From NCBI RefSeq assembly GCF_026151205.1, contig NC_087073.1, positions 15,149,837 to 15,209,836 of the forward strand: 60,000 nucleotides of DNA, given 5' to 3'. A model generated the notes under the pieces. The model was given only the letters and a program-made list of their open reading frames with translations. It was not told where the DNA came from and ran no database searches. Below are positions 1 through 60,000 of the stretch, piece after piece; the stretch's first letter is position 1; each line of letters opens with the position of its first letter. Source of the stretch: Bolinopsis microptera (Eukaryota; Ctenophora; Tentaculata; Lobata; Bolinopsidae). The translations under genes were made by a program, and so were the position numbers.

Positions 1-669
1 GAATTGTACAAAGGTATTCCAAGTTAAGAGATTCCAGATCAATTGCTTTATCTCGACTTTTCAAATTTCAAAACGTTTAAAACACATTTTTGCAAGTGCC
101 TTTATTAGTAGGACCACCCATGTAGATTTACCAGGAGGAAGTTAGAGTCATTATAACTAAATTTAAGTTTAAACTTTTCACAAGATCGATTACACAGCAA
201 CATGTAGGGGCATCACTGTGACGTTTAATTTGACGGTAACCGGTAATGACTGGATTTATTGGATTTTAAAAGTCACAGCGTTTTATATTGTATAAAAATA
301 GTTAGCAGTACAGCAATAATCGAGTTGGATTAATTTCGTTACGACCTTTACATAGCATCCATGTTGATTGTTGGTTGTCAATCATAGGCCATAGCCAACT
401 TTTTATACCCGTTTTTTACGACTTGATGCGCCAAATAATGCGGGATGATTAACGGAAATGTGGACACAAGGTCGACTAAATTATGCGAATTAAACTGGAC
501 ATAACACATCTTATTATTGCAGTGCGTAGTTCTTTAATGCTTGACTTATTGCAAACAATAAAACTAACAACCTGTTGCTCACTCTTCCAGGACCAAAATA
601 TTTATTTCTGCTTTACATAACGAATTAGGTTCTTTACTGAGCAGGTTAGGATAATAAAAGTAAGAAGTT

Positions 670-747
670 ACACATAATATACACATAATATACACATAAT
701 ATGCTATAATATACACATAATATACACATAATGTTACACATAATATA
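670..747. repeat. 11-bp tandem repeat (ACACATAATAT)
   Basis: About seven imperfect copies of ACACATAATAT run head to tail, with one degenerate copy near the middle. It is a simple AT-rich minisatellite with no coding meaning. Confidence 0.85.
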
Positions 748-1239
748 ACGTGCATTGTTTTCACAGTAGTTACTAGAACTAGGTTAGTGGACACAGTTGA
801 CCGAGTTGCCAACATGTTGAAATTAAGTCATAATATTACGGACCTTCGTTATATAATAGCATAAATTTGATACGGCAAGGGTTTGTAGATAAATGTATGT
901 AGCCTTTAGATAGTTTTAACTTTTAATGGTATTCGAATGGTTCAAGACGGTTTAAATGTCTGTAAGGCTACTATAATTAATATGTTGTTAACCTTTTGCG
1001 AGATAATTCTTTACTAATAGTATCATGTGCACTCTAGCCCAAGGCCAAGGCAAGTTAAGATATCTAAATAACATACCTGGACAATCTGAAAACTCGCTCC
1101 GATTTAGGGTACTGAGGGATAACTGATAGGTACTTCCAGATCAGGTACATTTTACTGTCCTGAAATTAAGAAAACTGTAATTTAACTGAATCTTTGTAGC
1201 AACTAACGTAATCATGTAACGAATAGGTCATAATTGTGA

Positions 1240-1383
1240 GTTGAGTCAGAAAGTGAAAGTGTGAGTCAGAAAGCAAAAATGTGAGTCAGAAAGTGAAAGT
1301 GTGGGTCTGAAAGCAAAAATGTGAGAAAGTGAATGTGTGGGTCTAAGTCTGGAAGCAAAAATGTGAGTCAGAAAGTGAAAGTG
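1240..1383. repeat. Purine-rich minisatellite, about 22-bp unit
   Basis: Units alternate between GTGAGTCAGAAAGTGAAAGT and a variant ending in GCAAAAAT. The copies vary in length and have diverged. It lies just downstream of the OTUD7 stop codon and would be within the 3' UTR if the poly(A) site is near 600. Confidence 0.8.
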
Positions 1384-1520
1384 TAAGGCACAGGGCTTAC
1401 ACAGAACTCACGAATCTTGCCATAATGCTGCGACTAAAATAAAAATGTACGAATCTCTTGTGAAATAAATAAATAAAAAATGTGCGAATCTCTTATGAAA
1501 TAAATAAATAAAAGTAATTC

Positions 1521-4500
1521 TCAAAATCCTTCATTTCCCACAAGACTAACCACATATTCGGAGTTCTGCTCGTATCTCTGTCCAGCTTTAGTGAGGTAGT
1601 TAGCAAGAAGCTCGGTCTGGTATCCTGGTCTGTGAGTGGGCAAGGTTATGTCCACGTGGGTAAACTCAGCTCTTATCTCCAGCTGTTTTGTCAGGATTGT
1701 CGTCTTGCAGACTATCAAATACCTGGAGAAGAGACGAAATTATTTTTTCGCTGCAGGATCAAAGGAATGTTGGATAGAAATGTGGCGAACCAACTAGTAC
1801 ACTTTCTGTAGAAAGCTCTTTATTTTGTCATATGACTTTTGAGAGCTCGCATGTAGAAAATCCTTATCATATTACCGATTGCATGTTTTCAGAACCCAAT
1901 ATAGTTTATTAAGTGAAGAAAATTAGAGGGTTGTAACGTAAATAAATTAAATAAATAAATCTATTTATAGAAATATACGCCAACTCCAGTAGCTAATTTA
2001 AAATAGCTAGCTACATAATATATAACATCATAATGGCTAATTGTTGTAAATCGTAAATCCCTAATCGCTAGACGAAACACACTATCCAAATTTAAAATGA
2101 TGATGTAACCATTACAATATCAAGTCATCAAATTCTTCACAAGCAAGCTGTTATCGTATAAACGTGATAACTAGGAATGAACTCGGAACATTCATTGTAT
2201 CGGTTTTATCGCAACTTCAACAATTCAATAGCACCTTTTAACATTTACTCGTTTTTCTTATTATCAATGAGACTGGTTTTTAAAAACCACGACCGGCTGC
2301 TGCCTATTAGGCACACATACATGGTTGTACATGTTGAGATTTATCTGACCAGTCGAGTACTGCGTTTCAGAATAATATGTAAGGTACATTATAAGCAAAA
2401 TTGTAGTTCAATCATCTTTGATTTTTTACATTATGCAGAGGGTCCTACAAGTTAAAGCTAACAAACTTTTTCCCACAACGTGGAATGATATTCCCATGTC
2501 AGTAAAAATTGCCATTAACCATGCCACCTGTCGTGTGAGCTTACACCTTACATACATAGGGATACATACTAAAGACAATAGTAACGCTACTCTTAAACAC
2601 GAAGTAGGATCCCTCAAACCACATTAATTATTTACTTTCTTATCATAAAATGGGGAGAACTCTCCCCTTGCTTACAGTACTTTAATTAGAACTTTTGGCG
2701 GCAAACCACACAGTTCCGGCAACTCGGCTTGGTGAACCATATACCACCATTAACAGCTCGGTGAACCGCATAGCACCAATACCATAAGCTCAGCTAGGTA
2801 GAAAAAGTTCCCTTGATAGTACTAAACTATCTAAAATATTTACTTGTGTTTCGGATGAGTTATTAAGAGAATAATTTATTTGTGATTGGCTGATCAGAAA
2901 TGATCTGCATATTTTTTCCCCTACTCTTGCGGAAGGCAAAAAGATCGTAGGGAATAAGTAATCGGGTTTGGATATATATGAGGTGGCCCGACGGTCCTGC
3001 GGTGACGACAAAAGTCTGTTGTGCTGCGTGCGACGCTAGCCACGTGTTAATTAATTACAGTGAAGTTCCTCCTTCGCAAAGTATTTTCCGCAATTTTCTG
3101 GATTCATTTATTGTTGATGCGCACGGCGCTACATTGGTCAAATAAATCGTCAATTTTTACCATGCGCGAATCCCACTCATTTATTAAAAACATAGTAACG
3201 CTTTGTTGCCCCTAGGGACGACATTTGGAAGGAAAAGTTATCTTAATACTGCCAAACTATCTAAACAATGCTTGGCCGATCAGAAATGATGCGCATATTT
3301 ATTTTTAATCGAAATCTTATATTGCGTAAATACGCAATAAGTTTTAGATTTTTCTTTTTCTTCTACTTCTTTAAAAATGTTTGCATTTATGATAGCACAT
3401 ATAATATTGTATGTGCTATCTTAAATGCAAATAAACAGTAGTAGAAAAATATGGTATAATTTCGGGGCCTGACGTCAATTGACCATCCTTTAATCTACAT
3501 ATATTAGCAAAATCTGATGGTGGGGAACCAACCAACTTCTTTGCAGGCAAATTCCCGGACATAATGCTGAGAAGCTTACCTTTAAGCTCAGAAGCCTACG
3601 CTCTATGCAGCTTAATAAATTAGAAAGGACAACTTTGGGACACAAGGAAAAGTTAAACCATCCATTCCAATTAATCTGTTATTTCATCAAAACGGGGAGA
3701 ACTCTCCCCTTGTTTGATAGCTTTAGTCATTGACATTTTCAAGCGACATCAGATTTGTATCTGATGTAATCTAGATTTCTGGCACTGGCAGCTGCAAGGA
3801 ATAAGTCCCATCGTACAGTGCTCAGAAATCAACCAGGAAGTGCAGTCCTGGACATGTATAAGGTGCAAAAGTCAACTATATAGTAGACACACTTCCATAA
3901 CTTTTGCTTTTGTTTGAATAGGGAAAAATGTTGAAAATCAAGAAACTGATCAATTGAAAAAATGAACCAACAAAGTAAAAACTGACTTGTTAAGAAGTTC
4001 TTCAACAGGTTGTGGTGAGTCAATATCGGGATCATACGCAAAGCGTACGGGGAGCGCAGCTAACATGCAGTCAACTAGGGGCACAAACGCATCTCCTTCT
4101 TCCATTGGCAACAGAGGACAGAAGTGCGAGCTGTCGTACGCGAGCTGTCGGAAATACAGGGTGTTACATTGGTCTCTGACGTGCAGAAGGTGGTGAATGA
4201 AGCATATCATCATAATGTTAAAAATAATGTTAGCAACAACGACCCCAGTGACGTTGAACTTAATTTTAAAAGTAACATAAGCTACATTTCAATTTTATGA
4301 ATTTAAAAAAATAAATATTTGCTATAATATCACAAATACTAACGATGAGAGGAGTTTTGAAGCTGAGTTCGGGATCCCTTTCGAGAGGCAGATAAACACC
4401 TCCAAAGTAGACTGGAGCCAGCAAATCCTGGTTATCTTGCGAGTATAGGTGACTGAAAAACAAGGTTTAGAGCGATAATCCTGGTTATCTTGCGAGTATA

Positions 4501-7500
4501 GGTGACTGAAGAACAAGGTTTAGAGCGATAATCCTGGTTATCTTGCGAGTATAGGTGACTGAAGAACAAGGTTTAGAGCGATAATCCTGGTTATCTTGCG
4601 AGTATAGGTGACTGAAGAACAAGGTTTAGAGCGATAATCCTGGTTATCTTGCGAGTATAGGTGACTGAAGAACAAGGTTTAGAGCGATAATCCTGGTTAT
4701 CTTGCGAGTATAGGTGACTGAAGAACAAGGTTTAGAGCGATAATCCTGGTTATCTTGCGAGTATAGGTGACTGAAAAACAAGGTTTAGAGCGATAATCCT
4801 GGTTATCTTGCGAGTATAGGTGACTGAAAAACAAGGTTTAGAGCGATAATCCTGGTTATCTTGCGAGTATAGGTGACTGAAGAACAAGGTTTAGAGCGAT
4901 AATCCTGGTTATCTTGCGAGTATAGGTGACTGAAAAACAAGGTTTAGAGCGATAATCCTAGTTATCTTGCGAGTATAGGTGACTGAAAAACAAGGTTTAG
5001 AGCGATAATCCTAGTTATCTTGCGAGTATAGGTGACTGAAAAACAAGGTTTAGAGCGATAATCCTGGTTATCTTGCGAGTATAGGTGACTGAAGAACAAG
5101 GTTTAGAGCGAGGTTTGTACATAGTCGGATATGTGATAGAAGGTATAAGTACTAAGTAGCGACTAAGACTTGATTAATGTCTTGTAAGAATGCATGCTTT
5201 TGAAGATTGTTGTCTATTTATATAATCGAGTATTTATATATTGTAAATTGGATTTGCATTGTATGTCCAACAACAGACATGACACACCCTTTTACTGATT
5301 TTGCGGTAATTTTAGACGGTACTTCGCAGAAGTAGCCACGTCATGATATGACGCTGTACAGGGTAATAACCACATTGTATTATAATTATACAAGATAATT
5401 ATGTAGGATAATTATTAATTATAATACAATATTTCAATTCATACACCATCATACAGCTACTACATGCTAATGTACGGTAAAAATGTGCATTACATCGTGG
5501 AATTATCGGCACACATACGTGGTGCTATGAAAAGTTGAAATTATGCATGAAAACAAAAGTGTTGTAATGCCGTGTTGTCACGCGTTTCACTGTACCAAGA
5601 ATCACCGTGTGTTAAATTGTATTAGTTTTTAAAGCTCGCGATTTTATTTGATTAAGTTGCGTACAATATAGTACGTGTACCAATACGTGTACAAATACGT
5701 GTAAAAATACGTGTACTAATACGTGTACAAATAGCTGGTGAGAAGGTTGGTGTATGTATAATAGCAAGGCGCTAAACTCAGCTGTGCGATATACCCAGGT
5801 ACTACCTACACAATATACCCGGGTACTACCTACACAGCACACTGAAGGTGTGAGAAATCACACTATTCAGCTGCTTTTAACCAGCAGCCCTGACCACACA
5901 CATTTAAACAGTTGTACTAGAACCTGTTTTTTAAATTAGCATCACGTATTTATTTGTCATTAAAATGTACAGTTTATTCGATTATTATAATAATAACAAG
6001 CTGGATTTAGCGTTGTCAGGTTGAAATTATAGAGTTTTATTGATACATTTTAGCGGTACAAATTATGGAGAATCTTAAATTGGGAATAGCGTTAAAGCGG
6101 TCTGAGTGTTCGATTTAGCATTAAACTGTAAATATTTACAACCCCACGTAGATTATCGTTATAATACTTTGGTTTAAGTTAATCTTATAACATCAAACTA
6201 AGTGGACGTTTCCTCAGTCCTCACATTGCCCACTTGCCAGTGAGGCTAACGTTGTAATAATGTAACATATACCGACTTATACTCTATCCAAATACTGGCA
6301 GTTCTACAAACACCCAATATAACGGCAGCTTTTGTTATAACAGTAACAAGTAAAGGCGGTTACCTAATGATCATTGTAGACTGCACTCTGGCGCAGGGTT
6401 AAGATTAATTACAACAAGTAAATTCAGAGAGAAAGAGGGGAAGGTTAAACTTGAAAAGTCACATACGTTATATAAATGTCACAAGTACAGGGTGGCCCAG
6501 AAGTAACTACCCACACGCAACCCTTTAATAACTCACGTAATTCGTATCAGAATTGCTCAAAAATTTCAGGGAATATAGATATGGGTCTAACTTAGATTTC
6601 CTGAAAATTTCGTAAAATTTCATCGATTACAATTACAAAGGGTGTGGCATGGTAAGTATTTAGTGGACAGCAGAAATGTCAATGGTTGACCTTCAACCAT
6701 TTGATATACGGCAATACTGATTACTTTAACTACGGAATTTTATATAGTTAATCTGCTATATATGGAAATACATTCGGGGATTAAAAGCATCAATTATTTA
6801 TGAATTGTCGCTAAATTGTGTGCATGCTTTTCGTGTTGAGTTGTTGCAAGTGGCTGCAAAATAGAGAACTTTTCTGCAGTTACTTTTTCCACTTAGGTAA
6901 TCTTGATTCCAATCGATTTGATAAGGAATTATTTTGAAAGTTTTAAATGTGAAGCATCAATTCGAAATTGAATTATTGCTTTCTTGTTACTCCACAGCAC
7001 TCTTTCAAGTAACTGTTGTTAAAAGTTAAGATCCACTGATACCTCAGGACCAGGTAGCTGTTGTTTAAAATTATGATCTATATTCTCTGACTCTCTGCCA
7101 CGCAGCAATCCACACAATTGCAGAGAACCCTGGAGGGTACAACATAATATACCTGGAGCTGGGAGACCAGTGACCACCCTAATAAGCCCGCACATAATAC
7201 ACTGGGAACCCATCTTGTATTCAAACACATCATGTATAATGTCATTGGTTCTCCAATATCGCATTACAATTTGAACCCAGCTAATCAAATTACAGGAACA
7301 ACAGGACCTTCTGTAGAAGTGGGCATTAAGTAGGCTATACTAACAATATCATTCCTGGATAAGGCACAATGAGGGGGCCTGGAGGGGGTGGTGCTGTTTA
7401 ATAATACAGGAGAGAGGGTGCACTGGCACAATATGGATCATGTTGCAATGTTATTTTTAATATTATTACGAGCTAGGCCTTTGATCTATTTTCAGATTTA

Positions 7501-10500
7501 TAGATAACGGAGCATCGATTTACAGATTGCAATAACGTTATCCTTTCTTTTCTCATAATACTCCGATACTCTTAATACAATGAACTCTGATACTCTATAA
7601 TATTAACAGCTGATGGAGACCAGTACATTGGATTTATAAGGAGCTGTTAATCTTACTTTGATTTGTCTCATGTTATGTACTCTATAAACAGTACAATGCT
7701 AATCGTTATGAGAGATGGTAAACCAGATAAAGAACTAGGTGTGAAAATATTCATGAGACATTCAAAGTATTCATTCAATTTTTATTGAATAATGATATTC
7801 ACATAAAATATGTAACCCCGACGCGGCTGTTCCCCGTACACTGTACAGGGATTGTGTTAAGAGTTATACTACAATTCCATGCCAGGTGGGCAGTCTAATG
7901 AAGGGATATGTAAACGTAAGGTAAACGAACAAGTACACCACACAGCTGCTGGGTGGATTTATTGGGTTATTTGATTACAATTCTGTAACATCTGGAGGTG
8001 TTTTACTACTTTCCTGTCTCGCCAGGTAGTCAAAGATTCACATGGTGCTGGAAAGGTTTCAGGGTAATTACCAGAGATTTACACAGCAGTTAACAGCTGC
8101 AAGCGTGTGTTACAGTGTCGTCAGGACGGGAATTATATAAATTGGGAGAGATTTGCTCACTTTTAAGAGTGTTTATTGAATTCATACATGAAAGCAATTA
8201 GACGCGAAGATTAACTCATGAAATCCAAAAATCGTTTATAATCCTCGCAAGTTCAGGAATCATTACTGTCAGTGCAATCTACCTGCAACCATATGTGTAT
8301 GACCAGGTACATACGTGACGTATGTTGGATTTACGCCCATGCTGGATAGCAGTATTCAGCTTGTAACACTGAAGGTTGCTTTCATTTCATTAGGGAAAAT
8401 TCAAATGTGAGTCATTACTGCGGTTATACTCCAGACAATTTCTAAGGAATCAACTTTACTCATGGCATGGCATACCATAAATTCCATTAAAAATGTCCCA
8501 TTTCTTTGTCATGATTACTGACAAGAACAAGTAAAATATACTTGCACTGAAAGGTTTGAAATCATGCCACATTCGGACAAATATAAACATTGAACTAGAA
8601 CCATAAGGTTACATGTAGGCCTTTCATAATTTGTTCTGTCATATTATACCGTTCAAATAAATTGCATCAACATTTATTGGACGGATTACGGACAAATCGT
8701 CTTACCTCATAGCTATCACAATGATAGGGCGATAGAGCACATTAGCTAGAACATACACGTGGAAATCTTCCAGAGATCGGTACTTCACTTTGTTGAGACT
8801 GTCCATGCTGTAGTAATCATTATCACTTGATTCTTCCGGAGGTGTCGAACTGAAGAAATAGCCGAATATTATAAACACTTTGAACAATTTAAAAAATAAT
8901 ATCGGCTTGTGATCTATTGTATTGTGTACAGTACAATACTGGACAGGTCAGCTAGCTCGGGTACATTACAAAATTTAGATTATAAACGGAAGATATCTAA
9001 ATACAAACCAAAAGAAGATGGAAAGATATGGATCTCACCTGTCAGGAGGTTTTGAGAGGGGTGCAGGGGAGGACATCTTGAGAATATCTTCCCACTCACT
9101 CGACCACTGCTCATCAGTTAGTTCTATGTCAAAACCAAACTCTTTGAATCTCAGCTCCATCTCATGCTGCCACCTTCTTCGTAAACCTGTGGATAAAGCT
9201 CTAGTTATTTTCTGGATTTGATTTATAGAATTATCATCACGTTTGCGATGATTAAGAAATTACAAAGTCAAATACATATCAGTTTCTATCATTCCAGCAT
9301 AATTTAGATTGCATATAGGATGATGAACTGCCCAAGAACGTGTTGTATTGAATTTGTTGTATTGAATTTGTATTGAAATACAAGTCATGTGAGTGGACTT
9401 ACTTGGTAGTTGAGGTAGAAGTCTGTGAACTGATCCTCTGAGCGTGAGTTCCTTATCATGAACTCCATAAATTCCCAGACTAGCAGCATGCAGCAGGCAG
9501 TTTCCATCACCACGTGTTACAATTGGATATAACCGGTTCTTTGGCTCTTTTACTGCCCACCAATTGAGATGGTGAAAGTGCTCCAATCTTTCTAGCGTTT
9601 GTATATCCACCAGATCATCAAAAAAGAAACAAAGTATTTCAGCATCAAGTGATAAGAGGTTAGGCAAGTAGAAAAGGTCTTTTGGTACCACTATTTCCTC
9701 CACTTCATCTACAGGTGGAACGAGATGATTGAAGTCATTCTTTATTTTTTCGTGTAAAGATGTCAGCAAGGTTTCTGGACTGAAGAGAAAATAGTAATGT
9801 TAGGATTTCAAATCAAGAATCTTGACACTCAAAGATCACAATGAATGACACTCAAAGATCACAATGAACTCAAAGATCACAATGAAATTGAAAATTTAGT
9901 AGGAACAAAGAAATTGAAAATTTAGTAGGAACAAATAAATAAAACTTATTTATTGAAGGAGAAAGATTATGGCCTTTGTATCATTGGTTAACAAGTAGGC
10001 TATATCAAATCACCTGCAGAAGGAGAATCCTCTGTGATATCTGTTGAGACGCCTTTCATCTCCATTCAGGGGAGTGTCAGCTGATCCCCCAGCAGTGCTC
10101 GTCACGTGGGGAATGCGTGTCACCGGCTGTGGTAATGTGTAGCTCTGCAAAATATAATGCTGCTGAATAATTTGATCTAATATTGTTACATGTTCATGTA
10201 CATTGTACATTGTAGAAAGTGAACTATCTCTGTCGATGGAAACTATCTCTATTAAAGCAGGAGGAAGCTCAGAGTTTCTTCTTGTAGGCAATAACACGTG
10301 TTTTAAACAAGTTCATAGACTAATTACTAAATTAAGCAATTATCTACATATACTTAAAGTTACCTTTTCATCAGATATAGAATGAAATAGTTGCACTGCA
10401 TCATCCACAGAATTCTCAGTGATCTTCAACAAGACTTGGGCAACTGAGCTGTCAGCAGCTGTTTTTGAAACAAACTCGGCAACACACTCTGCATTATCAC

Positions 10501-10504
10501 CCAT
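1521..10504 (-). CDS. OTUD7: OTU-family deubiquitinase, OTUD7/Cezanne type
   Basis: Eight coding exons (minus strand): 10504-10364, 10144-10014, 9779-9403, 9186-9039, 8849-8706, 4452-4344, 4144-3987, 1722-1521. They join in phase to 1410 nt (469 residues). Residues 1-47 resemble the UBA-like N-terminus of Cezanne. The OTU catalytic core has LNWW, then GDGNCLLHA with Cys185 as nucleophile, LRRRW, RSLEDFHVYVLANVL, FGGVYLPLE and LAYDSSHF with His357 as the catalytic base. In the known family these enzymes cleave ubiquitin chains, Lys11-linked for Cezanne, in the cytosol. The last exon (PGYQTELLANYL) resembles the Cezanne C-terminal tail. No A20-type zinc finger is encoded, so the protein is about half the vertebrate length. 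The acceptor of exon 6 is part of the 53-bp array. The start is the first ATG before the UBA-like segment. Splice sites were inferred by eye. Confidence 0.88.
3380..3431. other. Near-perfect 22-bp-stem hairpin in an OTUD7 intron
   Basis: TTTGCATTTATGATAGCACA and the following bases pair with the matching downstream arm, with a single mismatch and an 8-nt loop (TAATATTG). It sits in the last OTUD7 intron. It could be a pre-miRNA-like hairpin or a very small palindromic element; the sequence alone does not decide. Confidence 0.4.
4424..5110 (-). repeat. 13-copy, 53-bp tandem array of a splice-acceptor module
   Basis: Thirteen near-identical 53-bp units, the last being the functional 3' splice site of OTUD7 exon 6. 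Read on the minus strand, each unit carries a branch-point-like CTAAAC, the tract CTTGTTCTTCAG (or a T variant) and the first 25 or so nt of the exon (TCACCTATACTCGCAAGATA). Units differ at only one or two positions: tract C/T, and CCTGG/CCTAG in two units. The 53-nt period is not a multiple of three, so using an upstream acceptor shifts frame or reaches a stop after about 41 codons. Confidence 0.92.
5374..5430. repeat. AT-rich inverted repeat
   Basis: ATTGTATTATAATTA at the left is mirrored by TAATTATAATACAAT at the right (15-bp arms) around an AT-rich centre. It may be a small foldback remnant. Confidence 0.5.
5672..5731. repeat. 12-bp tandem repeat (TACGTGTACAAA)
   Basis: Five head-to-tail copies of TACGTGTACAAA with single-base variants. 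Just after it, at about 5788-5838, ATATACCCGGGTACTACCTA occurs twice with one difference. Confidence 0.85.
6489..6545 (+). mobile_element. Possible solo end of a mariner-like miniature element
   Basis: ACAGGGTGGCCCAGAAGT resembles the terminus of the complete element at 42218-42984 (CAGGGTGGGCCAAAAGT) and, like it, is followed by a CTTTAATA/CCTTAATA stretch. No matching opposite end is visible nearby, so this would be a truncated or diverged copy. Confidence 0.35.
9828..9935. repeat. Short tandem duplications in OTUD7 intron 2
   Basis: CACTCAAAGATCACAATGAA occurs about three times, followed by two copies of GAAATTGAAAATTTAGTAGG. These are local duplications with no coding role. Confidence 0.75.
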
Positions 10505-10602
10505 TAGACCTCACATCCATCTTTTTTAGAATAGACTTTTTAGATTCAATTCTATTCAGATAGTAATATTAGTAATTTAGTAATATTATATTTGATGATG
10601 GC

Positions 10603-11572
10603 TATTTGGAATAAAGCCGTTTCAGGAAACTGTAAACTCTGCAGCAAACAAGGGACACTTAATCATATCCTCACGTTCTGCAAGGTTGCACTAAGACAGG
10701 GACGTTTCAACTGGCGCCATGATCAGGTCCTACGTGAAATCATGAAGACTGTTTCATCACAGATTGACGAGTTTAATTCCGACATCGCCAAGGAATCGAA
10801 GAGGGCACCGTCGGTCTTTCACAAGGCAGGCAATAAGCGCGAGAAGGTTACCTTAGCTGACCCAACTCATCATAATATAAGACCCAAAGATATTTCTTTT
10901 CAGATGCCAACGACTGGAAGATAATATTTGATGAGGATGAGAGACAGAGGAACTTCCCGCAGCACATTGCAGCTACACCACTAAGACCTGATGTAGTGAT
11001 CTATTCAGATAAAGCAAAGAAGGTTTATCTAATGGAGCTGACTTGTGGAAATGAGCAGAACTTTGCTGATCAAGAGAAGCGAAAGATGAAGAGATATCAG
11101 CAGCTGACAGAAGAGATAGAAGCCAACGGATGGGCTTGCAAGCTCCAGACAGTAGAAGTGGGAGCTCGAGGCATTTACAACTATAGCCTCCCAACATTTA
11201 TGAACCACCTGAACGTAAAGAACAAAGAGAAGAAGAAGGCCTGCATGAAGATCGCTGAGATCAGCCTGAGGGCATCGTATACCATCTATTTGTCCAGAAA
11301 CACTACCATATGCATATGGACAGATGATTGGGAGTTAGTCAAGAGACCAGTAATAGCATAGTAGGAGCGTAGAATGTTTGGGCCCAGAAAAACATGTTTA
11401 ATACCGCTATGAACCCGTCATAAGCCGGGGACTACTATTAAAATGATGATGCTGTGTTGTTGAAAGACCTTCGACCAATCAAAGATGTACCTCATCACGC
11501 CAAGCAGTTATGCTTGTAGGTGAATATACACTTAAAGAGTACAACAACTTTATAACACTCCTCCTGAGAGAA
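10603..11572 (+). mobile_element. 5'-truncated R2/NeSL-like LINE, copy 1
   Basis: Encodes the C-terminal part of a non-LTR retrotransposon polyprotein, closely matching the copy at 37250-40070. A CCHC knuckle (CKLC, then HILTFC: C-X2-C-X7-H-X4-C) is followed by a restriction-like endonuclease signature (RPDVVIY, then VYLMELT). This pairing is characteristic of the R2/R4/NeSL/Utopia group. A 5-bp insertion near 10878 (AATAT) breaks the frame between the knuckle and the endonuclease. A 6-bp duplication (CATATG) lies near 11310. Homology to copy 2 starts at TTTGGAATAAAGCCG and stops after TATAACACTCCT. It ends 99 bp from the OTUD7 start codon, divergently oriented. Confidence 0.85.
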
Positions 11573-13180
11573 CCAACAAATTGTATATCATTACGGCTTT
11601 TATACTGTAAGGAATAGGAAATATTAACCATTCGGATCACATAGCTACAATCTGTAACATTCGCAGTGATTAGGCTGAATTGCTGATATTATATTCTAAA
11701 CCAAATTGAGATACAATTCTCGTGAAAGTTTCTGACAACCTTACACTGCAACTGGCAGTAGCACACGATCGAAGGGCCTTTCTGATTCAAAATTTGCTCC
11801 TTTTTCAAAATTTGCTCCTTCATAAATTTTAAAGTGTTGAAATTTTAATAATTAGTCTTAAAATCCCAACATTCTTCTTTTTTCATCACCCTGTATATCT
11901 CAAAAACAATATACACATATTTGTCACAATGACCCTATATAAAAACAACCCTTCAAAAACTCAATATATTCCCTATCTCAAATATTGTGAGAAACATTTG
12001 AAAATCACCCTTGGCCTTGTGGCTCCAAATTCAAATCTAGACTATCTATATTTTTTTTGTAAAGCTAGAACAAAAGTGTGTCAAACAGTATATATACATT
12101 CAATTAAATCAAGTGTTGCAATTGGCAGAGCACAATTCATTGCTACCAATGATTTTTTCAAAAACATTTTAACAAAACACATGATCTACTCCATTATAGG
12201 GGCAGGGATGAGGTTGTATGAAACTTCTGATAGCTGAATCTCACGTTTGGTGTCCACCTTCTTTCCTCGGTACCCTCGTAGATCTATCTATATTAACAAA
12301 GTTCTTTCTCGCACCTATGTCTCCCAGGAGAGAAATCACTGTTGTTCTTAGGATTTCGAAACGAAGGCGCTTCCTTATATATCCAACAGCATATGAATAT
12401 TTTTGACCAGTGTGTATATCTCAAAATGTTTGCTTATGCCTTGTGATACCTTCTCACAGCCTAGACTATGGTCCAGAACGTCCAAAAACAAATCAAAACA
12501 TCTGATCTTTGAAAACATTGTCAAGATCGAAATAGTGGTTGATGCAAATGTACGTCGAGTTCAGTCGAAGTCTGAATGTGGATTGGCTGCCTCTTTATAC
12601 TATATTATATTACCTGAGAAGGCAGCTCCATATTATGACTTAGCTAGAGTTATCGCCTAGAATCATCAACGAAACGTGTCCGAAACGGGATGGAACTCAG
12701 ACCTGACTACAACGGGCAACCTTTAGGACTTATTCAAATCTTTGTTTGCTCCCACAATTGCGGTCGTATTTTCCAAAAAAAAACTTATAACTTCACTTTT
12801 TAAAAGTAGAAATAGCAATTATATCACATTCAGATTTGGTAAAATTCAATCTCATCACTGTAAAAGGATATCCTCATCTGAATTCTGAGATCAGCCCTCC
12901 CTGCGGTTTCTTTGCGTTCGCGACTATACCCATTTGTGATTCCACTGTGTAGACGCAGGTATGACAAATCATATATCTTCGTAAAGTACATCCTCTGACT
13001 AGGAGATCACAAGTTTAATCAGTTCTGGAGACTGTTCCTGGACAGAGTTATGACGGTTTAAAGCTTCCGTGCCGTGCAATAGCCCCAAAATGGTTAAACA
13101 TGTACACCGTCGTAGAATAACTTTGCATAGGGAATGCGCGAGCACGACAATATGATAGTTAATTTTGATTTTTGGCCTCC
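11573..13180. other. Intergenic, no supported gene
   Basis: Open frames at 11929-12237 and 12403-12660 (102 and 85 residues) show no recognisable domain, no homologous copy in the window and no splice context. I see nothing to support a gene. Confidence 0.5.
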
Positions 13181-13260
13181 GGCACTATAGCCTAGTTGGC
13201 TAAGAGGGCGATTGACCGTGCTAGCTGAGGGTTCGAATCCCGGTCTGACCTTTAATTTAG
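13181..13260 (+). mobile_element. tRNA-derived SINE head
   Basis: An A-box-like TAGCCTAGTTGG (13188-13199) and a B-box-like GGTTCGAATCC (13230-13240) have tRNA spacing. The T-arm pairs at only three positions and the acceptor arms do not pair, so a functional tRNA is unlikely. A related head occurs at 23272-23340. Confidence 0.6.
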
Positions 13261-13739
13261 TTTGAACTGAAACAAGTTGTTTACTATTTTCATCAAAAAG
13301 CTTCTCTAGCTCTAGTGTTAGGTTAATATTGATTAGTTAATCATATTACAAGTTGTACTATAGGATGAAATGCACAATTAGAAATTGGAAAGCAGCCATA
13401 CGCAAAGCGTCTTTATGCTACAATATTATAGTAATAACATTGTTTGTCTCAGATAATTTTTAAATAAAAGAAGCGACCAGCATCGCATCTTCATCGATTA
13501 GTTCGGAGTCGTCGCTATATTCAGCTATAACATTGATTTTTAATTGATGCTATAGCAGATATGAGCAGCTTTTATCAGTCTGATTTGGTAGGTTTTGGGC
13601 TGGGCCCAGTTTGCTAAGGATTCTGTTTCTATCTGTTGTAAAACTTGATGGTCTGCTGTGAAATGAAGCTCTGGATTGGTCTTTTAAATGCCTTTCTCAA
13701 CGACAATCCCTCCTTAGCAGTTACTTATATTATTATATA

Positions 13740-14242
13740 ACTTTATTCAAATCAAAAATAGAACATAAATGAACATCTTAAAGATCTGATAAGTAGCCAG
13801 AAAAAAAGAAAAACTGATACACAAGCTATAACAACTTCTTCCATCCCGCTCTATCAGAGGCTAAAAGTCTTAAATTGTACAAATCGTCTGTATTTACAAA
13901 TGGAATGTTCCTGCTACCTAAATCAAATTTTATAGTCTTAAGCAAGTTCGACTGGTGTCTACCTACTCTACCCTTTTTAGTACTCTGACTCTCTACTGCA
14001 AAGTGTAATGCAAGCTGTGCAGGTGAGTTGTTATCACTGCGAAGGACATGTCCGAGCATCCTCCATCGTGCACATGCAACACGCTCACTGAGTGGAACCA
14101 CTTCACATCTCTTGTAAAGGGTTTCGTTTTTGATTATATTAGGGTAAGTCATTCTGATGATCTGCCTCAGATGCTTTCTGTGGCAAATATCCAGTTTACT
14201 CAGTAGCTGCTTTGAAGCTGCCCAGCAGCTACAATTATACAT
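13740..14242 (-). mobile_element. LINE 3'-end fragment
   Basis: The 138-residue minus-strand frame (14242-13826) resembles the region after the reverse transcriptase in many animal LINEs: a Cys/Trp-containing start, then LSKLDICHRKHLRQIIRM, then CARWRMLGHVLRSDNNSPAQ. The arrangement matches the tail of the RTE fragment at 29477-30241, but the sequence differs clearly, so it is another family or an older member. The catalytic part is absent. Boundaries are approximate. Confidence 0.7.
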
Positions 14243-15219
14243 TAAGACGGTTACTTATATTAAAACTTTTTATTCGGACTATTGTCTATTGACATGTAGT
14301 GTCTGGAGAAGGAGGGCAACGAAGGAGCACTTCTCAGTTGTACAGTGGGCATTTCTAGACGCTGCTATCCATTACCTTCGACATCTGAAACAGATTTTAA
14401 TATAAGCAACTAATTAATAATACGGGTGAGACTTAAGTTTCAGTAAAATTAAATCTGACACTTGAGTGCAGTAACGAGAGAAATCCAGTGCATCTCAAAC
14501 TGCTAAACTTGGCTTACTGTTTGAGAATCGTGACCTGGAATTGTTGAAATTCCAGCCTCCAAGATCAGAGTTGCTTTTACGTCCTCTTAAGAGGCTATCG
14601 AGATTCCACACTGTGTATGCTCTGTTCTCTGTACTTCCGGAGGTTGTATAAACCTGAGAAATCAAACAGTTCAATACCAGAGAGAATGCTGAATACTCAG
14701 AAAGTTGTCCAAAAAATACACAAATCCGAATTTTTCTCTTTAGTAGCGATTTGAGACAAAATTTACCTTCTTTCGGACTGAATTTTTAACTGAATTGAAG
14801 TATAAACGATTACCTCTACAATAGTATTAATTACTTAGTTAAGTTATCATCAGAAGTCAAGTTATGGTTGACTTTAAAGCTTGAAAAGGCTAAAATTTAA
14901 AAAAACTTTGCTCAATGACGCGCGGCTCAGAAATGCGCGTGTTATGCTCGCGCAATTATTGCTTACAATTTTCTTTCATTCGGCAAAAAAATAACTGTGA
15001 CCAACATACATGTTATAAAACTCTGCTATAAATCCTGGAATGTTCTGGAATTATAGAGGGTGCAAGGATTTAGGATCGTCATCAATGTCCCGCCAAATCC
15101 AAACTTTTTCCTGTAGCATATTATCACAAATACGGCGTGTACAATTTTTGCGCGTAATAAACCTAGATTCGTTCTGGCGAATAACGAAGCCTCTAGTTCA
15201 CATCCAATGAGCGGGCTTA

Positions 15220-15830
15220 TGAAGGAAAGATTTCGAGTTGAGAAGACGTCAGATGGCATCTTGGGTTCTTGGAGTATTCAAAGACAGAACAACACCTGTA
15301 ATGCTCCAGCTCTATAAATCCCTGATAAGGTCCAGAGTGGAGTACTGCTGCCCGCTTTGGAATCCAAACAAGATCTATAATATCCAGTCTATCGAGAGCA
15401 TACAACGACAGTTCACTAGACGGATTCTAGGGCTCAGAGACACCGATTATTGGAATAGACTGAAGGAACTGAAACTTACATTACTGCAAAGACGCCGAGA
15501 ACGCTACACCATGATACATCTGTGGAAAGTTCTCCAGGGTATATGTCCAAATGACCTAGATGTACAGTTCAGAGAGAATGCCAGACTGGGAGTTAAAGTT
15601 ATACTCCGGGAGTAATACTCCCTTCTCTCACAAAAAAAGCATCAGCTGGTGCACGCTCCACCTACGATCACTCATTCGCAGTGAGAGCTGGAAGACTCTG
15701 GAATGTTCTCCCCGAAATTGTCAATACTCAAAGGACTTTGACAAGCTTCAAGACATCTCTTGGAAACTTCCTAGACACCCTACCAGACAAGCCCCTACTC
15801 CTGGATACAGTGCAGAAAACTCTAACTCGA
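15220..15830 (+). mobile_element. Jockey/CR1-type LINE 3' fragment, frameshifted
   Basis: The frame 15238-15615 carries the typical post-RT block LYKSLIRSRVEYCCPLWNP, then SIQRQFTRRILGL and LLQRRRERYTMIHLWKVLQG. The protein then continues in another frame from about 15640 (STYDHSFAVRAGRLWNVLPE, then SFKTSLGNFLD), so an indel between about 15600 and 15640 separates the two parts. It is 5'-truncated and inactive. Clade assignment is from motif style only. Confidence 0.75.
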
Positions 15831-16952
15831 TAACATTACCTTGTGTCTCAGATCTAGAGTTAACATTACCTTGTATCTTAAATCTATTGACTATATTTAA
15901 CATTACAATATACTTTACATCTATAACCTTATGTTATAAATACCAACATTCACATTATCCTGTACCCTATAATGTACCTTACATCCCTTATTCCGTATAT
16001 TTGCCATATACCGAAGTCTTAATCACGTTATTTTTCGTAATATATATGGACACTGTTCTAATTATTGGTCTGCAATGTAAAGTAAGTGAAATTATAATAG
16101 CTCTTAAACTTAAACTTATAGCTCTTGGTGACTCCCTGCCAGTGGGTTTGTGACAGGGGTGTTGCCATGAGAGGTTCAAATCTGACAATGTTTAACGATT
16201 GTTCATGTTGTTAGCTATAATGAGATGGTAAGATGCACAACCACAAGTTAAATCTTGTAGATGTAAGATTGCCCACAAGGACGAACCTGGGAACACAACT
16301 AAACACTGGGCAGTGCCTTCAAGGCAATGAAGACCTAAATCTTACTTACTTCATTCTATTGACATAATAGTAAGATGCTGTTAACGTAGCAGAAAGATTA
16401 GATAATAGCTGATTTTACATTTTCCCGAGTATAGCTTTTGACTAGTATCTCTTACAATTACCAACAAGCAGAGGGTACCATTCAGAGGTTACTACAATTA
16501 TAACGTGCTGGTGCAGTGGCAGCTGGGTAAAGTTGGCATGGAGGTAGCAGAAAGTAACTACTAGAAACATCTACTAGAAAGTAGACGTAGAATTTACGTC
16601 TACTTTCCAGACTAAAAAGTGCATGTTAGGATGGAAAAAATAATCAGGGAACTTGATTTGCGAACCTAACCATGGAAATATTACAATGAGTCGGAGTGTT
16701 CCAAGGATATTGATGTATACACTATACATACATTGTAATAACTATAGAATGTTCTGTACTCTCTGCACTATATAAGGTCACAACAATTGTGACGTCAAAA
16801 TCGCATCTGTTTTCTTTTGTTTCAAATCTAAGTTTCATGAGACTAATCTAATTTAGACCTTCGAAGGTAATGACTTGAACTTGTGTGTTCACTGTGTAAA
16901 GAACACACACAAAAAGTAAGAGTTTAACAAACTATTTGAAGTGTAGACAAAC
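15831..16952. other. Intergenic, nothing supported
   Basis: AT-rich sequence directly after the LINE fragment, possibly including its 3' tail. The only structure noted is the hairpin at 16577-16607. Confidence 0.45.
16577..16607. repeat. Perfect 13-bp hairpin
   Basis: GAAAGTAGACGTA pairs with TACGTCTACTTTC around a GAATT loop. No further context suggests a function. Confidence 0.5.
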
Positions 16953-17078
16953 CTTTGGTTTCTCTCCCAAGCCAAGAGTTCGGCCGAGTGTCTCAGTCCA
17001 CCAAACCATGAGGTAGGAGAATACTGCGATCCACAGGATGGACATGATGAAGGTCACTGGGAAGAACATCTTCCATTT
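16953..17078 (-). CDS. Single exon of a K+-dependent Na+/Ca2+ exchanger (SLC24/NCKX)
   Basis: A 126-nt exon (42 codons, phase 0 at both ends), bounded on the minus strand by TTTCAG and GTTTGT, encodes KWKMFFPVTFIMSILWIA, then VFSYLMVWWTETLGRTLGLG. This resembles the segment of SLC24 exchangers just before the alpha-2 repeat (FFPITF..SITWIAVFSYLMVWW). The family exchanges Na+ for Ca2+ and K+ across plasma or organelle membranes. I could not find the exon that should follow (the GTSIPDL ion-binding motif) between here and the OTUD7 start, nor preceding exons up to 22 kb. It is either one exon of a gene with very long introns or a stranded relic. Conservation of the reading frame and splice sites favours a real exon. 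Confidence 0.6.
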
Positions 17079-18204
17079 CTGAAACATCAGGTTATTAGCT
17101 TGCCAGATAATACCTGGTTTAGATCACAGCTGTGTTGAAAGCATTAAAAGGGTTTACTTTCAACACTTCTATGATAATGTTGATTCCTACATTAGAATTT
17201 ACTGCTTACAAATTGAGAAGCAGAATATTGAGGATATACTCATTTTGGCAGTACTAAAATCTAAAATTAGTTGACAAGAAAAGTTTTACCGTAGATTCTG
17301 CTACGGATTGGAGTTCACTTGCCATAATAGCCAAACAGTACTATAGAGAGCACAACAAGCTATAATGAGATGGTTAGATACATTTGAGGATTGCTGCACT
17401 ATATAGGGACAGGACTATATAGTGACAAGCACTTTATAGTGACATGTGAGACGGCTCAAATTTACAAAATTTTGTACATCCATTCAGACTTATTAAACAA
17501 TGATCTACATTCTACATAAATGATAGAATAATATCTCTCTGGATCATTATTAACCGCCATTTTACAGCACTTCATTATTATCAGTACAAATGAATAATGA
17601 AGCTCGTATCATGACATGTGAGTATACAGATAGATAAACCACCTAAATAGCCATATTTTAATAAATAAATAAATAAATTCTAACATTTATTACACGCTTC
17701 GACATTAAAATATGCCCAACAAAGATGTACATTTAAGTCATTCAAGCGATGATTAAGCTCTGAAATTCAACTCAGTACGTCAGAATAATTGTTAAGGGAG
17801 GATACGTATCAAATGTAGATACGTGGTTTCATATGTGGGTAATTGCACGTTTCAAACCAATTTAACCGCTGTTTTCAGCACATATATGGTATCTTTTAAA
17901 CCACATTTGGTACACGAATTACAATAAATTGAATAAAATATGTGACTAATTGTTAACAAATGGTCGGTTTTGATCAATATTAACCACCAATTATCGACAC
18001 CTTAGAACTTACAGTAATAATCAATTATGAAGCTGCTATGACTATGGTATAGCAATCAAATAAACCACTAAAACAGCCACTTACGCCATAATAATTGATA
18101 CCAGGCTACATTAGGCTCAAAATTGAGTTTGTCAGTTTAAGATGCATTTAAAATGATCTGATAGGAAAACTGGCTCCCTACAAAATGCAAAAACCAAAAT
18201 GAAA
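17079..18204. other. No supported feature
   Basis: AT-rich, presumably intronic or intergenic. A (AAAT)n run at about 17650-17675 is the only notable simple sequence. Confidence 0.45.
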
Positions 18205-18749
18205 AATTCTGGTCATAGATCATACAAGGCTGGTCGGTCGGAGGTCGGTCGGGCGCCGGTCGGCGGTAGGTGAACGCGGTCGGAGGTCGATCGGGCGCCG
18301 GTCGAGCGCTGGTTGGAGGTCGGTCGGTCGGAGGTCAGTCGGGCGCCGGTCAGAGGTGTGTTGTCCACCTCGCAGATGTCCATGCAGCCCCTCTTAATCC
18401 CTTCCAGCCGCAGTCCTCTCCGACACAGCCCATCATGTTTCCAACCGCCAACAGGACGATGAACACCAGTGCTGGTCAAGCCCTTACGCTTCATGCTCCA
18501 GGGACCAGGTCCAGCTCCACTATCCCGGCCAGCCGCCTACTCACGAAGCGATGTAGTGCAGAGTTCGATAGACTTGTACAATAAGATACGACTGACAGTA
18601 ATGGATCCTCCGACCGACCTCCGACCGGCGCTCGACCTGCGCCCGACCGGTGCCCGATCGACCTCCGACCAACCTCCGACTGGCGTTCACCTACCGGCGC
18701 CCGACCGACCTCCGACCAACCAGCCTTGTCTGATCTATGACCAAAATTC
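18205..18749. mobile_element. GC-rich foldback element around a unique core
   Basis: The left arm (about 18205-18355) and right arm (about 18604-18749) are inverted copies. They share the outer TTTGGTCATAGATCA (TTCTGGTCATAGATCA on the left), then CAAGGCTGGT and a body of repeated GGTCGG and GGGCGCCGGTC units. The enclosed 250 bp is not repetitive. The window is otherwise AT-rich, so the base composition stands out. No target-site duplication was identified, so mobility is inferred from structure alone. Confidence 0.6.
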
Positions 18750-21700
18750 CTTACCGTTTAACTGCTACGCGGCCGCGAAATTTGCGATTTTTCGCAAACC
18801 AATTTTTTGGCTTTTTGGCAGCGAAAAATAGCTCTTAGTTCTTACTCTATGTCTGTTACACAAATGAGATAATATAGTAAGTTGACTCCTTTCATATCTC
18901 CAAACAACTCTCAAATCTTAATTTATTTGAAAAAACCTTAATAGGCTATCTATACTAATTTAGCTGATTTTTGACATGAACCTGAGTTTTTGCCCCATTT
19001 TTAGGCAAATTTTTGGCCTTCCAGCCCAAATATAGTTGTGTTGCCGGCATTTGCCGCCCTATTCCATAACTCCATCTAAAAGCCTAGAGTATTCCCTACA
19101 ATATACAAAAAAATCATCTTGGGCATTTTTTTTAAATTGCAGATTTTTTACCAATTTATCGGCTAAAGCTATGTTATTTGGGGCTTGTGCCCACTGTGCA
19201 GGTGCAAGCTTAAGTATGATGGGGTATAATAGGCTATTTCAAATGTTAAAATATGATTACATATGTGTTTAATACACGTTTTCGCACATTAACAGCTGTT
19301 TTTAGCACATTAGTGTTATCTTAACCAATTGTTAACCACCAAAAATAAACCATTTATCTGCATATATTGTAAAATTCATGGCATTACCACTAAAGATTAA
19401 CCACTGATAGAGATCACAAGGTTCACTGTCAAAATTTAAGGCAAGTCTAGACAAGTTAGCCAATGTCCACTAAGTTTCCCCAGATTTGCTGCTATTGCTG
19501 TGTTGTTTCCAGTTACCAAAAATAACTAACTTTCGACATAACATACACTGCTATGAACTGTCGTACAGTTGCAATTTTTTAAAAAATGCCAAGTACTTAC
19601 CTACACAAACATAAGTCACATGGGAGAGTGTTTCAAGGCTAAAACCGTCGGTATTCGTTCTGAAAAAATGTCCATTAGTATTGCAGATCAGCTGGATCAA
19701 TGAAGCTATCATAAGTTCTCATTGACTCAGTTAAAGCGCTCTGTTCTCAAAAGTTTAATTTATTGACATTTTCCTGATGCAAAATTTTTACAAAAATTGA
19801 AGTTTGTAAAGACTATATTGGATTAAATACAGAATTACAGATAGATTATATTTATGTTAAAATACAAATTATCCAATATTCATGATATCATGTGCCAACT
19901 TAGGTAAGGTTTAAAAGCAAATTTTTATGAAAGTAGTAATTACAGAGCTTTTCATAGATCAAAGTATAAACGAACTTACGAATTATAATTATAAGTTATA
20001 AGTGATTAGTAAATACCTCATGATTATCAAATAATCTGAAGAGTAAGGGTTATCTGCTGATGCATGTTATCTGCTGATGAATGCCAAGGTTGTCTTTCAC
20101 CGTGTGAAGTGCCGGTCGTGTGTTCATTCTAATTGAAGATTTATTGGTTTTACAATAAATTAAAAGCACTTAAGTTTTCTTGCCACATTGATCTTTATTA
20201 AATGTAGTTAACAAGGGCATGAATGAATTTGAATCCTAAAATAGAGTTGATCCCGTAAATTAAATCAACACCAAACGGTTCTCAACTTTTCATAACCAGC
20301 TGCACACATACAGCTGAAGATAATAAAATTACGGAACAGAGCCATTTGTACACGTTAGTAGAATTACAACTTTATTGCAATGAGTAACAGTCTTTCGACA
20401 GACTATTACTTTGTTTTACTAATGAAATATAAATTAAAATCCGTTTTATCTGGATTTTAGTCATTGAACATTAATGAGCAAAAAACGATCAAAAAAGGGA
20501 AGCTGCAAATAATTTAAATTTGACATTCCAAAACACATGAAGTTCCTGGCAATAGTTTAAATTTGCACCATCTAAAGTCATTCCAAAGGCCCTGTAGCAA
20601 TACTTGAAAATTTTCATAAAACCGATATTTAACTAACGTTTTGACTTGTCAAGTCAATAGAAATAATTATTGAAAAACAACAAACGCAGTTAAAATGAAT
20701 TTAATCAAATTTGTGTTTGACAAAACAGGTTTTAAATTCGTTGCTACTGTACAGCTAGCAGCACACTTTTGTAAATTCCAAGCCGAAGTTATGCGGAGGA
20801 TATTCCAAGATTGCAGATTGTAAAATCAAGCAAAACATGCGCGCATCTGAAAATAAAAAACCAATCTTGGACTAAAATTTAACGAATGATACTTGGAGTT
20901 AATATCAAATCATTATTTCACAAAAGTTATGTTCAATACTAATTATAAGAAAAATGAACTGGGCAGAATTTGTGGTATTTAAAAAGTTGTTATAATGACA
21001 AAATGCCGTACAAATCGGCGCGTGGCTTTGTCATTTGTGTTTTCAGTTTACAGTTTAGTGATTTGTAACTTAAATATGATTGCAGAAAAAACATTTGTTA
21101 CTTCCTTTTTGATGCAAAACCAGAATTATATATTTATATAATTCTAATGTAATGTAAGAATGATACTTGTGTCATATATTTAAAATCATATTACTACCAT
21201 ATTTATCAACACACAACATTGAATTGAACGCGTATTTGTCAATAACAAATAACAAAAACTATTATTACTCATCAATTTAAAACATAAATTGGCTCATTAT
21301 ACAAAAAAATCTTACAACACAATATAATATTAAATTGTAAGTGTTGACACATAATTGATCGCTATGCTATTCATATTTCGCGCGGCGCAAGTGAACCGTC
21401 CGTTAAACACACTCGATGCTTATAATGTATGCGTCTAATGCATCATTAATGGAAGGCGCGCCGGTGAAATTTTTGCGCGCGAATTTACGATTTAAACGAA
21501 AAGAAACTGCAGGGCTTTTCTGATCAGAAACTGAATAATTTTGATACAAATGGTAAAGTATAAAATTCAAAAGAAGGTTTAGTTGAGTGAAAAATGTTTT
21601 TAAAAACAACTTCAAAGCTAACATTAATATTTTGTATTATATTTTATAATATGTGTATGATGGATACCTGACATGAATTATGTTGACATACGTTCCATGC

Positions 21701-22215
21701 CGCCGAACGCTTAACGGGTGGTACTCGTAAAATATTTGTTTCAAGACCTTCTATTCGACAAGTCCAACTCAGCACGCGTTTTGGTACACAGTAGGTTAAA
21801 AACCTACAGCAAATCATAAAACACGAATTAGCTCGATATAGTTGATGCAAAATGGTACAATTGCAAAATTTTTACTTTTTTTCCCGGATTTGCATGAATT
21901 TCCTTTAAAGCTATTTTAATTCATTTAAATTATAAATTTGTACTAATAAATAATAAGAAAAAACAATAATTTGAGGATTTATTAATATTTTACTGTTCTT
22001 TAACGGGTGATACTCGTAAAATATCTGTTCCAACTCGCGCGCGTCCTGGTAGGTTGTAAACCTACAAACTGTTCTTTAAATTTTATATTCGATACTTATA
22101 ATCTATAGTACTTGAAAAAATATTGTTGTATAAAATAAAAATAATTTATTTCGAATTTTATTTTCAGTTTTAAACTATTTTCACAACTACAATTAAATAC
22201 ATTTATTGAGGAGAA
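18750..22215. other. AT-rich intergenic region upstream of the zinc-finger gene
   Basis: No exon or RNA gene recognised. Two related blocks begin AACGGGTGGTACTCGTAAAA near 21715 and AACGGGTGATACTCGTAAAA near 22001, and each ends in a GTAGGTT..AAACCTAC palindrome. The second lies about 150-200 bp before the start codon. Confidence 0.45.
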
Positions 22216-23983
22216 ATGTCGAGTACTTTTATGAAAGAAGAATCTAAAGACTTATTCTATGGTCAGTTTGAGAATGTGAAGTCTGAGAAGTTGGAGTATG
22301 TTTACGAAAGTATGCCAATCACCCTTGTTCCGGACAGTGTTCCAGGTGATCACATTCCATTAACTCTGTCTATAGACTATGCGCCTAGAGAGGGCTCCTC
22401 CACTGAGATGTATGTTGAAAAACGGTTTGATTGCAATCTTTGTGACAAATCATTTAAATACAAGCATGGTTTAACTGACCACATGAAACGAAAACACGAG
22501 GGAACGTCCGTTGTTGTAGACTTTGGTTGTAATTATTGCCAGAAGTCGTTTGCAAGCAGTGCAGCGCTGCACCGGCACACTCTTACCCATACCAATCAGC
22601 AGATCCCTTGCAGGAAGGAGGGTTGCGGTCAAGTATTTGCATCTGAGAGTGACATGAGACAGCACATCGAGCAGGAGCACCTTGACAAGAAGTTCAGTTG
22701 TCGTGTCTGCAGCAAGATGTTCACCAGAGTCTCCAATCTCAACAGACACATGAAACTTCATCAGAACATACGAGAGTTCCCATGTACATTGTGCGGTAAA
22801 GAGTTCACACAGTGAGTCCACCGTGACAAACACATGATGATACACTTCAGATCCTCGAACCAATGTCCAAAATGTTCCGCTGTTTACACAAAACTCAAAT
22901 ATTTCAACAATCACGTGACCCCAGTGACATAAAGTGAGGAATCTAAGAATCTAATTCCTAGCCATATTAATTTCCATAGCCAACTTTAAAATAGTCGCTC
23001 TCGGTTGTTACACACTGTAACGCCGCGCACTGTACTTTAATTCTATATTTATCCGAGAAGATGTTCGAATCGAGCGCAAATGCCAGATTCCTGTCAGGAT
23101 CCTAGTTCTTGCGCTTAACTTGCGCGTTACCAAATAATCCAAGATATTTCTGTCAGGATCCAAGATTTTCCTACTACCAGTATGGTAGTATGGACTGTTT
23201 GGTAGTATGGTAGTATGGTAGTTGCAGGAACGCGCAAAGACCTATATGTAAATATTACAAAAACGTACATGAAGTCGTAGCCTAGTTGGTTAATCCATCG
23301 TTACTACATTAGCAGATCGTGAGTTCGAGACCCGGAAAGGAATTCTTTCACAATCTTTTGGCAATTATGAATAACTATACTAATGAATTAATAACTATAC
23401 TAATGAATAACTAAACCTCTGTAATATAACTAGCAAAGTAAAATGAAATCGTTATCCGGCCGCGGAGCGGCCGAAAAATTTATGGTAGTCGTTTTAAAAA
23501 TATATGGTAGCCGTTTTTTCTTTCCAGACTGGATTCCTAGTCCCTTTTTAAATTTATGTCACTGGGCACGTGACCAATGTATGTTACAGTCACACCACAG
23601 TCTACAACCCTCCAACTCTAGCTGAGAAACTGACCACAAAAGTCCAGATTACCGAGCCAGTTCCCTACAAAGTTCCTTACAAAGTTCCCTATAAAGTTCC
23701 CTACACCACATACGCAACACACACCTCAATACCCTTTCCCCCAACTAATTACACGATGATGTGTCCCATATGTATGGCCTTTCAGCAGGATTTAAAGCGG
23801 TTACGGGGGCACATCATCAACGTGCATCATGTGGACAACATTTGCCCGCAGTGCAATACCAAACACAACGATTTCAATGAGTTTGTAACACACCTGCGGG
23901 AGTGTTATGTAGAGGATAAGGAATCTTCGACCATGCTCACTGACTTTGCTAACTCTCTTCTGGATAGCTTCCAGTTTCATTGA
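22216..23983 (+). CDS. C2H2 zinc-finger protein, with in-frame TGA / alternative splice
   Basis: The ATG at 22216 opens 199 codons: an acidic N-terminal 72 residues, then four complete C2H2 fingers (FDCNLC, FGCNYC, IPCRKEGC, FSCRVC) and a fifth (FPCTLCGKEFTQ) cut by TGA at 22813-22815. The frame past the TGA completes finger five (HMMIH) and starts a sixth (NQCPKC) before a stop near 22931. GTGAGT at 22812-22817 is also a consensus donor. Splicing from 22811 to an acceptor ending at 23589 is in phase and adds 131 codons with VPYK repeats and two more finger-like motifs (MCPICMAF.., ICPQCNTK..HLREC). Array proteins like this usually bind DNA in the nucleus. Whether the product ends at the TGA or is spliced cannot be read from the sequence. 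Confidence 0.75.
23272..23340 (+). mobile_element. tRNA-derived SINE head
   Basis: TAGCCTAGTTGG (23278-23289) and GTTCGAGACCC (23323-23333) match RNA polymerase III A and B boxes. The A box is identical to that at 13188. The flanks do not form a cloverleaf. It lies between the two zinc-finger exons. Confidence 0.6.
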
Positions 23984-25588
23984 AACTTTTACCTTGTAGC
24001 TATTATATATTTGTGTAAGTAAATGTCACTATATGTTTTATTTTATGAAGCTGGTCCATGTCCATACACCGTGGAACACATACCTTGTTATATGTTTTAT
24101 TCTTTATTTAACGAAATGATTTTCACAATAGTTAATTTGATTGAAGCATTTCTTGCTAAATATTTTTATTTTCAGGATTCTGTCCTGGTATTGTTTTATA
24201 TTTCTTTTACAGCTATCATAGCAGATCAAGGTAGGCTTATGTGTACAGATTTATCATTTAAAGATGAACAGGTATCATCTTGTGTAGAACATGTATTGTG
24301 CACTGTATTATTTGATTTATATTTAATTGGAGCATTTCCTGTGTGCTTTCGTGATGTAATGCATCTCGTTCAAAGTTTTTTTCCTGTTTAATACAGAAGA
24401 TGGTGTCTTATCATACAAATTACTTTGAGAATACATGCTGGCTTCGTAGTTCTGCTAACGTCTCCTGAATTATTGGTTTACGAAAGAATCTCTTTTAGTG
24501 CCACTTTTAGGCAAGTATTAGATATTTGATTTTAGGGGCTTACATTTCAGAGAATCTGATTTCTAAACGTTAAAAATGTAGCATATTTGTAATATGAGCT
24601 GATTCATTTCAAGTTACTAGATTGTGAAACTGCTCTAAGTATGAATTGCAGCATCTCATCTCTCATCCATATCTTTTGGTTCTCACAACTTCAATACAAG
24701 CTAACTATGTCCATGATCTGGTCTTTGTGAAGGTACAACAAAGTTCTCAACTTAAGATATGATATCAATTAAATAATGATATGATAGTCTCGCGATGTAT
24801 TTGATTCGTGGCCTTCGTTGTTATACTATCATGTAGCCTCATCATAGATTTTATGTGATTTGTTATTTGACCAAGATTTATCATTATTTTACCTAGAATA
24901 TATAAATTATTGAACTCTGCTCGGCAAATTCAGCAACGTTTTCGTCCATGGGCGGTATTCTAAATCTCGTTTCAGGGATATCTTTCGTGTTTAGTTACAT
25001 TTAAGTTGATCTGAAAAAGTAGCTAGTCATTTGCAAGATGAGTAGCTCCGAAAATGTTGCTGTATTGAGCATTTTAATTTACTGTGATTATTTTTAACTG
25101 TCCCTTGGTTACCCATATAATTGATATTTGTTGGATGTTTTTTAGATCAGCGTTACGTGTATGATGTTTAGAATATGTAGCTTTTTAGTCATTTATCCTT
25201 ATCATGAATTTACATTACGAGATTTCTCTGATGACACTCTTGCAGAAATTTCAAGGCACGGTTTTTAATTTCATGCTGGCTTTTGATTAAATCCGTATCA
25301 AAATAATTATAATAGAATGATGTCTAAAACCTTACATATTTAATATTTCCATGGAAAATACATACTCGATAATGATATAATATATTTGACGCTGTGTAGC
25401 TGACATAAATCACACTAAAAAATCATACAAATTAATGAAATTATGAAATCATCATCAATTATATAGTAAAAGTCCCCTGACAATTGACAACATGAAACTT
25501 ATAGTAAGAAATTCACGCTAGTTTGATTGTTATTTGTATATGTGAATAATATTTTAAACTCTACTCTCTTTTTCAACATCTTTTAGTC
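23984..25588. other. 3' flank of the zinc-finger gene and 5' flank of CCDC157
   Basis: A 122-codon frame at 24023-24391 is hydrophobic and T-rich but has no recognisable domain, and is probably 3' UTR. A TTTTAG acceptor just before the CCDC157 start (exon from 25587) implies an untranslated first exon upstream, not located. Confidence 0.4.
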
Positions 25589-28500
25589 ATGGATGGAATC
25601 GTTACATCATCAGAGTTCAATAACCTAAAACAGGATCTTCTCTCAGTACAGGATACTATCGGACAGGTAGTACTGTTAATGAGTGTTGACCTAAAGTCTC
25701 CTAGAAAGTTTTGCCACATACATCACCATACTTAACTCGTTGATATCCTTAACACTATTATAAATATTGACATGCAAACCTTATAAGCAGTTGAAATCAA
25801 ATATTTCGTTCATGAAATTAAATTATTTCAGATATTTGGAAAAATTGGAAGCTTACAAACGAAATCATGGAAGTTGAGAGAAGAAAGTGGAGATTTGCCA
25901 GTACAATTGCTGAGTAATAAATGTCAGTATTTCTCTTCAGATCTACATGCTACAAGAGCGAGCCACATTATGCTCCTTGAACTCATTGTGGACAGGTTAG
26001 TAAGGACAGTTTTTTGTAAACCCAACGGCAAACTGATTGTGTAGGGTCCTAGCCAAGAAGGAATCAGATTTCTTTTTACATTTGAGATTGTTCAAAGAAA
26101 ATAATGTCAATGAATATGTGTGCCTGATGCACAGTATTAGAGCATATGTCGGCCATGTTGTACCGGGCCCCCACTGTGCAAATATATTTAGGCAACCTTT
26201 CTGCCCTTGATTTTTGTTATATAATATTGTGTTCTATTCCACCAGTTTTATGAGATGACCAATTTTAGGTTGGCTCTGATGTTGCAATCCTACATGTACT
26301 TCTCAGACAGACTGGTGGGAAAGCCAGCCGGTAGAATCATTGAAAAAGCTCCTAATCTAGGGCCCCTCTGCAAGAAGTATTGGAAAAAAGCAAAGCTATT
26401 GCGACAGTTTGTCACCTCCTTACAGGCTGAGGTATTTATTTATTCAGTTAGCACTAAGCGCTATACTACTATTTATTGTATTGCATTCAGTTTGGTTCAT
26501 TTTATTGATCAATCAATATTGTGGTGACATTTTAGACCGTGCCTTAGTAATAATAGTTGATATTATTTACAGATACAGAGGAAGAGTGAAGAGCTAGTGA
26601 ACATGGGACTGACTCTGGACCAAGCATACGAGGAAAACACCCTTCTCAAAGATATGGTTGTGAAACATGGCCTTGCTGGAGGATATGATACACCACAGAG
26701 AAACCAGCAGAATTCCGGGCCTAACCAGGCACCCAAAACAGCGGGCAGTGTTCCATGGTCTGATTTCGGAATGCCAGGTATGTAACCAAAACAGTTTGAT
26801 AAGATCACGCTATTCGTCCAGAATTGTTTATTTTAGTGAGATTTCATTTTTGTTTGTGGTCTCATGTCTAATTTGCGCAATTATTTCAATGGCTTTTGTT
26901 CAAACACTCTAAGTGATTGCATAATACTTGGAAGCTCATGTTTAGAAGCAATGTTATTGGATATTCAGCACTTGAAAACTTGAGCACGACAAGTCGAATA
27001 ATCTTGAAAGCAATTACTTAATTGAATGTAACTTGAATAGCCTGCAAAGTACATTCGTTCCAAAGGTTATATCAAACGTTCATAACATTATAATATTACT
27101 CATATATAACCAATCATCTAAAAGTGAGCATTTCTATCAGTACTAACAATAAATAAAGATAGAGAAGACAGACTTTTTGTTCACAAAACACCATTTGAAC
27201 TTGATAACGTGGGTACATTGCTCGTTGCAACTGCTGTTGTATTATTTGTTAATCACAAAACGAAATACTTGTTGGCTATATGGTTTATGTTCATCAGTAA
27301 CGATCATAATGCATATAAATAGGGGGAGGGGAACTCGTTGCCACAAAGGAATGTTTCTTCTTTGTAAGGTTGACATCCATGATCCGAAGGTAAAGTCCGG
27401 CATTGACTTTGTCAGTCACATCAGTATACTTAAGTACACATGAAGTAACGTGTTTTAAATTATACACATCACATTAGCATAAAAAGTAAGTATATTCTTT
27501 AAATTAATTACCCAAAACGTTGAATTACAAGAAGGACCGTTTCCCCATGAGGTTCCTGTTGCTTAGTTTAGTACTTGTTAAACCCTCATGAATCATGGCG
27601 AACAACACGTAACAGTTCAATGAGTGGTAGACTCTTAGTTGTGGTTTGTTTTAATTTGATTGAATCATTATTTTGAATCGAACACGATTCACCCTGATCG
27701 CTCATTCTTCTAGAACCTTACATCTAGTACATAAAATTCTTTATTCACTTTGCTGCTAAACTAATAATTCTGCGCGACATACAAATTGTGAATAATACTT
27801 TTATATTATTATGTGACAACAGACGAGAGGGACAGGCACTGTTTGACACTATACTAATGGTACATTATTATGTATTATATCATTATTGTATTATTAGGTA
27901 TTATATTATATTGTTACTATCTATATTATACCGTACAACGCTAACGTTACAGAACAAAGGATTTGCATTTCTATCTGCTGTGACATATGCTCACGATGTT
28001 TAGGAGGGGACAAATATGGTATCATTAATGCATTATCAGTCCTAGAGGTTAATAGCGTAATAATGACTGTTTTCCTCGACCTTGCTTAGTATATTCTTGT
28101 TTTTATGCTATCTATCAGTGCTTAAGAGCTGATCGTCATCTTCAACATGCTTGGTACCAATGGTACAGCCTAATGAGGCTCATTGTTACAGTGAAATTAT
28201 GAAACGACTAGCTTCTGATGAGATCTCTGATTGAGTGACGAGATCACGTTCATAATTCAGATTAATTTTTTGTAGATTGAATGGAATACATAGGAGCAGG
28301 GTAGTAAAAACTTTGTTTCTTTTCGTTTCGTATGATTAACCCTGATCGCCAGGGGTGTAGGAATAAATATCTTCGTGGGGCCGGGGGGGGGGGGGGGTTG
28401 GCTGAGGGGCCAAAATTATAGAGTTTTTACAATGTAGTGCGCTGTGCGCCTCAATGTCAAAACAACTAAACATTCAGTGTCAACCATGCCTGTAAATAGT

Positions 28501-31500
28501 TTAAAGTTTATGATAGGACCGTCGGGCGCCGAGCGGCCGAGAGCAGCATCCTGTCCAAATTCCAGATGATTTTAATGGAGAACAACAAAAATGTGCATAG
28601 GGAGCGTTCACACTTCACATATGACGTCAGCAAGATTTTAGCCAATTCTACCCCCCCCCCCTCCCTAGATCCCTCTGTCAGCAACTGTCAGCATTGAGTG
28701 ACCCCCCCCCCCCTAATGACGTCAGCATTCGCCAGACCCCCTTGCCTTCTTAATCCCCTTACTTAATACTTACCCCCTCCCGTCAGCCAGTGAGGAGGTA
28801 TAGAAATGCTGACGGGTGTAGGCAGGGACAATTAGTATGTGACTGATATAAACAGTTGGTCAACAGTATTCAGTTCACCGAACTACTAATATTAAGGAAA
28901 TTAGCGAAGTTTTATTGTTAATAAAATTGATTTGAAACAACAATTTTTGCCATAATTCACGTTACATTTCTGCTGACGTCAGCAAGGCTCAGACCCCCCT
29001 CCCCCTGTCCAACATTTCTAAACCCGCCCCTCTCCCCTCGGCTGCTGACGTCATAATATGCGAACGCTCCCATACCCACAACTCAATTGTTCAATATTCC
29101 AGCTCAAACTTTTGAAGCTATCAGTATAAGTGTAGACTGCCCTCATCACGTCGAGACCAAAGGAATGGATATAATTAGTTGATGCACACTGCACAATAAT
29201 ATCAATGGTGGTATGTCAACTGACTCCGAAAAACAAAGACGTGAAAGAGTTTACTATATACAGTACAAAACCGAAATAGATAAAACTTTGAAGGAGAGCC
29301 AAGTTTGACAATTGACATTTGTATCTGATGAGGGCGGTAGTAAACTGACCACAGCTATACTTAAGGGGACATACACCAAAAGCTTTTATGCCGTGGCCCT
29401 GTTGTTAACTTCATATTAAGAAAGTATACATAAAAACAATAAGATTTGATACATTAAAAATTATTTTTGAGAGTACTTACTTACTTGTACTTGATTAGGT
29501 CTCCTCAATCATTCGAGTGGCCTGCACCAATGAACTCCCGTTTGTGACGTATCATCTCCCTCCAAAGTTTTCGGTCACTAGCCATCTCGCTCGCTCCTTC
29601 TAGGTCTATGTCAGTGTTTCCTGTAAACGATGCAGCATCTTCCAGCAAACATTTCCTCCAGTTCTTTCTTGGACGGCCCCTAGATCTTCTCCCATGGGCA
29701 GGGGTCCAGTTAAGCAGGTACTTAGGAAGCCTAGTGTCTGGCATTCTGGTGACATGGCCAAACCAACGCAGGCGGTTTGCTCCTATGTACGTCTCTACTG
29801 GATTTATCTTTGCACGCTCCAGCACTTCAGTGTTTCTAACCCGATCGAGCCATCTTATCCTAAGTATTCTCCTCAAGCAACGCTGATGGAACACCTCAAA
29901 GCGATGTAGCTGCTTTTTGGTTGTGTTCCAAACCTCACTACCATATAACAATATTGTCAAAACCGCTGCCTTATAAATCCTGATCTTTGTATAAGACTGG
30001 ATGTTGCGGTTTTTCCATATATTACTCAGTTGATTGAAGGCTCCGGAAGCTTTCTGAATCCTAGCTGACAGCTCACGGTCGATAGTACCGTCGCTGGAAA
30101 TAATTGTACCTAAGTACGTAAAGTCACTAACTTGCTGCACTGGCGTGTCTTCAACAGTGATGTTCACTGTGGCTTCTTTCGTGTATGGCCGTTGAGAGGT
30201 TGCTTTACCAATGACCATAGCCTCAGTCTTTTTACCATTGATTTGAGAGTACGCACATTTGAAAAAAAATTATTTTCTTTTTCCAAAGTTTTGGAAATTT
30301 TGAGAAGTCTGTCACTGTAATGCCGATATTTCAGTCATTTTAAACGTTTTTTGACTGATTTATTTACTGAACATTACTTACAATCCGTACAAGAAGCCAT
30401 TGAAAGGATTATATAATTAAACAATAAATGACGAAGTTACAGGACAAACAAGGTCGAAAAAAGAAAAATTGAAATTTTTGCCTACTTCTAAAGTTGTACA
30501 TTTCACCAATCACCCGGGTCAGCAGATATCGCTTCAAAAATTCTTGTGAGTGTAGCTGATGATCATATCAAACGTTTTGGAGTAGGATTTCTCTCAGATT
30601 TGAGTTTTAATACATATGAAATGTGGCCTCAAACGACTTAGTAAAATTCATCGTAAAAAAGGGCTAACAATGGCAGATTTAAGGCTTAAAATGCCTATAA
30701 CTCAAAAAGTATTAGTTTAAAAAAAATGATTTTTACAGAATCGTAATCAGCTTAATAAGACAAATCTTTTAGTACCAAAAAGGTGATTTTAGAAGACAAA
30801 TTGTCTTAAATAATTTTCTAGCTCGAACACAAGGGTCCCCCCTTGTATAAATTTTGTACAAATTTTTTTACAAATTTTGTGTCTTTAAGTACTATAAATT
30901 TAGTACTAAAAGATTTGTCTTACCAAGCTGATTACGATTCTGTAAAAATCAATTTAAAAAAACTGAAACTTTTTTAGTTATAGGCATTTTAAGCCTTAAA
31001 TCTGCCATCGTTGGCCCTTTTTTACGATGAATTTTACTAAGTCGTTTGAGGCCACATTTCATACATTAAAACTCAAATCTGAGAGAAATCCTACTCCAAA
31101 ACGTTTGATATGATCATCAGCTACACTCACAAGAATTTTTGAAGCGATATCTGCTGACCCGGGTGATTGGTGAAATGTACAACTTTAGAAGTAGGCAAAA
31201 ATTTCAATTTTTCTTTTTTCGACCTTGTTTGTCCTGTAACTTCGTCATTTATTGTTTAATTATATAATCCTTTCAATGGCTTCTTGTACGGATTGTAAGT
31301 AATGTTCAGTAAATAAATCAGTCAAAAAACGTTTAAAATGACTGAAATATCGGCATTACAGTGACAGACTTCTCAAAATTTCCAAAACTTTGGAAAAAGA
31401 AAATCATTTTTTTTTCAAATGTGCGTACTCTCAAAAATAATTTTTAATGTATCAAATCTTATTGTTTTTATGTATACTTTCTTAATATGAAGTTAACAAC

Positions 31501-34500
31501 AGGGCCACGGCATAAAAGCTTTTGGTGTATGTCCCCTTAATAAACCATATCATTTCCAATTTATTACTAAACTTTGAACTTATTTTCGATTTTTCACGTT
31601 TTGAGTACGCCTTGTTCAGAGTTCAGTACGATTAATAAGTTTTTTAAATCGTCAGCAACTGTCAGCATTTCCAAACCCCCCTACCCCCTCGGCTGCTGAC
31701 GTCATAATATGTGAACGCTCCCATATTGTATTCTTTGGAAGAATTTCAGAAAGTTTGCTTTCAGGATTGAAATATAGCAATGTGAAATCATAAAGTGAAA
31801 TCATAAATCAAGCAAGATTTTGGCGTTGCTGTGCCAATTTAGGGGTCAAAGGATAAAGTCCTTTAAATTTTGAAAATATACTTACAGTAATAGGTCTCAA
31901 AAAGGGTGTCAAGAGGGAGAATCTGCACATTTTTTTTTGGACAATTTGGAATTCTAGCAATGAGGGATGTAAATTTGGACTACACCTTGTCTTTAGCAGT
32001 AAGACAATTTGGATAATGCAATGGCGGATTGGCCAAATGAGCCTAAAGATGTTGGCCCCTTTCCGCTCCTTGCCAAGATTTTATGGGGGAGCTGTCGCCC
32101 CCCCCCCCCCCCCACCCGGCCCTACCCCCCCTCCTCTTCCTACACCCCTGCTGATCGCTCATTCTTCTAGGACCTTCCATCGTCCCATCGAGGACATGTT
32201 GAAATTCTTTATTCACTTTGTTGATAAACTATCGGATCCTGCGTCCTATGCGAGGGCAGTAGACTAGTTTAACACATGGTGACATGGTAACTAAGTTTGA
32301 GTTTCACTACTTCAGAGAAATTTTATAATTTTGTCGTTTTTTAATGTTTCAGGCTCAGTCTGTGAAAATCATATTATTTGACAAATTATCTCCTTTTTAC
32401 TTCACATCTTATCCGTAATGGTAGTGCATCAAAGAAATGGTGAATGATCACTCGATAAGAAGAAAGTTTAGCGCCATATTACCGGCACGAAGATGGATAC
32501 CTTACAGTTTAGTAACCCTGATAGTTACATCGGCTCTCTTCTTGTCTCGCACAAACCTACAATTTCAAGACTACAGTAACCTCCGTCTCTTTCTGGACAG
32601 CAGTCCGGTATTATCTTACCGGATACAGCTGTGGTTCGAGGGAAAGTGTGTTGGAACCTCTCCAGACGGCACTTTACAAGTCGTGTTCTGTAATCCTCGG
32701 GAGGAGCAATATTTCCAGTTATTACCGGACGGGAGGTTGACTTTTGAAAACATTGGTAGTGGCTTTGAAGGGAAATGTTTGCAACTGATCAATACCTCGT
32801 TGGTGATCGGTGACTGTAATTCAGCGATCAAGTTAGATCTTGTTAACGGTTCTTACCTTCGATTACAAGATCCTCAAAAGTTACACGGTAATGAGAAGCG
32901 GTGCGTATCACCAATAACCGTTTCTAACGAGGGCCTGGTACCCAATCCCAGCCCTGCGAATGGAGACCCTGTATCTCTCACCACCTGCCACAATGAAGCT
33001 TCCATAATAAATCTTATCGAAGAGAACTATTTCCAAAAAAGCAGGAAATATCTGCTGCTCCCTTTACCCCAAACGGAGGCTAAATGTGATTTTCCAGCTT
33101 GTGGAATCAACAAGGTAGCCCCTCGTGCGACCCCCCTCCCTCCAGAGATGGTAGATAGATGTTATAATTTGTCTCAGTGTGTTACTGTAGTTACTAAAAC
33201 TGCTCGGAGGCCGCATTTCGTTTTGAGAATGTTAGAGTCCATGAGTGATAAATATCCGGATCTGCAAGTCGTAGCCTATGATGATGGAGTCGGGGAGTTT
33301 TCTAGCGAAATCATGGACGGTATTGCAAGTTATCCTAATCTTAACTACATAATTGGAGACGAGGAAGACTTAGGCATAGCTCGGGGTAGAAACTTAGCAC
33401 TGAAACACGTGAAGACTAAATATTTCTTCTTAGTGGACGATGACAACAAGTTCACCTACCAGACACATTTAGAGTTACTTTCGGAGGTTTTAGACACGAC
33501 AGATGCAACTTTGGTCGGAGGAACTTTTGCGTTATATAAGGATTTCGCAAGTTATCTTACATTCGGTTATACTAAAAAGAAACGATATTTAGAAGTAAAC
33601 CACGGAGATTGTTTGAAGGAGAACGTGACTATTCCCAACTTCCCAACCTGTGTACGATGTGAGCTAACTTCGAACGACTTCATGGCTAGAACACGTGACA
33701 TTGTAGAGGTTGGAGGCTGGAGTCAGGAACTGAAGGTTATGGAACACAAGGATTTGTTTGTCAGACTAAAAGCGGCTGGCAAAAAAGTTGTGTACTGTCC
33801 CGATGTTAAGGTGTATAATGCTAGACCGAGCAAGAAGAAGAGGGGAGAAGAATATGCGAAAATGAGATACGGGAGAGGAGCTAGGATGAAACAGTTATTT
33901 AATAGTAGGTGGAATATTGACAGGTATTCTTACTAATAAAGCTCCCAATGGGATATTTGCTTGTTACAAAATTAAATTTTAAATGGGATAATTTCTCATT
34001 TCTGTTTAAATTTTTATGTTAATACTTATATGCAATATGTTTTTACCGTGCAAAGTGTTTGATTACGTTTGGGGATGATAAATAGATAAAACCGGATACT
34101 CGCGAATATTAATTTACACGAAAAGAAGCGATCATCGGCGTGATCTGAATTTGCACACCCAAATAGGTGGACGCTTTTTTCTATCTGCTGCAACTTACTT
34201 ACTGGTACATAACAAATGAAAACTTAAATCAACATGTACTCTAGAATTATGTTATTTTCAGCTATCATTGCTAAAAAACCACCAACAAAACTGTGGAGGC
34301 TTTGTTCCAGAAAACTGTCGGCGTAAACGTGGAGCACGGCTCTGCCCCTATCTTAACATGCATAATACCACAATATACATGTATGTATGTACATAGTTAC
34401 CATTAAATTAGCACATCTACCCCAGTCACTATTCCAACCATTGCATCACCTGAGTCGTTTAAATACGTTAAAATAGAGGCCATATGAGGATCGGCGATGT

Positions 34501-37500
34501 TGTCCTAGTAATGAAAATTGAACGGGTTATAAAAATAGGAACAGTTTTGACGATCCCAAAGCCCCTGGTCCCCTTTTGCCACTTATAAGCTGTTTATTGT
34601 TGAACCAGGTGACAATAAAGTTACATGGTGCAATATACCAACATGTTGAGAGTACTACTACCATAGCAATGTCATGTGCTATGTACCCTGCACCTGGGCT
34701 AGCAGCTGTTCGTACATCTGTATACTTCAGAGCTAGCCTTGTTACTTTATTTTCGATATCTGTACACCTTAGAACTGGCAATATAACCTACTTAATATTT
34801 ATTTTTGTATTAAACTTCATTACTTGCAAAATCAATTCGTAACTAATTACCTCAGAACATCTTAGAGATCTCGCCTTATTACTTTCGAGTGTAGCTGTTT
34901 TTACCTGTTGCTGGAGCTATAATAACATGTAGATTGTAGCATCAAGTAGCATGTAACAAACGTTATACCGCCTTGCCAGGGGGAGCCGGGAGCCGGGAAA
35001 ACCAATGTTTACATACTCAATACTCAATCAGTATTACCATGAACTAATCTGTAAATTAGGCGAGTAGCTAAGGAGCATGGTAAACACGTGCAGCACGTCA
35101 GAAGAAGGCCGGCAGTGTGTCGTGCACTGCATGTTCAGATAGACCCCCTGGGGAGCTTGTCAGAGCACTGTCTTGTTTACTGTACAGTGCATGAAATACT
35201 TTCTGTAGTCAGACACTTGTCTCTCTTATCTCTCTCTCTTTTCAAACACTTATCTCTCTCTCTATCTTTCTCTCTCTCTCTATCTCTCTCTCTCGTTTGA
35301 TGCTCTAAGTTCCTCCTTTGAGGTGGTCACTAATTGTGCTGCCTCGTGGAAACTCATATCATAGCGGTGGTGTGTTCGTTAGTGCGGTATTGCGGTCTAT
35401 TGTTGCATTTGTGCTTCAGATAATATGTTTATAAACGTCCAGAAACAACGATGAACTAAAATCTGTGCATATATTATATACTAGGTTGTTCTGAACTGAT
35501 TTAGGGCACCAGATTGTTCACTGCAACTACCCACCCAACAGAACTCCCCCACCCAAGATAACTCCCCCAATTACAAGCAATATGATGGCGTACTTATCAA
35601 TATATCTGTGCTTTGAAGATGTCACAACTTTTCAAGGATTACTTGAAAGTTCACATCTCCATCTCGAACGGTTCTTTGCTTGTTATTCCGAGCAGACAAG
35701 CTTGATGTAATTGTTTACTGTAACTGACACGTAAATAATGATGACGGAGTTACGTTATTATATCAACTTATCAAACTTTTTTGTTTAATGAAGTCATTTT
35801 TTCAGCAAGAAGTTTTGGATAAGTTTAAGCTTGATAGTTGATCAATGGCTCATTATTCTGCAGACTTATTTGTAAACATATTTTGTTATTCGTGCCGCAA
35901 TTGCTGTAAAATAGATAGCATCCTCATGCTACGGTCGCGCTTAAAAGCTCTTGTGGTTTTTCTAAAGTATTCATATTTCCGCAAATTCATCTTCTGAAAT
36001 TATTTTGTCTCGTTTATATTTGATGGTTTCTACTTTGCCAGTTAAAGGTGAAGAAGAGAGTATGGCTGACAGCGCAGTCGACATGGTCCGATCCTCTGCT
36101 ACCAGGTATGTACTTGATACTTGGACAGTCACGAATTTAAACCCCGATTTATCGGGATTGTTGAAGGAGAATATGGTAACTTTTGGGGATATGAGAAACG
36201 CCCGGTAAATCGGGGTGTTTGACTGCACCTGGTGTCATATCGTGAAATAGAATACATATTAGATTAAGTCGTATCTATTTGTTGATTAGCTAGGTATGAT
36301 AATGCACTGTGTTGATAATTTGTCTTCTTATTTCAGCTTGGTATCTCAAGTGAAGCTGCCCACTCAGATAACAGTAAACAATATGAAGACGGTCTCCAAA
36401 TGGCTGATGCAGGGAACTTCATCCGCCGAAGCTAAAACACAAACGGTTCAATCAAACTTTACTTTCTGTTTGGATTTCATAATTCTTTGTCACGTGATAA
36501 TTTTTAATCAACCATCATACTGTTTTTAATCTTCATATCTTACAACATTCCAATAAAAAGCGCTGAATCCACAGGTAGAAACAGCGTTTGTGGAATGTAA
36601 CGTGTGTAGCTCAATACAGGACCTACTAGAGGTCCTGGGAAGTAAAGTTACCATGACCTGGAACATGTTGCTCCAGCACGCTAAACCACCTAAGAGACTG
36701 ATAATGTCGCCCCCTCGGGAGGCTATCAAGTGGTGTGAATATCATGTGAGATACTGTTTCTTTAATGTTTGGACCAATGATTCATGGAAACTGAAGTCAT
36801 TAATGATGAATTCTATCATTTTAAGATACAAATTATTGAACATTTGCATTATTTCCCATAACTTGCTACAGAGACTTTAAATTGTATAATGACACTGAAC
36901 TATTACCCATAATGAACCCCTTCATACTCACCCCAACCAAAATCAGACGACACTGATAACAGAGGTAGACACTAAAGTAAGACAAGTACAGAAGACATCA
37001 ACAGACCTACAGCGCACGTGCGAGGAGCAGAGGAACAGGATCCTCAACCTGGAGAGCGTTAACGCGGTGTTGAAGAGTGAGGTGGACTCGTTACAGAGTG
37101 TACACAGTGGGAGTGTTACTGAGAGTTCTAAACGGGAGGAGATGCTCAAACAGCAGGTTTTTCTTCGGTCTATTTTTCTGTTGTAAGATGAAGTTTAGAG
37201 AAGGTTCTAGAGTGAAATATGTGAAATATTTAACTTAACATTTTATGTTTTTTAGCTGTTCTTTGCCATCTGGGGAGACCGTGTACTTGAGCACATGACA
37301 CGAAATCTGTTCATTGACACCTCAGTACAGAAAGGTTTCATGAAGAAAACCCCTGGTTGCCTAGAACACACTCAAGCCCTCCTTGAAGAGATTAAAGATG
37401 CTAAAAGCCACAGAAGACAAGTCCACGTGATCTGGATTGACCTTATGAATGTGTATGGGAGAGTCCCGCACAGCCTTATTATTTATGCCCTACGCCGTTA

Positions 37501-40500
37501 CCACCTACCTGAAAGCTTCATTAAGCTTATAATAGAGTATTATGGAAGCCTCAGTGTCCTAGTTAAGTGCAAGAAATGGACATCCAGAACATTCTGGTAT
37601 GAGCTAGGCCTGTTCCAGGGAGACCCACTGTCCGTGATCCTGTTGCTCATAGTATTCAACATCCTACTGGAACTTCTAGCTGTACTGGGCAGTCAAGTTG
37701 GGTATGAGCCAAGCTTCAGTGATAGCAAGACCTCAAAGAAAGCATTTGCTGATGACCTAACCCTGTTGTCGAAGAGCGAGAAAGAGAAGGAGATGAAGAA
37801 GATGTTGAAGGCTAGGTAGTAGAAGAGTTCCTGGACTGGTCGAAGAAAATGAAGGCTAAACCATCGAAGTGCCTGTCTATGTCTATGAAGTGTACTGGAG
37901 GAAAGTACAATACCTATGATGCAGAGTGTGTACTAAGCGAACAACAGGTGCCGTCGGCAAGTTTCCATAACTAATTTTTTGTGATCAGCGGTAATAACCG
38001 CTTTTTTTACGCTAAAAAAGCGCTCATTGATAAAACCCACCGTTATTTGGCGATTATAAAGCGATTATAAACGGTCCCGGTAATAAACGGTTAAAAACGA
38101 TTATAATCGCTTTTTCCATAAAATATTTTTGCAAAAGCGATTATTAGCGCTTTAAAAGCGATAATAAATCGCGAATTAAAATTATTAGTGATAAAAAAAC
38201 GCTTTTATTTTAGGGTTGTCGATTATTATCGCTCCGTAAGCGCTTTTCAAAAAAACGCTTATAAACCGTTTTTTTGGACCGTTTTTAAAACGCTTTTAAT
38301 CGACTATAAGCGATTATATTCACTAGAGATGAAGTTCCTAGGAATGTACATGTATGTAGATCTTGACATTCTTGAGGCAAAGGAAATTTGGTCCATGATC
38401 AAGAAGAAGTTAGAGGACCTTTTGGAAACAACGTCTAATGATGAAATCACCGGTCCAATGAAGGCGTGGGTGTATAACCACCTCATCATTAGTAAGATGT
38501 CATGGGGGTCTACTGTTTATAACCTACCCATCACATTTGTGAGAGAGCTTGAGGCACTGTGTAACAGATACCTTAAGAAGTGGCTAGGGATTGCGCATCC
38601 TTGTACCACCACCGTCCTCTACAGGAGTAGAGACCAGAAAGGATTGCAGCTGAAAAACATCTGCACTGAGTACAAAGTCATCCAACTTATTAAGGGACAC
38701 CAACTTTGTAACTCAAGTGACCCCTACATCAAAAAAGTGTACTCTAACCATAAGGCTATTGCAGACACACAGAAGATGTGGTCTTATCCCAAAGAGCTGA
38801 AAGACCGTCAGCGCCAACTTTACTTCCAAGAGTTAGTTGGAAAACCTGCAGTTGGTACAACTGGCCTCGGGTATGGGACAAGATATGAGGACACATCAGA
38901 GAGGAAACTGCTAACCAACATGGTGAGGACCTTTGATGAAGAGACACTTATTTGTTCACTTTTTGACAAAAAGCGGCAAAACCTCTTTCTCACATGGGAA
39001 AATACAATGACATTTGACACCACGTGGAATAACTTGATCTATCAACTTAGTCCGGAACTGTTAAAGTTTCATATCAATGCTATTCATGACACTGCGTCAA
39101 CACCTAGCAACCTAAAGCTTTGGAATAAAGCCGTTTCAGGAAACTGTAAACTCTGCAGCAAACAAGGGACACTCAATCATATCCTGACGTTCTGCAAGGT
39201 TGCACTAAGACAGGGACGTTTCAACTGGCGCCATGATCAGGTCCTACGTGAAATCATGAAGACCGTTTCATCACAGATTGAAGAGTTTAATTCCGACATC
39301 GCCAAGGAATCGAAGAGGGCACCGTCGGTCTTTCACAAGGCAGGCAATAAGCGCAAGAAGGTTACCTTAGCTGACCCAACTCATCATAAGACCCAAAGAT
39401 ATTTCTTTTCAGATGCCAACGACTGGAAGATAATATTTGATGAGGATGAGAGACAGAGGAACTTCCCGCAGCACATTGCAGCTACACCACTAAGACCTGA
39501 TGTAGTGATCTATTCAGATAAAGCAAAGAAGGTTTATCTAATGGAGCTGACTTGTGGAAATGAGCAGAACTTTGCTGATCAAGAGAAGCGAAAGATGAAA
39601 TGAAGAGATATCAGCAGCTGACAGAAGAGATAGAAGCCAACGGATGGGCTTGCAAGCTCCAGACAGTAGAAGTGGGAGCTCGAGGCATTTACAACTATAG
39701 CCTCCCAACCTTTATGAACCACCTGAACGTAAACAACAAAGAGAAGAAGAAGGCCTGCATGAAGATCGCTGAGATCAGCCTGAGGGCATCGTATACCATC
39801 TATTTGTCCAGAAACAATACCATATGGACAGATGATTGGGAGTTAGTCAAGAGACCAGTAATAGCATAGTAGGAGCGTAGAATGTTTGGGCCCAGAAAAA
39901 CATGTTTAATACCGCTATGAACCCGTCATAAGCCGGGGACTTTTATGAAAGTGATGATGCTGTGTTGTTGAAAGACCTTCGACCAATCAAAGATGTACCT
40001 CATCACGCCAAGCAGTTATGCTTGTAGGTGAATATACACTTATAGAGTACAACAACTTTATAACACTCCTTGTTGGGGCTATAATACTGGAGGGCATCTC
40101 TATTGAGTTTATACCGCAGATATCAAAACAAGCGGTAGAGTATCATCACAACTTGGAACAAAGAAGAGTCGAAGAAGAAAGATTAAAAGAGAAGATAGCT
40201 GGGTTAGAGACAAAATTAGCTGATTACCAGGATAAATATTTCTGTGAAGGTAAACGTTTTGATATTTGCTACTTTTCTTAGTAAACCAATTAAATAACAG
40301 AATATTGTTAAATATAGATCAGCCCTATTTCATTTAAAGAATATTGGTAAGAGTGTTAGTAAGGATGTTAGTAAGAGTGTTAGTAAAAATGTAACAACGG
40401 TAACCTCGTCAGCTACATCTAAACGTGAGATAATGGACCAGCTATCAGAAGTGCGGCGGGAAGCAGAGAAAGCCAAGTTAATGAACCAAACATGTAGGAA

Positions 40501-43500
40501 ACTGTCAGAGCAGATCAGAACACTGGAGTCGGAACATCACACTGTTCAGGATGAACTGAACAGATATCAGACTAGAAACGATCAACTCATTAAACAGAAT
40601 AAGGTACAGTTTGGTGGTATCTAAATTCGCCGAAATCCGATTTTAATATTTGATCGATTGGATTTTACTATCTTAAACTCGAAAACCTCCCAAGCTTTAT
40701 GTTTGATAAGACTCTACATGTTAAATAATAGCTTAAACCACATACTTTTCAGATGTTGACGATAAAGCAAGGGCAGCTGCTTTCCCAGTTGGAAGCATTT
40801 GACCAGGAGTGTGAAAACATGAGAGACCAGTTAGAAGCAGCACGTGACTCAACTTCAAACACCACGTGTGAGCTTTCTGACGTGGTCAAGCAAAAGGAGC
40901 AGCTTTACAATGAAAACACACGACTACTGGTTAGTGATTATATCTGTATTATAATACTTCAGTATTTTATCGGGTAAGTGACTGGTTATGGACGTGGGTG
41001 ATCGTCGGTAAGTGTAATGGTCACATCAATAAAGTAATCATGAAGCAGCAAGTAACATTTACCCTTTCATGTTTATTTCATTTTGTGTAGCTGAAATATG
41101 CGTCACCTCTCCGCTTCGGCTCATGTCAAATGACCGGTGGTTGATCGGTAATTCCGTCGTATCGCGCGGTAACTACAAATTGTGGTATATATTGGACAGC
41201 GCGACAACACGAAGCTATTAAACTTCAACTGTTCAGCAGCTAGTGAATTGTGCGCGTGAGCGCAGCATAACGCGCGCGTTCGTTTGTTTTTCGATCTAGC
41301 TAGCTGCACTTTTAAAATAAAAGTTAAATGAAATAATCCTGATCGAATATTAATAAGCCATCCACATATTATCGAACGTTTTGAATAAATTATGTTTTAC
41401 TATGACAACTATAAAATCATGGTAGAGTGAAATAACACTTTGCAGTTTGCAGTAATTTCACTTTCGAGGGCCGCCAATTCTTTATTTTGCTTGCATATTT
41501 TAATTTCACTGTATATATATGTCCAATGTGTGTGCATTAAGTTGTAATCTATGATCCGGAATACAACAATTATAGAATGAATTAATCTTAAAACTGACAA
41601 GAATCCGCCTCTCGGTTGAGATTTGAAATTCTTTTCGTTTAATCAATAATCTACCATCACTAACAGTGAACACTAATTCAGGAAGCGATCGAAGTTATAC
41701 AAAGCGACATCTCAAATCTGACGAAAACACTAAGTAAAAAAGACAGGCAATTGAATGATGCCCAGAAGATCATAGAGGAGGAGAGGGAGAAGGAAACTAC
41801 TCTTATCAGTTACCCTCTTCTGGTTGAGGGGGAGCGGATACCTAAAGAATTGAACCGATTGGTGGGTTCAAAATATAAAATACTAGCAGGAACCCGTGTA
41901 TCAGTATAGGGGTGTCAACAGAATTTATTTATTTTGCGATTTTGACACCATTCGTCGGCCCAAATTTCGGTACATAAACATATTCACCTTTACGCTCTAG
42001 AATAATACCTATTTGATCATTTAAAAATTCAAATTCCCTCAATTTCACTCTGCTAATGATAACATTTAAGAATTGATCGGATATCCGGCCAGCTACGCGT
42101 GTCTGTAGACTGTACAATTCTTCGTGATACGTTCTTCTATATACATATAATATAGCCCCAAAACGATACTTTTTACCGCATCAAAAAATTTCAATCACAA
42201 CCAAAGTTATAAATATACAGGGTGGGCCAAAAGTCAGTGTGCAAACGATGGCCTTAATAGCTCAGTCACTGAGTGCCCAATTGAAATAATTTGTTCTGGT
42301 ATGACTTACTACCATCACTGGTTCGAGAAATTTGTCAAATCGAAACATATTTGTGTTCATTTTTTTCAAAAGAAGGTTCATTTTCGCATTTATTTGATAG
42401 TTTGGATAGTCGGATCGAGCCAAATTTTATTGAATTGTGTTTGGCCATTTAAATTACGTTTGCCCTGAAAAAATGAGGGTTCTAGCTTCTCAGATGACCG
42501 AGATATGAACCTTAACGAGGTTATTCATTACGTGTGATCAGGTGATTGGTTTACCTAATCACGTGATTAGGTGACCCCGTTAACCTCCCCGTTAAACATT
42601 ATGGGAATCATGAAGGCTGCCCAATTAAGGTGTCGTGTCGCGGTGTCACATAATCACCCAGTTAATTTTGTTAACGAGATACAGAAAATGATTGATAACT
42701 TCGTCATTTCCAATCCGTTTTGCCTCATATTTTCAGATCATATGCAACATTTATTAATCTACTGTCTCTGAAAAAATTAGACATCTAGAGTACAATATAA
42801 GTGTTTTAATATTGAATGGGCGTGGTCTAAAATATTCGAATTTTCAAATTTTGCTGACGGAATCCTCGAACCAGTAGGTACAGTAAACCATCTGCAAAGC
42901 AACAACCCTCAAATATAAAACACGGCGGAGGTATATATATATACTAAGACCCAACGTTTGCACACTGACTTTTGGCCCACCCTGTAGGTATATAGCGTCA
43001 TGAGGGTAAATGTTAGCTAGTTGTGAAATTCTGATATTTCAATCGAGAATGACAGTCAATTGAATTATTGCCAGGCAATTAAAATGTTTAACTGCGCAAA
43101 GTTATTTGCGTAATTAGAAAACAACAATATTTTTGTTGATTGTGTGTGCGCGGCGTAATGTCAGCATTGTGTGTAGCTCTAGCGAATTTAGTATCGAAAA
43201 AAAAAGTATCGATACTTTTTACTGCATCAAAATATTGCAATCACAAACAAAGTTATAAGAAGTCATAGCGTAAGCGTAAATGTGAGCTAGTTTTGAAATT
43301 ATGACGTAGCATACAGCATAACAACGCGCGTTGTTAATCTGTTGCTCGCGCACGTGCATTTTTATCGTTGCTACGCAACAGCGCAGTAAACCTTTGCTAA
43401 AATAACGCCATTATTCTAACGATTATATAACCTCACTTCCGACGTTAATTATAAAAAATCTAAAGCCTAAATCAAAATTCTAAGAATGCTATAGCCTATT

Positions 43501-44923
43501 CCTATCCTTTTTCTACAACCCTGCTAAAAATGGCGAGGTTTCAACTCCATTTGCGAGCTGGGTTTGGCTTCACCAGAGGGTCATTTTGAGGTCGATTTTC
43601 GGTGTTTTTTCTTCTATGTCCCCGTTGCCGGGGAAATTTCGTCAAGTTTAAAATATAATATAGATGTATAATGATTGAATTTTGATAACAATAACATTTC
43701 GAAATGATCAAAGACTCTATTGAATGAAAATTAGGGTTTCTTTGTTAATTCACGAATGATATAGTAAGCCAGCTGAACGAGAAAACAACATCCGATTATT
43801 CATCTACTCAGGTGCAAGCAAACAATATCAGGATCCTGCGACTAGAGGAACAGAATCGGTTACTACGCGACACCTCGTTACAGCAGGAGCTGTACAACGC
43901 ACAACCACCCAAAGAACAGAAACCTAACCCCCAACCTCTGTGGAGCAACAAGTGTTTTAAGGAGCTGGTTAAAAGTCAGCACGTTTTTGAGAGGGTCTTC
44001 ACTCCTATAGACTATTACGATGGAATCAAGTCCCTTGTTGATGCGTATGTATAGATTTTAAATCGTTTCATTCAGTATAATAGTGCCAGCGTAAATAATA
44101 TTTCTAAATTTTTAGAAAATTTTCCTGTCGTTAACAACTCGTTGCCGACGTTTGTATTGTCTAAAAAGTTTAAATACAAGGAGATTGAATAATCCCTTGG
44201 TTTCAGGCACGGAAAGGTGCGGCCAGGGAGCTGCCCTGAGGGTAAGAAAGGAGGAGGACTATCACAGAGCCCTGACAAGGTTATACCACCTCACAACTCA
44301 CCTCTTCCTATCAGCAAGTCTCCTCATCCTACCAATCCTGCCTGGAACAAAACCAAGAGGTTACTAATCTTGTTATTATTTGATCCAAGTGCATGAGATA
44401 GGAATGCTGATATATTTTTGCTGTTTGCTGGCATGTGGAATGAGAATGTTTGGCTGTTTGGGTTTCTAACAGAATTTCAGTCCCCTGCCAGGGATCAAAT
44501 CTCTTAACACTAAGAGGACTAAAATGAGAAGATAGGAGATTGTAATATGGGTAAATTTGCCCAAAATGTGCATATTTCAGTGATTTACTGTGATTGTGCT
44601 AGCATGTTTTTTAAATCTACTTCTTTGGACTAGAAAATCCAGATTACAATAACTGTGCAGGGTTAAATTGAATTCTACAAGTTCATTAAGACATCTCTAC
44701 TTCGGGTGACAAGCCTATCTTTGACTTTACAAGCCAAGCACTGCGTTATGTTTTATGCAACAAAAACAACCTGCACAACTATTTGCGAAATATTTAAGCC
44801 GGGCCCAAAACTTGTCATTTCAATAATCCGTCTATTCGCAGGTTAAATTACAACTGTCTTTCTTGTGGAAAAACGTTTAGTGCCGGCTCTGACTTAGAGA
44901 TACATCAGATTTACTGCCAGTAA
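25589..44923 (+). CDS. CCDC157: Coiled-coil domain-containing protein 157 homologue
   Basis: Fifteen coding exons: 25589-25666, 25832-25995, 26269-26431, 26573-26777, 36042-36105, 36337-36445, 36575-36745, 36947-37156, 40120-40249, 40413-40603, 40753-40929, 41682-41861, 43812-44044, 44207-44359, 44842-44923. All phases agree, giving 2310 nt (769 residues; the human protein is about 750). The N-terminus resembles vertebrate CCDC157: SWK, then HIMLLELIVDRLALMLQSYM, and later TQTVETAFVECNVCSSIQ. Exons 8-13 are Glu/Lys/Gln-rich coiled coil. The vertebrate protein is linked to Golgi/ER trafficking and acrosome formation. The last exon encodes a C2HC motif (CLSCGKTF, then HQIYC). The donor after 36445 (GTTCAA) is weak but the join is supported by homology. 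Intron 4 holds the glycosyltransferase gene; intron 8 holds a LINE. Confidence 0.88.
28597..29070. mobile_element. Miniature element with GGGAGCGTTC ends and CRE palindromes
   Basis: The left end GGGAGCGTTCACAC reads into ATGACGTCAGCA. The right end reads TGCTGACGTCATAATATGCG, then AACGCTCCC. A further right-end copy is at about 31643-31724. C-rich blocks and the motif GTCAGCA recur inside. Family unknown. Confidence 0.6.
29361..31540. mobile_element. Long TTAA-ended foldback element
   Basis: Begins TTAAGGGGACATACACCAAA and ends with its inverse. The arms are nearly identical over about 640 bp each (29361-30776 after removing the RTE insertion, and 30904-31540), with a centre of about 125 bp. 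TTAA at both outer ends fits the target preference of piggyBac or Kolobok-type transposons. It encodes no protein of its own. Confidence 0.85.
29477..30241 (-). mobile_element. 5'-truncated RTE-type LINE insertion
   Basis: Flanked by an 11-bp target duplication TTTGAGAGTAC (29466-29476 and 30242-30252). The intact opposite arm of the foldback (around 31425) shows the pre-insertion sequence. The minus-strand frame 30218-29505 (237 residues) is the end of an endonuclease-reverse transcriptase: VSDFTYLGTIISSDG, then LLYGSEVWNTTKKQLHRFE, CLRRILRIRWLDRVRN and RLRWFGHVTRMPD, in the style of RTE clade elements. The 3' tail is a short AAGT-type tandem repeat, as expected for RTE. The catalytic part is missing and there are no stops in the remnant. 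Confidence 0.88.
32418..32447 (+). promoter_or_regulatory. Short upstream ORF overlapping the glycosyltransferase start
   Basis: ATG at 32418 opens nine codons and stops at TGA 32445-32447, eight nt inside the main frame. If transcribed it would compete with the ATG at 32437. A possible 5' UTR acceptor (TTTCAG) lies about 85 nt upstream of the main ATG. Confidence 0.45.
32437..33936 (+). CDS. Golgi beta-1,4-N-acetylgalactosaminyltransferase-like protein
   Basis: One uninterrupted 499-residue frame. A short basic N-terminus is followed by a signal anchor (about residues 22-40, SLVTLIVTSALFLS), so a type II Golgi membrane protein is expected. Residues about 65-215 are Cys-rich with repeated GKC and Gly-Asp patterns, suggestive of a ricin-type lectin module. 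The C-terminal half resembles the GT12/B4GALNT1-2 catalytic domain: CVTVVTKTARRPHFVLRML, GIARGRNLAL, the metal-binding VDDDNKF at about 333, VGGTF, NDFMAR and MEHKDLFVRLKAAG. Such enzymes add GalNAc from UDP-GalNAc to glycan or glycolipid acceptors. It lies wholly within CCDC157 intron 4, same strand. Exact acceptor is unknown. Confidence 0.85.
   Translation: MVNDHSIRRKFSAILPARRWIPYSLVTLIVTSALFLSRTNLQFQDYSNLRLFLDSSPVLSYRIQLWFEGKCVGTSPDGTLQVVFCNPREEQYFQLLPDGRLTFENIGSGFEGKCLQLINTSLVIGDCNSAIKLDLVNGSYLRLQDPQKLHGNEKRCVSPITVSNEGLVPNPSPANGDPVSLTTCHNEASIINLIEENYFQKSRKYLLLPLPQTEAKCDFPACGINKVAPRATPLPPEMVDRCYNLSQCVTVVTKTARRPHFVLRMLESMSDKYPDLQVVAYDDGVGEFSSEIMDGIASYPNLNYIIGDEEDLGIARGRNLALKHVKTKYFFLVDDDNKFTYQTHLELLSEVLDTTDATLVGGTFALYKDFASYLTFGYTKKKRYLEVNHGDCLKENVTIPNFPTCVRCELTSNDFMARTRDIVEVGGWSQELKVMEHKDLFVRLKAAGKKVVYCPDVKVYNARPSKKKRGEEYAKMRYGRGARMKQLFNSRWNIDRYSY
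33935..33940 (+). terminator. AATAAA overlapping the glycosyltransferase stop codon
   Basis: The TAA stop (33934-33936) supplies the first two bases of AATAAA. No other canonical signal was seen in the next several hundred bases, so the 3' UTR may be only tens of nt long. Confidence 0.5.
33941..36041. other. Rest of CCDC157 intron 4
   Basis: No further exon found. It contains the TC-rich microsatellite at 35219-35294. The frames at 34527-34842 have no recognisable features. Confidence 0.45.
35219..35294. repeat. (TC)n-rich microsatellite
   Basis: An impure TCTC/TATC run of about 75 bp. Confidence 0.9.
37250..40070 (+). mobile_element. R2/NeSL-like LINE, copy 2, in CCDC157 intron 8
   Basis: 5'-truncated element starting within the reverse transcriptase (RNLFIDTSVQKGFMKKTPGC, then FQGDPLSVILL and the catalytic AFADDLTLLS). 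A stop at 37817-37819 breaks the frame; it continues as FLDWSKKMKAKPSKCLSMS in another frame. An AT-rich insertion follows (37970-38320). Then 38330-39603 carries KFLGMYMYVD, the CCHC knuckle (CKLC..HILTFC) and the endonuclease motif RPDVVIY..VYLMELT. A 5-bp ATGAA duplication at about 39597 shifts the last part, which ends at 39869. The 3' UTR is shared with copy 1. Similarity to copy 1 is high, implying recent activity, though this copy is dead. Confidence 0.88.
37970..38320. mobile_element. Palindrome-rich AT insertion inside the LINE
   Basis: About 350 bp of interleaved motifs around GCGATTATAA, TTATAATCGC, AAAAGCG and CGCTTTT, with many local hairpins. It interrupts the LINE coding sequence between the RT active site and the conserved KFLGMYMY block, so it came after the LINE or was captured by it. 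No known family recognised; edges approximate. Confidence 0.55.
42218..42984. mobile_element. Mariner-like miniature element (TA target)
   Basis: Inverted ends CAGGGTGGGCCAAAAGTCAG and its complement (CTGACTTTTGGCCCACCCTG) with a TA dinucleotide on each side. It is 767 bp, with no transposase, in a CCDC157 intron (between exons 12 and 13). Confidence 0.8.
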
Positions 44924-45409
44924 AAATGGAGATACATAAGATCTTCTACCAAGAATTATAGGATTACATCAAATCTCCTGTCAAGAACCATGGAAAACCA
45001 TCAGATTCACTTCCAGCATTCGTTGAAATAGATCAGATCTACTGCCAGTAACCATGAAGATCTACTGCCGTCTGCCAGTAACTATGGAAACTGTCATCAC
45101 AATTCAGATCGTTTGCCGGTGCTATCTATCTTTCACCGTGGACAATATTAAAGGATAATAGGGATTATTGATCTTACCAACATCAGTTTTTACCACCAAT
45201 GGTTAAATTATTTCATGTCGTTTGATATGGATTTCATTAAAGAGAAATTTGTTAAACCTAGTACCTATCTTGTAAAATATGATATTGTGATGATGTGAGA
45301 AACTCCTGGTAAATCAGGGATTGTAATATGTAGCACAACAATTTATCGTGTTACGATATGCAAGGAATCTCTTTTTCCTACAGCTTAATTTACACTTGTA
45401 CTTAGTTTA

Positions 45410-45415
45410 AATAAA
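45410..45415 (+). terminator. Poly(A) signal of CCDC157
   Basis: AATAAA about 490 nt after the CCDC157 stop codon; first canonical signal on this strand after the last exon. Confidence 0.6.
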
Positions 45416-45663
45416 AAGCATGATTTTAGATTTAACGAGATGTTAGCACTTTTCTATTCACTCAAAATCCCAGTGGTCGATTATTTTGGGTGCTATTGAA
45501 GATGCTTAGTTTCAAAATTTAGTTAAAAAGGTCCATGATGACCCTGTGCACGATGAATTTGCATGCCATCGAATGAGAATTTGTAATAATTGGAACAGTT
45601 TGGGTTAAATTTTGACGTGAGTTATGAAAACTGAATCCTGTTAATTTGCATTTTTGTACGTTC

Positions 45664-45669
45664 TTTATT
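45664..45669 (-). terminator. Poly(A) signal of the K2P channel gene
   Basis: TTTATT on the plus strand, i.e. AATAAA on the minus strand, about 200 nt after the channel stop codon. The two convergent genes end about 250 bp apart. Confidence 0.6.
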
Positions 45670-45865
45670 AATTTATATTCACATTAATTGTGGTTCTTAC
45701 TAGTTTTCATATAACCTCAAGGTTTTAGACGTAAAAATATTCAATTATATGAAATATCAAAAAGGAATTAAAAATAAACGGTTCTCAATTATCACAAATA
45801 CATCGAGCTCGCTGAGCGAATGAATTTCTCTGAAATGTCACTGCGGTCTTATCGAGCTTCTAGTT

Positions 45866-48800
45866 CTATTCTCCTATATTGGTTCTATTGTCCTTATTTT
45901 GCGTTTGATTCTGATCTACAGTTTTAATGATGGCTACTTTCTTTCTTAATTCATCCATAGTTCTCATCACATCTTTTTGTTGTCTTATCATGGGTTTCAT
46001 GGATTCGATGTATCTTTGTTTGGGGGATGAGACTGCGTCACTAGCACTCGTAATTGTTCCGTTGCTAAAGTTACTGACGCCGCCGTTGCTACAACTAGCG
46101 GTGCCAACAGTGTTGACGTTGTTATTCATCATAGCCACTTTCATCGCTAAACCACCCAGAGTTTTCCAGTCTTTTGTTGGACCCGCTCTTTTCTGGAATT
46201 GAGTTTATGGCTAGGTAAGAATGATCAATAGTTGTTAGTTTAATTAATTTGTTCTAGTCGCTAAACTATGAACCCCTGGGAGGTGCTCTCAGCCCAAATC
46301 TGTGGGAATTATCTTGTAATTGTAAATCTGCAAATGGTTAAATTTTAAATAAAGATCACTCAATAATAACAACTGTATGGAACTTATTGCCGATTATGGT
46401 GATGGTTAAGGCAAGGTGGGGGGGGGGGGGGGGGGGGGCTCAATATCTTAGCAATTCACAAGGTCAGATTTTTATGCGATATTTTCCTACTTGTTCGTCT
46501 CCAGCAGCTTTGAAAAATGTTAAATGATCCCCCCGCCCTCGCCCCCCCCTCTGCCTCTGGTCTAAATTTTAAAACCATGCGTTTATAAACTGATAGTTTT
46601 AACGTTTAACCATTACCATCATCTCTCAGCAATGAATTAATAAACCGGAATCTTTCTTAAAGTTAATGATTTGAGCAAATAGCGAACAGCTTGGTCATTG
46701 GTAGTGGTACGATGACAAATTTCATATTTTAAAGCTTTCTGATAATCCGACCAACTTTAAGGGGGCATACACCAAAACAGGGGTTTGTGTCGGCCAACCC
46801 AAATGACCTCATGGGAGTTCAGTGACCATCTAGCGCACCGTTTCCAGTTCCACACCAACAAATTTTTTTTGGGGATTCCCATTTTTGTAATCGAAAATTT
46901 GGTTATCTGCAAAGCCAAAAAATTACATTTTCTCCCATAGGCATAACTTTAAAAGGAAGCATTTTAGGGTATTTGTTATTCATAACTCATATATAAATAT
47001 GCTAGTTGCGGTTATTATGCACTCTTCTAAAAGTCTCTAGCGCATTCCTATCGAAATTTTATAATAATCTGTAAATATGAAAAACAAAAAATGTGCCTAA
47101 ATTTGTTGAGGTGCAAAAGACTTTCCAGTTGAATAAACACATTTTTGAGGGGATCAAAAACTGCGCCAGAATTCAGAGAACAATTTAATGTAAAGCATTA
47201 AAACAATCCGATCTTTGACGGACTTTCTTGTCAAAACAAGCCTGAAAAGTAAAATTACCACTCTTTGACCTTAAAAATTTATAAAAACGCAGCCTTTTCA
47301 GACATAATACGATATCAAGATTTTACACATCTTGAACAAGATATGAATAAACTTCGTGCAAAATTTCAGTTCGACATCACAAGAAATTATTGACTTATAC
47401 AGCCTTTCGAAAAATGCACTTTGACCAGGAAATGCTCGATAACAAAAATTAGAATCCTCAAAAAAATATATTTTGGTGTGGAAACGGTGCGCTAAATGGT
47501 CACTGAACTTCCTATGAGGTCATTTGGGCTGGACATTTTTGGTGTATGCCCCCTTAATAAGTAATAACCATGAAACTATACTCCAAGAAAATACGACCAC
47601 TGACGAGGAAGCATTACATCTATAAATGCAATGCTTCCTGGTCACACAAATGTTAAGGTGGTTGTAGTGGTACTGGTACTGGTAGATAAATACACTAATA
47701 TCTCACCAATGTCATAAGCAGATGATAAGTAGGTGAGACTGGGACCGGGTCGTATTTTAACTGACAGATAAATTGATGTCTGAACACCTTGGTGAGATTT
47801 AAATTTTGCTCATGTCTTGATCAAAAACCCATTAAATTTTAGGTTATCTAACTGTCACCAAGATATAACTTAAACTAAGTCGAACGCAGGAATAGCGTCC
47901 CACGCAGGCGCGTGATACTGATATATATACAAATAGCCTAAATAAAAAGCCGCGCCTACTTGAGATTGAGAATGAGACCTAATTCCTGCGTAAGACCTAA
48001 TTTTTCCGTTCGACCTAGTTACATCTTGGTGACAGTTACTACTATACTATCTATACTAATAATCCCAATAAATGTGTGTATTACTATTGTTAACTAGCTA
48101 TCCAAAGCCGCGTAGCACCAGCAATTCATGGTGTGATAGTATTTCTAAAAATATGCTCAAATATTTAATGTTGTGGTGAGGAGATCTGGCAATGATGGAC
48201 AGGCTCTTTTAAAAAAGCGGCAAGTTACTTCAATAAATTAGTTCAGCTGAGTTGATATGTAATAGGTCTGGATACTGGCGAGGAGGTGAACCATATTTGT
48301 TTTGGTGACAGAGATTTTGGGATTGGATCATTCAATGCTCCAATTTGGTTGGTAAATCACTTCCTCGTGTCAGAAAATGTATGATTCACACCACCAGTAT
48401 CTAGATTTACATAAGGCAAATTCAGCTCTAACAAGTCGCTCTTCTCACCGCATCAAAACATACAGATGGCCATGTTTTATCTTTTTGAGTCGAATTCCTT
48501 GCTCCAGGTATTCCTGCATTTCATGATCATGACACTATTAAGCAGGATTATCGTTCGAACTTACGTTTTTTTTACAGTTTATACCAACAGCGGTGGCACA
48601 TCAATAGCGTAGTTCAATAATGATAAAATAATTAGACACTTATATTATAAAAAGATTCCTTTATAATTATAACCCACGTCATACCTTAGCAGCATCTCTG
48701 ATGGAGTTGATGAGAGTGGTAACAAGAGTCAGCCCGAGGAGGAAGACAGCGAACACTCGGACTAGAATGAGAGCGTTGTGGTCCACCATACTGATGTCCC

Positions 48801-51260
48801 CAATACCAGTGGTGGTCAGTGTAATCACGTAGAAATACAGCGAGTCTATCATAGAGTCCTCCTGTGGGCCACCGGGTTAGTTCACACACTCAGGTATCTG
48901 TTACTCATTATTTTGATGATCAATGGAACGAAAGGTATTCAGGTTTATATTTCAAAGTGATATTTCAAAATCACAAAATCTGTTTGATAAATTGTTTACG
49001 TTCCATTAAAAGTTAATGAAGCATTTAAAAAAGCTTTGATATTATTCGCCCGTTAAAGTTAAAACTTTAAGGAATATCAAATGATGGAGTAGTTCGCTGT
49101 TTATTAGTCTCGTGATTGAGAGTATTAAAACAGTTTTAAAACTTTAACGGGGGAACAATATCAAAGCTTTTTTAAATGTTCCATTAACTTTTAATGGAAC
49201 CTAAACAGTAGTTTATTAAACAACGGTTGATGTAAAGAAATCTATGATGGATGAGATATAAATATCTGACCTTGCTGTATAGATGAAGAATAGTACTCAT
49301 AGTCAGTATATAGACGCAGAGTACCGTGAAAATTATGCACACTTTGATTATTCGTATCGTTTGTAGACCTGGAGGGAGAAATACCGAGTAACAGTTGAGC
49401 CAGGTCCTACATGATTCATCACAGTGTGTCTGAAACTTTGCAGACGCCGACGTGAAATTAAATTTAAATCGGTACCTTGTGGACCAAGTAATTTGTTGCG
49501 AAAGGTTAAAGAATCGCGTTTGACCTCGTTAGAAGTGTAACGCGTTATAATATAATTAAATGATGTCCATATAAATGCTCCTTCGCAGTCTACCTTACAG
49601 TTACAAGATATTAGATACGTATCTATTTACTCGACCCAATATACAATCCGCAGTAATGAGACTATTCTAACATCAACTAAGATGTAAGATACGTTTTACC
49701 CCTGCACGATTCTTATCCAACCATTAACCCGAGATTTAGCCAGTGCCCAGTACATAACGTACCACATGATCGATTAAGCCATATTCTGGCATCATGTGGG
49801 TTCTGGCACCATGCGGGTTCTGGCACCATGCAGGTTCTGGCACCATGCGGGTTCTGGCAACATGCGGGTTCTGGCAACATGCAGTCGGGATCGCATAGTT
49901 TGTAAACCCGTTCACACATGGTGCTCTTCTGGTCATAATACCTTTTTTGCCGCAACCTTTTCATTATTATTTAAATCTAGTTTTTATTTTCCATTTCTAT
50001 TTTACCTACTTATCGTCCATCGATGGGCGTTCCCTTCTTGTCAGGGGTTCGGGGTAATATACATAATATGCATGTGCCATGTATATTGTATAATAATAAT
50101 ATGCATTATCTAACCAGAGAACACAAAACACGAACCTATTCGTCTACTAATCAATCTGATGAGAGCTGAGACACAGCTGGAAAGAGCATCACAGCACACA
50201 TTTAGGAAACACAGCATGAGAGGTATACCCACCAGAGCGTAGAATATACCCACCATTTTCCCCAGTGTTCTGTCAGGGAATAGTGACCCGTATCCTGTAA
50301 TTTTACCAACCTCAAATAGAGTCCCAATTTTACTGATGACAGTAAGTCTTTGTGGTGCATGGTTCTAGGATCCTTAATATTCCTTATATACATGATAATA
50401 ATAGTATTCAAAAGTTCCATCGAATCCAAAAGGCCAAAAGTGTCCAGTAAATTATAAGACATGTTTGGGTAATGAGTCAATGAACAATCGACGCACCGTT
50501 GGAAATAATAAACATTCTAAGGTTATCCACAATATTGTAACTCTTTTGCCTTAACCGTGCGTCAACTGTCAACTGTCCATAGACATATCACTAAGTTTCC
50601 TATTTTTGAATAATTACCATGACATGCAATGCCTGAATAGTAAATATCCTCATACCTATTGTTGATATGATGGTAGAACAGTAATCAAAGGATGTCCAAA
50701 AGTTGAACCTTTCTCCAACTGCGAATTCGTTGTTGTCTTTAAAACATCTCGGCTGGTGAAGTACCAGCAGTTTCTTCCACTCATTATCCTCCAAAACATA
50801 CGAACCCCTTTGGTCTGATAATTTGAAGTTTGGTTGCGATTAACCAATCAATATTCTCTTTTGAAATACTTGAACTTGCACAAGAAGGGGGAGGCAACTC
50901 TTCTCTGCTGTATGAAAATAATTTGCAAACTATAATGCACTTGCTCACCCATCCATCCTTTAAGGTCCTGAAAACGTTGCGCACTTCGTTTAGCTGTGTC
51001 TTCAATGTTACTATTCTCCATCTCCTGATCAATAGTTTATATTAATTTGTTATCCCTAATTAAATTAGTCACCAGACTGCTGAATGTTGATATGTAGAAT
51101 TTCGTGCGACAAGACATTTATTTTGAATTTGGATTTTGGAAATATCGAAGGCATTCTCTTACCATGAAAACTATGGCTGATATGGAGATAAAAACTGCGT
51201 TTAAAGCCACCAGGCCCAGACTTATAGCCAGACCATTGCTCTTTAGAGACTCTTTCAGAT
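45866..51260 (-). CDS. Two-pore-domain potassium channel (K2P/KCNK)
   Basis: Six in-phase exons (minus strand): 51260-51163 (M1), 50788-50656 (extracellular cap, first part of pore loop 1), 50294-50136 (rest of P1, M2), 49368-49271 (M3), 48861-48685 (P2, M4) and 46192-45866 (cytosolic tail, stop at 45866). P1 reads FWTSFDYCSTIISTIGYG across an exon junction, then GKMVGIFYALVGIPLML, typical of K2P. P2 reads SLYFYVITLTTTGIGDI. The family forms dimeric background K+ channels in the plasma membrane. The visible part is 329 residues. The N-terminal exon is not certain: a candidate ends at 51664 before a GTAAGT donor and would join in phase. The acceptor before 50788 is weak. The tail is rich in Asn/Ser with a Lys-rich end. 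Confidence 0.87.
46757..47557. mobile_element. TTAA-ended DNA transposon remnant
   Basis: Ends TTAAGGGGGCATACACCAAAA and its inverse, with about 130 bp of diverged terminal inverted repeat. The outer 20 bp match the foldback at 29361-31540, so both belong to one family. No coding capacity. It sits in the last intron of the K2P gene. Confidence 0.82.
48993..49207. mobile_element. Small inverted-repeat (MITE-like) element
   Basis: About 215 bp with arms of roughly 65 bp: TGTTTACGTTCCATTAAAAG at the left and the inverse at the right with few differences. It lies in the K2P intron between the M3 and P2 exons. No clear target duplication. Confidence 0.7.
49784..49885. repeat. 17-bp minisatellite (TTCTGGCACCATGCGGG)
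   Basis: Six head-to-tail 17-bp copies with one or two substitutions each, in a K2P intron. The open frames across it are a by-product of the repeat. Confidence 0.92.
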
Positions 51261-51957
51261 CTGAAAATAAATCAGTTTATCATAACGATCTCCAGCAATA
51301 TATCGAAATAAAGACTAAGAGTGGTCCAAAGTACGTTTATACGATTAATTATATGAGCACCGATTTTAAGAAAGAAATAAGTACTCAAATTGTGAATAAA
51401 AACCAGCTGCTTTAAAATAGGCCTTTGGACCATGGAAAATAAAAATAATATAATGATAGTTAAATTTAATATGGTGTGGTACTGTTGATATTTGTTTGAC
51501 CAAATTTTCCTATGAAAATAGCATCGAGTAAAATGTTTTTAGCATTCATTTTCGATTACAAAATGTTCAAAAAACCTTATGTATTATGTTCTGCTGTAAA
51601 CCCACCACTTCACAGAAACAGGGATTCATTCCGTTAGAGATTGTATAGTCTCTGGCTACTTACCTACAGAAAAAAATGTGCAAACCCAATGAAGCAATGA
51701 GCTCCAAAAGCCGGTAGAACGATTATGATCAGGAGATAATTTTTTTTTCACTTTGGTCGGTTCACCTGGCCTCTGCACTCATTCTGCTATACTTCGTGCC
51801 CATAATCATCAAGTTAAATCCTGCAGCTAACATCTTGACCCCAACAGTGTAACTATACTTTTTTACCCCGTACAGAATTTATCGCGGCTGAGTTTTGAGC
51901 AACTTAAAGTTAACCATGTAGGCAGCTCCCTCTATTTGGGGATCTCAGTCTTTTAAT

Positions 51958-52246
51958 CAGTGGCGTAACGTTGCCTGTTGGCGCCCCCCTGCCGAAAAAA
52001 GCGCCCCCCTGTTGGCGCCCCCTCCCCTTTTGGTGCCCCTCCCTAAAATTGAACAAATTAGGTGATTTTAGAGAATACGCCGGTAAAATCTCTAAAAAAG
52101 TGTGTATCTAGAGCAAAACGCGCAGTTTTGCTAGTACTTTAGTTAAGTTTTCGAAATTGTCCCACATTCAAACGACGATTTGGCGCCCCCCTAAGACGGC
52201 GCCCCCCTGCACAGCGGGGTCAGCAGGGCCTTTCGTTACGCCACTG
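51958..52246. mobile_element. hAT miniature element with 8-bp target duplication
   Basis: CAGTGGCGTAACG at the left and CGTTACGCCACTG at the right, flanked by CTTTTAAT on both sides (51950-51957 and 52247-52254). It is 289 bp, rich in GCGCCCCCC blocks, with no coding capacity. Confidence 0.88.
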
Positions 52247-52385
52247 CTTTTAATAAGACTAAGTAGCTCTAACCAGAATATAATTTAATTTTAAAGCGAT
52301 GCTTATATTACCCTTAAATTACCACTTACTGAAGATCGAAACTCTAATAGTCTATTAAAATTTAGATAAACCGTTTAAAAATGTT

Positions 52386-52605
52386 GGTGCCCCTCCCTAA
52401 AATTGAACAAATTAGATGATATTAGAGGATACGCCGGTAAAATCTCTAAAAAAGTGTGTTACTAGTACCGTAGTTAAGTTATTCCATTCAAACGACGATT
52501 TGGCCCCCCCCCCTAAGATTGCGCCGGGCGCCCCTCCTTCTCCCCCCCCCCCCCCCCCCCCCCGTACAGCGAGATCGGCGGCACCCTTCGTTACACCATT
52601 GCATG
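52386..52605. mobile_element. Older partial copy of the adjacent hAT miniature element
   Basis: Shares TGGTGCCCCTCCCTAAAATT, then ACGCCGGTAAAATCTCTAAA and CAAACGACGATTTGGC with 51958-52246, and ends in a decayed TTCGTTACACCATTG. Its left end is missing and it contains a long C run. Confidence 0.75.
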
Positions 52606-54265
52606 GCAAGTGGCAACCTTTTTATTTGGAATTGAGTGCTAATTATAAGTAATGTTTTCTAAAGAAAAGGAAAAGATATTGGAATATATTAGTATTAGTA
52701 ATCTAATAGTTTTTTTTAATAACATTGATGCATTGCCATTAGTACGTTTCATGGCTTGTACAGTTGTAGCGCGATGCACTACTGGACCGTTCATCCAATA
52801 AGGATTCTCGCTTCTTCGTTAAATCAGCGAGATGCGCCACTGGGCCACGCCGAGCTATGTGAAGGATTGACATCGTCAATTGACGTTTTGGCTAATGGAT
52901 TTAAAAAGCGTAACACCCTCACACCCTAATGCGTCACGTTGACGTACTAAGCGCGTTTGGTATTAGTAAAGATTTGTACAAGTTAGAGTTAGTATATGAT
53001 ATTATTATAAAAAGGATTTTAGCGACATTTTACTGATTATTTTTTCCCGATCCATGACTCAAAGTGCTAAAGGCACAAAAGAGTCAAGGACAAAGGTTAG
53101 CGATCGAGGTTTTTTTTAAATGTGGTAGCTTTGCGACCGTACCTGCGAGTGTGCGACCGTACGTGCCTGCGAGCACTGTTATCGCCCACGTGACTACCTG
53201 CGCAAAGTTATTTTGCGTGATAATCTGAATTATATAATTGTTGGCGCGCGGCGCTGAACCAACCAAGTACATTATTAATTTCAACATGTACGTATCCCAC
53301 TAGGCACTAATTGATAGCATATTATTATTATTTCGAGTTAGTATTACTATTTTGCACAGATCCGTGTCAGGTTGCATAAATAATAAACATATGGTTACAT
53401 AGAAGTATTACTCTAGTAGCAGGGAGGAATTGAGTGTGCACTTCGATGTACAGAGTTTTTTGCTGCTGAATCGGGTTAAATAGGCCATTGGTAACTCAAA
53501 TCACCGAGGGGCAAATATTGTCTCGCTAGTCCCAACCCTGTGGAGCCACGCCCATATTTCATATTAGGCGCTTATTTGGGAAATTCCTATCTCAGCTTCT
53601 GAAGTGCTTAGAGACTTGAAATTGGGCTTAAAATGACCGCAATACACATGTTTATATTAGCACTATGAAGGTATTAAAGCTCTCAGGGACTTACTTTTTG
53701 AGAAAAATGAAAAAAACTAAATTTTCACTGAGGCGCGATGGCAATGCCAGGCTTTAAGCTACTAAAATTCACGAAGTTGAGTATATAATATTGTGAAAGT
53801 TAAATATTTATTTATATTTTAAATAGTTCTGGGGTTTCCATGTAAGATTTGATGGTGCCAGGTTTGTTCAGGCGTACATGGAAATTATGCGATGAATATA
53901 TAGGTATATAAAAATCATATCAATATAAAAATAGATCAAAAAATAGATCTAAAGATTCACACGGCAGTCAGGGAACTTCCAGACAGGATGCTTTTGAAAC
54001 AGGTATAATTAGCGCTTTTGTAATACAAAGTAGAAATACCTACTTTGTTGCTGTCGTATTATATTCCACTGTGAAACATTGTTTCTTGATTGTACCGTGC
54101 TTACTACTAAATTACAATTTTTGAGTTATCTTTCACAACCTTTGAGATTAACCTACGTAACTGGATACCCTGCCTCTGGAATTCTCAACAGTACTCGACA
54201 GTTATTTTGAAACGTGTACCAATTTCGCCTACTTCTTGGTTCAGCAGTGAAACCTTGTCGTGAAT
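52606..54265. other. Intergenic region before the FEN-like gene
   Basis: No exon or RNA gene recognised. It should contain the promoter of the gene starting at 54266, but no clear core promoter elements were seen. Confidence 0.4.
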
Positions 54266-57200
54266 ATGAATGCTTGGTTTGTTGTCATTCCAGTTGTTAC
54301 TCTTTGGGGTCTTTGTGTGATACTTGGTAAGTTTCAGACGTTACTTTAGCGATTATATTGTTGCTTGAAGTTAGTTCCTATAATCATCAGTGTATTTATT
54401 GATAAGTTATTAGTATCTACGCAGTTTGTATAATAAAGCAATATCGAAGAGCTAAGAGCATCGACTTTCAGGTTGTTTTGTGTTGATATTGTGGTCACGC
54501 AAACAGTGGCTTTTGAGAAGGCAGAGTGCTAGGAGGGTGACATATCATCGTGTTTCAATCAATGCTTTAGATGGTGTAAGTTTGATGGTCGACTCAGTTA
54601 TTTCGAATTTCCTTAAATATTAAGTTCAGTATTGCACTTACTATGAATATCTCTTTCGTGAATATGATATTTTTGTATTTAATTACTTCGTGATGATGGG
54701 TCTAATAAATTTAGGACCTAGAGATTAGTATATCAGAAGATGCTGTTCCCAGAGTGTCTTCTCCACCTCCTGTTGACGATGAAATTCCAGGAGCATCAGG
54801 AATAAATGTAGGTTAAAACAGTCTTCATTAATTACCTAATCAGTTGAGTAGGCTAACCATTTCAAAAATTCTATTCTGGAATTAATTAAATCACTATGAC
54901 GTAGCTTTTAGACTCCTATAATTTACTCATTCGTGCTATTCGGATTTTGTAACGAAAAATGTGTCCTTCAATGTCATTATTTTTTAGATTAGTGAAACGG
55001 GTCCTGAATCCAAATTCAAAGGAATAAGCCTCTTAAAAGAAAGAGCAAAACTTGCAGAAGGCACGAATGCAAACCGAGTATGTGTTTTATGTGAAAAAGA
55101 AGAAAAATATCCAGAGCGTGATTTACGAGGTAAAATAAATTTACTAAATTCTTACAGTAAAATTATAGTAAAGATAGTTACATTTTAGTTAAATACGAAT
55201 CGAATCACGTTTAATTGATCTATGTTTGTTACTAACAGAGTAACTTAAAAGTAGTATTGAGCTTTACTACTGTTTTAAAACGTGACGATACTTAATTCTA
55301 CAGGAGATGACGATAAACGAAAGCTAGTATACGAAGCTGCCATAAAAATGGGAGATAGTAAAGTTCTAAACAACATTGCTAAATGTCCTGACACTTTTCG
55401 CTTCCACAACCAGTCTAAGTCCAATAAAATGAAAAGTCCAAAGCAGTGTTTTAAGAATTATATGAGAACAACCAAACGATTTAAACCAAAATCAACACCG
55501 AAAGATCAATCTCCAGAAGAAGAAGGAAGTTCCTGTGAAACTACAAAGAGAAAACGTGAAAGCACCAGATCTAGATCAGCAAGCGGAGAGATACCTGACC
55601 AACTGAGTAAAAGATCAAAAGCAACAAAATGTTCCATCTGCCAAAAGCATCAAGCAGGATCATGGCCAAATCAAACCTCACATCTATACAGAGTTTCTGA
55701 GATGAAAATGGGAACCACACGGGCTTCAAAATTTTTGAGTGCAATGGCCTTTAACGAAGATCATCTCTACAGGCAATATATTTATTGCCAATCCATAGGT
55801 GACATCCTTGCAGCTGACATTTACTATCACAGTGCATGCATGTGCTCATACCTGCTTTCTTATGAGAGACAGGTTGAAAAACTTATGAACAATTTTCTTA
55901 GAGAAAGTGAAGAGAATATTCACGACGACGGATTGAAGGAGGTATTCGAAAAGCTTGATTTCCAAACTCAAGCTTACAAGCTGACTGATATCACAGACAG
56001 TATAAACAATGTTCTAGATCTTAATTTCAATAATCGAGCTACAAAATTCAATCTAATTAAATACTTTGGAGATGATATATCATTTTCCTATCCTAAAGAC
56101 AGATCTGTGTCTCAGATAGTGTTCAAGTCATCAGTTCCAGTATCTGGAATTATTGAACATAACCTTAGAGATCGTGATGCAATTACGGAATGTGCAAAAA
56201 TCTTGTCAGCTGAGATCAGTTCATACAAGTTTGAATTGGAGGACAGTCTGTGCTTGCCTAGTGATCTGGCTATATCTTTAGAGCGATTCAAAGATGCAAG
56301 ACCGCCTCAATGGTTTAAGTTTATCTCAAAACTTTTCTCTGGCAGAAAAGTGACGCAGGGAGATTCGTGGTTTCTGAAATTTGATGCATCATTTCAGTTC
56401 TTTTCTTGTTGGATCTCTGGTCTTAAGACACCGATGCATTGTGGCATAACACAAGCTGTTCACTGTCTGACTAAGTCAAGAGAACTTATTGATATCATCA
56501 ACAGGTTCGGCTTTGGAACAGGCTACGATTCAATGAAGAGAGACGATATTGAAATGGCTCAGACAGATATCGATACTGCGGGGAAGGATCGATGCCCAGT
56601 CAATAATTCCATAAAACGTGGAATTCCAATCCAAGGAGCTGTGGATAATTTCAACCACAGAGAAAGAACTGATAGAGGAGGAGATGTCAGCAACGACACC
56701 GTTCTTGTCATATGGCAGAATGCAAATGGAAAAGATGAAGATATGGAACCAAGGACTATGAGTAAGCGTGACACGACCAAATACGCTGTGGACAGAAAGC
56801 GGAGTTTGCAGCACACATTACCTTGCCAGCAGCTAATGACGTCGCAGCTTGCTAAAAATTCAGGAGAAATAAACGAGGAGTTCTCGCCAATAACTGATCA
56901 CATACACAAGTACTCAATGTTGACTGAAGTGAACGACGATTTCTTTGCATGGTTTGTTTCCAGACTCAAAGGTGCAAATGATATTCCCAATTTTACTGCT
57001 TTGCTCAGTAAACTAACATCTAGGGAAGTTAGGATGATGACAGCGAAATCATTTATCCCGATACTGCCATATCCCGCAACCTTAATGGACAGCTGCATCA
57101 GAGAGGCGAAACTTTTGGAGCACTATGGTGTGATGAAGGGGTGTACTGTCTCGCAAAAGACATACAACTACTAAAACCGGAAGTTTTCGGGTCAATATTT

Positions 57201-59924
57201 TTAGGTCTTGGCCCGTTCCATTGGAGTAAGATAATCATGGGTGCAATCGGTAAGTGGCTAATTCCCTCAGGAATTGGAGAAGCCCTAAAAAAGTGTGGAG
57301 TCTTTGCAGCTGATGTTGCACTGTCAAGTGTTCTGAAAGGAGGTGATTACATCAAAGCAAAAGACGGTATTAATATGATTGCGGAGTCTATTTTACGCCT
57401 CCAATATGAAGCTTTTCTCGAAAGCGATGAATTTATTTTATGCAAGGAGGAAATTAATCTTGACGATATAGAGTTTGACATTGAACAAGTATTAAAAAAA
57501 GTCTATGATAACTCTGACGAAAACGACTTTGAAAGCTGTTGGGAAAGTTACAAGGTTTCATTGGACAGACTACACAAGGCATTTCTTCAGTTTAAAGGAT
57601 CTAATAGCGGAAATGAAAACTTTCTCTACTGGGAAATTTTTCTGAGAGACATGTTCCCATGTGCAAGAGACTTTGAGGTATCCGTCCGGACTGGAAACTG
57701 GGAGCTGTTTCTCTCTGCAGTGGAAAGGAGCTTAGGAATCTTCTTTGGCACAGGAAAGCCAAATTACAGTAGATATGGAGCCCTCTTTTATCAAGATTGT
57801 TTGGATATACAGAGAAAATTCCCAGCCCTACACAAGCACTTCAAAGACGGGAACTTTGTCTGTTACTTATCAGAGCGCAAAGGAAGTGCAATAGGATTTG
57901 ACCAGGCCCTTGAAAAGGCATACAATTTCACGGCTAAGGCATCTGGTGGTATCATTGGATCAACTCGTCAGAAAGAAACAGTGGCTCTCTGGAATATCAT
58001 CAAACATCACAAAGACTTGTTCGTCTCTTTCCTGAAAGAAACAGCAAGCATTGGTGAACACCAGGGAGAGCTGAACAATCTCCACCACGAGTTCAATCCA
58101 AAGTCAGCAGAGAAGGGTAAGTCCCGAGCAGATAAACTGGTTGCTTACATCAAAACTGTTGGCAATCCGTTTAAAGTTGATAGCCCTGATCAGCTGATTA
58201 ATCTGACAAGTCGTGAAGTCGTGGCGAATCGAGAATACCTACTAGACTGTGTCGAATTTGGACGAGCAAACTATGGCGAATTCGTCCAAGACCGTTTATT
58301 TGATAAAAGCAAGAGCTTGCATGCCTCCATAAGCTTCAAGTATCAGTCTTCTTATATGTCCATTGAATCCAATGTAATGGCTAAAGAGAAGAAGGTTAAG
58401 GTGCTCACAGACGACCAACTAAATACATCTGCAGTGAACTTTATCGAGTATGCAGCATCCAGGGGATGGGGATTGGAGGAACTGATCATTTATCCTTTAA
58501 CTTCACGTCCAGTTTATCTACTAGAGAAAGATTCACTGAAGCAAAAGAAAGCCCCCAAATCAGATCTTGCCAAACAATTGTTACAATTACTTGACAAGGA
58601 ATCGATTGTGGTTAACGAGACCAATCAGTTACCTCATGTAAAAACGACAGCAGTTGTAATTGATTTTATGGCGATTATCAGGAAATGGACATCAGTCAAG
58701 TTAACAGGTGTCAAAACCTTCGGCTCGTTCTGTGAGAAAATTCTGAATAACGTGACTTCATATGGGCAGCAAAGTGAGCAGATACATATTATTCTAGAAA
58801 ACTATAAAGACATGTCTATCAAAGGAGCAGCACGAGTAACCAGGGCAACCAAAGACGGCAATTTGAATGTAGGTGCTGTTTGTGAGGTGGTGTCCGAGGA
58901 ACAGTCCTTACCATCTCCTTTGGATGATTTCTTTGACAGACAGTCCAACAAAATCAGTTATCAGAACTTTTTTGTAGAATATTGCTCTTCTCACTACACA
59001 TCAGAAAAGCCACTATACTTGGCAGGAGGCATAAAATCGGACCCAGATAAATGCACAGTGATTTCAGATGGTGTTATAAATGAAGCGATAGAATTTAGGG
59101 CATCTCACGAAGAGGCTGATGATCGTATTATGTTTTCGATCAGTAAGATTCATGCTTTGTCAACAGAAAGTTGCTGTGTCTCTGTTGTGTCACCTGACAC
59201 AGACATTTTCGTAAACCTTCTTTACTATCTCCAAAGTGCATGGCATGGTCTTAATCTTTACTTGCTCAGAAAGGGTGATTTTAAAGTAAAGACAATACAG
59301 CAAAAAGAATTACATCCTTTACACTTGCTACTGAGCAAAGTCGATTCTAGTCTAGTGAGAAGCCTGCCAGCAGGACACGCATTGACAGGTTGTGACACTG
59401 TCTCAAAAGTTGGCACAAAGTTGGCTTTGTTGAAAGCTCTTAAGCAGTACAGCCATTTCATTACGGATTTTGGATTGGATGTACTTGACGAGGACATGTT
59501 TGAAAAGGCAGAACAATTTTTAGTGAAAGTTGTAGCTAACAAGGCATTCATGAACTGTGCAACTTTTGACGAACTTAGACTAAGAATGCGGCAGCAAACA
59601 AGAAACGTAAGGTTTGTGGATCTTCCATGCTCGTCTAATGAAATAAGGCAGCATATTCGAAGGGCATACTTCCAAGCAAGGTTGTGGCTCGAAGCTGCAA
59701 CAGGGGATGCATCTAAAATCCTTGATGTTACAGAATACGGATACGACATCAACTTATCTCCCACTTGGTTTGTGCCTCCACAAAGACCAATTGATATACC
59801 TGAACCATGTAAATGTAAATCCTGTGTCAGGATCACCTGCCCATGCAGACAGAAACAATATGCATGCTCTAATTATTGCAAATGTGGTGAAATGTGCAAA
59901 AACCCAATCAATAATGTGGAATAG
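54266..59924 (+). CDS. Large FEN/XPG (PIN-like) and CXC-domain protein, frameshifted
   Basis: Five exons: 54266-54326, 54472-54575, 54715-54807, 54988-55129 and 55304-59924, all in phase up to a frameshift between about 57050 and 57140 (frame one ends at 57174; the continuation is open through LWCDEGVYCLAKDIQL). About 1670 residues. Order: hydrophobic N-terminal anchor (FVVIPVVTLWGLCVILGCFV, then a basic stretch); CVLCEKE; a second Cys/His cluster (KCSICQKH, then YHSACMCSYL); a conserved central part; an acidic motif series VVIDFMAII, EEADDR, SPDTDIFV and GCDTVSKVGTKLALLKAL, the order seen in FEN/XPG nucleases; and a C-terminal tesmin/TSO1-like CXC motif (CKCKSC..CPCRQ..CKCGEMC). I recall similar unnamed multi-copy proteins in invertebrates, so it may be transposon-derived. 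Function and transposon status are inference. Confidence 0.68.
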
Positions 59925-60000
59925 GAGATTGAACTTATTTTGAGTTATATGGGCAGATATTGTAATGTCTCTTTGTAAAAGTTCCTAAAAGATGTGTGTG

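Follow-up and report, generated by a model that had tools for sequence, protein, structure and literature searches.

The OTUD7 array in Bolinopsis microptera

The tandem array of splice acceptors in the OTUD7 gene of Bolinopsis microptera is probably a young minisatellite of the kind called a mirage, in which the exon-proximal acceptor gives the working mRNA, and not a purpose-built regulator. In the 60,000-nt stretch analysed (the window), Tandem Repeats Finder (period 53) placed 13.0 copies of a 53-bp unit at 4424..5111, with 98% matches and a score of 1320, the highest of its 42 rows for the window. The preliminary description had counted thirteen 53-bp units at 4424-5110; the number and the start held, but the array reaches 5111.

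On the minus strand the array carries 13 CAG/TCACC sites (the slash marks the splice boundary), whose first exon base runs from 5088 to 4452, so that 13 natural acceptors are spread over 636 nt, with a spacing of exactly 53 nt in 12/12 intervals. The AG of the exon-proximal acceptor lies at 4453..4454. The 12 upstream acceptors (4505..5090), called decoys here, have their first exon-like bases at 4505, 4558, 4611, 4664, 4717 and 4770 (proximal six) and at 4823, 4876, 4929, 4982, 5035 and 5088 (distal six).

Each unit holds the final 23 nt of the intron, the first 29 nt of the exon and one extra A, which sits at the unit junction and is present in neither flank. The stretch CTCTAAAC, the pyrimidine tract and the CAG were kept in 13/13 units, and CTAAAC stood 14 nt before the boundary CAG in every one. 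CTAAAC resembles a consensus branch point, and its role here is putative. Units varied at three places only: position 19 (C/T, inside the pyrimidine tract), position 47 (C/T, where units 2 and 3 read TAG) and the first base of unit 1, a flank base. The exon body continues from the last, exon-proximal unit only (1/13). The earlier view of each unit as a complete 3' splice-site module, with a single copy running on into the exon, was therefore correct, and the near-identity of the units fits the recent expansion that it proposed.

A search for the 34-nt unit core (up to 3 mismatches, readable part of the 265-Mb genome) returned 13 matches, all in the array, and the reversed-pattern control returned 0. 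The genome search found one locus, with no second haplotype or paralogue of the array. Older, decayed copies were sought in three stretches (the remainder of the intron, the exons that follow and the gene end), and in none of them did a score exceed the shuffle maximum. Neither strand has a stop-to-stop ORF of at least 100 aa that overlaps the array, which rules out a long coding repeat. The RNA of the array region (787 nt) folded worse than 20/20 shuffles (z +4.67); hiding of the acceptors by RNA structure was rejected, as the region was less folded than every one of the shuffles.

The host gene

By sequence comparison the host gene is an OTUD7-like (Cezanne) deubiquitinase of the ubiquitin system, with a predicted OTU domain closest to that of OTUD7B. 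The joined exons matched the OTUD7B structure 5lru (E 1.6e-53, 185 bits) and Pfam OTU (PF02338, E 1.4e-13), in agreement with the gene assignment made beforehand. Weaker matches were the best A20 chain (116) and ZRANB1 (79), in a family ranking that compares PDB chains only. Both the cysteine and the histidine regions are present in the predicted protein.

All exons lie on the minus strand. Two earlier exons lie at 9779-9403, with the cysteine region GDGNCLLHAAS, and at 9186-9039. The exon upstream of the array (8706..8849) ends in ATGAG/GTAAGA and is followed by a long intron, 4253 nt up to the last acceptor (4453..8705). The exon that starts in the exon-proximal unit (4344..4452, 109 nt) has its donor, ATC/GTTAGT, at 4343; its T completes one codon with the last two bases of the upstream exon, and the model aligns to 5lru across this junction. 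The downstream exon (3987..4144) contains the histidine region LAYDSSHF.

Consequences of acceptor choice

Reading-frame analysis gave a premature stop for 12/12 decoy acceptors and none for the exon-proximal one, the only one of the 13 that keeps the OTUD7 frame. The stop fell inside the lengthened exon for 11 decoys and in the next exon for one, and the downstream exon with the histidine region is either unreached or frameshifted when a decoy is used. The truncation predicted in the preliminary description thus applies to every decoy. Exon length alone does not single out the proximal acceptor, because use of the next copy up would give an exon of 162 nt, near the median of 183 nt for the matched stretches.

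Other classes of splice element were considered. By a crude count, the best GT within the units agreed with the donor consensus at 4/9 positions. The exon's own donor agreed at 6/9, a value also reached by one GT within the exon (4399). Since no good donor lies inside the units, they are unlikely to be cassette exons, and an array of alternative cassette exons was rejected. A recursive (zero-length exon) splice site was rejected because 13/13 sites read CAG/TCACC and not AG/GT, and a NAGNAG tandem acceptor because the spacing is 53 nt in 12/12 intervals and not 3 nt.

Other junction arrays in the genome

The genome is rich in tandem repeats. Of three marker families sought in it as a guide to taxon, COX1, Glyco_hydro_6 and GFP, none gave a hit; the last two also drew a blank in every control genome, and their absence is thus hardly informative. 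Among myosin and kinesin loci we found five further arrays that span a splice junction, all with duplicated exon bases. Two are at acceptors (myosin C11, 72 bp x3; kinesin C2, 49 bp x7) and three at donors (myosin C13, 31 bp x4; kinesin C5, 53 bp x2; kinesin C7, degenerate). What they have in common with the OTUD7 array is their placement at a splice junction; the unit sequences differ. In the SNF2 sample, none of the 33 matched exons had a junction-spanning array.

A second, near-identical copy of the myosin C11 gene lies inverted some 150 kb from the first. It has a single acceptor where the first has three, and the breakpoints of this difference lie at a 10-bp direct repeat. Because near-identical copies carry three and one, acceptors were gained or lost at this locus.

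Several arrays near exon edges were not counted as mirages, as duplication of exon bases was not clear. These were, in kinesin C12, arrays of 13 bp x21.7 (starting at the donor), 21 bp x29.6 and 32 bp x2; in myosin C3, an array of 48 bp x2 that starts one base inside the donor; and further myosin arrays on C2, C9, C3, C6 and C13. A borderline case was the myosin donor at C3:11063595, where G/GTTAGTAA recurs and at most one exon base is copied. The base-by-base inspection covered the array rows other than two in kinesin (C2, C8) and one at C12:14836690.

Arrays at matched exon edges were compared with random placement at three cut-offs, with edges taken from family matches, which in some cases extend across introns. 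We saw 5 arrays where 13.5 were expected (95% 6-22) at the first cut-off, 2 against a mean of 11.9 (5-20) at the middle one and 2 against 8.3 (3-15) at the third, which is depletion and not enrichment at 3/3 cut-offs. The test missed the kinesin C7 array, for which the retained Tandem Repeats Finder row begins 11 nt beyond the matched edge; its inclusion would raise the middle count to 3. The depletion hints that arrays over exon edges may carry a cost.

Comparison with known systems

The original account of mirages, in amphioxus Adh, is reportedly that of Canestro et al. 2002, which we know through its citation. In the available text of two papers (PMC3087553, PMC3902484), amphioxus mirages are minisatellites that duplicate an intron/exon boundary, in Adh3 and globin genes and, by citation, TnC, and published RT-PCR suggests normal, undisturbed mRNA from such genes. 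As far as that text goes, the amphioxus cases (Adh3, BflGb6, BflGb9, TnC and PGBD5 repeats) and OTUD7 are alike in being minisatellite-like tandem duplications across a boundary; the amphioxus units carry AG or GT signals in acceptor and donor versions, and both versions occur in the Bolinopsis genome too. The repeat unit at OTUD7 spans the boundary, with 29 nt on the exon side and 23 nt on the intron side, and carries the splice signals in 13/13 copies (the boundary CAG and CTAAAC), and its 53 bp falls within the 10-72 bp given there for Adh3. Unlike the amphioxus mirages, the OTUD7 array lies in a different gene and in a comb jelly instead of a lancelet, and it has 13 near-identical complete acceptors, compared with the 6 and 3 units, 81-100% alike, described for two BflGb6 haplotypes. 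The sibling myosin case shows a difference in length (3 versus 1 acceptors); the OTUD7 search yielded one locus and no second allele.

Intron gain by tandem duplication, reportedly treated by Rogers, by Zhuo et al. in 2007 and by Gao and Lynch in 2009 (as cited in PMC3087553), likewise begins when a splice signal is copied by duplication in tandem. The OTUD7 units differ in having no good donor, and they show no sign of a new intron. Alternative tandem 5' or 3' splice sites are also similar, in that like neighbours compete for one partner. In a human reporter library where both tandem sites were made consensus, the available text of the report (PMC6783452) states that the first donor was mostly used and that acceptors had no order preference. 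That library has two sites, with a native acceptor spacing of 2-59 nt, compared with the 13 at OTUD7. An acceptor array is therefore a harder case than a donor array, and the concern about competition among acceptors raised in the preliminary description stands.

Origin of the array and competing explanations

We propose that a tandem duplication copied 52 bp over the intron/exon boundary of an OTUD7 exon and left one additional nucleotide where the copies meet, and that slippage or unequal exchange then expanded the repeat to 13 copies. The exon-proximal copy would have remained the working acceptor because it alone joins the exon body and donor directly. In productive mRNA the 12 others would be treated as intron, and a transcript spliced to any decoy would carry a premature stop. 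The OTUD7 array would be one of several junction arrays in this repeat-rich genome. Counted against this account are the human library result, by which, in the text available, equalised acceptors offer no reason for the 13th to win, the exon length, which does not favour the last acceptor, the depletion of arrays at exon edges and the 0/33 exons of the SNF2 sample.

Alternatively, the decoys could take a sizeable share of splicing, set by array length, and so adjust the level of OTUD7, with selection perhaps keeping or varying the array. The near-equal sequence of the 13 acceptors, the stop from every decoy, the poor predicted folding, which leaves the decoys unhidden, and the order-free use of equalised acceptors in the human library (PMC6783452, available text) all favour this. 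Nevertheless, we regard it as unlikely: amphioxus mirages seem, from the published RT-PCR described above, not to disturb mRNA, and the near-identity of units requires no selection. The presence of such arrays in unrelated genes, at both donors and acceptors, points to undirected minisatellite birth and not to an OTUD7 device. The tuning role suggested in the preliminary description gained no support; the truncation on which it drew is predicted for 12/12 decoys.

Assembly is known to be error-prone where tandem units are nearly identical, and the long-read assembler could have created the array or altered its copy number; according to the available text of PMC10232365, the genome was assembled from PacBio data with wtdbg. 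We consider an artefact very unlikely given the patterned variants among units, the shortness of a 688-bp array relative to long reads and the arrays with different units at junctions of other genes, although the existence of an array is safer than its exact copy number, 13. Scarcely probable is some other role of the array as DNA or RNA, for instance in protein binding or chromatin, on either strand, with its acceptors incidental. Nothing specific speaks for it beyond the lack of a long ORF, and the other junction arrays have position in common and not unit sequence.

Implications

Starting from the mirage account, we tentatively entertain a wider reading, which is still rather doubtful: splice-junction minisatellites may be a standing feature of the comb-jelly genome (about 1/100 sampled junctions), arising where short direct repeats flank junctions, and the exon-proximal copy may be reliably chosen among 13, so that acceptor choice would be set from the exon side and not from the branch point to the next AG. 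If so, the genome would offer natural series in which the number of like acceptors or donors ranges from one to 13. The 13 OTUD7 acceptors, with near-equal local sequence, are a clean natural test of 3' splice-site choice by the spliceosome, in which sequence strength is almost constant and position varies.

Mirages are a mutation type of which little is known and which had been described in lancelets; the OTUD7 case would add a comb jelly. This would extend them far outside lancelets, and they may recur in distant genomes. They could then generate allelic series of splice sites, add in-frame segments to proteins, as in the myosin C11 case, and give rise to new introns, as the available amphioxus text proposes.

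Results

Anatomy of the OTUD7 array

The acceptor of an OTUD7 exon was found in a 53-bp tandem array of 13.0 copies (window 4424-5111; 98% alike, score 1320). The preliminary description had read each copy as a complete acceptor module, and this anatomy proved real and well read: on the minus strand there are 13 CAG^TCACC sites (caret, splice junction) at a spacing of exactly 53 nt, of which only the last copy keeps the frame. The unit, ATCGCTCTAAACCTTGTT[C/T]TTCAG^TCACCTATACTCGCAAGATAAC[C/T]AGGATT, joins the intron end to the first 29 nt of the exon. OTUD7 exons at 9779-9403, 9186-9039, 8849-8706, 4452-4344 and 4144-3987 (minus strand) joined in frame, and their product matched the Pfam OTU model (1.4e-13). 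The best PDB match of the product was OTUD7B (5lru, 1.6e-53), with A20 and ZRANB1 behind, and the 5lru alignment crosses the array junction with one single-residue gap. The host intron measures 4253 nt and the exon at the array 109 nt, with the donor ATC^GTTAGT. A second intronic tandem array in OTUD7 (window 1242-1384, 20/40-bp unit) carries a pyrimidine tract and CAG in two copies (TTTTTGCTTCCAG and TTTTTGCTTTCAG); it lies upstream of an exon starting near 1159 and does not include exon bases.

The 13 units vary only at two C/T sites and at the base that opens unit 1, where flanking sequence begins. Both T variants are common to units 2 and 3, counted from the 5' side, and units 8 to 12 do not differ from one another. 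This pattern of variants fits local spread via slippage or unequal exchange, and comparison of the flanks with the unit joints suggests that 52 bp were duplicated with one A added at the joint. In the 264.65 Mb of genome sequence searched, the 34-nt unit core was matched at the 13 array places only (up to 3 mismatches), with 0 matches for the reversed-pattern control, and the genome search found no second copy of the array locus.

Consequence of each OTUD7 acceptor

Computed translation from the last copy (first exon base 4452) kept the frame through the joined exons, while all 12 upstream decoys gave a premature stop. For 11 of the 12 the stop lay inside the lengthened exon; the next copy up caused a frameshift with a stop in the following exon, and the correctly framed histidine region was lost with every decoy. 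The units are unlikely to form separate exons because they lack a good donor: their best donor-like GT matches 4 of 9 consensus positions, against 6 of 9 both for the donor of the exon itself and for an exon-internal GT at 4399. A branch-like CTAAAC, a predicted branch point only, stands 14 nt before each AG of the array, and from the second copy on ATAACC in the preceding unit, 32 nt off the AG, is an additional branch-like candidate. The array RNA folded more weakly than 20 of 20 shuffles (z +4.67), so predicted structure does not hide the decoys.

Junction arrays at myosin and kinesin loci

The myosin head sample (73 matches) and the kinesin sample (109 matches) each gave 30 loci around exons, which merged to 159,538 bp with 120 of the 182 matches inside. 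These loci held 46 non-overlapping tandem arrays (period at least 10, score at least 80; 5.5% of bases), and a splice junction with exon bases was duplicated in five of them, cases B to F. Cases D, E and F each fell at a matched exon (3 of 120); the exons of cases B and C were unmatched by the family model and were read by eye from frame and myosin resemblance, in a screen for unmatched exons that covered part of the other arrays. The SNF2 sample (40 matches, 26 loci, 60,849 bp, 33 matches inside) had five arrays, none at a matched exon edge. Junction arrays thus made up 5 of 51 arrays over the three samples pooled, at 3 of 153 matched exons. The listed matches of the three families were all on contigs C1 to C13, with none on C4.

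Case B (C11:11964837-11965059, 2836-3058 of locus L007; 72 bp, 3 copies) gives a myosin exon of about 34 nt three tandem acceptors, and every additional unit would lengthen the reading frame by 24 codons with no stop. Case C (C13:10329620-10329747, L016 925-1052; 31 bp, 4 copies) covers a myosin exon end and donor, with the copied junction GGG^GTAAGTGA. Among the kinesin cases, D is a donor (C5:9864532-9864638, L038; 53 bp, 2 copies; ACAAG^GTAAGA), E an acceptor (C2:6087272-6087615, L045; 49 bp, 7 copies, 98% alike; CCCAG^GTATTC) and F a donor in a degenerate array (C7:4102740-4102849, L041; ATTGAGAG^GTATTT) with seven motif copies, the authentic donor counted in. Use of an outer copy was computed to bring a stop in cases C, D, E and F, and in case E from 6 of 6 decoys, if phase 0 at GTA TTC is right.

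Two further kinesin arrays were observed on C12. The 33-bp unit of an intron array (x 41.7, C12:14428371-14429773, L048) ends in the donor-like TTGGTAAGTG, repeated about 41 times, and an array of 13-bp units (GTGAGGTTAATTA, 21.7 copies; C12:14833546-14833832, L054/L056) begins at a kinesin donor and does not copy exon bases.

Under random placement a mean of 11.9 arrays (central 95% 5 to 20) overlapped matched exon edges, compared with 2 observed (3 with case F). Part of this deficit arises because no array of this class lay inside a matched exon (0/46).

A single-acceptor copy of case B

Some 150 kb from the case B gene lies a near-copy in inverted orientation (97% identity over 2.4 kb), which is either a paralogue or a misplaced allele. 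In this copy (near C11:12113214, L088) the exon is also present but with a single acceptor, against three in case B, and the aligned flanks are 90.5 to 95.8% identical. The single-acceptor copy carries two occurrences of a 10-bp direct repeat, CAACTATTTC, one intronic and the other at the end of the exon; in case B the duplicated segment reaches from the first of these to the second. The comparison indicates that short direct repeats can mediate the gain (or loss) of a junction array. A short direct repeat of this type was absent at the OTUD7 array joints.

Genome setting

TTAGGG tracts are many in the genome, and for the comb jelly Hormiphora a tandem-repeat content of 14 Mb, or 13% of the genome, has been reported from Tandem Repeats Finder (PMC8527503). 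Repeats of the CCGACCGACCTCCGACCGGCGC type, which probably form a dispersed family, occur at window 18232-18721 and in a myosin locus of the same contig (L013, 610-712).

Discussion

The OTUD7 array is best read as a further mirage, a kind already known. The same architecture, with tandem repeats across intron/exon boundaries, was described in amphioxus globin genes, where mirages are unstable in length and found at either boundary (PMC3087553); the same source, citing Canestro et al. 2002, gives Adh3 as another gene with mirages, and a further source adds PGBD5, with troponin C by citation (PMC3902484). The OTUD7 form shares this boundary-spanning architecture and is very regular. In a limited, open-access set of papers we found no mirage reports outside lancelets, and the OTUD7 mirage probably belongs to a phylum for which we saw none there. 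It is one of several junction arrays in its genome.

The preliminary description had also offered tuning of OTUD7 by decoy acceptors, which may hold but is so far unsupported. Adh3 data and globin RT-PCR suggest regular splicing despite mirages (PMC3087553). The shortage of arrays at exon edges relative to random placement is a point against full harmlessness.

After tandem duplication of a junction, one copy would stay on the exon body and the remaining copies would fall on the intron side. In a human reporter library, tandem donors both made consensus led to use mostly of the first, and tandem acceptors made consensus were without such a first-site preference (PMC6783452). In donor arrays transcription reaches the exon-side copy before the others, and such first-come choice would be enough. 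In acceptor arrays the order is reversed, with the exon-side copy at the end, and the simplest way to favour it would be a force acting from the exon. At OTUD7 the candidate force is exon definition, linking the acceptor to the donor at the far end of the 109-nt exon. Exon length alone would leave the next few copies possible, because matched stretches have a median length of 183 nt. The OTUD7 array is a directly testable case of how one of 13 like acceptors gets chosen.
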